In this document: positions 1-64,000 of the stretch, piece by piece
How the letters are laid out: each line of letters opens with the position of its first letter
Numbering within the stretch: position 1 is the stretch's first letter
NCBI GenBank assembly: GCA_021399445.1
Contig: JAJTUQ010000002.1
Span: 4,216,001 to 4,280,000, forward strand
Origin: Xylogone sp. PMI_703
Lineage: Eukaryota > Ascomycota > Leotiomycetes
Direction: 5' to 3'
DNA: 64,000 nucleotides
The notes under the pieces: model-generated
The model's database searches: none
Seen by the model: the letters and a program-made list of their open reading frames with translations, nothing else
What the model was told of the DNA's origin: nothing
Program-made: the position numbers and the translations under genes

Positions 1-208
1 CTAGCTTCTGAAGGTGTCTCTTTACATTCAAAAGATCGTCTTCCTCGTCCATTACATCTATCAAAACTTTGGCGGCAGCTAAGTTCTGAGCGTTCACAGG
101 TTTTGTACACCTTCTGGACTTGGATTTTACGTGTCCGACGCAAAAGCCATTCACTGGATCAATCTTTAGGATTCCATCGGGGTCCCGAAACTTTGATCTT
201 GTAGACAT
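1..208 (-). CDS. N-terminal part of a T5orf172/Mug113-like protein (runs off the window)
   Basis: An open frame starts at the ATG complementary to 206-208 and stays open to base 1, giving 69 codons with no stop, so only the N-terminus is present. Residues about 22-45 read FCVGHVKSKSRRCTKPVN followed by an Ala-rich helix. A short Cys-containing segment with RRC-x2-P-[VI]-x-A next to a leucine-rich helix is the usual lead-in of fungal proteins with a C-terminal T5orf172 (DUF1766, GIY-YIG-like) domain. That domain itself would lie outside the window, so the family call rests on the lead-in only. The biochemical role of these fungal proteins is not established. The first 208 bases have the codon texture of a gene, and the sequence upstream of the ATG does not. 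Confidence 0.5.
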   Translation of the reverse strand, partial: MSTRSKFRDPDGILKIDPVNGFCVGHVKSKSRRCTKPVNAQNLAAAKVLIDVMDEEDDLLNVKRHLQKL

Positions 209-275
209 GATTGTCGAAGCTAAGAAGAAATGTATTAATCAATCAGGATAGAGAGGTCTGGAAATTAATGGTAAT

Positions 276-295
276 GTAGTAGTAGTAGTAGTAGT
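276..295. repeat. (GTA)n microsatellite
   Basis: Six to seven tandem GTA units are directly visible. They lie in the upstream flank of the leftward gene. Confidence 0.85.
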
Positions 296-2612
296 GATTT
301 GCTGTATGTGTATGATGAGTTTGCAATTATCGGTGGGCTACCCCTCACTAGAAAGGCATGCTGAATAGCACTCGTAGATGTCGATTAGGTGACGACTGAA
401 CCTTGGGGTTCCGGGACTAATTGGTATTCCTGCGATCCAGTGGATTAGGAGATGCGAAGTTATATAGCTTTCTCACCCTACGCTTTCAGCGGGCCTATTG
501 CGCGACCTCTGCCTCGACCGGAGTCGCGGTAAGAAATCGGGAGGTGTGAGACCCAGTCTGCGCGCTCGACGAGGCTGTGGCAGTGCCTACCTGCAAAGAA
601 TGTTCTCCTGTCAGTATAACAACACTCCCTGTCTCTAGTACCGCGAAACCTGGTACTCGCAGCTGCAGGGAGATTCGTCTCCAATTGATCGAATTATTCT
701 CGATTGTATGTCCGGAACAGTACAATTGTAATTGTTTTGATGATATTGCATTTAACTCGATCAACTACAAAATGCGTATGTAACATTCTGACAACCCTGA
801 CTCCCTGCCCCAGCATGACTGAGGATAGTCTATATGGACAATACTCAACGCAAAATTGACATAGAGCATTCTGTTTTGCCTGATTCTGTATCCAGAAGCG
901 GTCAGAGAGCAGGAAGGAATCAGACAGCCTTACAGGACGAGTACATTCCCCTCGTCTGTGAAGATAGCAGGAAATAAATCCCGGCCAGGCTAACCAGTAT
1001 CTTGTCATCTATGACTTCAAGATTAGTCAAACCTTTTGACAAGAGAGCTTCGGGCCTTACAACCTACTAACTAAAACGCCTATGAGACCCTCGACACAAA
1101 TATCCTGTGCTCCGAGCAAGAGAGTAAACAACAATAGCCACCAAGGGCAATCTTCATGGGCAACATCCATGCTTTTCCATATGGACCCAGGCAGCCCTCT
1201 TTGGTCGGATCCCAGCGTGATGGAGATGCTGACAAGGCTTGATTGTTTTGGCATGCCATGGGATGTTGTTGTAGTCTTCTGGGAGTTTCAATAGACGCCT
1301 CCTCATCTCTTTGTGCTTCCCTTCTCTTGCTATCTCAGGATATTGTGCTTTAAACAAAGTTCGACCTCCGAAACAGTGTTAAATTTTGAATAGGAATGAA
1401 ATTTTGATTGGAGGCGGACGAAGGAGGAAAGGAAACAAGGTAGCAACAAAAGGAGATTTCGATCGCACTTTCCTGCTTTGCCCTGCCAATTCCATCCCGT
1501 CACTAGAACACCTGCTTCACAGATTTCATCATTGTTGACGCAAAGAGCTAAACCATACGTTTTTGCTTACCCGAAAACCATGCCTTTTAACATTACTTCA
1601 TAATTTCAAACCCATCAATAACCGTAAAGCAATGAGCACACATTGTCCATGGAGATCAGACAATCTCTCAATAAGAAGTAACCCTAATTATTCTCGTCGA
1701 ACCAACCGGTATAAGACATAAAATGTGATCTTACTCTTTCATTTGGCATTAATGTGCCCTCCAGTAAAAGATACTATGATCTATCAATCCTATTCACAAG
1801 CACTAGCTTATAAATTTGTCTCGTCAGCGATCTGCACCCAGATCAAACTGAATTTTGATATCTAGCTAGATTCCTTTGTGAAAATAGCGAGACCATTAGA
1901 TCTCCTTGTAAGTAGTAATACTTATTCCGAACCAATGCATGATCAAAAGTGCAAAGAGGGAAACTATCATTGCTCATAAACCTGTTTACTCCCCGGTAAT
2001 TAGTTGTCAATCCATGGATAAAATATCAATAAAGAAAAATGAATAAAAAGAAAGAGATCTTCCGTATCGGTGAACCGCACCCCGCGCTCCCACGTTCTAA
2101 TGATGAAAGGCGGAAGTGTTACCGATACCCATTCAGTTACCAAACCACTAATACTCATATGTTACATACCATGAATTGGTGGGAGCGTAGCCACAGTGTG
2201 GCTTAGACGGTGGAAAGCATTACTGATAGAAACTCTTAGCTTCACGGCTTTGAGTAGGCAGGTCTAGAAAAACTGAAACAGGCCTCCACTGGAGCCTAGA
2301 CCCTCATTTGTAGAACTGAAGTCGGCAAATATGAAGTTGCAATTGGCTGGATGCGTCAGGCGTCCCCTCTTACAACCCGCTTTAGAAATATGTTATGTGA
2401 TTTAAACACATCTGAGTGGTATGATCTGTTTGCTCTATGGATAGTAAGACTTGGTGGGATACTTCCTGATGTTTGCTTCAACAAACTCTAATATCTTCTT
2501 GTAGGTATGCGTCACTTTAAGCGAATTGACAGTTTTAAGAGAATTGGATTAAAAAGTTAAAACTCTACAACTGTAATTGAATATACTTGTTTTATAAAAA
2601 TATAAATATATT

Positions 2613-2617
2613 AAAAA
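2613..2617 (-). terminator. Probable Pol III terminator of tRNA copy A
   Basis: Five T on the transcribed strand, seven bases past the discriminator base. Confidence 0.6.
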
Positions 2618-2624
2618 TGAAGTC

Positions 2625-2751
2625 TGCCACCTGAGAGAATCGAACTCGCGACCTCATCATTACGAGTGATGCGCTCCTACTTCAAAGTTAGACCCGTATA
2701 CACCTCTCTTTTGGAGGTGGGAATAACTTACTACCACTGAGCTAAGGAGGC
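2625..2751 (-). tRNA. tRNA-Thr(CGT), copy A, with a 55-nt mRNA-type intron in the D-arm
   Basis: Exon 1 is 2751-2732 (20 nt: acceptor strand, box A and D-loop through A21). Exon 2 is 2676-2625 (52 nt: 3' D-stem, anticodon arm, T-arm with box B, 3' acceptor strand, discriminator A). Joined they make a 72-nt cloverleaf. The anticodon stem CATCA/TGATG closes a seven-base loop with anticodon CGT (Thr, reads ACG). The insert at 2731-2677 lies between A21 and G22, not at the usual eukaryotic position 37/38. It begins GTAAGT, ends GTAG and has CTAAC 12 nt before its last base. Two stem mismatches are visible: U4-U69 and C50-U64. A T5 run 8 nt downstream (2613-2617) is a plausible Pol III terminator. 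Whether the RNA is spliced and used cannot be told from sequence. Confidence 0.85.
2677..2731 (-). other. Spliceosomal-type intron inside tRNA-Thr copy A
   Basis: GT-AG insert of 55 nt with 5' GTAAGT, branch-like TCTAAC and 3' GAAGTAG. Its middle can fold: CACCTC pairs with GAGGTG around a 7-nt loop. Its length equals that of the mRNA introns in this window (44-60 nt). Confidence 0.8.
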
Positions 2752-2767
2752 TAATTGGAAGGGTTTT

Positions 2768-2784
2768 TCTTATGGCGATATATA
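2768..2784 (-). promoter_or_regulatory. Conserved upstream element of tRNA copy A
   Basis: A TATATATCGCCATAAGA-like element at about -33 to -17 from the mature 5' end. Similar sequence sits at matching distances before copies B and C. A TATA-like block followed by CATAAGA is shared by all three, although the surrounding bases differ. Confidence 0.55.
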
Positions 2785-2817
2785 CTTGATAAAGCCGGAA
2801 GAAAAATTATAAATGCC

Positions 2818-2823
2818 AAAAAA
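2818..2823 (-). terminator. Probable Pol III terminator of tRNA copy B
   Basis: Six T on the transcribed strand, seven bases past the discriminator base. Confidence 0.6.
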
Positions 2824-2830
2824 GTGAAGT

Positions 2831-2954
2831 TGCCTCCTGAGAGAATTGAACTCGCGACCTCATCATTACTAGTGATGCGCTCCTATTTTCAAGGTTAGAT
2901 ATGAGCCTTTATCTTGAGGCAGAGAGATACTTACTACCACTGAGCTAAGGAGGC
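2831..2954 (-). tRNA. tRNA-Thr(AGT), copy B, with a 52-nt mRNA-type intron in the D-arm
   Basis: Exon 1 is 2954-2935 and exon 2 is 2882-2831; together they form a 72-nt tRNA. The acceptor stem pairs fully (A69 instead of the U of copies A and C). The anticodon stem CATCA/TGATG encloses the AGT anticodon (Thr; A34 would become inosine). The T-arm has the C50-U64 mismatch seen in all three copies and TTCAATT in the T-loop. The insert at 2934-2883 sits between A21 and G22, starts GTAAGTAT, ends AATAG and carries TCTAAC 12 nt before its end. Six T downstream (complement of 2818-2823) suit a Pol III terminator. This copy is tandem to copy A, about 80 bp apart on the same strand. It is the best-paired of the three. 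Confidence 0.87.
2883..2934 (-). other. Spliceosomal-type intron inside tRNA-Thr copy B
   Basis: 52-nt GT-AG insert with GTAAGT donor, TCTAAC branch-like site and AATAG acceptor. The last 17 nt (from TCTAACC to ATAG) are identical to those of copy C, while the 5' two thirds differ. Confidence 0.8.
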
Positions 2955-2970
2955 TTGATGCAAATATATT

Positions 2971-2987
2971 TCTTATGATAATATATG
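2971..2987 (-). promoter_or_regulatory. Conserved upstream element of tRNA copy B
   Basis: CATATATTATCATAAGA at about -33 to -17. It nearly matches the element before copy C (CATATATTGTCATAAGA), although the bases between element and tRNA have diverged. Confidence 0.6.
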
Positions 2988-3864
2988 AGCAGTCAAGCTA
3001 GGAGGGAAAAAAAACCTTTCAAAGGCTCAAAAATAGGCCCGTGCTTCCACATTTACCTCACTATCTAAACCTACAGTTGATACGGTTGACTAATCTGACA
3101 TTCCCCTCCGCCAATTTTGAATTAAATAATTTCGCCTTTTTGAATTATTGCCATGAGCGCCTTGAGCATCCGCTCAAGTAAGGTTTTGGTGAGAACGATA
3201 CATATATTTCTCTTACTATCAATCTATCAATACATTATAAAAATCTAAACTGAGATCTACCTATAAAGAAGCTAAATCTACTCATAGCGATTAAAATCAG
3301 TAGTTAAGCGTTACAGGCTCAGGCGTTACAGGCTTCGCTTACGGGACCTTAGCCTTGTACGTATGCTAAAAGGAGCCAACAACCGTAGGGCGTTGGCGAT
3401 ATAGTACAGCCATACCGTACCCGGAAGCCTGGCATTTCAGGGTTATGATCGAAGTAATCTCGGGTCAGAGAGAGGGTTGTTCCTGGGAGACTGTAAAGAT
3501 TTATTTGCTTTCGATGTTGCATAAAGTCCGTAGGACTTTCAGCATCCTAGCTATTTGTCCTTCTTATGCACTTAGGCATAGATTATAGCTCTAGTCATCA
3601 AGACAAAGCCTATCTACCTGATAGCGGTTCAAATTCACTACTCGATCGCAAACGAAATTTTGCTTATCATGGCCACCCTTACCTACAACATACAACCTTT
3701 ATTACTTGACCTAGTGAATCCGGGTACTTGAAAGCTGTAATCATTACAAATATCTCGCTGTTATTTCTTGTGATCATTTCTAAAACCTCGTGGGGCAACA
3801 CAGCTTTGGCGATAGCTTTGCGATTCTCTCAGCGAACCGAATCCCTCCTAAGGCCTAATGGCCT

Positions 3865-3881
3865 CATATATTGTCATAAGA
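3865..3881 (+). promoter_or_regulatory. Conserved upstream element of tRNA copy C
   Basis: CATATATTGTCATAAGA at about -29 to -13 from the tRNA start, matching the elements before copies A and B in sequence and approximate spacing. Confidence 0.6.
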
Positions 3882-3893
3882 TGTTTCAATCAG

Positions 3894-4021
3894 GCCTCCT
3901 TAGCTCAGTGGTAGTAAGTTTCCCACATTCACAAAATAGGCTTATTTATATATCTAACCTTGAAAATAGGAGCGCATCACTTGTAATGATGAGGTCGCGA
4001 GTTCGATTCTCTCAGGTGGCA
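3894..4021 (+). tRNA. tRNA-Thr(TGT), copy C, with a 56-nt mRNA-type intron in the D-arm
   Basis: Exon 1 is 3894-3913 and exon 2 is 3970-4021 (72 nt joined). The exons are identical to copy A except for base 34, which makes the anticodon TGT (Thr, reads ACA/ACG). It shares the U4-U69 and C50-U64 mismatches with copy A. The insert at 3914-3969 between A21 and G22 has GTAAGT at its 5' end, TCTAAC near the 3' end and ATAG at the end. About 34 nt of 3' flank is nearly the same as that of copy A, so A and C form an inverted duplication. A T6 run at 4029-4034 is a plausible Pol III terminator. Confidence 0.87.
3914..3969 (+). other. Spliceosomal-type intron inside tRNA-Thr copy C
   Basis: 56-nt GT-AG insert. 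The donor, branch-like site and acceptor match copies A and B, whereas the middle is AT-rich and unlike either. Confidence 0.8.
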
Positions 4022-4028
4022 GACTGCA

Positions 4029-4034
4029 TTTTTT
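4029..4034 (+). terminator. Probable Pol III terminator of tRNA copy C
   Basis: Six T starting eight bases after the discriminator base. Confidence 0.6.
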
Positions 4035-4444
4035 AATATATTTATATTTTTATATTTTAAGTTGCACTCTTTTATACTCTCATGATAATTATAGGGACCT
4101 TGTAAGCGAGCTATACCCTTTTTTTCAAAGCGTACCTTTTTCTTTGCAATGAGTCTAACAAGTAACAACCGAGTCAACAATTTACGGTTGAAACTTTCTA
4201 GGTTCGATTATATCTTATACGCTTTATCAGACTAGGACTAGTCATATTTATTAATCAATGAATCAGTTAAAATCAACTCCGATTGTTGAGTTTGATTCAG
4301 CTCAACTATCCCAAAAGTCGATTTGCTTAAACTTGCACCCACCCACAACTTGGTATACCATAGCTAGCGCCCGCTTCAATGCCTCCATATCCCTGTACCA
4401 GTTCTTGAACTTCCTCAAGAATCAAGGAGTCTATATCGGAAATT
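4035..4444. other. Spacer between tRNA copy C and IND1
   Basis: AT-rich, with no gene seen. The first 30 bases repeat the 3' flank of tRNA copy A. The remainder is the 5' flank of the next gene. Confidence 0.6.
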
Positions 4445-5544
4445 ATGAAGCCACGATTATTCTCCACGTTGCGATATTTGCAGCATGAGAATCCACTAGT
4501 ACGTCAATCAGATACAGTTATAATATATTCAACTGAGTTTTGATATAGGGATTACCTCGAACAGGTAGTATCCCTCGCTTTCAGCGTGGCTTACCTGAAC
4601 GGCGGAGGATCAAAGATGTAAAGAAGGTTATTGCAGTATCCTCCGCCAAAGGCGGAGTTGGAAAATCTACAATTTCAGGTGCGCAGCATAGCACGCTGTT
4701 TAATAGATAATCAATCCCTAAAACAAGGAAAAGTTAACTTAGCACTTGCCTTCGCCAAACGAGGTCTCCGCAGCGGTATCCTAGATACTGATATATTTGG
4801 TCCATCCATTCCGACTTTGCTAAACCTCTCTGGCGAACCCCGGTTATCTTCAAGTCTGTAGATTCCAGATAATTCCAGAGGAAGAGAGCAATAGCAGTCT
4901 GACATTGTACAGACAATCAACTTGTTCCATTGTCGAACTATGGCGTTAAGTCCATGTCGATGGGATACCTCGTGGGAGAGGATGCCCCTGTAGTATGGCG
5001 TGGACTCATGGTCATGAAGGCTTTACAGCAACTCTTACATGAAGTCGATTGGGGTGGATTGGATGTCCTTGTGCTAGATCTTCCTCCTGGGACTGGAGAC
5101 ACGCAGCTCACAATTACACAGCAAGTTGTCCTTGATGGTATGATGAGACCGTTTTCAATTCTACGTTCAGAGTAGCTCACTTGTATAGGTGCTATCATTG
5201 TGTCAACGCCCCAGGATATTGCTCTTAAAGATGCAGTCAAAGGGATAAATATGTTCAAAAAGATGAATATACCTCTCCTTGGTATGATACAGAATATGTC
5301 GCTATTCGTCTGTCCACATTGTCATAACAGTACACACATTTTTGGATCTCATGCGGGCGTAACACATGCTTGCGAGAAGCATGGTGTTAAGTTCCTGGGA
5401 GACGTCCCTTTACACCCGCGCATTTGTGATGACGCAGATCGAGGGAAGCCTACAGTCGTGTCTGAACCTGATAGTGAGAGGGCCGAGGCATTTATGAACA
5501 TTGCACAAATCATCGGGAAGGACATCGGTCTTCCCGATATGTAG
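4445..5544 (+). CDS. IND1: Mitochondrial complex I Fe-S assembly P-loop NTPase Ind1/NUBPL
   Basis: Five exons: 4445-4498, 4549-4678, 4734-4853, 4913-5137 and 5189-5544, encoding 294 aa. Ind1/NUBPL is a Mrp/NBP35-family scaffold that delivers [4Fe-4S] clusters to respiratory complex I in the mitochondrial matrix. The first exon encodes a short basic presequence and ends in HENPL, the motif that opens Ind1 proteins after the presequence. Exon 2 carries the deviant Walker A KGGVGKST (residues 52-59). The Mrp signatures [10 protein letters not shown] and LPPGTGD follow. The C-terminal CPHC (Cys218, Cys221) is the cluster-binding CxxC. The start was chosen because splicing at GTACGT restores HENPL-GLPR. 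Intron 2 uses a GTGCGC donor, which is rare but restores TISVNLALAF. The cytosolic paralogues Nbp35 and Cfd1 are unlikely, given the presequence and HENPL. Confidence 0.93.
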
Positions 5545-6242
5545 TTATTATGTACTATAAGAATCTGAAGAACTAGTAAAATGATATATGGACCAGCAAC
5601 TATGAACGACATATTTACAAGTTCCAGTAAGGATCCATAGATGGTGGCTGCAAAGAGAAGTAGCCTACTCCAATTATTCCACATACGGGATTTTAGTGTC
5701 TAATACTTCTTTCCTACCGTTGTGAGAAATCATACTTCCTTGCTTGCATCCCCTTACGAATTATTCTGCAGGACAATCACGGATATACAACTTTCGTTTT
5801 AGCCAAACTCACCTGTTACTGTTCATACCCCGACTATACTTTATCGGAAGTAAGGTGGTAGAACATGGGTACGATAGTGCGACGTTTACAGGAATAGATA
5901 TAGACAGTGCATGCCATTTCGGAGAATAGAAAGAAAATATTCGCATAAGGATGGCAGAACTTTTGTTGACAATGATGTCCCAATGCCTACATGCATACTT
6001 AATATTTAGCCTGGAACCAATAAAACAGACAAATCTCTATAGCAGGTTGTAGGGATTTACATTATTTTCATAGATAAATTCATAATGTTTCTAACTTCGT
6101 CTAAAATCCTTGTCGAAGGGACGTTAGCTTCCAATACAATTAGATAAAGAGAAATGGATGCTTAGAATGAATATCCAGTTAGACGCCTAATCCTTATGAA
6201 GAATAACCTTTTTCCCTTCCGTATCATTGCTTGCAAACCAAA
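5545..6242. other. Convergent intergenic region IND1/SPF30-like
   Basis: Two converging 3' ends. No gene or repeat seen. Confidence 0.6.
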
Positions 6243-7229
6243 TCAGAAATCATCATCGCCGTTAGTTTGGTATATATGGCGACTTCTCGTAGGATCTTTG
6301 CTCATGGCTTTACCGGAACCGGTGAATCCAACTACAGCATTGTTATTATATGTTGAGCAGACTTGGTGTGAACGGTATTCTTACCTCTACCATGGATACC
6401 TTCCGGCGTGCGAAACATACTCTCTTTCTTGCCGGTCTTACCGAACTTCCCCTTGGTAGCAAAATCCTGCCACTTGTTTTTCCCGGCCTCCAACTCTTTG
6501 TTGGCCTTGATCTTCTTGGGAACCTTAGCTGGTCTAACGGGACCATCACTGACCTTACTAGGCTCTCGCTTAGACTTCTGTGCAAGTTCGGGATTAATAT
6601 CTGCAGCTGCAGATATCACATTTGTGTTGGTCGGAGGTGGCGGCGGTGGAGGTGTGGCGACTGGTGTTCCATCAGCTTTGCGTTTGTTAGGATTCACGAT
6701 GGGTTTTATGTCTTTAGCACGGAGAGTCTCCGTGGTGTCATAGCCTTTGAACTTGACAATATAGACCGGAGCAGTGGAAGATCCCGTTATTGATGTTATA
6801 CGTGCTGGATAAAATCCCTTGTCGCCAGAATGCCATTTTGCTAATACCATGTCATTGACGGAAAAATTTGTCGATGTCTCTGGTTCTTCAGCAGGAGTGG
6901 GCGCTGCTGTCGTCTTCTTGAAGGCCGGATGGTTTTCTCGGGACCACTTCTCCTTTACAGGCGGCTCAGAAGGCCTTTTTGGGGCCGCTACAGGTACTGG
7001 AGATGGCTTTAGTTCTGCGATCGAAGCTTCGGTGAGGGAAATGACTTGTTCAAGTTCGGTTTGGAGTTCCTGAAGTTCTGCATTATCGGGATCTGCTTGC
7101 AGACCTAGTTGAACAGTTTCCAACTATATGAAACATCAGTATTTGCTAACATTTATCTTAGAGCGGGCGGCAAACCTGCAGTTTATATTCTTTCACCTCA
7201 TTTTCGAGGGCAGCAATATCACTACTCAT
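6243..7229 (-). CDS. Tudor-domain splicing factor, SPF30/SMNDC1-like
   Basis: Three exons: 7229-7176, 7123-6385 and 6331-6243, giving 293 aa. SPF30 (SMNDC1) proteins bind dimethyl-arginine tails of Sm proteins and help tri-snRNP join the spliceosome. An N-terminal coiled coil (MSSDIAALENEVKEYKLQ onward) is followed by a Tudor domain at about residues 104-165 (VLAKWHSGDKGFYPARI, then YIVKFKGYDTTE). A basic linker with a seven-proline run and a basic C-terminal tail come next. Splicing at GTAAGA (6384) removes an in-frame stop and joins the family's conserved C-terminal block, ending SRHIYQ plus an acidic tail. The gene is head-to-head with a second splicing factor at 7580, with 350 bp between the start codons. 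Confidence 0.88.
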
Positions 7230-7579
7230 GTTCGTCGCCTGCTGTAGGAAGGTGATGATTCAGTCCCAAGAGTACAGTAGCGGTGTATACAATAACGCAG
7301 CTCCTCAAATTACTGACCAACAGTCCGCTCTGATAAGCCTGTCGCGTTTGACAAAATCTGAATGCTGTAACTTGAACGTCTGAACGTAGACGCGGCTGTC
7401 CGACGTTATCGGCCCTACGATAAAGTCAGATTTAAGATTAGGTGTAGCAACTAGCCACTTAGAAGGCGGTCTAGATTGGCAAAACTTGGTTACTTGACCT
7501 CACATCCCACTTCGTCGCGCATGCTCAGAACCACTACGTTATAACAAGTCCGAGAGATCACTCTAATAATCTCTTCAAG
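7230..7579. promoter_or_regulatory. Shared promoter of SPF30-like and Saf4-like genes
   Basis: The 350 bp between two divergent start codons must hold both 5' leaders and promoters. No specific factor site was recognised. Confidence 0.5.
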
Positions 7580-8647
7580 ATGCAGGGCTTTAATATGGGA
7601 AAGTATGTCCCTCCGGACTTGGAAGGTGTCGTCTCAGGCAACAAACTCCACTCCAAACACGCCCTCGGTGCTCGCGCCTCAAAGATCTCACAAGGAATCC
7701 TCACGGTGCGGTTTGAAATGCCCTATCCCATTTGGTGTACTTCTTGTCCGAAGCCAACCATAATAGGACAAGGTGTCCGCTTCAATGCTGAGAAGAAGAA
7801 AGTTGGGAACTACTATAGTACACCGATTTTCAGCTTTCGCATGAAGCATGCTGCTTGCGGTGGATGGATTGAGATCAGGACTGATCCCAAAAATACGGCA
7901 TATGTGGTAGTAGAGGGAGCGCGGCAGAGGGACTTAGGCGAAGATAAAGTCCTTGAGGGAGATACTAAGATTTTGACGGAACAAGAGAGGGAAGAGTTGA
8001 GGAATAATGCGTTCGCCAATCTAGAGGGCAAGGTCGAAGATAAGAAACGATTCGAGCAGGCTAAGGAGAGGATAGAGGAGTTACAGGATGTAGCAGATAA
8101 GCAGTGGGAAGATCCATACGAAAGGAATAGGAAATTGAGGAAAGCATTTCGAGTGGGTCGGAAAGAGAGAGAAAAAGAGGCAGGGGTGGCCAGCAAGCTG
8201 CAGGACAAAATGAGTTTTGGATTTGATTTGCTCCCGGAACATGAGGATGATGTTAAGAGGGCAGCACTCGTAGACTTTGGAAATTTCGGAACAGATGACG
8301 CTATTACAAAGGCTGTCGCCAGGCCATTATTTCGCAGTAATAATCCGAGTCAAAACAAAAAACGACACGGAGAGAAGCAGTCGAAGGGCTCTAAGAAGAC
8401 CAAGTCGGAAGAGTTAGCGAAGGTTAGGAGGGAAGCCATTGCTGCTGAGATACGAGGAAATACAAGAGCCGCCATAGACCCATTCTTGTTAAATGGAAGC
8501 ACAAAAAACGCTTCCACTCCCTTATTAGCAGGCGTCAAACGGAAACGACCTGAATCCGAGCTGAGGGATACCATTTCCAGTACTGAAGATAATAACGCGG
8601 CTACTGATGCAGCTATCGGATCTCTGGTCGATTACGATTCTGATTAA
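7580..8647 (+). CDS. CWC16-family splicing factor, Saf4/CCDC130-like
   Basis: A single exon of 355 aa starting at ATG 7580, with MGKYVPPD six codons later as an alternative start. The CWC16 family (Yju2/CCDC94 and Saf4/CCDC130) consists of spliceosome-associated proteins acting around the first step of splicing. The diagnostic N-terminal domain is clear: KYVPPDLEG, then ILTVRFEMPYPIWCTSC, NAEKKKVGNYY and a second Cys-containing FRMKHAACGGWIEI segment with TDP; the four Cys suit a zinc site. A charged coiled coil (about 130-215) and a basic tail with KRKRPE follow. The length and the GARQRD segment suit the CCDC130/Saf4 branch better than Yju2. Confidence 0.88.
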   Translation: MQGFNMGKYVPPDLEGVVSGNKLHSKHALGARASKISQGILTVRFEMPYPIWCTSCPKPTIIGQGVRFNAEKKKVGNYYSTPIFSFRMKHAACGGWIEIRTDPKNTAYVVVEGARQRDLGEDKVLEGDTKILTEQEREELRNNAFANLEGKVEDKKRFEQAKERIEELQDVADKQWEDPYERNRKLRKAFRVGRKEREKEAGVASKLQDKMSFGFDLLPEHEDDVKRAALVDFGNFGTDDAITKAVARPLFRSNNPSQNKKRHGEKQSKGSKKTKSEELAKVRREAIAAEIRGNTRAAIDPFLLNGSTKNASTPLLAGVKRKRPESELRDTISSTEDNNAATDAAIGSLVDYDSD

Positions 8648-8904
8648 GGATAGCTTTTGCTATATTATTCAGGTCTATGTATACTTGTACTCTAGGTGTA
8701 CCCATGGTACTTAAGGCGTTGAGGGCATTGTTAGGCGTCACGGAAGATACCCAGTTTAAAGATCATATGGCTTAGAAATGTCTAAATAAATATGCTTTCT
8801 ATCTACTGTTGAACCAATATATAAATAGTAAATGGTATATTTACTCAAAAAGTAACGCTAGAACTTTTCAGGGCTCGAAATATCCAGAAATTATTCCATC
8901 CGCT

Positions 8905-11900
8905 TTAGTAAACCTCAAGAACATATCTCAATTCCTCCTTGAGCCTCTCAATTTCCTTTCTAGGGTCTATCTTTTTGCCAATACTTCTTGCATCTCTAGC
9001 AATAGCTTCCTCGAGCACTGCGGTAACATCTGGCACAGGCCAAGTGGGACCACACAAGTAAAATGCACCTTCTTCTTTAATGTAAGCCTGAATAATATCC
9101 GTAATAGTCTGCCTCATGCGATCTTGAATGTAGATCTTCTGTGGCTGGTCTCGTGAAAAGGCACGACCGAGTAAAGTAATGACGCCAGCATCTTGATAGG
9201 CCTCCCATTCCTCACCATATAAATATTCCTCACGTTGGTGACGGGAGCCCATATAAAGAAGTATGGACCCAATCTCTTTGCCTTGTGCCTTTTGCATGGC
9301 ACGATATTGGACAAAGGCGCGGAAAGGAGCAAGACCAGTTCCCAAACCAGCCATAATGAGGGGTGCGGTGTCCTTCACTGGGAGCTTCATCACCGAAGGT
9401 TTCACGCTTACCGTGACCTTTGTGCCCGGTTGGAGTTTGTACAAGTACCGTGTAGCTTGGCCAAGACGGTCGCGACCCTTAGGATCTACCCAATTCACAA
9501 CGACAATCATGAGAGCAACAGTTGTAGGATTGACCATCTGGCTAGAAGCAATGGAGTATTCTCTGCGCTTCATTGGGCTGACGATTCTGACCAGATCATA
9601 AAATTCAGGGTGCGCAGACTGGAATTCAAGAAGGATATCGGCGAATGTCACAGTATCAACTTCAGCGCGGTGCTTGAACTCGGCGGCTCCTTCCGGACCA
9701 CCCAGAGTAAGCAGCTTTTTCTTTTCTTTCTCATCCGTTGCGAATTCAGCAAGAGCCTCATAGAACCTCTTGGGGGGACGCCCGAATATATCTATGTTCT
9801 GGCATAGGGACTGGAACACTGTTCTGGTGTCTAAAACAGTAGGATCTTCACGAGACGGGACTTCAACCACATCATCTGCGTTGAGACCGTACCATTTAAT
9901 GAATTCCATAACCTCGTCGACATCGTTCTCTGCATGAATGCCAAGAGCCTCGCCGATATTGTAAGTGAGACCAGACTGCCCAAGATCAAACTCAATGTGA
10001 AAAATGTTTCGATCATAAGTCAATGGTGTTAGGCGTCGATTCTCTTGGACTGTAACTTCAAATGTCTTGACTGGAAGGTCTGGCCTCAAGGCGTTCTGAG
10101 TTCCATATGCTTCCTTGAATAACAGCGCCTTTGCAGCAGATTGCCAATCACGAAGCTCCGAAGGATCTTCAGGCTCTTCTTTAGCAAAGCCAGTAAAACT
10201 GCTAGGTTTGATTGTTCGAGGTAGCTCAACAGGCTCCTCATCAACATTGACCTCGCTCCATGATTCCGGAACTTCGACTTGGCGAAGTACTTGTTCGATG
10301 CTAGCCAAAGGGTCTTTTACCGACTCTGAGACTTTCTCGGTTACAAGTTTTTGTATAGCATTGCCTAGGATGTCAGGTCTAGCCACCTTCAAGAAAGCCA
10401 GCTCAGCTATGACCACTTCTAATGCGGGGTTCTCTCCAATGGCTGTAATCTGAGATAAATCTAAGATGAACAGCTGCAAACCTCTGAATTTGATACTATT
10501 TCGGACAGTACTGCTTAGTTTCTTCTCCAAGTCTTCATCTTTAGTACCTGGAAGATTAACAATGAGTTTGCCATTCGGTTTGATGTTCTTGACAACCTCA
10601 ATCTCCTTGAGAAGCTTCTCGTCTCCCACAAAAGCAACATCCGCTTCTTCAATGGGATAATGTGCATCAATATCCTTCTTGGAGTTGCGAATGTCAGTCT
10701 TTAGAGTGCCGCCTTGAATGAAATTGTCATGGGTTTGGCTGACAACAACGTTGCTAGTCGATTGGTTTGAGAGTAATTTGCTAACAGCGATGGGAGTAAA
10801 GGATGTGGCAGAATCCTCTATATCCCAGAAAGAATACTGCGTTGCCTGAGCACTGTTCAACAAATCGGTACTCTCAACTGACAAAGTGCTGCCAGAGAGC
10901 TTGCTGAAAATTGCACTGATGGACGTCGGAGTGAAGGTTTCCTCTCTTGCATATTTAACGTCGACCACGTTTGGTGTTGCAGCAAATTTATCAGACATAA
11001 CTGTAGCAACCAGCACATCCTCAAAGAGCCTAGAGTGTACCGATTCATCTTTAACAGCAACTTCATCCAGAACCTGGCCCAACACAGCTACTGTTGCAAC
11101 AGACGCAGGAAGGACATTTTTAAAAGCCTCTTCCGCAAATGGTCTGTAGACACGCACATTGATCACACCAACCTTGGCACCATTCTCTCCTAGCCTTGCT
11201 GCAACTTGAGATGAAATAGAGCTCTCAGTGGTACCGAATGCCACCAGCACAATCTCCGCTTCGCTATGACCATAATATTCAAACGGAGCATAGCTAGTCC
11301 CGAGTTCAGCGTTAAATGACTCAAAGAGAAGACCTAGCTTAGTTTCTGAATCAAGCCTTTTGTTAACCTTGGAGTTATACTGAGCAAGGATATTCGTATA
11401 CGCTGATTTCAGGCCCGTCTTGCTCAAAATATCGACAACACGTAATGTGTCTCTTCCTACGTGGATACCATCGTAAATATGAATTGTTGGAAGTTCCGCA
11501 GCGAGCAATGTAGAGAACAACGACATATGTTGCGTTTCGTACGCGGAAGAACTCGATACAAGCCCAAGCCCTAGTTCTTCGGAGAGCGTCAATGCGGGAG
11601 TGTAGTCAGCGACAAGGCTACTTGATCCGGCTGCATAATCTACTGCAGCAACATGTGCTACAAGTGGATTTGCAACTGAATATAATAGAGAAAGCTGATC
11701 CAGGCTGGCCCGTAGGTGTTGCAGGGTAGCAGAGGAAGCCAGGAGTGACTGAGGAATATGTCTCTTCGCCAGGTCAAAGTCCTTAGAAAACATGTATCCG
11801 AGAGCAATTGATCCAGCACCAGTACGGGTCTGCATAGAGGAGACGTTGGTAGTGTAGCCATTGGCATTCTGAACATTTGCTAGAGCCCAGTTCTTGACTG

Positions 11901-12291
11901 CAGTGTCCAAATCGAAAGATTCGGAGGAGTAGGAGAATATCTTGTCGGAGAGCGCATACGCCACTTGCTGGATTAAAACTTGTGCAGTGACATACGTAGG
12001 GCCATCAATTGCGGAATACGAAATTGGCTGTCCAAATGGGAGGCTTGAAGATTTAAGAGTCTGCTCCTCAAAGGAGAATGTGTCATTGTCCGAGTCCCAG
12101 ATGCTCTTAATAACTTCGATATCCGCATGTTGCTGTTGTTGCGAGACATCAGAAGGGATCAATATGCTGCTGCTGCTGTTTAGGTAGCCTACCTGCTTCC
12201 TTCTTGCATCTTCTGCAATTGAGTCAGTCTCGGCCTTCCTCTTCATGCCTCTAATGGCAGCATCCACATCCATTTTGGTTGGCTCTCCCAT
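8905..12291 (-). CDS. MET10: Sulfite reductase [NADPH] flavoprotein alpha subunit (Met10)
   Basis: A single open frame of 1128 aa. Met10 carries FAD and passes electrons from NADPH to the siroheme subunit Met5, which reduces sulfite to sulfide in sulfate assimilation. The N-terminal half (about 65-650) is the Met10-specific region related to pyruvate:ferredoxin oxidoreductase (FGQPISYSAIDGPTY, RTGAGSIALGYMFSKDF). The C-terminal half is a ferredoxin-NADP reductase module: the FAD motif RREYS near residue 909, the NADPH motif GLGTGLAPFRA near 984, YMGSRHQREEYLY and CGPTWPVPD near 1082. M7 and M16 are other possible starts, since the first 25 residues are not conserved. A polyserine run from a CAG-type repeat lies near residue 37. 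A TCACGTG box sits upstream (12829-12835). Confidence 0.95.
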   Translation of the reverse strand: MGEPTKMDVDAAIRGMKRKAETDSIAEDARRKQVGYLNSSSSILIPSDVSQQQQHADIEVIKSIWDSDNDTFSFEEQTLKSSSLPFGQPISYSAIDGPTYVTAQVLIQQVAYALSDKIFSYSSESFDLDTAVKNWALANVQNANGYTTNVSSMQTRTGAGSIALGYMFSKDFDLAKRHIPQSLLASSATLQHLRASLDQLSLLYSVANPLVAHVAAVDYAAGSSSLVADYTPALTLSEELGLGLVSSSSAYETQHMSLFSTLLAAELPTIHIYDGIHVGRDTLRVVDILSKTGLKSAYTNILAQYNSKVNKRLDSETKLGLLFESFNAELGTSYAPFEYYGHSEAEIVLVAFGTTESSISSQVAARLGENGAKVGVINVRVYRPFAEEAFKNVLPASVATVAVLGQVLDEVAVKDESVHSRLFEDVLVATVMSDKFAATPNVVDVKYAREETFTPTSISAIFSKLSGSTLSVESTDLLNSAQATQYSFWDIEDSATSFTPIAVSKLLSNQSTSNVVVSQTHDNFIQGGTLKTDIRNSKKDIDAHYPIEEADVAFVGDEKLLKEIEVVKNIKPNGKLIVNLPGTKDEDLEKKLSSTVRNSIKFRGLQLFILDLSQITAIGENPALEVVIAELAFLKVARPDILGNAIQKLVTEKVSESVKDPLASIEQVLRQVEVPESWSEVNVDEEPVELPRTIKPSSFTGFAKEEPEDPSELRDWQSAAKALLFKEAYGTQNALRPDLPVKTFEVTVQENRRLTPLTYDRNIFHIEFDLGQSGLTYNIGEALGIHAENDVDEVMEFIKWYGLNADDVVEVPSREDPTVLDTRTVFQSLCQNIDIFGRPPKRFYEALAEFATDEKEKKKLLTLGGPEGAAEFKHRAEVDTVTFADILLEFQSAHPEFYDLVRIVSPMKRREYSIASSQMVNPTTVALMIVVVNWVDPKGRDRLGQATRYLYKLQPGTKVTVSVKPSVMKLPVKDTAPLIMAGLGTGLAPFRAFVQYRAMQKAQGKEIGSILLYMGSRHQREEYLYGEEWEAYQDAGVITLLGRAFSRDQPQKIYIQDRMRQTITDIIQAYIKEEGAFYLCGPTWPVPDVTAVLEEAIARDARSIGKKIDPRKEIERLKEELRYVLEVY

Positions 12292-13010
12292 GTTCCAGCG
12301 AGGGGCAATGATAGGGCAACGATAGGACCCAGAAAACTTAAGAAATCAAAGATAGACCCGGACGCTCCAGGAGAGTATACACGCAAAGAGTGAGTGTATC
12401 TGCTCAACTAGGTAGCACGAAGAGCACCTCGGGCAAGAAGAAAGAGGGATATATACAAGATCAAAGCCCGCGGGGAAGGTTTACAAGAACAAATTTGACA
12501 GACCTATTAGCCACCTACCCTGAGTCCGGGCTAGAGAAGTTAGTATATTCCCCATTGCCGCAACAATAATGGGGGGTTTGATAATCAACGCTCGGGATTT
12601 CACTTGAGAGAGCATCCTAGGCAAATTATTGGCCACATCGGGATTCTAGAGCTCTTTCACTGGGACACACCCTTCTTTGGGCTGCTTTTGTCTAACAATT
12701 TTGGTGAAGGCGCAAGAGCACGCGAAATCACGCCTTCATCCCTGTCGATCCTGGAAAATCGTAGAGCCGCGTCCCTGAAAACCCTTCTTCTAGACCTGCC
12801 GAGATTTCTCCGCGCCATCGACGTTGCATCACGTGCTGATAAGGATCGCTTATCGCTACCACGAAAGTTTGCCGTTTCCATGACGACAATCTCATCAATT
12901 CAGGGACCGCGGCGCGTCTATTATTCCTGCCTGTTGAACCACAAATATCGACAAACACACCCCTCAGGCACCAGCACACCAGCACAGCTGAGCCCTATTT
13001 CCCAGCCTTT
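12292..13010. promoter_or_regulatory. Divergent promoter of MET10 and the SNF2-family gene
   Basis: 719 bp between the two start codons. Visible elements are a GATATATAC TATA-like block at 12449-12457 (about 160 bp upstream of MET10), a TCACGTG core at 12829-12835 and an adjoining GATAAGG. TCACGTG is the Cbf1 (centromere-binding factor) site that marks MET promoters in budding yeast; its use here is inferred. The 136-codon open frame across this region looks spurious. Confidence 0.55.
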
Positions 13011-16000
13011 ATGAAGTATGTTACATTCCATTTGATTATTTCTATGGCATTGATGTTTCTAACAACCCAAAAGAGGAGACAGGTTTGCTCCACTCAACAC
13101 TTTCTCCCAGAAAACACCAGGGAGCCCCTCAAAGCGAAAGGATCACTCAGATCAAGAGGTGGACCTGGATACATCTACGACTAATCTTCCTGTTGATTTC
13201 TCCGAGTCGAATCTACCACGACTTCATAGAAGCCCAAGTTCTCACAGCATTGCAGCCTGGAACAATAAACATCTCGAGGAGCTTGGAGACTCGAGTTCAC
13301 TGTTCTCAGAAGGCTCATCCCTACTCATTGATGGTACTATTGTATCGACAGAGAAATTTACCCCAGCAAAGCATTCTATTTATCCCCTCTCACGCACAGA
13401 GAAAGGCAAGATGGATAGCGAAAGGGCGAAGTCAAACGTTCCCACGTTTGGCCAACCATCTCTTCCACAGTCACCGTTAGCAAAAATTCACCAAAAGTCC
13501 TCGAACCTCTTCATTCAACCCAAAGCAAGGCCCGAGCATCATAGGGTCGAGGATAAATCCTCTCATCCTCACACCCAGACATTCAAAGACGTGACCCGCA
13601 AAGTGATCGATCCTCTGGTACCACGAGCCCCGTCCGCATATAACATAGAGAACAAGTACGTTCCCCCTCCTGGAGCACCTGCCCCAGTTCAAGCGCCCAC
13701 ATATTATGGCTCACAATTCACAACCACACGGGCTGCACCGCGGCCGATGTATAGCTCTATGGGTGGGGCTGTTGGGGGTTTCTCATCAGTCAACGTTCCT
13801 TCTTACAGAAACACCTATGTTGATCTAACTCTTAATGAGTATCCCGATGAAATATCCGATCCATATACCTTTGTTGATCCTGCCAAGGCAGCTGAAGACC
13901 TCAAGGCTTTACTGGAAGGGGCTCTTGATGACGATGATGAGGAGGGACCAAAGACGAGATCTCGTAGGAAGAAGCAAATCAGTAAAGCAGACACCTCAAA
14001 AGAAGATGTCGATGATCTGACTGCAGCCGTTGAGCATCTGGACGTCACCTCAGATGGAGAAGATGAAGACGACGGAACCGTTAAAGGCATCAACGTTAAG
14101 CTACTTCCACACCAGGTCGAGGGAGTAGAATGGATGCGTGGACGAGAGCTTGGCACAGGGAAAAAAGGGAGAGTGCCCAAGGGGGGGATTCTTGCAGACG
14201 ATATGGGACTTGGCAAAACGCTACAATCAATATCCCTCATAGTAACCAACCCGAGGCCAGAACCGACAGATGAGGAATTCAGCAAACGTAAGCTCCCTTC
14301 AGGTATTGAGAAGGCTACATTAGTAGTCGCCCCTCTGTCACTCATTAGGCAGTGGGAGTTGGAAATCAAGGAAAAGGTTTCCGACTCTCACTTCCTCCGT
14401 GTGTGTGTCCATCATGGACCACAGCGCACGAAACGATTTCAGGATCTAAAGAAATATGATATTGTCATTACGACGTACCAAATCCTCGTGTCGGAGTTTG
14501 GAAGCTCATCAGAAAAAGAAGACGGTATCAAAGTTGGGTGTTTCGGGTTACATTGGTATCGAGTGATTCTCGACGAGGCTCATAGCATCAAAAACCGAAA
14601 TGCCAAAGCTACTAAGGCATGCTATGCGCTCCGTAGCGAGTACAGATGGTGTTTAACTGGTACCCCGATGCAAAATAACCTGGATGAACTTCAGAGCTTG
14701 ATCAAGTTCTTACGAATCAAACCTTACGATAACCTTGCAGAATGGAAGGACCAGATCGATCGGCCAATGAAGAACGGCCGCGGAGATGTATCCATAAAAC
14801 GGCTCCGCCATTATCTCAAAATCTTTATGAAGCGTCGGACAAAAGACATTCTGAAGAAGGATGGCGCCCTGAACCCTGGCGGAAAACCATCCGCGGCAGG
14901 TGAGGGAAACAAGACAGGATTTAAGGTCACACAGCGCAAGATCGAAACAGTTTCGGCAGAATTGTCGCCACAAGAACGTCTGTTTTACTCGCGATTAGAA
15001 CAGCGCACCGGTCATAGTATCGAAGAAATGATGTCGGGCAAAGTTAACTATGCAAGTGCTTTGGTACTGTTGCTCCGGTTAAGGCAAGCCTGCAACCATC
15101 CGATCTTGGTTGGTGGTAAGTTGACAAAAGACTCTGAGGCTCTTGCTGGAGATGTAGCGGCTTCTTCGTCAAAAAAATCGAAAGCCTCAGCAGCTGATAT
15201 GGATGAAATTGCTGATATGTTTGGATCCCTTGATGTGGGCACAAAGAAATGTGAAATCTGCCAAATGGATTTGTCTGAGAAGGATATAGCTAAAGGAGAA
15301 ATTCACTGCTCTAAGTGTGTCGAAGACTTAGAACTTGTGACAGGGAAGAAACACAAAAAGAGCAAGAAAGATAAAACCAGTCAGGAAGCAAAGGAAGAAA
15401 GGAGTGACAAAAGCTCATCTCAAGCAATACGGAAGCAGAGAAACCGTGCGGTCGTGCTCGATAGTGATGATGAAGATGATGACGAAGCATCTGGAGATCC
15501 GGAGGAGGCTTCAGCTAATAATGAACTCGGTGACTCTGAGGAGGATGCTGAAGGTGGTGGCGAATGGCTCGAGTCCGATGCAGACGAGACGTTTCCTGAT
15601 ATTCAAGTCCTGAGTCAAAGAGCCCTAGAAGAGAAAGCAATATCCGAGACCTCAGATCCAGATTCATCAAGTGAAAATGAGTCTGAATTTGATGAAGACA
15701 ATAAAAAGGATGATCTAATTCCATCTACAAAGATTAAATACTTGCTGAAAATTCTTCGGAGAGAATCAGACGAGCATAAATTCATTGTGTTCTCACAGTT
15801 TACGTCAATGCTGGATCTTATTGAGCCATTCTTACGCAAAAAGGATTACCAATTTACTCGCTACGATGGAAAAATGAGAAACGACCTCCGCGAAGCCAGT
15901 CTGAACAAGTTGCGGAATGATGATAACTGCAGAATATTACTGTGCAGTCTCAAGTGCGGATCCTTAGGTCTCAATCTGACAGCAGCCACTCGCGTGGTTA

Positions 16001-16485
16001 TCCTTGAACCTTTCTGGAATCCAGTATGTGATGTCTTTTTAGCTAAGATTCGTACAGGTTGCTAACATATCTGTTTTTAGTTCGTTGAAGAACAAGCCAT
16101 TGATCGAGTTCATCGCCTTACGCAGAAAATTGATGTAGTTGTCTACAAAATTACAATCAAGGATTCAGTTGAAGAGCGTATCCTCGACTTACAAGAAAAG
16201 AAGCGGCAATTGGCGAACGAAACTATCGAAGGTGGTAAGCTGGGTGCCGGCAAGCTAGGCATGAATGAGATCCTCCAGCTTTTCAAACGCGATGCAGAAA
16301 GTTCACCCTTGTCACTAGAGAATGTGAGGCTAGCTTCGAAGATGAAACTCTTGAACTCTACCAACCCTGAGGATGATTCAGGGAATGCTTATTCAAGCCG
16401 TGAGACTTCTGTCGCGCGAGAGAGGAAATCTACCCCTCCAGTGAGAACGAAAAAGGAGGATGCAATATTTGGTAGGAGATGGTAA
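13011..16485 (+). CDS. SNF2-family DNA-dependent ATPase (Rad5/Ris1-type helicase)
   Basis: Three exons: 13011-13015, 13083-16023 and 16081-16485, giving 1116 aa. The long frame has no good ATG at its 5' end. A 5-nt first exon (ATGAA) spliced at GTATGT to 13083 restores MKFAPLNTFSQ. SNF2 motifs: Q-like LLPHQVEGVEWM, Walker A DDMGLGKT near residue 372, DEAH near 497, LTGTPMQNN, and helicase C with SQFTSMLDLIEPFL and EPFWNP. Splicing of 16024-16080 adds VEEQAIDRVHRLTQ (motif VI). A Cys cluster (CEICQ near 724, then CSKC) in the insert between the helicase lobes is a reduced RING-like element, as in the Rad5/Ris1/lodestar group. Likely a nuclear chromatin or repair remodeller; the exact orthologue is not assigned. 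Confidence 0.87.
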
Positions 16486-17186
16486 GGGAAACCTGGGAAT
16501 AGGAGGCTTTGGATTCAAAGTCCTCTTGAAATTATAATCGGTACTACTCAGGTTTCTGGCGTTCCGTGTGAGGGTATTTAACGATTAGATGTTACAGATA
16601 ATAGATACCCAGGACAAATTTGGGGTCTAGTTGTTGGTTTTATGACAAGAGTCAGAGAGACTCGAGACTTGTATATTTAGCTCTTATACGTACTCTATTG
16701 ATGATTTGAGCATCCGGATTGCTTAAGCCGCCGGGTGATCTGAAAGTCATTGCCATTACAATGCCCGCTAGTGATTCAATGTTTCAGTGTGGTGGAAAAT
16801 GAATGATTGCTGACTTCAGAAAAATATTTACCAGTGCAGCTCCCGCGGGCACAGGATAAGTACCTTGGAACTAAACTTCCGCCGATGCAATGTTTACCGA
16901 ATGACGTAGTGCCAATCGATGTCCCGTGAGGAGCATCCACAACGGTTCAAGGCCTTTTAATCTCGTTCAATGCCATCATTCACAGTCCTAACCTCTTCTT
17001 TGATCTTGCATGTTTTGAATACTGTAATTTAAACGTTAAAATCAGATATTCCAATACCATTGGATGCATTCACATTCTCGAGCTTTCCTTGCCTTGAGTC
17101 AGGCGACACAACCAAAGAGCATCCTATAAAGTCAATTTCGCACCAATTCTAAAACTCTCCATACAAAAACCACAAAATCTTCCAAA
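16486..17186. other. Intergenic region
   Basis: The 3' flank of the SNF2-family gene and the promoter of the 138-aa gene. No gene or repeat recognised. Confidence 0.6.
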
Positions 17187-17843
17187 ATGTTGTCTCGTTC
17201 AAGCTTAAATAGGCTTTCTAGCCGCCTTTCGCCATCAACCTCTCAATTCCTCTCCAGTCGCAGTGTCCGACCATTATCTACTTCTACTAGATATCTCGCC
17301 CCCGCGAAGGATGACCAAGATCGAAACAGCATGAAAGTCGAAAAGTCGGAGTACACAAAATCGAGCACAGACGACACCGTCGCACAGCAGACCAAGGCTG
17401 CGTTCGACCCCAATGTTACTGATCCTGAATCTGAAAAGGTAATTGCGGGAAGGGGCAATGAGGTCCGTTCCCCAGTTTAGCTATTCTGCAAGTGCATACA
17501 CACGGTATTATTGGTTTGAAGGGCGCTATAGTTGAAAATGTAGTTAAATGTTTGATCGGGCGGAGGAATGTCTTATTATGCATAGTGGATTTGAGATTTT
17601 CTTTTTTGGATGTTTTCTTCTAGAGCTTAGACAGTTGTATCGTGTGCATTTAACTTTCATTTTTAAGTTGAACGAATTGCTAACTATTGCTTCTCACTCT
17701 AGAAAGATGGTAATCCGTTAGAGGTCAGTGCCGCCAACCCGGAGGTTTCAAAGCAAAGGGATGAGAAGGAGGGTGGTGCACAGAAGGGAACTAGGGAGAA
17801 GGCGAGTGGCATGGGGAATTCCAAGAAGGCCGGAAAGGTTTGA
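17187..17843 (+). CDS. Small mitochondrial protein of unknown function
   Basis: Two exons, 17187-17462 and 17703-17843, joined across a 240-nt intron (GTCCGT...CTCTAG) to give 138 aa. The first 37 residues are rich in Ser, Arg and Leu without acids (MLSRSSLNRLSSRLSPS), which is a typical mitochondrial presequence. The mature part is hydrophilic, with a GRGNEKDGNPLEVSAANPEVSK block and a Gly/Lys-rich end. I recognise the layout as a conserved fungal mitochondrial protein but no function can be given. The donor GTCCGT is less usual, but without splicing the frame ends five codons later. Confidence 0.75.
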
Positions 17844-18083
17844 AGCGAAAATATTTCCATTACAGCTTCGTCCAAAGAGGAGAAACTTTGATATCAGAAA
17901 ATTATAGATGTACAGCATGAAATAAGATAAAACTGAGATCCATTAAAAGGAAACCCAGTCTCGAACTCAGTATTAGACAAAAAGTAGCTCAAGTTACCCC
18001 TACAACATGACGATGGATGATCAGCAATATCAATACACGGGAATTATTCAAGAGATGACCCAAACATTTAAATCTCCAGCGGC

Positions 18084-18935
18084 TTACTCTTTCCCAAGCC
18101 TAACAATATCCGCTCCAAGAAGCATCCAAACCTTTCCATTCGTCTCTGCCTTCCCCTCCAGTGCCATCGTTCCGGCATTGACGGCCGCCCGAGCAACAAC
18201 TTCAGCATCCTGACCCATCCTATTCCTCAGGCCGTGACTTGCCAGTCCTACCAGTTTTATGACATTCTGCGCAACGCTCTCCAGTGGTCTCCATTCATTT
18301 CTGGGCCCAAGTAGAATTCCTGGCCTTAAAATCACCGTCTTCTCAAACCCAAGCTCCTTAACCCTCTCTTCTAGCTCGCCTCTTATACGAAAATATGCGG
18401 TGGACGAGTGGGGATTTGCGCCGCCTGTGGAAATGAGGACGTAAACTTTCACGCCCGCATCTCTGGCTGCTTTGGCTAGCTCCAGGTTCACATCAAGGTC
18501 GAGCTTGCGCTGGTTATCAGTACCGCCGGCAGCTGCTGCGGTGGTTCCCAATGACGAGAAGAAGATATCTGGAGTAGGAGTTATCGAGGATAAGGAATTG
18601 GCCCAGGAAGCTGTATCGGTGGAAACAATAGGGTGCAGTTTAGCGTCTGTAGTAGCTGGTTGTCGACGAGCTATGGCGTGAATACTGTTTACCGAAGAGC
18701 GCGTAAGAAGGGTGGATAGTATGTGCGAGCCCTGAAAGTTTCAATTAGTTGCGGATCACATGAATTTGAAACCCAGGTTTTGGGATCAAGATGAAGCGGC
18801 TGGAAGGAGTAATGGTAGCTGTGTCACAAGGCTTTATCGACGCCTCGGGGCGAGGCTGATGTGAGGAACAGGATCTTATGCACGACATGAACTTACTACA
18901 AGCCCAGTGCTGCCGACTGTTATAGCTGACGTCAT
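18084..18935 (-). CDS. FMP52: Fmp52-like NAD(P)-binding protein, mitochondrial outer membrane
   Basis: Two exons, 18935-18897 and 18731-18084 (intron 165 nt, GTAAGT...TTTCAG), giving 228 aa. The first exon encodes MTSAITVGSTGLV, joining to GSHILSTLL; together these form the glycine-rich nucleotide-binding turn (GSTGLVG) of atypical short-chain dehydrogenases. FFSSLGTTAAAAGG, VYVLISTGGANP and TVILRPGILLGPR are the Fmp52/Htatip2-type blocks. Fmp52 is found in yeast mitochondrial outer membrane preparations; its substrate is unknown. The gene converges on the 138-aa mitochondrial protein gene with about 240 bp between stops. Confidence 0.92.
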
Positions 18936-19601
18936 GTTTGTGAGAGTGATATCCGAAACCTCGGTGCGAAAGCACAATAGCTGTTGACTGCTGAGATTTG
19001 TAAAGAAGATATAATAAAGATGTTTTGTTTGTCGCTCACATGCGGAGAGGGATCAGGTTGCGTGATTTCTGGACTACTGCTATGAGCAGATCAAGAACAT
19101 TAAATATTAACTGGCACTAGAAGAGCCCTGCAGAGCACTCCGCGCGGGCCGAGCATTATTCATAATCAATCGATTCCCTCCAGCTCCTTCCATGGCGAAT
19201 GAATGTGTCCGCCACAATGGCGGGTTGCAATAATGTACAGAGTGTACTTTACTACAAGCCCGATTAAACCACCATTTGACGTCTGTGCTCTGCCGGGAAT
19301 TGTATGGATAAGTTCCTCTTTAAGTAATAGTGCGCAGATGTGGGGCGGTGGTTTAATAGGGCCTCTGCCTATATGAAAGCTCGAAAGTAAATGCAGAGCC
19401 ATACCCACTAAATCATTGAACGCCATTCCCAATTCCCAAGCTAGCCTAACTGTAATAACTATGGTTGACCCCGAAATTCAAATTATTTCATTCTCGTCAC
19501 CGGAGCGGACAAGCTACCATCGCTGATCTCCACATTCGGAATATTTTCCGACCTGCTTAATTTAGGTGCAAGCTTCCCAAAACCTCAGCACCAATACCGC
19601 G
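18936..19601. other. Intergenic region
   Basis: The promoter side of FMP52 and 3' flank of the Rsm1-like gene. Nothing else recognised. Confidence 0.6.
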
Positions 19602-21069
19602 CTAACCTAACGGGCCGCTCTTCAGATCGCTGGCTTGCTTCGAAAGCCTCTTACTTCCTTTGGTATCGAAAAAGGTTTTGACACGTCTCAGCCTGGCCCA
19701 GCGTTCCTTATCCTTTTCCTCTCTGATACTGCGTGCCTCGTCATCATCAATGTCTGCATCGAATGTGCTATCAGTATTATTGGTTAAGGTGGACTCTTTT
19801 CTTGCATGCCCAGACCCGCTCTCTCTCAAATGATAGTCGTTTTTCAGCACGCGCAGTAGAGTTTCCCAGCCAGCTAATGATGAAGTCGCCGTGCTTCCTG
19901 TAGATTTCGGGCCGTTTTGAGATACAGAATTGCTCCATGGACAGTAATTCCTATGTTCTTTGATAACATCCAAGCAGTTTATTACTGGCCCCGTATTCTT
20001 TTCAGCAGCTGTATCTGTATCCTTACTCTTGAATAGCCAGAGTCCTAGGACTCTGAAGCAGCTATGGCAAGATGCGGAGCCAAGTTGCGGTCCCAAACGG
20101 TTGTGTGCATATTCCTGCCATCCAAATAATGCCATTGTCAATGCGACTCGGTTGATCTCAGGAGCAGGCTGTTGGGTGTTCTCGGTCGAACCATCAGAGC
20201 CAGTGGGATTGAGGAAGTCTTTAGGAAGGTATTTTATTATCAAATTCAAATCCAAATCGGACGGTAGTCGTAAATTCTCCATAGGCGGCAAATTGTCTCT
20301 TCTGGAGTACAGTTCATTATATCGTTCTCGGAGGTTTTGAATTGCAGTGGTTGCAGTATTAAGAGGTAATTTGAAAATCAAATCTAGGCAACTTAGTAAA
20401 ATAAGAAGGTTCATTGTGATAAAAACCTACCATCACATCCTCGTTTCCTCCAAAGACAATCTTCATTATGGGACGCAACTATTAGTTCCTCGTACTTACT
20501 TACTAAAGCTTCTTCTGGCTCATAATTAGCTTCGCGACATTGCATAACAACGTTTGGTAGTTATTACCTATGTTCTCCGGGATATATACTGGCTCTTCCT
20601 TCCCGTCGACCTCCCTCCGATTGAGCTTGACCAAGATCTCCACATTGCACAGTGAGCACCGCACTCTTTCCTTTCCCTTACATACCCAGCCGCGCTTTGC
20701 CCATTGTACTTCGTCTACTCTTGCAGGCTTCGGAGTCCAATCGGTCAAACTTGCAAATGTCTTCAAGCGCTTTAGAAAAGCCTCGCGGTCCCAAGGAGCA
20801 TATTTCGGCGTCGCTGACCCTGATGCTTCAGTCTTTTCAGAAGCAACTTCCTGTGACCCCGCTGCTTTGTAGGGCGCGACAGTTTTTGACGTTTGTTGCA
20901 AAGGTTGACTTGGGGTTGAATCGAGACTCGTTCGTACTCGCTTTGTCACGGAATTTCGACTGGGAGAGTTAGGAGCGCTGTTGTTTACATTATTTGTGGA
21001 ACGTGGGCTAGATGGTCTGCTTCCAAGGCCGTGGAGAAGAGCATTGAACTTTCTCTTGGAGCTATTCAT
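19602..21069 (-). CDS. C3HC zinc-finger protein, Rsm1/NIPA-like
   Basis: Three exons: 21069-20568, 20514-20431 and 20383-19602, giving 455 aa. In fission yeast Rsm1 takes part in mRNA export; NIPA in animals is an F-box-like SCF component. The zinc finger is split across exons: VRCSLCNVEI provides Cys-x2-Cys, and the 84-nt middle exon supplies the rest (SHNEDCLW, His-x3-Cys). Upstream stand PWDREAFLKRLKTFASLTDW and the WAKRGWVC block typical of the family. A second domain (YAHNRLGP, ASCHSCFRVLGLWLF, HRNYCPW) resembles the C-terminal Rsm1 zinc-binding repeat. The start at MNSSKRKF was preferred to upstream non-conserved codons. It is head-to-head with HAL2. Confidence 0.9.
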
Positions 21070-21316
21070 TATGCGAAAATGAGAGATCCAAACTAGGCTG
21101 AAGGAATTGCTGGACAAACTTCCTCATAAGCAAGTGTCAATATTTACATGGATACCTGGTTGCATTGTATCCCATGCAACGTTGCCGGATAATTAAATTT
21201 CCGCCGCAAGCCCCCGCTGTCAAAATTCCTAGTGGGGTTGGTGACATCAAGACAGATAGATGTAAGCTAAGCACTTCAAGTGAGCTTTACATTTCCCTAG
21301 TACATTTCTGGGTTCT

Positions 21317-22558
21317 ATGTCAGAATCCTTAAAAAGGAAATCTTCTAATCCTGTATTCCCTTCACGTTTCTTCTTGATTGTATCCTTCCTCGTATTGACA
21401 CTGGCTACCATTGCAAAATTGTGGCCCCGCCTTGTTTCGGTATCTCACCATCTCCCTTCCGAATCTAGGCTCTTTCTACACAAAGCCAATATGTCTTCCT
21501 ACGCCAAAGAATTGGAAGTTGCCCAATTGGCCGTACAAAGGGCTACAATTCTCACAAAGAAAGTCTTCCATGAGAAGGCAAAGGGAACATTATCGAAGGA
21601 CGATAAGTCGCCAGTTACAATTGGCGACTTTGGTGCACAAGCTCTGATAATCCATGCAATTAAGAAGAATTTCCCAAATGATGAGATTGTTGGCGAGGAG
21701 GAGGCAGATACCCTGAGGCAGGATACGAAATTAAGAGATCAGATCTGGACGCTGGTCGAATCAACAAAACTAACAGATGCAGATGCTGAGAAAATATTGG
21801 GAGGTCCTGTTGAAAGTGTTGACGCAATGCTGGATGCAATTGATGCGGGAAACAGCGCAGGAGGTAGTAAGGGTAGAATTTGGGCCCTAGATCCAATCGA
21901 TGGAACAAAGGGCTTTCTAAGGGGTGGCCAGTATGCAGTCTGCCTGGCACTAATGGTTGATGGTGAGGTAAAAGTAGGTGTATTGGGATGCCCCAATCTA
22001 CCTGTCGATGACTCGGCGCCATTATCTGCAGACATTGGAGCAGACCAGACGGATTCAGAAGGAAAGGGTGTTTTATTTTCCGCGGTAGAGGGCCAGGGAG
22101 CTACAAGTCGACCATTGGGAACAGGTGCTTTGGGGAAGGGCCAATCTATTCACATGAAGCCAGTAGCAGATGTTTCACAAGCTACTTTCTGCGAAAGTGT
22201 GGAAGCAGGCCATTCTTCGCATGGCGATCAACATGATATCGCAACAAAGCTAGGAATTACCAAGTCTAGTGTAAGAATGGATTCCCAAGCTAAGTATGGC
22301 TCCATTGCTAGAGGAGCTGGAGATATCTATCTGAGGTTACCTGTACGGGCTGATTATCAGGAGAAGATTTGGGACCACGCTGCTGGAGATCTCATCGTCC
22401 GAGAAGCTGGAGGAACAATCACTGATGCGACAGGAAAGAGGCTTGATTTCAGTAAGGGCAGGACCCTTTCAGAAAATAAAGGTGTTGTAGCAAGCGTTTC
22501 TGCGATTCATGGCCAAGTCTTGGAGGCCGTGAAGGAAGTACTGGCGAAAAAGAAATAG
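21317..22558 (+). CDS. HAL2: 3'(2'),5'-bisphosphate nucleotidase Hal2/Met22
   Basis: A single exon of 413 aa. Hal2/Met22 hydrolyses PAP to AMP and Pi, clearing the by-product of PAPS reduction, and is the lithium/sodium-sensitive target in yeast. Visible Li-sensitive phosphatase motifs are GEEEAD, WALDPIDGTKGFLRGGQ and WDHAAGDLIVREAGG (metal-binding Glu and Asp). The family normally starts near MSSYAKELEVAQ, which here begins at 21491 (Met58). The 57 residues before it are open from ATG 21317 and contain a hydrophobic segment at about 18-37 that could be a signal anchor. A short cytosolic form from 21491 and a longer membrane-linked form are both possible. It shares a 247-bp divergent promoter with the Rsm1-like gene. 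Confidence 0.94.
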   Translation: MSESLKRKSSNPVFPSRFFLIVSFLVLTLATIAKLWPRLVSVSHHLPSESRLFLHKANMSSYAKELEVAQLAVQRATILTKKVFHEKAKGTLSKDDKSPVTIGDFGAQALIIHAIKKNFPNDEIVGEEEADTLRQDTKLRDQIWTLVESTKLTDADAEKILGGPVESVDAMLDAIDAGNSAGGSKGRIWALDPIDGTKGFLRGGQYAVCLALMVDGEVKVGVLGCPNLPVDDSAPLSADIGADQTDSEGKGVLFSAVEGQGATSRPLGTGALGKGQSIHMKPVADVSQATFCESVEAGHSSHGDQHDIATKLGITKSSVRMDSQAKYGSIARGAGDIYLRLPVRADYQEKIWDHAAGDLIVREAGGTITDATGKRLDFSKGRTLSENKGVVASVSAIHGQVLEAVKEVLAKKK

Positions 22559-22679
22559 AACAGATGTACAAAATTATGGACAATTCTAGAGGTTTCTGTA
22601 TCTTCTGGCCCTTTGAACGCCCTATATCTACAATTCCTATAATAATACAGGTAGAGGCATAACACATAATATCGTTGGA

Positions 22680-23534
22680 CTATTTGATCTTCTTTGCCTT
22701 CAACTTTATAGTCTCCTCGTTCACAAATATTCCCTTGCCCTTGTATGGCTCTGGTTTCCTCCACTGTCTAATCTCTGCCGCAAATTGTAATAACACCTCT
22801 TTCTCAGGCCCTTCTAGTAAGATTCGTGTGGGCTGTGGCGTACTAGCCTTCACACCCTTTGGGACTGGAAGTTCAATAGGGTGAGAATATCCAACTTTCA
22901 GGACCACAAACTGTTGACCTGGAAATTCCGGTGATACCGTGGTGGCGGTGTCCTCAACTGTTGCTCTGTACCCGACACCAACAAGACGTAGAATGGCTGT
23001 ATGGCCCTCTGATACCCCAAGAATATGGTTTTGTAAATATGCCCGTGTAGTTCCTATCAAGCAATTGGTATCAGATAATCATAGGAGAATGAATCAAGCT
23101 CCATACCCCACATCTCTCGCTGGTGTTTCACTTCCCTATCCTCCACAGTAACAAGTGCTCTTCTTGACGTAGCATCATGTTTAATCTTAACAAAGTTTGG
23201 TATGGTCATTGACATCTTACCTGTCCGCAGTCAGTAATTATCCCAAAACGTCAATTGTAAGATACATACCCAGAGGCCCTTCTATTTCGACGATTCTTTT
23301 AGGAGAAAAGCCGGCTTTGAAGCCATTCTTCGAGGGAGAAGGTTGAATGACTGAGAAATTAACGCCAGGAGGAATTGTTAGTGGTTCTCGCCCGATATGC
23401 GAATGTCGGCTTGAAGAGGAAGAAAATGATCGTGCTGTGGCCCGGCCGAATGCTGGTAGGAGAAATGAAGGTATGGAGGTTGTAGAGGAGGCAATTGCCC
23501 TTTCTAGCCCCTTTGATCCCATTGTTGACAACAT
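22680..23534 (-). CDS. MRPL6: Mitochondrial ribosomal protein uL6m
   Basis: Three exons: 23534-23270, 23220-23107 and 23053-22680, giving 250 aa. This is the large-subunit protein L6 of the mitochondrial ribosome. The presequence is Ser/Arg-rich (ATARSFSSSSSRHSHIG). Two L6 folds follow: IPPGVNFSV, IVEIEGPLG then KMSMTIP, and TTRAYLQNHILGVSEGH, LVGVGYRA, KVGYSHPIEL, with the C-terminal RKPEPYKGKGI signature. The start at ATG 23534 was chosen because the frame further upstream lacks an ATG. A TCACGTGA palindrome lies about 100 bp upstream. Confidence 0.93.
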
Positions 23535-24193
23535 CTCTGCAGTGCGCACAGCTTCCTGTGCTGGTAGTCGCAAATAATGCAGCCAGACAGAGGTTGTAGA
23601 TACCTCCAAATTTGGTTTAGCCTTCAATTTCAATCACGTGATTAGGACACCCCACACTATGATTGGTGGTTCACTTTCCATCATAACTTGCAGCGACCCA
23701 ATGTACATCGTTCTAATCTTGACTCCCAAGAGATGAATTCAGAATCTACTGGTTTCTAGATCGTTATTCACAAGATATAATTAGTTGTGATTACCGGCCA
23801 CCGGAGAATCCGCCAGTGGATGCTTTAGGCTGTCTTCTCTTACTATTCTCTTAACCACTCCGTTTTATACAGTGTTAAGTTGTCTATTTCACCAATTTAC
23901 TTCTTTATCTCTAGAAGGTCCTCACCTTTTATATTATTCTTGTTTTTATTTTCTCTTTCTTATATCTTCAGATCACTATTCTGGTAACCTTGACTTCACG
24001 CTGTCATATGAGAAAGTCTAGGCTTCCAAGCCAAGAACCTTAATTCATGTGAATTGGACTAGGTACCCTGGAGTCGAGTACCTCTTTACGTCTATGTGAA
24101 CGATTGTTGCCGTCAGGTTCAATCATCATTACAACCACTGACCAATTGATTTCCTTTTCCTGAGTATCATTCACTTCAGCAACGCAACTCATA
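23535..24193. promoter_or_regulatory. Divergent region between uL6m and the Tht1/Kar5 gene
   Basis: 659 bp. The 12-bp palindrome AATCACGTGATT at 23632-23643 is the only clear element; it is a CACGTG (bHLH/Cbf1-type) site 98 bp upstream of the uL6m start. The region 23700-24190 is pyrimidine-rich with no further recognised site. Confidence 0.55.
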
Positions 24194-25926
24194 ATGCAGC
24201 CTACAATATTTCTTATCTTCCTACCATGGATTGCTCTAGGCCTGAAGCTTCCCTTCAATTCGATAGCCAAACCTTCTAATATAGAGGGTAACTAAGCCTT
24301 AGACACATCTCCACCGCCTCTAACTTTTGTATAGATAGTGCTGCAGCCGTCAGACCAATGGCTTCTTTCAATCCGGCAGAGCTACTAGATGGGAAGATGA
24401 GGAAGGCAGAGATATATACTAAAGCTGTAATGGAGCTTAAGAGACTGGAAAATGAACCCCTTTGTCATCGAACAGCAACTAAGGTGCTTCTCAATAACTG
24501 TCAGGACTTGGAAGAAATAAATGAGGAAAACTACGAGTTACATAGCACACGACTCCAGCGCCAACATGTAGAAAGTTTCGCCCTCAGTCTTGCTATCTGT
24601 GATCTGGAACGAATCAAATTCGCAATTCCAAGTTCTTGCGAACCATTCGGCAGCGTGGCACTGGGTCTCGCGTCAGAAGGGGAACAAAGTGGCTTAAGAG
24701 TCTCTTCAGAACAAGTTGGACAATGCCTCGAAGCTTTAGGAAGAGACCACACGTATTGGATTACATGGACTAGCTACCGCGATAAAGCTCTCTTGTTCTG
24801 CCGTGCGGCTCGTATCGATATCGATAAAGATCAAATAATTTCCTTACATAAACGACTTGTAAAGGTCATGGCAGAGTTCGTACATGGTGCAGAAAGCGAA
24901 CTAGAGCATTTTCGTTCACGTATGGCTAGGGAGTCTCATACAGCCAGCTCTTATTTTGAAGAGATGAAAAAACAAGCAAGCTCCATCAGTTCCAAGGTCC
25001 AGGCTACCTTCGACTCTTTGTCAAATGAGTTGAAGCATTTGCAAGATGTAGGATCCGGTTCCCTAATTCCTTCAAATTTTAACCATGTTTAGGGGCTGAG
25101 AACATCCTTTAAATCCGCTGTTGTCAGCAATCGTGAATTTGAAGAGCTTGTCAAAAATGCTTTCCAAGTAGCATTGGATGCTACGTCAAAGATGATGGCT
25201 ACACAAGAACGCGCTATGGACATAGTTCAAGTTAACGCACAATCAAGGACAGAGATGATATTAGCAGACATGGAGAACGCTATGGCAGATAGGTTTAATC
25301 GCACTTTCGTAAGCCAAATCTCAGTATTATTGTTACTCAGTCTAACCCTACTCAGGATATGTTCGAGAATTCTTTGTTGAAGCGTGAAGAGGAGCTTAGG
25401 GCGATATTTGAACTTGTATGTGTCATTACGTTACCGTGGAGTACATGACAAGCTTAACAATTCATAGAAATATCAATCATTAGTTTCGTCTATTATCACC
25501 CAAACCAGCTTAATTCACAACCAATCCAAGATGATTTTAGAGAATCATGAGCGACTCCTCCATTCCCAGAAAAGCTTACGCCATTACAATGAAACATGGG
25601 CGAGATATATGATACCCATCAGCTGCGCTATTCTAGCGCTCATAACAGGCAATTATCGACTGGCACCTACATTTTCCGGTAACATTAGTCTTCTGGCCTT
25701 AGGTGAGAAACTCTTCGACACATGGAATACGAGTGGCACTTAACATCTCATAGGTTCCATTGCTGGATGGGTCGTGATACTAGCTCGAGAGAAAGATTGG
25801 TCCTATGAAATATCAAGCATCAAAACAGTATTTACTTCTATATGTTTTCTTAACAGAACTACAGATTCGCCATCATTCCCACAGCTCAACCACACTGGTA
25901 TTATCCTTGATCAACAGCTATTTTAA
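24194..25926 (+). CDS. Nuclear membrane fusion protein, Tht1/Kar5-like
   Basis: Six exons: 24194-24287, 24335-25047, 25093-25308, 25356-25415, 25468-25702 and 25754-25926, giving 496 aa. Kar5/Tht1/GEX1 proteins act in the nuclear envelope to fuse nuclei after mating. The first exon adds a signal peptide (MQPTIFLIFLPWIALGLKL) to what otherwise looks like a soluble start at MASFNP. A Cys-rich head (CHRTATKVLLNNC, then C residues near SLAICDLE, CEPFG, VGQCLEALG) and WITWTSYRDKALLFCRAARID are the family signatures. Coiled-coil segments and two hydrophobic stretches near the C-terminus (YMIPISCAILALITG; SLLALGSIAGWVVILA) follow. All introns are 45-52 nt. Confidence 0.85.
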
Positions 25927-26756
25927 GTGTCAAATTTTGATTAGAATTTACGACAATGCTTCAAAGCTATTATATATCCATTTGAGCTTCTTACAATATA
26001 ATCTGCTCTATAGGCTCAATGAGCCATGGATTTACAAGAAGCTGGCAGGGGCCATTACAGGGTTGGCAAAAGGACTTGGGAAAAGGGGAACATCATTATA
26101 AGCATTACTATAGCACAAAGCATAGCTATCATACAATATTGCATTCCTATCCTGACTCTGAGTTGAAAGTATTTGTGTGCAGGAATTCAAAACATTAGTC
26201 CTTGTGTAGGAACTAGTATTGTTTCCGGACCATTCACAAGTCCTGTAACAAACTAGTCCGTCTTACATTTAAGTTTTGTTTTAGACTATAACACACCACA
26301 TATCACAACAATACTGTACCATCAATTATATGGGGCGGCTTATTAGCATGACATTATTAATAGTATCTGCTACATACATAAAGCAGTGCGCGGACCACTC
26401 AATCAATCATATCAAAGGAAAAGGAGGGTCACATACGACGATCACACAGCGAGCGCCTATCCAACCCTCATCCATGCAACTCAAAAAGTCACAATAGCCA
26501 CCCATCGAAAATAATAGTTATCAGGGGCAGAGATATAGAAAGGGGGTATATAAGTTTCAAGAAGTCGGGGGGTATCGTATGCCAATTGGAACCAACGACA
26601 AGCGAGCGGAATTCCCAGGAACAGAAAAATTAAAAGAACATAAGTTTTTCGTTCATGAAGTAATGATTAAGGGTGTTTACAGAAAGTTGTAAAAGAGAAG
26701 CGTCATAATGACAAAACCCATAAAAGTGGGGGTTTCAATCAAGAAACAGTAATACT
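25927..26756. other. Convergent intergenic region
   Basis: AT-rich 3' flanks of the Tht1-like and coiled-coil genes. No gene or repeat recognised. Confidence 0.6.
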
Positions 26757-29700
26757 CTAAGGGGAGACATCAGTCATCGACTTGAGCATTCTATCAGGGG
26801 ACCTCGTTAGTTCATGCTATGATGGTATTTTGAATGTGAATTTGTGTACCTTAAATTATCTTCCTTCAAGTCACCATTCATTTCATCTAGTTGCTTCACC
26901 TTAACTTGCGCCTGCGCCAGCTATAATACATGTCGTTAGTAAGAGCACATTTGTAGTCGAGACTTGATATAACTCAAGGAAAACAATAAGGGGAGGTTGG
27001 CGGACCAATGCTAGGGCGGCCGACGAGTTATCTAGCTCACCTTCCGTAACTTTTGCATCTGCCTCTGCATCATCATCTTCGGCATATCTACTAGACTTTA
27101 GGCCAGTCGAAGCCTTGGCTGGGGTGGCACTCTTGGCCTGCGCAAGAACATTAGGGCCTTGTATTCAGGTAGTTAAGCTGTAGAACACACCTTTGCCTCG
27201 GCAAGTTCGGCTTCCTTAACCTTCAAATTAGCTTCTAGCTCTTTCATGTGTGCTTCAAGATCTTCATTTTTCTTATTTGCTTCCTCGATCAGCTGCGTCA
27301 TAGATTCGTGAAGGTCCTTATAATCGGATTTAGCAGTCTCGATACTACTTTCTGTCTCAGCTCGCTGCTTTTCTAGATCTGCCAAAGCCCTCTCTAATGA
27401 CTGTTTTGTGGCTAAGTGTTCCTCAGCTGCTTTTGCGGATGCTTCTTGAGCTGACTTAAGACTACTCTCGTGCTGCTCCTTCAATTCCTGCAGATTTCTT
27501 CGAAGTCCATCAATCTCGGTAGTATCAGGCTTCTTGTTCTTAGTTGCATCAAGATCCGCTTCAGCAGATGCTCGAGCCATCTTTTCATGAGCTAGGTTCT
27601 GCTTAATTGAATCGAGTTCCTGATTTGCCTGCTCCAAGGCGGCTTCAGCCTTAGCTATATCGGCCCGCAGAGATTCTTCGACAGCCTTGTGCTTTTCCAA
27701 TTCCGATGATAACGATGCCGAAGTTGTTGCATGCTCTTCTTTCAAAGCCGTGATTTCTTGAGTAAAATTTGTTCGTAACTGTTCAAGCTCAAGTGTGTGA
27801 GAAGCATGTCCAGCAGACACGGCCCTGTCATGAGCATCGTCAAGATTTTTCGCATGAGTAGCCTTTAAATCTTCTAAAATTTGAGCATGTTCGCTTTCCT
27901 TCTCACTAAGCTTTCCTATCAAAGAAGCAACTGCACCTTCATGTTCCGCCTTTAGTTCGGCTACTTCATTTGTGTGGGCAGCGATCGCTTTCTCGTGGGT
28001 CTGGTTAAGCTCATCAAATTTCGCTTGTAGTTTCTCAAGCTCCTCCTTCAGCCCAGAATTACCCTGCAGCGCCTCGATCTCTTTCTCGTAATCCGTTGAT
28101 ATGTTCTCAAGCTCCTTTTGATGCTTCTCCTGTAGTAATACCATATCCTTATTCTTAGTCTCAATGTCTTTTGAAATGGTAGCAAGTTCTGCCTTAACTT
28201 TTGCAAGTTCGTCTTCTCTATTCTTCCCATCGGTATCAAAGGTGTCCATCATCTGCTGAAGAGAAGCAACCTCCTGATTCGCCTTTGCCAACGCTTCCTG
28301 GGCAGCCTCAAGCGCCTTTGTATCTTCCGAACTCTTCCCTTGCAAAGTTTCATGGGCCTTTGCAAGAGCAGAGAGATCGGCTTCCAAACCAGAAATAGTG
28401 GCCTTCAACTCCGCCTCCTGAGCGTCAAGTTTCTCCTTGTAGGTTGTCTCGAGAGCAGTCTGGGCTGCGACGGCTGTATCGACTTGCTTCTGAAGAGTAG
28501 CTTGAGCATCCTGATGCTGCTTCACCAGATTATCCACTAATTCCTGGTGAGATGAGCTAGCATCCTGGTTTCCTTTTGCAAGTTCCGCGGCATGACTCTC
28601 TTTAAGGGCCGCAACCACTGATTCACGTTCATCAGCCAGAGCCTTCTTCAGATCTGCAATAGCGGTATCGTGCTCCTTTCCTTGGCTCTCAAGCTTGGAT
28701 TCTAAATCTTGATTCTTTGTTTCATACTCAGATTGGATGGCCTTCAAGGACTCAGTCAACTTTGCAACTTCGGAATTCGCTTGCTCTAAATTGCTCTTCA
28801 ATAATGAAATCTCGTTATCCTTCTCTGCAAGTGCAGCAGTTGTTGCTGCATGAGCTTCTCTCGCCTCTGCCAATTCCGCAGTAATCTTTTCTAGTGCAGC
28901 AGTTGATTCAGCCTTGTACTTTTCAAGAGCATCTGCTGTATCTGATTCACTCTTTGACTTTGCCTCAGCATGCGCATCTTCAATTGCCTTCAAGGAAGCC
29001 TGCGCGGCATCCTTCTGTGCAGACTCTGCTTCAGTTAACTGAGCTTGTAAAGCTTCCAGATCAGCTCTATGACTTGCATGCAACTTCTCAATCTCTTCTT
29101 GGTGCTGGTTACGTAGTGTTTCTTCGGTTTCGGAAACTTTTGCTGCTTCCGCCTTCAGCTGCTCTTCGAGTTCATGTAGCCTTTCTTGAGATGAAGCGAT
29201 CTCCTTTTTGAGATCTTCAACTTTGGCTTCGCTTTCCTCTAATTTAGCTTTGAGCTCCTCGACTTCCTTGGAACTGGTGGCAGTGGACTTATCGGCAGCG
29301 GGACGGGCCGCAGTTTTGGTAGCGACACTAGGAGAACCAGAGAGTGATGAGAGTCTCTTCTTAGCATCTGCGACAGCCCCACCAGCTGCTGGCTTTGGAG
29401 TAGTTGCTAGACGGGTTGTGGTAGTAGCGGTTGTTCCAGGAGTCCGGGTAGCTGTAGTTGGAGTTCTGGTAGGAGCCCTAGATGTAGGAGAAGTAACACC
29501 ACCCGACGGAGGCTTCCGAGCAGCAGTCGAGGATAAAGTAGAGCTCGTAGATTTTACAGTGGAGGCTGGTTTTGTGGGGGATTCTTTTGAAGTTGTTGGT
29601 GCAACAGATGTTCTTCTTGTCGTAGAAGTTAGGGGTTTTTTTGCGTCATCTGAAGATCCACCGACAGAAGGCTGAGATTTGTGTGTACTGCTGATTCCTG

Positions 29701-30079
29701 CAGTTGGACCCCCAGGAGTTGGTGTCTTCCGAAGAGCGGACCCAGTGGAAGGGCGTGTAGGAGGTTTGCTCAGACCGCCAGAAGCAGATCGTGTCGTAGA
29801 AGGACCAGCTGGTTTTGTTGCAGAAGTTGTGGAGGTTGTAGCAGATGTGCCAGGGCGCTTGGCAACCGTGATACCAGCCCTCTTGGGAGGAACAGCATCT
29901 TTCTTCACGCCGTTTCTGGCCTCCTTTTTTGGAGATTCCTTATCAGTCGTCTCTGCCTCAGTCTCGGTGGCCACCTCCGTTTCAGTTACTGCTCCAGCAG
30001 TATCATCACCAGACAAGATCTCAGAAGCGGAAACCTCCTCCTCGTGATGAGGGACGTCTTGAACTTCTGCGGAAGCCAT
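26757..30079 (-). CDS. Long coiled-coil protein with a Ser/Thr/Ala-rich basic head
   Basis: The main exon is 30079-27191 (963 codons). Proposed downstream exons are 27137-27006, 26920-26850 and 26790-26757, giving 1041 aa. The first 45 residues are acidic. Residues about 50-290 are rich in Ser, Thr, Pro, Ala and Lys/Arg, without order, like a microtubule- or chromatin-binding tail. From about 300 to the end the sequence is almost entirely heptad coiled coil (Glu, Ala, Lys, Leu; repeated EELKAKLEE-type units). This is the architecture annotated in fungi as M-protein-repeat or myosin-tail-like protein; function unknown. The 3' splicing is uncertain: a stronger donor at 27040 would instead end the protein after AGAGAS (1001 aa). 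Confidence 0.75.
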
Positions 30080-31116
30080 TGGGTTGACTGTTGGATGTAA
30101 AATTATCTGAAAGACAATAGATATTACTTAGGAGATCTGTATCAAGTGTCTCGTGTTAGAAGTCTCTCTATATAACCACCCCGGTAACCATTATAGTAGC
30201 CCAAACACGTTAAAGAAAGTCTTTGAAATGCGACCGTTGAACCACCGAACAGCACAATTTTGCGGTTCCCCAATAAATTTGGCTTCAGGGCACCAAAAGA
30301 ATTATTACCATTGCTCAAGAAAAGAGATGACTTACGAGTGTCTTGGCCCTGGTTCTCTACCGCTTCTCCCTATATCCAACCCGAAGCGCCGAATGCAGCA
30401 CGTTTCTACCGCAGTAATTGAATGCCAAATCTCGGACCACAGAAGCGATTCTGGCAGTTAAACGGTCGCGTATGCTACAGTAGATGAGGAACGAAGAGGT
30501 CTGTTATGTACGCAAGGAGCGGGGGAAAGGAGGATATCAAAAACCCTGAGGGAATTGCTGCGACGGACTGGACGTGGTTCAGGGGGATAACTAATTAGGC
30601 GAGAGCTCCCAGATGGAAGCTGTTTCCGATCTCAGCCAACGAACGAACGACCCACACGAGCTTTGACGCACAGCGCGCCCATACGTAGCTGCACCATCGC
30701 GCAGCAATTATGGGGAGTTCGCATGGAAATTCACACTGGAGATGGCGCTGCACAGTTCGCGGACACAAGAGGACACAATCTAAGTACACTGCAATAAAAG
30801 ATGCACAAATCTACAAAATTGATAGAATCACGACTAAGGACTTCTTTTGAGAGTATATGGGTATCGTTTGCGCAAGCCAGCTGGCTTGAAGCCGTGCGTA
30901 GCAGAAGGGTATTAAAAACAAATAAGGAAAACACAAGGACTGGCACCAACGTGCACCTTCCCACAAAATGAAATCCCAACGATAGGGGAGCCTAGTATAG
31001 CATTGCAGTCATCCTCCACCATTACACCTTCCCCGCCCCTTTTCCCATCAGAATGACCTCTATGAAACTGGGACAGCTTCGGATACGAGCTGCCATCGCG
31101 TCTAGAATGTGTTTAC
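30080..31116. other. Intergenic region
   Basis: The 5' flank of the coiled-coil gene and 3' flank of the small Pro/Ala-rich gene. Short open frames on both strands look spurious. Confidence 0.6.
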
Positions 31117-31750
31117 CTATGCTGCAGGTGTTGAAGCTGGAGCAGCCGGGGCCGGAGCTGGAGCTGTGGGGTCCTCGAGCTTTGGTGGCTCAGATGAAAT
31201 AGCTGGTGCTGGTGCTGTTCATCATTAGAATACACTCCTTTCTTTCCATACACAAGTATCACGAACCTTCTGTGGCCTTAGCTGGCTCAGTTGCGGCATC
31301 GCCAGTCACAGGAGCCTCAGTCTTTGGCTCAGCAGCAGGTTCAGCATGAGGTGTATCTATACATAAGAAGCAGTCAGCGTGAGAAAACATTAAAGAGCGT
31401 CACGCGACAGTTACTTACCCTCAACTGGTGCTGGCTCGCTGACAGCGGCAGTTCCGGCGACAGCAGCTGGAGCTGCTGCGTCCTCGGGCTTGGACTCTGC
31501 ATTCTTCTTATTCTTCTTGCTCTTGAAGAGGCTCTTGAGCTTGGCCTTCAAGTTATCCAATGCTTTTGGTGCTATTACAAAAGATCCAGCGTCAGTGATT
31601 GGGCGTGAAAGGGTCAAAATAAATATAAAGGTGCTTCTTTTGGATTGAGGCAAGCTCAGGAAGAGTCGTCCAAACTCAAGAGCAGTAATCCATAGCGTTG
31701 TTGAGTCTCAGGGGCTAATAGGTGTGGGATAACTTACGGACTCCCGGCAT
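31117..31750 (-). CDS. Small Lys- then Pro/Ala/Glu-rich protein
   Basis: Four exons: 31750-31738 (13 nt), 31571-31419, 31356-31267 and 31214-31117, giving 117 aa. The tiny first exon ATGCCGGGAGTCC splices at GTAAGT to give MPGVPPKALDNLKAKLKSLF. A lysine-rich amphipathic helix (KSLFKSKKNKK) is followed by a low-complexity Ala/Pro/Glu tail. I recognise the MPGV...LKAKLKSLFK start as a recurring small protein in filamentous fungi, but no function is known. Each intron restores frame (phase 1 at all three junctions). No catalytic motif is present. Confidence 0.72.
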
Positions 31751-32694
31751 CTTGACTGAGCAGGTATATCTTGAGCAGGATTTAATAAATGAAAGAAGGG
31801 CAGGTCGTTGGTAGATAGTGTGGTTGAAAACGCTGTGAGATGAGAGAAAGGAAAAGAAGGAAGGGAAAGAAGAAGAGAAGGAATGGTTGGCAAAGTGTCA
31901 AAATAATAAGTCCGGGTTACACGTCTCGTGTAGAGTTGGGGAGCGCTTGGTCTAACCCAATTGGACAACTCCTGTAGCAGCCGAGCGGGCAGAACCGTAA
32001 GTGAACGTTGACGGATCTGGGTTTGTGTGTATGGATCCCCCAAAAGTTTCATGGGATGTCGAAATGCAAATACGGAGCCGTAGTCCCTTTTGTATTTTTA
32101 GCTACATGTACGTGTCCAGATTTTCCAATCTAATTAAATTTTCAATTTCCTTCTTTCACGCTCATTTGACTGCTCTCCCAATGCTGGATACCAAAAAATC
32201 AATATGGGCCAGTCGCGATGTTTTCGGCCTGGCAGTGACATTGATGAAAACAATCGTCTTGCTTGGCGCATCTACTCCGTAGAGGCCGAGATCCCCTATT
32301 ACCACGCCACCCGGTTGTACAGTACTAGCTACCAAGACCCAACAAACCTTCCATCATCACATTACAGTGTCACAGGAACCGACTCCGTATAATGCGAATA
32401 CTGGAGATATCCAAAGCTCTAATTAACATCTCTGTCGCCAGCCCCTATCTTGAAGAACCCAGCTATGCGGGTCTGGAGCTTCACGGTCCTCTTGTTGATC
32501 CCCGGCCTATACCGCTAATGCACCCTAAATCCATCCCCAACTTAAGCGTAAGCAGTGGCGTTTGGCTTGTATAAATTATGCATCACTTCCCCTAGAACCC
32601 CACTAAGGCAATGTGTGGATGACACTTCCCGCTTACTACACATAATTCCCGAGCAGCTCCTACGTAATACCGGCAGTCATTACACAGCAAATGC
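31751..32694. other. Intergenic region
   Basis: The promoter of the small Pro/Ala-rich gene and 3' flank of the PTPA gene. Polypurine/polypyrimidine blocks at about 31840-31880. No gene seen. Confidence 0.6.
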
Positions 32695-34210
32695 TCAACT
32701 CCTTTTTTCGTCTCTGCTTTCTGTCCAAGGTGCTCTTGTAGGTCCTCCAGGAGCAACCCGCGGTAAAGTTATACCGGAGTCATTCCCAGTAAGGCCCACC
32801 CTACCATTGCCTGCAGCCCGGTTGGTCCATGGAGCCACTGTGCCTTCCTGAGGGAATGGACGAGTTGCAGATGTCTGAGCCGCCCATGGAGCCTTGGTGC
32901 CTCCTTGTGGAAGAGACCGGCCAGCAGCACCCGCCGAGGTAACTGCGTTCAGAGTTGGCTGGCTCGTCACATGTACAGAAGGTGATGTGTATGAAGCATG
33001 TGGATCGATATCCCAACTGAACAACGACCCAAATGGAAAATGCTGTACGACGGGAAATTTGGATAGAACTTCGGCGTTGTACATTTTGAGCATCCCCTAT
33101 TTTGCTGATTAGTGAATCTCCGAAAGTGTGAGATACCGGTACTGACCTTGTTGATCTTGCCCCATCCAGCTCGTATACCGGAGATATCGAATAGTATGGG
33201 ACTGTGCTCCCAAAACGGGCCAGTTTTAACGTCGTTAATAAATCCAACTGCAGAAAAATACATGTTATGTGGTCTTTCTTGGTCAACGATGTTTTTCTTT
33301 ACAATATCACTAGGTTTGGGAGCCTTAGCCAAAGACCCCTCTACGGGCATGTTCTCGTACTCCTTAATAGCTGGGGAGTATTGGGAAGATCCAAATATGT
33401 ATGGAATAAATGAGTGGTCATCAAGGCCCCATACCCCATGAGATCCCGCTGGCTCAAGAGTATATGTGAGAATTAGCTTCCGAATAACTCTGAGGTATCT
33501 GGAGCTGTTAGCATCAATAACAATCCAAATTATTGTAGATCAACATACTGTTCAATCACTCCTATAACTATACATCTTTCCAGAGATCCGTCTCCATCAG
33601 TTTGATCAGTACCAAATCCTCCTAGCTTCCAGATGGAACCTAGGAAAGCTAGGAAACTCAGCTCATGTCCTGTGCCGTAGTCAAGTCTCTGTGAGCTTCC
33701 AAAACTTCCTAGAAAATATGAAGTGAGCTCATCCAGAGCCGAATCGCCTTCTGTAGGGCCTGAGTTGAACCCAACAACTAGAGCTGGAAGAAATCGCTTC
33801 AGAAGCTCCTGTGTCCTCTCCTCGAGGAGAGCATGCCACTTTCTGAAGCTAATATTTCCAAATCTTCGTGGGCCTGGGTCTGGAGGGGCTTCTTCGATGA
33901 TATTTTCCACGCTGCGTAGTAACTCCTGCAACTTGAGCACGGTTTCAGGATAACTTATAGGCGTATCAAGTTGCCAGGTTTCAATCTGTCCGGAATCCGA
34001 TATTCGCGGGCACATGGCTATATTTAGTTGCATAATAAATGTGATAATATCGCTGTAAGCTTTGGAAGAAAGGAAATGCGTGACATCATGGCCCTCATTA
34101 ATTCTTTTCGTAGGTCTAATAAATTTATGCGGTTTTGAAGGATCCAATACAGCTAATTTGTTGAAGTGAGATGGCCGAGCAAGTTTAGTATCTTCCATCG
34201 GTGCGTTCAT
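32695..34210 (-). CDS. RRD1: PP2A activator PTPA (peptidyl-prolyl isomerase, Rrd1/Rrd2 family)
   Basis: Three exons: 34210-33549, 33504-33147 and 33096-32695, giving 473 aa. PTPA proteins activate and remodel protein phosphatase 2A and show prolyl isomerase activity. Family blocks: [94 protein letters not shown], then [18 protein letters not shown]. The frame upstream of MNAPMEDTK has only a GTG, so Met at 34210 was chosen. The C-terminal 100 residues hold three APW repeats (KAPWAAQ, VAPWTNR, RAPWTES) and are low in order. The long tail favours Rrd1 over Rrd2, but the paralogue is not certain. Confidence 0.9.
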
Positions 34211-34582
34211 AATGTGGTCTCTAGCTGCACTCGTCTTTCGAAGTGTAATACGTGATCCAGCCACAAACCAAAGTTGAAGCTCGGGCCGTCAGTCATGGAG
34301 CCACAGCACTACCGACCCCTGTCCAACAGCCAAACGTCCGCTACCCCACAGTGTTTACTTGTCTGGACCATAACACAACAACAGATGTGCTCTACTGGGC
34401 AGACCTCTGCCCAGCGCAAGGGGCAATATATTCTTTACAAGATTTTAGAAATCGTGTAAGACTAAGGAGTCCTCTTACATTCCATCCCACAATACATCTC
34501 CTAGAGAGATGATACAATTCAATTAGAACTTGTCTCTATTTAACTCATGGACGTGTAACGTTGGCTATCACCACCTGAAATC
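34211..34582. promoter_or_regulatory. Shared promoter of PTPA and the AT-hook gene
   Basis: 372 bp between divergent start codons. No specific site recognised. Confidence 0.45.
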
Positions 34583-36484
34583 ATGGGCAAGCGAGGCCGC
34601 CCTAGATCTAAGCAACATATTGTTGCAGATGGTGAGATACACACGTAAATCACTTTTCAATATGTTCTAAAGATATGCTCTTCATAGGCAACGAGGAGTC
34701 TGCTGAGGACGGCGATGAGATGGCAAATGTTATAAATAATTCATCGCTTCATACGGTAAATGATGCTAGTACTACTCAGGATCGTAGTCTGCCGCGTCCA
34801 AGAGGGCGGCCAAAGAAGCAGAGAAATGGAGACCAGAACGAGCCAACGGTGCATGAAGGCCGCGAGACCAGGAGTATGCGTAAGGCATCGCAGGCACATG
34901 GCCGGGAACACGAGCATCCAGACCCAAATGAAGATGTAATCAAAGAGTCTCAGGGGAAACTCTCAAAGAAACAATCCATACAGTCCTCTTCAGCTTCAAA
35001 CGAAAGAGCTACAGCTCCAATTACAGCCCAGCCAGAGAATACTTCAAGAGATGCAGAGTCAGATGTGAGTGAAGAAGTTGGGCAAGAAGAGGCCAACACC
35101 TCGGATTATGGAATTCAATCAGACTCAAATGAGTCTCTCATGCAAATTCAAGAAGATGATGTTCCACCTTTACTTCTGATAGGGATCGGTGGTCCCTTTC
35201 TCAACATCCAGCGCCTGCAGATGATTGAGAGAAGCTTAGACCATTACCACAAAGACTTTGATGTTTCGGAACTCGATATTCGTAAAAAACCACGTACAGC
35301 GGAGGCTATAGCTGTTGGAAAGCAATTGAGGGATCTATTCTTGTTATATGAACGATTTGAACCCGACCATGAACAGATAGCATCCGAAATTCATTCTGAG
35401 ATCTCAGAGAAATTTAGACTCCTAAGTGAGAAGACCAATAACCTATTACATTCGTTGACATATCGCTCCAGACCGCCGTCACAGAACTATAGACAGACAC
35501 GGACAAAAAAAGAAAACGGGAATGCTAAAGAGCTGCTTGAAGATCTATACTGTGTTACAATTCGCCAGTTTGTGATATTATCGGCTGTAGCAGCCACGTC
35601 ATATGCTAAGTGCATTCCGATAGAGGATGAGTACCTTGAGGAGGTATTCTTTCTTATCGGAATAGCCCATAAATTAGCAGAAACAGCAACTGGCGAGGAG
35701 GGAAGAGTTCAACCAAAAGCTAGGGAATCAGACAATGGGGTTGAATATGAAATCCAAGAGTCTACAAAGATGAACCTGGGAGCCCTTCAACTGCTCAAGG
35801 AAGATTGTGAAAGAGAGCTCCAGGCCAGACACCAGAAGGAAAAGAAGGAAAGGAAGAAAATACTAGACTCACTTCGCGTAGAGGAGAAGAAGAGGAAGGC
35901 AGAAGCCCAAATGGAGAGAGACCGTCGTCATGATTTAGAAAGATTTATAGAAGGCTCCAAAATTATCGCTCAGGTAATGGCGGATAAGCAATGGAGTAAA
36001 TTGCTAAGTGATCAGTTCAAGCTAGTGCAGAACTGGGAGGCCGGTTCAGAGTCAGAGTCAGTCCAGTTGAGTTACGATCAGAACCTCTCTGAGCCAGAAC
36101 TCTCTTATGATAGAGATGCGAATGAGGAAGAGTTCGAGCGAGTACAGCTATTTGAGGAGAACAATACACGCCAGTCTCACAAGACTAGACCACTGTCAGA
36201 CACTGAACGATTAGAATTTATTGAATATCTCCGGAATGAAAAAGGTAATACCACTCGTCATGCATACATAGTCTCAGTGTGGAGAAATGGCTCTAACACT
36301 TCTCTGCGTTTCAGGACCAGACAGATACGAAAAGTTAGCTGAAAAGTTAGATAGAAGTCTGGATGACATATTCATGTGGGCGAAAGATCTACAGGAAACG
36401 ATGAATGACGCCCATGCGAAAGGGAAGTTTACAGCCCCAGAAGATTTCTGGACGTATCGTATTTGGGTAGAGCAAGACACCTGA
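34583..36484 (+). CDS. AT-hook, Myb/SANT-like nuclear protein
   Basis: Three exons: 34583-34631, 34688-36244 and 36315-36484, giving 591 aa. The first exon gives MGKRGRPRSK and the second RPRGRPKKQRN near residue 55; both have the RGRP core of AT-hooks that bind the minor groove. An acidic, Ser-rich region follows, then a helical domain (about 180-330) and a basic coiled coil (about 380-450). Splicing of 36245-36314 joins a C-terminal Myb/SANT-like module: TERLEFIEYLRN, RYEKLAEKLD, WAKDLQETM, then GKFTAPEDFWTYRIW. This combination suggests a chromatin-associated protein. I cannot name an orthologue. Confidence 0.75.
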
Positions 36485-37319
36485 AGAGAGTGTGTACTGG
36501 TTCTGAGTGAAAGCTACTTTCGAATGAGCTTTTTCATAAGTCGAAGCTTTGCTGGCTTATGGTATATGTTTAACCTAGAAGATATATATAGCCCACTACC
36601 TAGCATTTCAAATCTGAACGAAAGAGGCAATAAAAGTCGAGCATACGACCATATTTTTATCACCCTCATACCACATATACCAGTAGTGATCGAAGCTAGG
36701 GTTCTAACTCTAACATTAGATTAGGTCTTAATAAGTTGAATTAAAGTACACTTGCGAGTACGCCGTACGATTTCAAGCAAAATGTATAGGGTAGTTATAT
36801 ACCCTCATGGTTAGTCAGAATGCAATGCAACCGTCATACCCATTTGAAGGATTTGTGGAAACGCATCCTACCATGTATAACTGGTTAAAGAAGAGCGTAT
36901 AATTCAAGGTCATCATTTAGCAATTATATATAGACGAGAATACCTAAGCTCCCTATATTCGAATCCACACTAGAATCAATTATAGATCGAGGCCAGGGTC
37001 ACCCCTGCCTGTGGATAACAACGGCTACACTTTCCATATTGGGCCAGTACTTCCCCAACTGCCAACCCACAAGGCAAAAGCGTTGTTTTCCAGTTTCAGT
37101 TCCAACTTCTTTTGAGTTTAGAAGGTCTTCTTGCGAGGAAGATACATATCACGCTTGAAGTGCGCGTTAGGAAGTCATTGGTGCAGCCAGATCTGGGTTT
37201 TGAGTTACTTCTGTAGGTATAGACTCGCCGTCCGTCGTAATGCAAAACGGGCTCAAAAGCTGACAGAGGCGGGAATATTCTAATTTAGTTCGATCAACAC
37301 CAGAAGCCAAAGATTGATA
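36485..37319. other. Intergenic region
   Basis: The 3' flank of the AT-hook gene and promoter of the nitrilase-family gene. No gene or repeat recognised. Confidence 0.6.
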
Positions 37320-38425
37320 ATGGCTCCCGTATATAAGATTGCTGTCATTCAGCTATATCCAAAGGTAATAATTTTTTGCTTTTCTCTCTTCTTGCAGTCA
37401 TAGAGTCCCAGTAGCCTGAGTGGCAAAAGATACGACATCTTCACATCATGATGTCCCAGATTTCCCCCCTTACTATTATACGAGTCCGGATTGTACTTGG
37501 AACTTGCAGTTGCCCCTTTTTCTTCTATTAAAACCATTTACTTGCTAACAAAAAACCATCACAGCCTTTGGACGCGGAGCAAAACCATGCCAAGGCGATT
37601 TCGTTCATCCGTAAAGCAGCGGAACAGGGTGCAGACCTAGCCGTTCTTCCAGAATACCATCTCACGAACTGGGCTCCGGAAGATCCAAAATTCGGCGAAA
37701 TCTGTGAAGACTACCAGAAATACGTTGATGCCTATTGTAAGTTGGCTAAAGAGCTGAATATCTGCATCGTCCCCGGCACCATTGTGGAGAAACGGGAGGA
37801 TGGAAAACTTCTCAACATCGCCTATTTTATTTCAAAGGATGGCTCGATCCTAGGGAACTATCAAAAAAAGAACCTCTGGCTCACCGAACGGTCACATCTT
37901 ACTGGCTCGGAGCATGCTCCTCATGAGGTATTCGATACACCGATTGGAAAGGTCGGGATCCTAATATGCTGGGATTTAGCGTTCCCAGAAGCATTCCGTC
38001 AGCTAATCGCTGCTGGCGCGAAAACCATTATCATCCCAAGCTTCTGGACTCTGAATGATTGCATTCCGGCTGGATTGAAGCGCAATCCTCTTTCGGAAGC
38101 TGTATTCCTTAACAGTGCTCTTGCCTTACGGGCATTTGAGAACACCTGCATGGTAGTGTTTGCAAATGCTGGTGGGCCACCTGAAAAGCCTTCAAGAGGG
38201 AATTATGCGGGCTTGAGCCAAGTTACTATTCCATTCGTAGGCGCTCTGGGTAGACTAGAGGCTGAAGAGGGAATGAGTGTGGTGGAAGTTGACATGCAAG
38301 TCCTAGAGGATGCAGAAGAGAATTACCAAGTCCGCGCGGATCTTGCAAGAGAGGGTTGGCATTACAGCTATACCTTAGCACAGGACCGTCCTCCTGCGTC
38401 TGATAAAGGGAATGCTAAGCTATAA
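37320..38425 (+). CDS. Carbon-nitrogen hydrolase (nitrilase superfamily)
   Basis: Two exons, 37320-37364 and 37565-38425 (intron 200 nt), giving 301 aa. Members hydrolyse non-peptide C-N bonds by a Glu-Lys-Cys triad. Exon 1 encodes the buried first strand (MAPVYKIAVIQLYPK). The triad is visible: Glu in LPEYH (about 43), Lys in KKNLW (about 116) and Cys in ICWDLAFPE (about 150). The length and the motif around Cys, CWDLAFPE rather than the CWE of true nitrilases, point to an amidase or omega-amidase-like enzyme. The substrate cannot be inferred. No targeting signal is seen, so the product is probably cytosolic. Confidence 0.9.
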
Positions 38426-39065
38426 GACACTGCTATATGCTCATCTAGTTATATCTATGTACATGCCATAAAAAGGGCATGCCTCGCTTTTAAATTTGTG
38501 ATACAATACGAAGAACGTGAAAAACTATCACACCAACGTAATTTGGTACAATGTCACTTAAGAGTGTCTTGTTTACTTTTCAACAGCAGTGCTAGGCTGT
38601 TAAATATCATGAGAAAAGAAACAAAACAATTAGCATGATGGGGTCTTCAGAAACTTTTCTTATTCCATGCGATCGTATTTCTACAGAAAGATTTTTTTGT
38701 CCTCAAGAATGTAAAGCGGACCCTGATAACAAATCTCATATGCCGAGCGGCAAGCTAGACTTGAGCGTTATTTTAAAGGAAGCCTCAGTCCCCAGTGAAA
38801 CAGCAAATGTTCCTCCTCTTCTCCCAATACCAATGAACCCTGCGTTAAACCAAATCTGAGAGAAATGGGATGCAGTAATCCTCAAAAAATAGAGAAACTC
38901 AAAGCAGGAGAGTTGAAAAATTTTGGTTAAAAACCCAATCCCCCGAACCGCCAGATATACAAAACGAAGAACTCCTCTAAACACCAGGGTGTTTGCCTTA
39001 CTGAAACCGCCGATTGATTTCAAAACCCATATGAACAGACCACTAGGTCTTTAGAAATATATACT
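38426..39065. other. Convergent intergenic region
   Basis: AT-rich 3' flanks of the nitrilase and Rgt1-like genes. The open frames at 38635-38859 and 38736-39023 overlap on opposite strands and look spurious. Confidence 0.6.
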
Positions 39066-41523
39066 TTAGCGAGTAATCTCTCCAGTAAAGGCCATTATAT
39101 AACCATTTCGTACAAGTTCTCGAAGCTCATTGTATCGCTTGAACTGTGTGTTGCTCGCGGTGGTAATACTCTTCTCGCTTTCTCTTCTGCCTTCACTAGC
39201 AGTAGATTCGACCCTTCCTTCTTCAGTTGCCGTGGCAAGATCAGCAAGGCGCTGTAATCCCTGGCTGGCACTCGTAGTCAGGTTTTGCTGGGCATTGCTG
39301 GGTTGCGTGCCTGCAGCTACACCAGAAGCTCCCCCAGAGGATCCCGGCTGCCTTTTCTTAATAATATAGTCTCTGATAGCTGAATCCCAGCTTGACGGCG
39401 CTATCCGCCCATCTAAAATGGTGTTCAGACTACCTTCTGCTTCCTCCCTCGTGGTCTCAAAGCCAGTTAACTCAAGCAATGTCAAAGCAGCCAACGCCGT
39501 AGCATGATAGTTAAGCGGGCTGATCGTGGTTGTATTGTGTGCCAATTGAGTAATAAGATTCATTGCCGGGCCACTGAGTTCATATGGTTCAGAATCGGGA
39601 AGTCGTAACTCCAGAAGAATACGAATTGACCAATAACAAAGGTGTAACACGGGGCATTTAGATGGGGGGAATAAAGTCTGTGGCAAAGACTCGCGGCATC
39701 TTTCCAGCTCACCCCTCATTAACGTGCCAACGATCGGCGCTGGTGGGATAGCAAGTGTGGGGAGATCTGTAGGAGTTATCGTAACTGTTGATATGTGTCC
39801 AAGAACAATTGACATGCCTATATTCTTAATTAGATAGTGAACCACAGATTTCCTTCCATCTCAGACTTACGAGCAATATTGTAGATTGCATCACCCAGAA
39901 TATTCTGATCTTCGGGATAAGTAACAACGCTGGAGTCGGGAATTAAAAGAGGAGTGCCAGTGCTAGCAGCGTGCCACCTATCCATGATAACCAAGCTCCA
40001 CCAAACTCGCCTTGATAACTTCTCATCAGAATCAGGGTCATTCTCAGAGAGCTTATCTGGCTGTTTGTGAAGGTGAAGTTTTATGGAGTAGGCAAGTCCG
40101 ACTGCAGCACCTAACAACACAGAGCGTGAAGAACTGGACTCGCCGTGGAGTGCAGCAGCTGAATTGTCGGCCTCAATTGCTAAAAGCATCATCGCTTGGA
40201 GATAAATGAGGTTGGTGGATGCAGATCGACTAGTGCTGCTTTCGTACTGCGCGGCAAGAATGAACTGCATTGCTTTCTTGACCATTTGAGGATCAGAAGG
40301 CGGAACTGAAACAGATGGAAACGACCTGACAGCTGCATGTAAAGCTTCCAAAAATGCAAATCTTAAGGCATTAGAACAGCTTGACAGCTTCGCACTTAAC
40401 CTGGCACCAGACTGAGGAAGTAGGGGGTATGTTGGATGAATGATGTTATAGTATCTGGTGCCAAGTTAGCATAAAAGTGTCAATATGCTGAAAGCATTTC
40501 ACCTACTGTTCAACTATACCGTCATCCCACTCCGGTCCATGCTCAATAGTGCTCTGTTCCAAAGCCGCTGCACCTTCAAATTGTGCGCTTGGGCGATGCT
40601 CGGGTTGGTTTCTCCAGGTCGGAGTAGGCTGGAGACCGTTTGGTGAGTAATTCGGCTCACGGAACATTTGGCCTGAACCACCCGTTTGAGGGGTTGCAAA
40701 AGATGGTGGGTGCTGACGCTGGGAGTCCTGTAATCCCCAGCCACTTGATCGTTGTGGTTGATACGGCGTACCGTATTCATTAGAAATTGAGGAGTAAGTT
40801 CTCTTTCTTTGAGTCCCATCAACGTTAGGTGGCGGCGTGAATTCCTCTGACGTGCGGCGCTGTGTGGGACTATCATGGTGTGCTAGATAGCTAGGCAGCT
40901 CGCCAGCTTGCATGGCACCTTCAAGAGTATTTAGTCTGTCTGCAAGTTCTTTGATATATCTGACATACACAAGTTAACAGACCGGAACCTAATATCGCAA
41001 TCAGAGCTACATACCCTTTACTTGGACCCCTCTTCATGGGCACCCTACTAAACTGGCATCGAGTTCCCACCCGCTTACAGCTTGAGCATTGTTCATCACC
41101 TGGCTCGCCGGTAGCGTCACATCGAATTTTCTTTCGTCGGCATTCGTCACAAGCTCTGGAAACTTTTGACCTTTTTCTCGGCGCCATCGAACCATCTGGA
41201 GTGCCATACTGATTTCCCATCTGATCCATAGGACCGTGGTTGCCTTGCTGGTGTACCGGATGTCCCTGAGGATCCTGCTCATACTGATGATGGACATTGA
41301 CCTGAGATCTCGGATCCTGCCCCTCGGTCATCACAGCAACCTGGCCCGCGCCCATAACGGGAGCGAGCCCACGCGACAACTGTGCAGCAAGCTGAAGTTC
41401 TTCCGGATTAGCCATGGGAGCTTGGGGATTCGAGGATGAATTGTAGAAAGGTCCTCCACGATCCGCAGCGACCGCGTTTGGAGACGGGTACGACTGCATG
41501 TTCGGCGCGTCACTTTGATTCAT
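39066..41523 (-). CDS. RGT1: Zn2Cys6 transcription factor, Rgt1-like
   Basis: Four exons: 41523-41015, 40959-40507, 40454-39871 and 39817-39066, giving 765 aa. Rgt1 proteins repress hexose-transporter genes when glucose is low. The binuclear zinc cluster is complete (Cys125, 128, 135, 146, 149, 156; spacing 2-6-10-2-6) and is flanked by RKRSKVSRACDECRRKK and CQFSRVPMKRGPSKGYIKEL, a signature close to Rgt1. A leucine-zipper-like YIKELADRLNTLEGAM spans the first intron. The fungal-specific middle homology region has YYNIIHPTYPLLPQ, LSRRVWWSLVIMDRWHA and LGDAIYNIAR. The Gln/Pro-rich N-terminus is low complexity. Its 5' flank is unusually long (2.6 kb). Confidence 0.88.
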
Positions 41524-44118
41524 GTTTATTCACAATTCCGACATTGAGCGCAGAAGCGCGGTATTTGTCGATAGTGACCGATTCGATGTTGATTGCTCTC
41601 GGATGACGGAACCAAGCGCAACGAGGCGTTCGACACCGCGTCAATGAGTTCTCAGGCCACGAATCTGAGTCGATGAGGACTGTTTGGAGGTCGGGTAGAC
41701 TGGGTAGATGTACGCGACGCCAATGGCCAGCTCTGCGACGGAAAGAGAAGTCAAATGCAAGGTCGCTGCAATGCAGACGACGTGGGCTCAGTGGAGGTCG
41801 AGATGGGCTGGATATTTGGAGGTGGCGGAAGGAACAACTTTTGGGCGAGGAAGCTCTCTTTGTACGACAAGGTTCCACGATGACCGAGCGCAACGGTATT
41901 TTTTGCCGACGCGTGCGGGACGGTGTGAATCCACAGAAGCCGTGGGTCTAGCGCTCTTCGACAGGTAAACAGACCACAGTCGGACCGCAGAGTTGCGTGC
42001 AGATGCGGTGCGATATTTGCCACTCCATATACCTCCGTATAACGTTGCACAGAAACCGTGTCGCGCGCCAGGAAATGGGCTTGGGCGTCCGGAGAAATGG
42101 TTTCTTCGCTTTGGCTCCAGCGGTTGCTGCTGAGCGTACAAGCGGTGCTATTCATACGCCGGCCTCGCTGCCAAGAGCATGTATATCCTTCCTCCCTCCT
42201 CCTCACCTCTGGAACGAGAGATGACCGGATATTCTGCTGGCAAGCTGCATAATATAAACGGGTGCGGTCAGCGCTGCTCTCCACCAGGAAATCGAGACGG
42301 AAGATCGCCCTTGTCGTAGAGGGTCTCCGGGATTAATGGGGTTGTGTTCTCGTGAGCAGTGTCCGCATAGGTTCTGTACCGGTAGGTCATGCACATATCC
42401 CGTAATTGGATCATGGGGCTCTCACGGCGGTTCAAGGGAGAGTATCACCCCCAGATAACGTCGTCTATCGTAACGCTATACTTTTGCAGTAACATGCCGG
42501 GTTAAGCGTCACTGCTCTGGCGGTCCTAGGTGGATAACCTCAAATACGTGCTGTGAAGACATTCGTATGCGGTTGTTCTCTCCGCCCCCTGGTGCACAGG
42601 TCTCGGTTCCCCTTGCAGAAGAACAGCGCTCAAGAACCACCGAAACTGAGTAATCTCCGTAATTGGACACCGTGCCTGTCCACAAGTCCTGCCCTTTGAG
42701 AAGGTAGTGTTTCCTTCTCGGTGAAACCTGTCCGGACATTGATCACCCGAGTTTATATCGCTTGCTCTTAAGCCTGAATGCCATCCTATTAAATCCAGCT
42801 GTTAAGCCATAAGCGCTTCTCCGCCAATTCTGCCGCCAAAATCGATGCAGCCTGTTGTAGCGGATGAAAGTTGTCTCTAATGCAATTGTTTACTGAAGGA
42901 GCTTCACATAGGCCATGTAACGTGATGTAGCTCCTCAACTAAGCATTGCTGGCGGGGAATGTTTCAACGTGTCTCTACCACCCAGAAATGACATCGCTTT
43001 GTTTAAAACGTAGAAGTTATGTTAAGGGAAACAAGCTCCGTAGACTGCTTCAGATGTGTACATTATCAGACTTCGTAAGTACAAAGAGCCCACTTGTAAT
43101 AAATGGTGTTACTCTTCCCCGGAGCATTTGCTGGAAAAAGGGCCAGCTACAGCACCTACACAGGGGCATTTGTTGTAGGATTGCGGGGTCATAGATGAAA
43201 CCACTTCTCCAGATATCTTGACGGATATGAGAAATGCCGATCAACTGCCAGCAAACTGATTAAGACACTGTCGGGGGCTGGTACCTCATTGTGTCTGGAT
43301 AGCTCCCCCGGATGATCTTCAATTCAGAGCTAGCAAACAAGGATACGCTCAAGCTTCGGCACATGCATTTGTTGTGGAACGTGGGACCGGCAATTGAGAC
43401 TGGGTTCAGTCTTTCCTTATATAAATCCCATTCGTTGCCCATTTATCGTTCTTGTACGGCCCAGCTTCTCTGAATAGTCGAATACTCTTGAGGTTCTCCC
43501 AGTTCAAATCAGAAGAACCCGTTTCTGAAAACACATACCAGGATAGCACTAGCAGCGTATACTCATGGCTCACGGCACCTGGTTAATTGTTTTGTATCCA
43601 TACTATTGTACAAAGCGGAACGGAGACGTAATAAACTAGAGCATATACCGACTGCATCAGAATTGGCATTCTAAGTCGAACTGCTGCTGTTGTGTTGCCA
43701 TATTAACCGATGAGCGTCTTCTCCCTCATTTCGACACCGGAACCAATCCAGTCAGAGTGGAATGCCTACACTGTAATTCTGCTACTTGCTGATAGTCGAT
43801 CAGATGAACCCACCTTCAATTTAAATCTCTGGATTTGTTGAAATGGTAGGCGGCGACTGAAGCTGCTATGTTAGACTTACGGTGTCCCGATTTATATCTA
43901 GTACTGATAACACTATCATTAACTAGGAAATGTGTTCTATGGGTGCCAAATCGACATATTTACAAAGTCGTTATATGAAATATAAATGGTGCACCCGCAG
44001 TATCATTCTGATATCATTGATTTGATTCTATATACCAAGGGAATCGTCACAGACGTCAAAAAATGATGTCTCCCAAGAGAAAAGTGTTCAAGAAAGGCCT
44101 GTTGCCTTTCTACGTGTG
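41524..44118. other. 2.6 kb gene-free region upstream of the Rgt1-like gene
   Basis: No convincing gene. The first 1.3 kb is less AT-rich than its surroundings and has many overlapping open frames (longest 41751-42284, minus, 177 codons from a non-conserved start) that resemble nothing known. It is likely a long 5' leader or promoter, or holds a non-coding transcript. 43500-44118 is AT-rich 3' flank of the copper-fist gene. Confidence 0.5.
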
Positions 44119-45636
44119 TTATTGAGTCCAGAAGTTGTCTTCTGGAGCCTCAACCGCACCGTTATTCACAACATTATTTGTTGTGAACCCATTCATCCAA
44201 AGAGCCTGGCCTTCTCCTCCAGTCATGATTAGTTGAAAATCGCCATTGTCTTCGAACGGGGTTGTAAGATGTTCTTTGCTATCATTTGCGTACGAAGTAA
44301 TAGGGATGCCATCATTTGTGCCAAGAGCAGTAAAGTCGTTGGACACTGGGGCCTTCATGAAACTTTCCAGGTCGAGAGGTTCAATTGCATTGGTATTAAG
44401 CATCTGGGGCTGAGGAATACCGATATAGGATGATGTTGTGCTTAGATGATATCCATCCATGTCACCACCAATATCTGAATTATCAAAATCAGACCCGTAC
44501 TTAATGTGCTGAAGTAAGGAAGGCCTACTTGCACCGTTGTCGCTTAGAGTCCCAAAGTCTTCTACTTCAGATATCTCTCCCGAAGTAGACGTAGTCGTCA
44601 GGGCGGAATAATCGGTACTGCTAAAATCAAGCCCCGTGAAGGATGGGGCTTGACTGTACGATGATGTTGCAAAGTTTGAATCATTGAAATCAAGACCATC
44701 GTAATGAGACCAATCAATGGAAGGTGCACTCAGCCCGGCAGAGAAGATCGGCTGGTCCTCCATACCCGAAGGACCGTCAAAGTTCTGTAAGAAGCCATAG
44801 TCGCTGGATAGGTCCAACGGAGGTAGCAAACTGTTTGTTGGATCCAGACCAGCAATCGGGCTTACTATTGGAGAACCGTGCTCCGACTTCACCATGCGTT
44901 GTTCTTGTTGTGCACTCACGATAGAGTCCTTGATTTGGGATTCACTATGCAATGCATCAATGGCACTCGTATGTGGCAGGTTGTCGACAGACCTGTTCGC
45001 TAAACCAGACGGCGAAGGTCCGTGGATCGAGTGCGCCTTTGGCGGAACATAGGGCAATCCGCATTTATGAGCCATGGTATTATGTTTATGTGCTGGTTTA
45101 TGGTGTCCATTTGTGAAGCTTGTCAAGATGGCGCCTTCTGATTGTGCAGTAAGGGCTCGAGGTCGGCGTTTCTCAATCGAAGACGACGACGCAGCCCCAT
45201 CAGAGTCAGATTCGGGCACAGGATCCAAATGTTCCTTTTTGAGAGCACAAGTGCAACGAGTGCCGTGGCTGCATGAGCAGGTGTCGGCTACATTAATTAT
45301 CAGAAATCGCCAAGTACGTCCGCTAAATATCCCATGAATAGCTCACCCTGAGAATCACCTTCGTTTGGACAAGATGCCTTTGTATGTGTTTTCTCACCGC
45401 CACAATCGCAGCGTACATGAGCAGAACGAGATTTGCGCAACGTTCGACAATGGGCGCACTGTGACACTGGCCGACCCTAAGGCGTATTAGAGACGGTTGA
45501 AGACTAGATACCCAGCCATCAGGATCAATACCTTCTTGTTAATATGCTGCAACGGTCTATCCGCATGTTGACAATTGCTAACGCGATGACCCCTCACACA
45601 CGCCTCGCAGGCATACTTCTCGCCTTTGATTAACAT
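44119..45636 (-). CDS. Copper-fist transcription factor
   Basis: Three exons: 45636-45532, 45476-45347 and 45287-44119, giving 467 aa. The N-terminus is a full copper fist: MLIKGEKYACEACVRGHRVS, CQHADRPLQHINKKGRP, then CAHCR, the Zn-binding Cys of the DNA-binding module, with the GRP that contacts the minor groove encoded across the first splice. A second Cys cluster (HVRCDCGG, CSCSHGTRCTCAL) is the copper-sensing region seen in Ace1, Mac1 and GRISEA-type factors. The rest is acidic and Ser-rich with IDWSHYDGLDFND-type activation stretches. One Cys-rich C-terminal repeat set typical of Mac1 is not seen, so target genes (copper uptake or detoxification) cannot be decided. Confidence 0.92.
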
Positions 45637-48600
45637 CTTGGATGTTGTTGGGACCTGGTGGCGCCGGACGACCGTCAAACGGCCGACACGGGTAACCAGG
45701 AGAAGATAATCACCGTCAAGATGATAAGTTTTGAGTTGTAAGCAGTCACAATGGACTGCCGAGTCGATAAATCGAGTCGCAAAAAGTAGCAGAAGAAGTA
45801 ATAGTCGTAATAGAATGCTATCCGGGATATATATGCTGCTTGCCGTTTGGTATCTTATTTTCCGCAATTACTCCAAACCGATGAATCCAACGCCTGAGAG
45901 ATGAAATCTGACTGAGGGGAGATTTACAAAGGCAAAGCCTTGCACCGTAACGGCGCCTGCTGAAAGCAGCGGGTCACCGAGTGCCGGTATGGGCGACCAA
46001 AATGGAGAGATTCTTGAGTTTTTCCCACGGAGAGAGGTGAGTAGTGGGCGAGACGAGGTGGGTGCTGTTTTCGAAATATAAGAGGAATACGGTGACCGAA
46101 GTATTGCGCAGTGGGGCAAATGCGAGAGCCAGCGCCTGAATAGTGAGGAATGAGGGCTCTGTGCTGTAGGTGCGCAGGTAGCACCACTTTTACTGCATAG
46201 AGGGACTGCATTTGCCCCTACCGCACGACCTACACAGGTCCTCCTACTTGTGCCTCCTTAGGCGTATGGCATTGCTTCCCGATCCTTGCTGACGCCCTTT
46301 GGCCTTTGTGCTTTGTTGTTGTCCGCAATTATACCGATTTCAAGCGCCATGCCTGGGCGCTGCCAGCCTCTTACCCTCAGTTGCAGCAGAATCCAGCAGC
46401 CCTCCTGGGGAAGTCTCCTTCCTGGTGATGACAACCTCCAGCTCCGCCACCTGCTCGACAGATTACCGTACATGTAAGGCTTCTCCCCAGGAAAAACATG
46501 TTTATATGTATCTGGGGTGTAAAAATCTAACCTATCTCTTTTCCTAAGTGTAGTAACATCTACACCTCTTACAATATTTTATCTAAATTGTGTTTAAAGC
46601 TAGAACTGTTCAACGGTCTCCGTAGCAGTGTAGAACACCAAACAACAGAATGGCTGATTCTCTTTTCACCGGCGATGACTTCCTTACTTCATCCATCGGA
46701 ACCATCTGGCGAACTGCCAACGTCCAGTAACATCCCGTCGGAGCAATGGAATAGTCTGGCAAGAGAATTTCGTTTTTGAAGACAAGATCACGGATCTCAA
46801 ATTTTTTGGCCTTGATCGCGGGTTGAATGGTAGCAGCAAGCCCAAGAAGCCCATGCAGCATGCACTGCCAGGCACTCCACGGCACGAACGGTTCCCTATG
46901 GGCGGGCTACAACATTTACGGTACATTCACGGTGCAAAGGCCTAGCTTACGATAAACAAGATTGATCCTGCGTGTGGACTGTTCCAAGTCTCCATAGCTC
47001 TGGGGGGTAACGTCGTGTCCCAGATGCGTGCCAACCATTGAGCTTGGGAATACCCCACGAATCGACGATTTCAGCTCTCTGGGCGTCCCGTCACAGCCCG
47101 GTAGGCAGCTCCCTGTTTGGGATTCCTCATGGCCTCACCTTCGATCTGTTGGCTCCTGCGATCTAGGTCTCGATATTTCTTCGCTTTCAAGTATTCGGCA
47201 TTAGGGATGAGGCACGGCGGACCGTCATGTGGCCGACCTCCCTCCTCATTTCTCGAGAATTCTCCGGACGAACATGCCACTCTTCGATCTCTATGATGAA
47301 AGGCCTGAAGACATAATGGCATTTCAAAGGGAATATTTCATGCACAGTAAGCTTACCGTTACTGGTTTGTTGTGAAGCATGGATTGACATCATTGATCAC
47401 AACCACGAAAGAAATTGATTCTAACTGACTGGCACTGAACAAAGCCAGCGGGCACTTGCTGGCCACTGAACCCATTGAGCCCTACTTAGAATTGCTACAT
47501 GGTTCAAGCTCTAAGACAAAGACCCCAGTTGTCTCTCTTTCCAGCCAAATAAAATCCTGATATGGGCGTGCATTCCATCGCTGAACCCCCAAATTGCTTT
47601 ACTTCACAACATCCCTAAGCGGCTGGCCCCCACCAGCAACACAGTAATAATGACAAGCCATCAGCGAACACAGATATCAGTTTGGTCGCCCATGCCAGAC
47701 TTCGTATGACTTGCATCGAAACTACACCCTGCCCCACGCAACTCACCGCCAGAGCTCAAGCTAGCCATGGTGCTTGCAGCATCCAATAAAATAAATCGCG
47801 CAACAGTATCACGTGATTACCACTGCCCGGCGGGCAATTGGTGCTGTGACGTTTGAAGCCCCAACAATGCTACTTTGCACTAGCTAAACACTGTGTAGGA
47901 GTAACTTGACACAGGCATAAAGAAGAGATATGTAGGGATGGAGAATACATCAGTTAACAATGGAGCTCATTGTGTTTGATCCAAGTACAAGTACAGCACT
48001 GTGCACTGGGAACAATAATAAACCGCACAATATTTGAAAGGGGCACGGATGCGACCTATCAAGTTCTAATTTAGCCTTAGGGCGGAAGACCCCCTATTTT
48101 AGACTGTGACGACCTCGGCTCCTAGCGCCGTTCTTGAACAATACCCGCGCTGTACAGCACTTTGTTCTCTCGTGCGTCAACGACCTGGGCAGAGTCCTAA
48201 TTTAGAAAGAGGAATTGGTCTTGAAGTCCAAGTCATTTCACAGCCTTCAATTTGATGTCCCTGATGTGACTTCATTTCGGTTATGTGATCCTTAGTCTAC
48301 AGGCATGTGTACAGTATTGTGTACTCCGTACGAAACTACTGCAATACTGTACCGTAGATCTTCAAGTGAGTGATTTGGTAGCCTCAATAGGCATGAGCTT
48401 GGATCCATAAACAATGTGGGAGTGGTGATAATAAGAAGGTGAACTACGTGGCAGTCATTCTCTAGGGAGTTGAGCTCACACTACTAGACGGAGTGGGCTT
48501 CTGGTAGTGCTACGGAGTAAACTACATTAGTTATGTTTCTGGGGATGAAAATTGGCTCTCTAACCATAAAGTGAGGCTGGAGCTTAACGCATTCGCCGCA

Positions 48601-49104
48601 CAGACTGGGGCTTGGATGGTGGTAGCATCTCGGTCTGAAAGACCGCACATCCTTACTTCGCTTGGCACAAAAACTTCATACTTGGACCTACTCGATTGCC
48701 TGAGTATTTACGGAGATGCCTCCATTCATTTTGTTTGGTGTAATTGTATTCATTCAGGATTAAGGAGGGACGGGTACCTTGAAAATCTTGACGATCGCAT
48801 ATCTGCTTCAAGTGTGATTGCATGCACGAATGCTGGGCATTCTGTAGGCGAAGCATAGAGAGCTTTGTTTCTTTACCTTCTCGTGTCTGTATCGAGCGTA
48901 ATACATTGCCACACACCTTGTAAGTTCTTGGATGGTCCCCATTCGTTATCTGGTAGGCTGGCTATTTTCTTGGTCTTCTTTTATGGAGTTTTCACTTTGG
49001 GAGTGTTGTCCTTAGTAGGGCTCTACTGATCTTGCATTATGGAATTGCACGGGATAAGACTCAAGAGAAGTTAGCAACATACGTTCTCAACGTTTACAGC
49101 CCAT
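45637..49104. other. 3.5 kb gene-free region between the copper-fist and SET-domain genes
   Basis: This is the largest gap in the window. The open frames here overlap on both strands, lack family resemblance and mostly lack an ATG. It contains the upstream region of the copper-fist gene, a CACGTG box with flanking palindrome (ATCACGTGAT, about 47810-47820) and an 11-bp perfect inverted repeat (48309-48319 with 48342-48352). A non-coding transcript is possible but not shown. Confidence 0.5.
48309..48352. repeat. 11-bp perfect inverted repeat with a 22-nt spacer
   Basis: GTACAGTATTG at 48309-48319 and its exact complement CAATACTGTAC at 48342-48352. The spacer contains TACTCCGTAC. No target-site duplication or coding sequence adjoins it, so it is not called a transposon. 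Confidence 0.8.
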
Positions 49105-49740
49105 ATGGGCCGCTCGTCTAGTTCTCAGGAACTCCCTAAGAACTGGCCTTCTGGCGTTTCCTATATCACTGCCCCCATACTATCAAAATCACTTACATCT
49201 TCTCATATCGAGCAACTTCGATCTCCTGGGAAAGACTGTATTAAAGGCCCTCAAAACATCCCAAGAGGCCCATGCAGTCTAGTTAGAATTACTCCTATAT
49301 CTTCACCAACGCATCCTGCCTGTGGCCAATGTGGCCTGTTTGCCACCAGAGATCTCAAGCCAGGAACCTTTATTTTGCGTTACCTTGGTGAGATACATCC
49401 GTCATCTAATGGCGCCGATGAGTCAAAAGGTATGTCGGTAGAGGTATCAGATGTAGACCGACATGCAGAATCAGACTATGACCTGAGTTTGGATCGGGAA
49501 CTAGGTCTGGGCATTGATGCGGACAAGATGGGAAATGAAGCAAGGTTCGTCAATGATTATCGTGGCATTGCAGACAAACCAAATGTGGAATTCAAAGAAA
49601 TATGGGATGAAGTGAAGAAGGAACGAGGCATGGGAGTCTGGGTTCTTGCAGAAGGCAAGAGTGGAAAAGGAAAAGGAGTCAAAAAAGGGGAAGAGCTTCT
49701 AGTTTCGTATGGCAGAGGCTTCTGGGCCGCCAGAAGATAG
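49105..49740 (+). CDS. SET-domain protein
   Basis: A single exon of 211 aa. SET proteins transfer methyl groups from S-adenosylmethionine to lysines. Motifs: CGLFATRDLKPGTFILRYLGEIHP (the SET-N start), ARFVNDYRGIADKPNVEF in place of the usual NHS-x-PN motif, GVWVLAEGKSGKGKGVKKGEELLVSYG (the terminal SET motif with the GEEL-x-SYG core) and a final GRGFW. There is no post-SET Cys cluster and no other domain. The variant NDYRG is one I associate with a fungal group of short SET proteins whose substrates are unknown, so catalytic activity should not be assumed. ATG 49105 gives a full-length fold. Confidence 0.85.
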   Translation: MGRSSSSQELPKNWPSGVSYITAPILSKSLTSSHIEQLRSPGKDCIKGPQNIPRGPCSLVRITPISSPTHPACGQCGLFATRDLKPGTFILRYLGEIHPSSNGADESKGMSVEVSDVDRHAESDYDLSLDRELGLGIDADKMGNEARFVNDYRGIADKPNVEFKEIWDEVKKERGMGVWVLAEGKSGKGKGVKKGEELLVSYGRGFWAARR

Positions 49741-50624
49741 CTCATAAAGAACTCATTTTGGAGCTTCAGCGGCACAGGATTAAGAAGAGCAACTGTCCCT
49801 AGCGGTTAGTTACGTGAGAGTATTCTTAGATATTCAACTGCAATACGAAATATCTTGTAATAAATCTTCATGATTATCAAAGAGCCATGTTTTACAGTAC
49901 AATATTGATATATCATTGTTATATCAGTCAATGTTATGCAGTAGCTCTTGATGTACCTGCAGATTCACTCACCGCTGTTAGCCCTACTGGTACTACCCCA
50001 CAAAACAGAGTACCAATGATACGTGTACAGGATATGACTTTCACCTCGGTCATCCTCAGTCATTTTGAGTCTTCTACACAGTAAGACATTACAGCACCCT
50101 GGGAGTGTCAAGAGTTTGTAATAACCTTGGTCTCAATTAGCCTTTGCATCCGGAGTTGATTTCGCGATGCCCTCTTCCCTTATCGTATGCTTTAGACACG
50201 TTCGATAGATGACCGCCGCTGATTGGCTGCGCGTCTCTGCCTACCCACCATAATGATGATGCTTCCCGATTCCATCCACGGTTATTGCCATATATCGTCA
50301 CCGAGGCCACTCCCCACCACGACCAACCTGTCGCTGTACTGATTGACTTGAACGTTGCATTGCTCTAGACCCGTACGTTGCCGGATACTGACTTCTTTTT
50401 CGACACCGACCTTTCCGTCTCCCACAACTCCCTATCTAAGTGTTACTCACGCATCTACTATCTATCCTCTGGCTTGAGCATCGATCGAGCAGTCCACCTA
50501 TTCCATCCCTTCCTCTGAGACAGACCTCGCACTTCTAACACCTTTAAAAAAGCCGTGCTCCCTCGAGAGTCACAGCGAGGTATCTGAAGTGTGAGAAACC
50601 TGCCTCTCAGTCCTCTCTCGCCAC
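49741..50624. other. Intergenic region and promoter of the IBtk-like gene
   Basis: No gene seen. 50150-50620 is pyrimidine-rich and is the likely 5' leader of the next gene. Confidence 0.6.
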
Positions 50625-53600
50625 ATGAGCCACCTTCTTTGGAAATATTATCTCGAGGATGATGTCGAAAAATTTCGACGGCTGTTGGCCAACGCCGATC
50701 ACTCCCAGCAATACTCGGTGAAGAATCATGGTGGAAGTCACGGCAATACGAGCAGTAGCTTTGGCACCCATGCGGGGAGTCCTGTGGGTTCTGGAACGTC
50801 ACCTAGGGCATCGATGAAGTTTCGCAAGATATCTGGTCAAGGAGGGAATCAAAACACAGGGAAATTGCTAGGAACAAATCTGGGGAAGACAGAGATTAAT
50901 AGTAGGGATCGACAGGGCCGGACGGTTTTACACCTTGCTGCTTCTTCGACCTCGGCGAATGCGACAAGCTTTGCCTTAGCTCTCATCGAACACCCCGCAA
51001 TCGATCTCTATGTTCAAGATTATGAGAGTGGATGGACTACGCTTCACAGAGCGTTATATTTTGGAAATATTCAGGTAGCTCGTGCTCTTATCAACAGAGA
51101 TTTGAGGGATCCTACTACCAGTAGCGCATCGAAGGGCATCGCCTCCCTTATCAAGGTTAAAGATCATGAGGGGAACCGACCATTTGATGTCTATAATGCA
51201 ACCATTGCTAGACGGACGCTGCAGCTCCACAAATCATCCGGTAATTCTGATGGCGATTCTGATGAGGAGGAAAACGAGCCAGGCCAGGCCAGATTACGCT
51301 CTGAGACGGTGGTATATCCGACTCTTGATGGCGATGAACTCTTTGCCTTTGGTAGCAACAAGAATTTTAATCTAGGGTTTGGAGATGAAGATGATCGCCA
51401 TCATCCCGAAAAGATTGTCTTGAAAAGACCAGATCATCTACTCTTTCGCTTCTATCGAGAGTACGTCGAATCGATTCGGACTACTAACGAAGCTCTATAT
51501 AATAGTTTAGAACAACTATCTCCAAAATCCAAATCGGATTTACCATCGATCATCCAGAGTCGGCCAATCGTAATACAAGATGTTGCTATAGCCAAGCTTC
51601 ATAGTGCTATATTGACAACTGATCCGGAATCGAACTTGTATGTCTGTGGCTTCGGGCCTGGTGGTCGCCTTGGCACTGGCGATGAACAAACAAGATTCAA
51701 TTATGTCTGCATTGAGGACGGTGCATTGGCTGGAAAGAAAGTTACAACCGTCGCTCTAGGCCAGAATCATACCTTGGCTGTCTCATCTGAAGGCGAGGTT
51801 TTTACCTGGGGCACGAATACTTGGGGCCAGCTTGGTTACACTTTGCCTCGACCCGCCATACAAGATCAAGAACCAGTCAGTGCATCGCCCCGTCAGATAT
51901 TTGGCCCTCTTAAAAAAGAATCCATTATTGGAGTTGCTGCCTCTGCTATCCATTCGGTTGCACACACCTCCACCTCGTTATACACATGGGGTAAGAACGA
52001 GGGACAGCTAGGGTTGATGGACTCCGATTCTCGATCCTTAGAAATTCAGCCCATACCGAGAAAGGTTGCCGCATCACTTTTTAAGTCGCCAATAATACAG
52101 GTATCAGCTATTAACAGAGCTACGACATGTCTACTTGCGAATCACACTGTATGTGTTTTTACCAACTATGGCTATAACATGGTCAAATTTCCGCTTCACG
52201 ATGCATTTAGCAACTATCATTTACGGAGCCCTTCATTCACCACAAGATATGACACGACATCCAACCATATATCATTTGTTACCTCTGGTGGGGACACGAT
52301 CGCAGCTGTATCGAGCCGTGGAGATCTATTCACCATGAACGTTAGTCAGAAACTAGATGTAAATCCCACAGCCACCTCAACTACCAACCCATCGAAGATC
52401 AAGGGTGCACTGTCATCACCTCAACGCATATGGTCGTTAAGGAAGGGGCATTGGGACGGAATTAAGTCAGTTGGTGTTGCTGAAAATGGTTCAGTTATAT
52501 TTTGCACTCACGCTGGAGCTGTATGGCGTAGAGTTAAAGGTGCAACGATCAAGGATACGAATGCGGGAAGAGCCGATTCTTCTAGTAAGAAAGACTTTAA
52601 GTTCCAACGTGTACCCGGTCTCACCAAGGTAACTGCGGTAAGAAGCAACACGTTTGGAGTATATGCTGCTATCCGCACGGACTGTGATGTTACCAAAACT
52701 CAGATCGAGGTTGAAGATCAGACACTGTGGGAAGATCTGGGCTCGTTACTGGATTTGAACGACTTACAGCCTTCTGAGTTGCAAGACGAGGAAGAGTCAG
52801 ATACACCAAGGTACTGGACACCGGCAATACCGAAAGACATTTTCAATGGCATAAAATACGCGGTTCTAACTTCGCCGGATATTGAGGTAGATGTTGAGCG
52901 CCACTTAAAGGGTCTTATCCCTGGCCAAGAAAATTATGATGTTGAATTATGTTCTAGCACGTCGGATGTTCGAATACCGGTACATGGCTTTATGTTAGCT
53001 GCAAGAAGTCCTGTGATGAGATCCATAATGAGCGACTTTCGGAAAAGTGGATCTGCAACACTCACGGATGTATTAACGATTGAGAGAATCGAGGATATGA
53101 TACGGATTACTTTCCAGGGTCTGGACTTCCTTGCACTACTGAATCTAGCCATCTATATATATAGCGACACGGTCGTGGATGTTTGGCACTTCACTCGCCC
53201 ACTTCCTAAAATGGCATTCAGATTCCGGCAAGTTCGTGTCGAACTCATGAAATTGGCATCTAATCTAAAGATGGAAAAGCTGGAAGGTTCCGTTCGGCTT
53301 ATGACTGAACCTGTTCGACGTCTGGATCGGGATATGTCACTCGCAATCCAGGACGAAAGATTTTTTGAGGATGGCGATGCTATTGTTGAGCTAGAGGAGT
53401 CTGAGATGCTAGTCCACAGTGCTCTCCTGCGACAGAGGTGCCCTTTCTTTGAAGGACTCTTTCATGGTCGGGCTGCAGGGCAATGGTTGGCTGGAAGGCG
53501 GACAGATCTATCAGATCCCGTTCGAATCGATATGAAGCATATAGACCAGCAGACCTTCGAGCTTGTGCTGCGATACCTGTATGCCGATGTTGGAACCGAT

Positions 53601-55333
53601 TTATTTGATGATGTCGTCTCATCCGATATTGACGTATTTTCTGATCTTGTTATGGACGTTATGGGAGTAGCTAATGAACTGATGCTGGACCGGTTATCGC
53701 AGATCTGCCAACAGGTCCTTGGTCGCTTTGGTTAGTATCTGCTATCCCAAACAGAGGTTTTGATTAATGATGTCTAGTTAATACGCGCAATGCATGCCAT
53801 TTATTAAATGCAGTTGCGCCATGTTCCGTGACAGAATTCAAAGATACAGGACTTGAATATCTCTGCTTACAGTTAGAATCAATGCTCGAAAATAGGCTGC
53901 TGGACGACCTTGATGATGACCTTTTAGGAGATCTAGAGGATGTTGTCCGTGCAAATCAGCTAAACTGTTTACCGTTTGCCAAGAGTGGCCGAGCAGAGCT
54001 GGTACTTCATGAGAGACATCCTAGCCTTGCAGGGGATATCGATGAAGAGAGACAGCGTAAGATTCGAGACATCGGATTCATTGCTAGTTCAAAGGATGAG
54101 GACAACGCTTTATCTTCCTCTTATAAGGTTCGTGTCGGAAGCCTAGGTGATACAAGGTCCGGTTCGCCATTAGAGAAGGGTAAAAGGACAAAGGCGGCTC
54201 GCAATGCTCCATTTAGCCCTATGATCCGTGCAAAAGATTCTATCGCGGACCTTATGTTTGATATGGATGATGAGGAGCCTTTAGGCCCCTCAACACCGAA
54301 GTCTCCGCCCCTTAAACCCGTACAGGATCCAAAGACGCCTTTGAACCGTCCTACAACTCCCCAAGCACCCTGGAATGGCTTTGAGCCATCCAATGGTTTG
54401 GACGTAGACGTCTTACCGAATATTCAGACTCCAAAGGACCAGACAAGCCAAGAAGTTAAAGAGGTCCCACAACCAAAAACCTGGGGTACTCCACTTCCTT
54501 CTGCTAAGCTTGACATGAGGGAAATTATGGCCCAGGCTTCATCAAGCCGTACCTCAACATTATCCATGAACCTTTCTGCTCAAAAAGCAAAGGAGGAAAC
54601 AGCTAGCAAGGCAACTCCTCCAAAGCTCTCTCAAAAAGAGCGCAAAAAGCAGCAGCAGCAGCAAGCTCTGCTGCTTCAGGCTCAGGCTGAGAAAGCACCT
54701 ACAGATAATAAGGCTATATCACCATGGCAGGTCGTAACGGGCACCAAAACATCGCTGTCGAATGTTCTTGGCCCAGATCCCCAGAAATCTCACCTCGCTG
54801 TGCCTCCCATAGCCACTAAACCTGGTCCACATAGACGAACAGCTTCTCCCGATACACGATTTGCTGGGCAGAATAAAGCTTCAAATGGAATACCTATTCG
54901 GCCCGTAGCGGGACCCCCAGCAAGCTCTTCACGACGACCCCTCTCGAACCCAGGGACGCCTAGCAAGATTATACCGCAGTCCAAATCCTACTTCACGCCT
55001 CCGAGTAAGGCAGAACCCTCTATCCAGCTTTCTATGGCAGACATCATGGGTCAGCAACGCCGGGAACAGGAGATCTACAAGGAGGCTGTTGCCAAAAAGA
55101 GTCTGCAAGAAATTCAAGAAGAGCAGGCATTCCAGGAGTGGTGGGATCAAGAGAGCAAGAGAACCCAAGAGGAAGAAGCAGCAAGGGCTCGAACAGCTGC
55201 CAGTGCCGGTGCAAGGAGCGGAAAGGGGTCCGGTGGCGGGAGGGGACGAGGCGATAGGGGCTCAGCCGGGAGACGTCGAGGAGGGGGGAGGGGGCGGGGA
55301 AGGGGACGTGCAGCGGTGGGGAGTGAGAGTTGA
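50625..55333 (+). CDS. Ankyrin-RCC1-BTB protein, IBtk-like
   Basis: Two exons, 50625-53730 and 53778-55333, giving 1553 aa. Domain order matches animal IBtk (inhibitor of Bruton kinase, a Cul3 substrate adaptor): ankyrin repeats at about 85-160 (GRTVLHLAAS, GWTTLHRALYFGN), RCC1-type repeats from about 230 to 520 (ELFAFGSNKNFNLGFGDEDD, VCGFGPGGRLGTGD, VFTWGTNTWGQLG, LYTWGKNEGQLG), a first BTB near 768 and a second near 917. The 47-nt intron at 53731 removes the stop after LGRFG and links the BTB C-terminus to the second half. That half is disordered, with a Gln-rich patch and a C-terminal basic Gly/Arg tail. Role in a Cul3 ligase is inferred from architecture. Confidence 0.9.
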
Positions 55334-57303
55334 GGCTTGACTGTGTATATACGTGTGCTTGAGAGCCTCAAGGCGTTTTGAAGGCGACTGGACACTGGGA
55401 AACAATGCATTGCTCACCATACATACGAGTGAGCTATTTTTGGATATATGTTAATACTTCATTGCAATAGAGTAGAATCACCACTCCTTGCAAGCTGAGT
55501 GGCAAACTGTGGTTATAATAACTCCACTGGGACAATGTACCGTATTACAGGAGGCTAAAATAAAAAGACGTTGCTCCGTAGACGTTGCAGCCTTACTGGT
55601 GTATAATAATGAATGGTTGACTGATTGCTACGTCGTCGAAAAAGGCTCGGCGCTGCGGAGCCGCTGAAGAGTAATCAGCAAGATGCCATTTCACGTGACA
55701 TCAGAGGCTTCCTTTGACTAACAGATTGACAAACGGTTTCCGTGGAAGTGAGCATGATGGGAGTGGGATATTCGCTGCTCCAAGTACGAACCTCAAGATA
55801 AGATGTCACCAAGAGGGCTGCATGGTGGGTGAAATGCAACCGTAAAAGGGCGGATTGGGATTCTAGACCAATGGCTGGATAGGCAGCCCAGCCAGGCTCT
55901 GCTAGGCGCCTCGGTGCCTGTCTGGGCCTGTCAAGGGCTACAGCGGAGGAGGCCCCCTACAGTCCCGTAGCTGCAACAATCAACCTCTTGGAGCCGCTGG
56001 AGCCGCAGGAGACAGGTAATATTTTTATGAATACCACAGTAGATGCTGTATGCCTTGCCCTTACTACGAATACGGGGTGTTGCTGAGAACTAGATGAGAT
56101 GAATGAGATAAATGAGACAGGCCTTGAATTGAGCCACCCGGAACGCCCGTGAGAAAGTGCTCTGGGAGGATACTCTGGGAGACCTTTGCCAGCGCCCTGC
56201 ACCGCCTGCACCGCCTAGCTCCCTCACCGCGAGTGGCACCAGAAGAGGTCACTAGCCACAACAGGCTTGGCCCGGCCAAGAGGGTGTCTGGAGGTGCTGG
56301 AGGTGCCTTATCGGGACGCATGACTCAGCAGCAGCCGCCAATCGAGGTTCCCCAGGCCAAATCGCCCCAGGGATTGCGCGACGAGAAGACCCCAAGCACC
56401 AAGCACACGCTTAACCGCACGGTGACGACCAGCACCAGCCCATGGGTCGTGGTCCTGGACTGTCGGTGTCTGGCATTGAGCGAGCTCCTGGATCTCAGTC
56501 ACTTTTTTTTTGTTTTTTGCTTTTCTTCTTGCAACCTCTGGCTTTGTGCTGGCGCTTGCAGTGAATACCTGCCATCGCTATCATTATCATTATTACCCAT
56601 TTATCACTTATCGCGATTGCTCTTATCCTCTGCAATCGCAACTCGCGAAAGCGCCTCGGCGGGTCTCGAGCCAGAGGTGTCATTCTATCAGCGCTACGAT
56701 CACGAGGCCCCTGGTTGGAGCATGACTCTGCTCCCCTTCCCCATCACCAACTACTGAGCTCCGTCATCGCCAAACGACCTGACCTCTGCACCGCCAGACC
56801 ACCGCTGCTGCTGCTCAAATCACAAGAGTAGAGCCTCTGGATACCTGCCCCCCAGGGTCGCTCCGACTAGTCCATCCAGCCATCAACCATTGTGCACAAG
56901 ATGCAGGCCGCCTGAGCTGCCTGTCCCTAAGCCCTAGCTGCCTGGCAACCTGTGATTGGATTGGCCAGCACACGTCCCCAAGCATCTACCAGTCTCAGCA
57001 TTCCTGCAGCTTCATTGGGAGGGTTACCTCGACTGAATTCTAGGTGGATCTTACAACGATGGATGCACAGATTGTGTGGTATTTCCGCATTACATTGTTC
57101 ATCATTTAGTTTTCCCCTCCACGATCGTTGAGCCAGGGAAGTTTGGATAAGGAACTCTGGATCTTTTTTTGGGGAGAGTTCCATTTCAAAATCATACGGG
57201 CTCGAGCAAAAGGAAACGATAACAACGAACGAGCCTGAGACAAAGGATAGGAAAGCTTGGCGAAGCATAGCATAGCTTCGAAAGCAGCACAACTACTCCC
57301 ATC
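55334..57303. other. 2 kb gene-free region upstream of ATG13
   Basis: The open frames at 56149-56757 and nearby look spurious: non-ATG starts and low similarity to any family I know. A short direct repeat AGACGTTGC is present around 55567-55590 and a TTCACGTGA box near 55690. 56500-57300 likely includes a long 5' leader of ATG13. Confidence 0.5.
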
Positions 57304-60300
57304 ATGCATCAACATCCAAGGCCGTCACCCGTGACGGCGTCTCCTGCTTCCTCGCCCCGAACGAATCCCTCCCGAACAAACAACCCGCTAGAAGAAAACC
57401 TTTATATACCATCGAGACCAGCATCGCAGGTATCCAACTACAATGAAACCGATGAAAGTGGCGCGGATAGAACTGATATGACATCGCCTGTGGCTGCGAA
57501 CAAAGAGGCACTCAAGAAGTTAGATCAGATTGTACAGGTATGTGGATCTCGCATCCCCCATGCTTCATATTCGAATCCTGTGGACTAATTTCTTTATCTA
57601 CTTGGTGTTGCTAGAATTTCTTTCCTAAGGCAGCGCTGCTTATCTTACAATCTCGAATGCCCATATCTACGATAGAGTTGAAGGATGGCAATAAGAAGGT
57701 CAATAAGTGGGTATGTGCGGCAGCCCCGCTGACCTGTATATATGTTGACAAGACTTGCAGTTTTCAATAGAAACCGATGATAGCAATGACTTCCGGGAAG
57801 AATTGAGCTTGTGGAGGGTATCGAACGTGTTCGACAATCCAGCCCCGCCATTGATAATAGAGATCTATATCAACAGCTCTGCTTTGACAAGTAGTCAGGC
57901 ATTAGTCATTGTGGATGATCAAGGAAAGAGATGGGATGTTGGAGAGGCTTTGAATAGTGCAAATAGCCCTGGCGGTGGAGTTCGAAAACAGAGTCAAGAT
58001 GTCATCTTGGAACGATGGCGGATTGAGCACATTGAAACTGCAGATGAAAAGACCTATGATTTTGGATCTCCGTTACCGGCAGTCTATAAGAAGTGCATTG
58101 TCTTTTTCCGATCGTTATATGCCACGACGAAATTCCTCCCGGCCTGGAAATTCTCGAGAAACCTGCTCAAGACTGGCTCGTCCCTCAGTATCAGTTGCCG
58201 AATCTTATCTCAGGATGCTCGGCCTACTCGATTTGACCCATTAACCATACCCCTTTATGATAATGGCGGATCTGTGACTACTACTTATTCCCTCGGAGAA
58301 ACTGAGACTCCTGTTGGCAAGTTCTCTGCTGAAGTCACGTACAGGAATGACTGTAATTTTCGCGTGGACGATTCGGAGGCCCTCCTGAGTTCGAGATTTA
58401 TGGGCGCCGATGAACATTTCTTTCAACCTTCCTTAGCAACCAAATCCGATGACTCTCGTCGCCGCCCACCACCCCTTGAGCCAGGGTCCCTCCCTTATAA
58501 GAAGCGATTAGATGACCCAGAGCCAATTCAAGCGTATGGTAGTCTATCAACCTTTCATGGGGATGCGCCTCTTGCTTCTAGTCCTATATCTGCTCTTCGA
58601 GCTGCCAAGCCACCCGGATCAGATACCAGCTCACCCCCCGTTGATTCTCTTCCACGTGCCAGGGCGCTGCAGGGCTCTAGAGCTTCATTAGTATCTTTAG
58701 AAGGTGGCACTATAGCGCGGAGGCTTTCAACTTCCTTCCAACCTTTCAAAGCTGGTTCTTTATCCTCGTCACCTGGCATAGGTCAGATGGCACAAGCCGA
58801 CCAGCCTGCTCCTCAATCTCCACAATCTTTAACTCGCCCATCTGGCATAGCAGCACTACATACCAGAAACAAATCATCCTTACAAGCCGGTATGCCCGCA
58901 ACTCTAAGAGGAGCACCTAGTGTGCCAGATACGGTTACGATTTCTCCTGCATCAAGTTCACCGAGACCGACGAACACGGGCCGCTATAGCAGTAGTTTCG
59001 GCCATAGGCGGATCCGAAGCTCAATTTCTGGTGCTAGTAGACCGTTAGATGAAGATCAAGTCAGCAGTGGTAAACAGAGCTTGTCATCGTCCATGGCACA
59101 GCCAGGATCTGGATTGCTAGCTGATGTTGGTGGAGGAAGTTCGGGTTCTCTTCAGCCCGATGACGACAACATATCGGACTTCTTGAAAATGCTGGATAGT
59201 AAAAAGACTCTACAGAGTTTTCAAGCATCAGGGGATGCGTCGACTAAGAGAACGAGTGCTCAGTTATTGAAATTCCAATCAATGAGGGAGTCAAACAATG
59301 CATTAACTGAGTCTATGTCATCATCGACATTACTAAATCGATCCTCAACTTCTTCGAGCAGACAGCTATCTAGCGTTCCACCGATGGTTGCAGCTACATC
59401 TATGTCTACTTCAACGTCCCCTGGAAAGCCCACTTCTCCTCACACACCTTACACGCCCCACACACCAGCTATACCATCACGATTAAGCGCTCAATCTGCA
59501 GCGGACTATTCTCCACCGAGAGGGCCAGGTCATGCCGAGGAAGAGGAGGCTCCTGATAGCGGTGACGTTAATGTCGACCAGACAACAAACGCTATCGATA
59601 TCCCCTTATCGCCTAGGCCATACTATCCACATAATCGAAGCTCGAGCACCGTAGCACGACATCGATCACTCACGATCGATGACGATATGGGAGACCTTGC
59701 CTTCGCCATTCATCGAAGTATCAGCTTAGGTGCCGAAGAGCGTGAACCTCCCACACTTAGCGCTCTCCTGGCTGTGGGGGCCCCCGAACCTTCTGAAAAC
59801 ATAGCGTCCACATCCTCGCCTTCCCCATCTCGCCTCCTTGGACCGGCTGCTCATATTAAGGAGACATCAAAGACTTCTTCTCGGCTGGAATCACAGGAGT
59901 CTTCTCCATCGCAGATCCCTCGTAGTCACAATGTGACATCGACCAATCCATCTCTATACCGCACTCACCTAAGTCGCGCAGCAGGGGGCCGTGGCCCGAT
60001 ACCGCCGCATAATGGATCGGACTCCAGCCTTTTAGAAAGGGGCAGTACGAGTGCTACGAGTGACCGTGCTGGGGGGAGATATAGTTTCCCTAGAACACCG
60101 GGAGCGTTTGAAGCTGACGATGATTTGCTGTTTGATATGAGCGAGCTGGGACGGGATCAGTCAAGAAGAAGTATCGAAGAGGCTAGAGGTGGTGCCATTG
60201 GACTAGGGGTAGCTGCGGGACCCTCAGAAAGAGGGCGGTTTGATGCAGGAAGAGGCGGAGAGTCTAAGAGCCGTAGTCGGGGAGGCAGCCGAGGTGGTTG

Positions 60301-60304
60301 GTAA
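57304..60304 (+). CDS. ATG13: Autophagy protein Atg13
   Basis: Three exons: 57304-57537, 57615-57710 and 57761-60304, giving 957 aa. Atg13 is the regulatory subunit of the Atg1 kinase complex that starts autophagosome formation; TORC1 phosphorylates it in rich medium. The HORMA domain is at about 75-290 (LKKLDQIVQ, FFPKAALLILQSR, KWFSIETDD, LIIEIYINSS, LERWRIEHIE, YKKCIVFFRSLY, LPAWKF). The rest is disordered and very rich in Ser, Pro and Arg, with acidic patches (DDDNISDFLKMLDSKKTL) that fit the Atg1/Atg17-binding segment. The tail ends with an Arg/Gly/Ser-rich stretch. Confidence 0.93.
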
Positions 60305-61275
60305 AGAGAGCGCAAGGGGATCATTGCAGGCACTACATGAATGGAAGCTGCGTTTTACACCAGGAACATCTCAGAAACATGAACAGGCAACGTTGGAACG
60401 TTGAAACGATTCGATCAGACTTGAAGTCTGTGCTACTTACACCCTCGGAGGGTGACATACCAGCATGCTACGACAGACATAAATTCTTTGGAATATTTTC
60501 AAAATTTAAAAGGTGGAGGTTTTGACATAAGCTTTATCTTGGGTATTTTCCCCCATCAGGGATAAGGTAGATTTGGTTGTTCAGGCGCATCATCAATTCA
60601 CACCGGGAGTCAGTATCTTTTGTACGGGGCGGAGGTTGCACCGAGTATAAAATTGACATTACTGAAACGGGCAAGTTTAGGCTGGATATGGATATATATG
60701 ATACCTTTTGGGAGTTGCTACAAGGTGGAGGCGCTGGCATGCGAACTCTGCATTATTCCTATAATGATTGAACTTTGTTTTTGGCGTTGCTCTTTTTTTC
60801 TACATCCCAGCTCTTGTGTTTGGTGCCTGTTTGTATGAGTGAATTTTGAGCATGTTTATCTTGTTACGTAGAGAATTGTATTCTAGAGATTGTGTTGCAT
60901 GTAAGACTACAATCAATAGAGTCAATAACTATGTCTGCGTACCACATAAGAGACTCCCACTGAGAAAAGAACATAAAAGGGGAGCAATCAAAGAGTGGCA
61001 ACGGGTAGGGATGCCGATAACGGCATGTTTATCTTATCCGAGGTGCTTTCCCAATGGGGCTCTGGGGCTTTCCCCGCCTTACCCGCATCTGCATGTTGTA
61101 GTTATAAGCTAAGGTGCAATGATGGTGTTGCTTGCGGTGTTTGAGCTCTCTACTCAATTCGGATTTCTTGTGTATTAATTGTTTGATTGTTTTCATTGAA
61201 CCTATCACAGCCTTCCTGCAATTCCTTTAATTATCTCGTATACCTTGAACAAAGAAAAAGAATATCTAACTCACA
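60305..61275. other. Intergenic region
   Basis: The 3' flank of ATG13 and promoter of the transhydrogenase gene. No gene or repeat recognised. Confidence 0.6.
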
Positions 61276-62942
61276 ATGGTGTCCGCCGTGAGAGTCGCCC
61301 CTACCGTAAGTGGGAGCTCCTACACCGTACTCAGCAAATGCTAATTGAAGGCCACAGAGGGCAATGAGAGCAATGAATCTGCTGCGTACCGTGCAGTACA
61401 CTCATCCACCCTCATGTCCGTGTCATGGAAACCCCAATTACCACAACCAGCAGCCATCATCCAGCCTCCTAGCTCAAACGAAACGTAACCTTCAGCGCAA
61501 TTATGCCACCCCTGTTGATACGACTAGACAGAAGGAGTATGCTTTTGAAATGGCAGCCTCGTCAATTCGTTTTGGCCCCGGTGTGACTAAGGAGGTTGGC
61601 ATGGACTTCAAGAATATGGGTGCCAAACGGGTCTGTGTGGTTACGGATAAGACGGTGAAGAACCTAAATGCCATGAAACAGGTGGAGGAGGGATTGACTC
61701 GTGAAGGCATTGAATACACGGTTTATGATGGCTGTAGGATTGAGCCTAAGGATCATTCGTACGTTGAAGTTCTTCGTCAGAGGGCGCAAGAGCCTAACTT
61801 TTGAGGAATAGGGTAAAAGAAGCCATTGCTTTCGCCAAGCCATATCAGCCAGATGCCTTCCTAGCCGTTGGAGGTGGATCGGTAATCGATACTGCCAAAC
61901 TCATGAACCTATACACCTGCTATCCAAATGCCGATTTCCTCGACTTCGTCAACGCTCCTCTTGGAAAGGGGCTTCCAATTGACAAGAAATTGCTACCTCT
62001 TATTGCCGTTCCCACAACAGCAGGAACGGGCTCAGAGACCACGGGCACTGCAATTTTCGATCTAGTTTCGAAGCGTGCGAAGACCGGTATTGCACACCGT
62101 AACCTCAAGCCCACTTTGGGAATATGTGACCCGCTGAACACTCGGACAATGCCGTCTGCTGTCCACGCCAGTTCAGGCCTGGATGTTCTCTGTCATAGTT
62201 TGGAAAGTTGGACTGCTATCCCATACTTTGAGCGTATTCCCCGCCCTGCAAATCCTATCTTGCGTCCGGCGTATCAAGGAGCGAATCCCATCAGTGATAT
62301 CTTCTCTCTAAATGCTCTTAGGGCTACTGTCAAGTATTTGCCTAGAGCAGTAAAAGATCCTGAAGACCATGAGGCACAATCTCAGATGCTTCTTGCTGCT
62401 ACACTAGCTGGTGTTGGTTTTGGTAATGCAGGTGTCCATTTGTGCCATGGTGAGTCTGAGGAGATAAAGAACGCTTAACTATCTTAGGTCAACTGATTTA
62501 ATATGTTTCAATAGGGATGTCCTATCCGATTTCCGGCCAAAATCCGGGATATAAGCACTTTGGCTACGAAGTCGACTCGCCCATCATTCCTCACGGTGTT
62601 TCCGTAGCCGTATCAGCACCAGCAGTATTCCGGTTTACTGGTCCCTCAAATCCTGAGCGCCATCTTCAAGCAGCAGAAGCCTTCGGTGTTGACGTTTCTA
62701 ATGTCAAAAGAGAAAACGCAGGTGAGGTATTAGGAGAGGCACTTACCAAGTTCCTTGCGGACCTGGGAGATCAGCCAAAGGGCTTGAAGGATCTCGGGTT
62801 CAAGAGAGAACATATCGATGATTTGGTTGAAGGTACCATCCCACAGAAGAGAGTATTGATGTTGGCTCCTGGATTGGCTGAAGAGGTACAAGAGGAGAGA
62901 GAGCAATTGCGGGCATTATTTGAGGAATCTATGGAGCATTAA
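61276..62942 (+). CDS. Mitochondrial hydroxyacid-oxoacid transhydrogenase (ADHFE1-like, iron-type ADH)
   Basis: Four exons: 61276-61305, 61358-61758, 61812-62449 and 62515-62942, giving 498 aa. In animals ADHFE1 oxidises 4-hydroxybutyrate while reducing 2-oxoglutarate to 2-hydroxyglutarate. The first exon gives MVSAVRVAPT and joins in frame to RAMRAMNLLRTVQYTHPP; the N-terminus is Arg-rich and suits mitochondrial import. Family blocks: FGPGVTKEVGMDFKNMGAKRVCVVTD, the nucleotide-binding LAVGGGSVIDTAK, PTTAGTGSETT, GIAHRNLKP, and the metal ligands in HASSGLDVLCHSLES and HLCHGMSYPI. Intron 2 (GTACGT...AATAG, with CCTAAC) removes an in-frame stop; intron 3 restores GVHLCHGMSYP. Confidence 0.92.
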
Positions 62943-63440
62943 GCCTCTTGGATATGATTTATATGAATTGATTTCCTCGTTTATGGGTCTTCAGGTATCT
63001 TCGACATGAGAAATTGAGGGGCTCACGCCTGGCATGAGACTGCAACAACACGTGACTGCCTCCTTCACAGGTATTAGCGTTTCTATATCCAACCAAGGAT
63101 TGTTTATTTCTTCATTATCGTCTGTAGTGAAGGTAGGTAGCGTGAATGTTAACCGAGTTGACGCTACTTCTTTCTGCTCTGTAATTCACACATTCCCTTT
63201 GTATCATGCCCTCACTTTCATCTTCCTTTCTTCATTCTGCCACTTTGTCAGAAGCTTTGCATCCCGATTACCTGTTGGTGAAGCTCTTAATCATTTCTTT
63301 CTGAATCACGCTCTTGTTTAGTCAAAGGTATCTGCAGATCACAAAGTAAATGCTCCTTGTCCATAGTCCGGACATAGCCCCTTTGTTTATCTACCGGGAG
63401 CATCTTTGTTAATCAAACCTGCTTCTCTATATAGTTCAAT
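62943..63440. other. Intergenic region
   Basis: About 500 bp containing the 3' flank of the transhydrogenase gene and promoter of the last gene. A CACGTG core lies near 63049. The 95-codon frame at 63034-63321 is probably spurious. Confidence 0.5.
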
Positions 63441-64000
63441 ATGTTTGGATTTTCATCCAAAGATCCTAAAGAGTAAGTCATTCATGTCTTTGTTCGTACC
63501 TGTTAAAGAACCTTCCGTCCCTCTTGAATGCTGGATTCTTTCCTGACAACCATGGTAGCACTGAGAAGGACAATGAAGTCCAGGACAATATTATCTTTCA
63601 ACCTCATCGTCGACTTAATTCAGAGCGCCGCTCTATGGATACAGAGATGACTGATGCACCTACTATTTCTGATACAGACTCGTATGTGTAGATATGCTGC
63701 TCTTTATCTCCTATTACGTCCCAAAATGGGCCTTCGATTTGCTAACATGCAATTTTAGTGATCTGTCTGGTGATGGAGTACCACTCACCCCTGTGTTTAC
63801 CCCGGAGAAGAAAAGGTAAGCTTTATCTTCCCTTTCTTATACATGTTTGAAGTGTACATGTTGGTGTCGAGCCAATAATATGAGGCAGCGCTTTGCACAC
63901 CCATGCATTGGAGCCTCTTTGTAGTTGAATTCTTTAACCCCTATTACCACTTTGTCGACATTGTTTCTTTCTCGGCGTTGCTAATACAATTACAGCAAGA
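63441..64000 (+). CDS. 5' part of an unrecognised gene (runs off the window)
   Basis: Proposed exons: 63441-63472, 63559-63681, 63759-63815 and 63996 onward, all joined in frame with GT-AG introns (GTAAGT, GTATGT, GTAAGC donors) and branch sites such as GCTAAC and GCTAAT. The peptide starts MFGFSSKDPKDTEKD and continues with a Ser/Asp-rich, Arg-containing segment, RRLNSERRSMDTEMTDAP, then SGDGVPLTPVFTPEKK. It looks disordered. No family is recognised, and the fourth exon has only five bases in the window. Confidence 0.6.

Follow-up and report, generated by a model that had tools for sequence, protein, structure and literature searches.

The window, i.e. the whole 64-kb stretch of DNA under analysis, belongs to an ascomycete of Xylogone, a genus of the Leotiomycetes; two of its proteins matched those of Xylogone sp. 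PMI_703 at 98 and 100 percent, and the next named relative was Scytalidium lignicola with 87 and 76 percent. The window contains three interrupted tRNA-Thr genes, listed here together with a T run and with a protein-coding intron that served for comparison only.

2625-2751, minus strand: tRNA-Thr(CGT) gene; exon 1 2732-2751, exon 2 2625-2676
2677-2731, minus strand: putative GT-AG intron of Thr-CGT, 55 nt; branch A at 2688
2831-2954, minus strand: tRNA-Thr(AGT) gene; exon 1 2935-2954, exon 2 2831-2882
2883-2934, minus strand: putative GT-AG intron of Thr-AGT, 52 nt; branch A at 2895
3894-4021, plus strand: tRNA-Thr(TGT) gene; exon 1 3894-3913, exon 2 3970-4021
3914-3969, plus strand: putative GT-AG intron of Thr-TGT, 56 nt; branch A at 3957
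4029-4034, plus strand: T6 run resembling a Pol III terminator, beginning 8 nt past the Thr-TGT gene
16024-16080, plus strand: intron of an SNF2 protein-coding gene, 57 nt, GTATGT...GCTAAC...TTTTTAG, located by tblastn (comparison only)

All three genes are interrupted at one and the same site between A21 and G22, as a sequence-only reading of the window had described, and the insert form given there, GTAAGT...TCTAAC...TAG over 52-56 nt, was seen in each of them. The same reading had placed the branch A 12-13 nt before the last base; TCTAAC itself is present, while the measured distances were 11, 12 and 12 nt. Removal of the insert leaves the predicted 72-nt tRNA-Thr in all three cases, and ARAGORN named the products cgt, agt and tgt. 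Downstream T runs also start at +8 in the Thr-CGT and Thr-AGT genes (T6 and T5). The motif GTAAGTN{25,50}CTAACN{5,15}TAG had three matches in the 64-kb window, all of them the Thr inserts, while 100 dinucleotide shuffles of the window averaged 0.06 matches and never gave more than 1. The plain count of intron-like motifs in the window was weakly above that of shuffles.

Standard tools overlooked most of these genes. ARAGORN at standard settings reported no tRNA in the window; when anticodon-loop introns were allowed, it misnamed the three Thr genes as Phe, Ser and Phe. Rfam cmscan detected one of the three, and of 11 interrupted tRNA loci submitted unspliced it matched four at E<=0.1. The SNF2 intron was confirmed by P0121, an NCBI protein from this organism that skips 16024-16080. 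Candidate mRNA introns joining open frames in the window amounted to nine rows (two overlap) of 44-76 nt, six of which start with GTANGT. In their signals the tRNA inserts are similar to these candidate mRNA introns of the host.

An anticodon-arm search for tRNA-Thr, blind to inserts, gave seven matches across the genome: the three window genes, one gene on contig C20, two intronless Thr-AGT genes and one non-tRNA. The gene on C20 (L036) is a fourth interrupted tRNA-Thr with the same kind of intron. The intronless Thr-AGT genes are arranged in tandem at C12:4193681 and 4193850, about 25 kb from the window genes on the same contig. The spliced Thr-AGT of the window is identical to them in 72 of 72 positions, which fixes the position of the junction; within the window Thr genes two placements, GT-AG or TA-GG, give an identical mature tRNA. 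A single T-stem mismatch in Thr-CGT is common to the intronless Thr-AGT genes, and the acceptor stem is mismatched at U4-U69 in both Thr-CGT and Thr-TGT. Because the upstream flanks of the window Thr-CGT gene and the second intronless Thr-AGT gene match (50 of 62 aligned bases identical), the interrupted tandem pair and the intronless pair are probably copies of one array. Intact intronless Thr genes for every anticodon had been named in the sequence-only reading as evidence that would speak against it. Such genes exist for AGT (two) and for TGT (two, L004 and L009, which belong to another sequence type); for CGT none was seen among genes of the window genes' sequence type. The window Thr genes are therefore probably not essential by themselves, and the argument for essentiality is based on Pro-AGG instead.

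A genome-wide search for similar inserts, proposed along with the sequence-only reading, brought up further genes in Thr and in four other families. The pattern GTAAGT...TAG...B box had 26 matches versus 27 in the reversed control; eight were tRNAs (four Thr, two Arg-TCT, two Pro-AGG) and 18 were not. With GTGAG there were 90 matches versus 126 reversed, with one Leu-AAG gene as the new interrupted tRNA; another match merely overlapped an ordinary Gln gene. With GTAAG and a shorter B-box distance at least 110 matches (182 reversed) yielded a second Leu-AAG gene and an Arg-ACG gene interrupted at 31/32. None of seven matches to inserts starting with GTATGT was recognisable as a tRNA from the matched letters. 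Most of these pattern searches required GT and AG, so the complete inserts described below are partly selected for these signals. Splice signals played no part in the searches that brought up the two Arg-TCT genes (covariance model), the four Thr genes (anticodon arm) and one Pro gene (C1b; T arm). The tRNA covariance-model search was incomplete, with 53 matches from 63 scored of 1,824 candidates; its other matches were inspected by eye and with ARAGORN, without individual classification by insert position. The count of inserts is a lower bound, because matches were judged by eye and only named candidates were fetched. The Thr pattern had no match in viral contigs or prokaryotic genome contigs and the Arg and Pro patterns had none in viral contigs; these sets are non-fungal and thus uninformative on relatives.

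Including the window, 12 genes carry a total of 13 complete GT-AG inserts, which occupy seven positions: 14/15, 19/20, 21/22, 25/26, 31/32, 32/33 and the variable arm before 48. They are 50-58 nt long, all of the form GTRAGY...NTAAY...YAG. Outside the window the tally is one Thr, two Arg-TCT, three Pro-AGG (four inserts), two Leu-AAG and one Arg-ACG gene. Both Arg-TCT genes (L059, L060) carry GTAAGT...TAAC...TAG at 25/26. Pro-AGG on C1 (L066) has a GT-AG intron at 19/20, and the third Pro-AGG gene (C1b) has a diverged one at the same site, GTAAGC...CTAAC...CAG. The Pro-AGG gene on C20 (L081/L092, about 4000601) contains GTGAGT...CTAAC...CAG at 14/15 and GTAAGT...CTAAT...CAG at 32/33; with a further, ordinary intron of 19 nt at 37/38 it appears to have three introns of two kinds. 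In the two Leu-AAG genes the GT-AG intron separates the variable-arm stem from the T stem, and each gene has a 37/38 intron as well. The one complete Arg-ACG gene has its GT-AG intron at 31/32. Two further Arg-ACG copies, C1:6080996 (L102) and C1:6083450 (L103), came from an anticodon search that ignored splice signals (34 matches, three of them Arg-ACG) and bring the count to 15 inserts in 14 genes. Their inserts start with GTAAGT and keep the branch site, and they end in CTG and CCG in place of AG, so as read these copies could not undergo normal splicing; one of the two is also altered in the D loop. The two look like decaying genes or genes with unusual 3' sites. A candidate at C12:7757385 (L095) consists of only the 3' half of an Arg-TCT with no recognisable 5' half and was set aside as a fragment, and another candidate, L101, is not a tRNA.

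Major-class spliceosomal introns have the consensus GTRAGY at the 5' site and, some 10-20 nt upstream of their end, a branch site close to CTRAY. GT at the start and AG at the end were found in 13 of the 15 inserts, the exceptions being the two C1 Arg-ACG copies. The extended 5' site GTRAGY, which the searches partly required, was present in 15 of 15, as was a branch-like NTAAY with its A 10-15 nt from the end (first base C in eight, T in six, G in one). That GTAAGT...CTAAC...TAG occurs by chance within ordinary insertions gains some room from the shortness of the motif and from pattern searches that select for it. Yet three occurrences in the window against 0.06 expected, and the same signals at seven sites, also in copies found without the motif, make coincidence a negligible explanation.

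Paralogous genes allowed us to compare exons and introns. Exons were identical in 72 of 72 positions for Thr-AGT, Arg-TCT and Pro and in 99 of 99 for Leu (37/38 intron counted in), while the corresponding introns were identical in 47/52, 33/57, 39/57 and 31/52 positions. The interiors of the two Arg-TCT introns were no more alike than shuffles. Over five pairs 58 of 60 signal columns (5' site, branch site and AG) were identical versus 127 of 214 elsewhere (Fisher p 2e-9); the test carries some bias, since part of its members came from searches with the 5' and 3' signals.

ARAGORN recognised the expected tRNA in all nine joined sequences tried (three Thr, one Arg-TCT, two Pro, one Leu and two Arg-ACG, one of the latter being an AG-less copy; L103 was left out). 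The anticodon stem of Arg-ACG, which is split by the 31/32 insert, showed a compensatory C-G/T-A difference between genes. Minimum-energy folds of spliced Thr and Arg-TCT gave no full cloverleaf; the intronless Thr-AGT has the same sequence. The B box is intact in 12 of 12 genes, and A-box positions 8-19 are uninterrupted in all of them except the C20 Pro gene. In that gene GTGAGT, the 5' site of the 14/15 intron, may double as the remaining A box. No T run inside the 13 introns exceeds four, and wherever the available sequence reached far enough runs of T5 to T11 begin within 14 nt past the gene end.

These data bear on the possibility that the loci are dead copies, i.e. surplus tRNA genes that took up short introns or intron-like DNA and never lose it by splicing. 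According to a review, short insertions in eukaryotic D- and T-arms mostly affect a single gene among many synonymous ones, and such genes are presumed to be pseudogenes (PMC4090602); the two Arg-ACG copies without AG as well as the intronless Thr copies would fit such an account. It is disfavoured because identical exons with diverged introns (72/72 three times and 99/99) are the opposite of decay. Moreover, downstream T runs and B boxes are retained, and inserts reside in all three Pro-AGG and in both intact Arg-TCT genes found. Exons decayed as in a pseudogene were seen in the Arg-ACG copy L103 and the fragment L095, and not in the four paralogue pairs or the nine joined sequences. We thus consider dead copies improbable and favor removal of the inserts by splicing.

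If so, the question arises whether splicing is compulsory. A T-arm search for Pro-AGG (up to three mismatches) found three genes, all with GT-AG introns. No intronless Pro-AGG turned up in an anticodon-arm search (up to three mismatches; two matches) or in a search for CTTAGG plus B box (15 matches, two of them Pro-AGG). Eukaryotic Pro-AGG tRNA reads CCU and CCC. Because three of three Pro-AGG genes found carry introns, splicing looks compulsory for tRNA-Pro(AGG) as far as this incomplete tRNA inventory goes; a diverged gene or an assembly gap could hide an intronless copy. Arg-TCT, searched with up to three mismatches, is represented by two intact genes, both interrupted, and one fragment, and the sole complete Arg-ACG gene found is interrupted.

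Introns of mRNA type in the U6 snRNA genes of some yeasts had been put forward as a precedent among Pol III RNAs, and this genome's own U6 proved to be interrupted. A U6 search gave four matches from 47 scored of 3,687 candidates, one of which, on C20, was above the Rfam cut-off with 73 bits. It has a 53-nt GT-AG intron at C20:2705895-2705947 (L104:1482-1534), GTAGGT...GCTAAC...TTCTTAG. The gene reads ...GCCTTCGGGCATTTGGTCAATTT, then the intron, then GAAACGATACAGAGAAGATTAGC; the model match begins inside the intron, which sits directly before the GAAACGATACAGAGA core. The exons were read by eye against the U6 sequence. Thus an mRNA-type intron is present in a Pol III gene indispensable to this cell. 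U6 introns of mRNA type also exist in some other fungi. Fission-yeast U6 carries one, according to a published account (PMC10484740). Weaker matches at C21:3523655-3523760, C12:1734791 and C1:6317519 scored 41, 30 and 29 bits, below the cut-off, and are possibly pseudogenes or further interrupted copies.

Self-splicing was rejected, since the catalytic core of group I and group II introns takes a few hundred nt and the 50-58 nt of the 13 complete inserts are too short for it. Another candidate is the tRNA endonuclease, which might cut the inserts as non-canonical introns at bulge-helix-bulge motifs as in some archaea, red algae and nucleomorphs. Such introns are described for several tRNA arms, even beside 37/38 introns (PMC4090602, PMC3978253), and the enzyme is presumably present in this fungus because ordinary anticodon-loop introns abound in its genome by ARAGORN. 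On the other hand, GTRAGY, YAG and the branch-like NTAAY found in all 13 complete inserts are not needed by the endonuclease, and the seven positions all differ from 37/38. None of the 10 complete Thr, Arg-TCT and Pro inserts formed all four central-helix pairs; at most three of four were reached over shifts of -1 to +1. When six precursors were folded by minimum energy, no junction motif shared among them was apparent by eye. Cleavage by the endonuclease is thus quite improbable for these inserts.

Taken together we favor the view that tRNA genes transcribed by Pol III harbour spliceosomal introns of the major class (U2-type) in the form of these inserts, with a probability of about 0.88 as judged from sequence. 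The spliceosomal-type reading gained support from six other positions, four more families, the U6 intron and paralogues whose introns have diverged around identical exons. The sequence itself shows the anatomy of the inserts, their recurrence, the conservation of their signals, the complete tRNA left once they are removed and, within this genome, the precedent of U6. We infer Pol III transcription, actual splicing and the order of splicing of these genes. Pol III would transcribe the tRNA gene straight through the intron; U1/U6 would recognise GTRAGY, and U2 would recognise the branch site, which resembles CTAAC and precedes the intron end by 10-15 nt. The spliceosome would then excise a lariat of 50-58 nt, and the joined exons would be a normal tRNA. 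In the two Leu-AAG genes and one Pro-AGG gene the 37/38 intron would be removed separately by tRNA endonuclease and ligase.

The splicing of tRNAs is conventionally assigned to an enzyme other than the spliceosome. Our search of an open-access library listed no earlier account of tRNA genes with spliceosomal introns, and we know of none. GT-AG introns are known for one Pol III RNA, U6, and for tRNA the mechanism would be new. The U6 introns of fission yeast and others are alike in being GT-AG spliceosomal introns of about 50 nt with a branch site in a Pol III gene. U6 is itself a component of the spliceosome, whereas the new introns occupy seven sites in five tRNA families and, unlike that of U6, sometimes come as two GT-AG introns, or as one GT-AG and one 37/38 intron, per gene. 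Nuclear rDNA of lichen fungi carries spliceosomal introns, likewise in a non-coding RNA gene, but in Pol I transcripts and not in tRNAs. Canonical 37/38 introns, spliced by endonuclease and ligase, also interrupt tRNA genes, some of them the very same genes; the new inserts differ in position and in their GT-AG signals. The ectopic introns of archaea, Cyanidioschyzon and nucleomorphs share a location outside 37/38 and several introns per gene; the review ascribes them to the splicing endonuclease, whereas the inserts described here bear spliceosome signals, and it deems the mechanism for the shortest nucleomorph tRNA introns unknown (PMC4090602).

The data suggest that the spliceosome helps to make the tRNAs of this fungus. 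We regard it as likely that it is a compulsory tRNA-maturation machine here, needed for Pro CCU/CCC and probably for Arg AGA and CGN, with some pre-tRNAs also processed by the endonuclease and with repeated insertion of introns into tRNA and U6 genes. The reach of the spliceosome would then extend beyond U6 to other Pol III transcripts that are very short and highly structured, and translation capacity would be coupled to spliceosome activity. tRNA finders limited to anticodon-loop introns may overlook or misname such genes in other fungi. The description of tRNAscan-SE 2.0 states that archaeal candidates are analysed for non-canonical introns, and this treatment of such introns as archaeal may be why fungal genes of this kind were overlooked (PMC8450103).

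As to the origin of the introns, likeness across families was tested by shuffling among tRNA introns only, and two of 82 pairs reached p<=0.01, one of them being Pro 19/20 versus Pro 14/15. Introner-like elements, near-identical copies of one intron in unrelated genes, get no clear support from these comparisons. The Pro 19/20 and 14/15 introns might be one intron slid by four bases, in which case the independent sites would be six, not seven. Our guess is that the introns arose by reverse splicing into abundant RNAs. Because tandem Thr paralogues with and without an intron lie so close together, intron gain or loss would be tractable to study here; window 2625-2954 and C12:4193681-4193921 provide a natural comparison of intron presence and absence.
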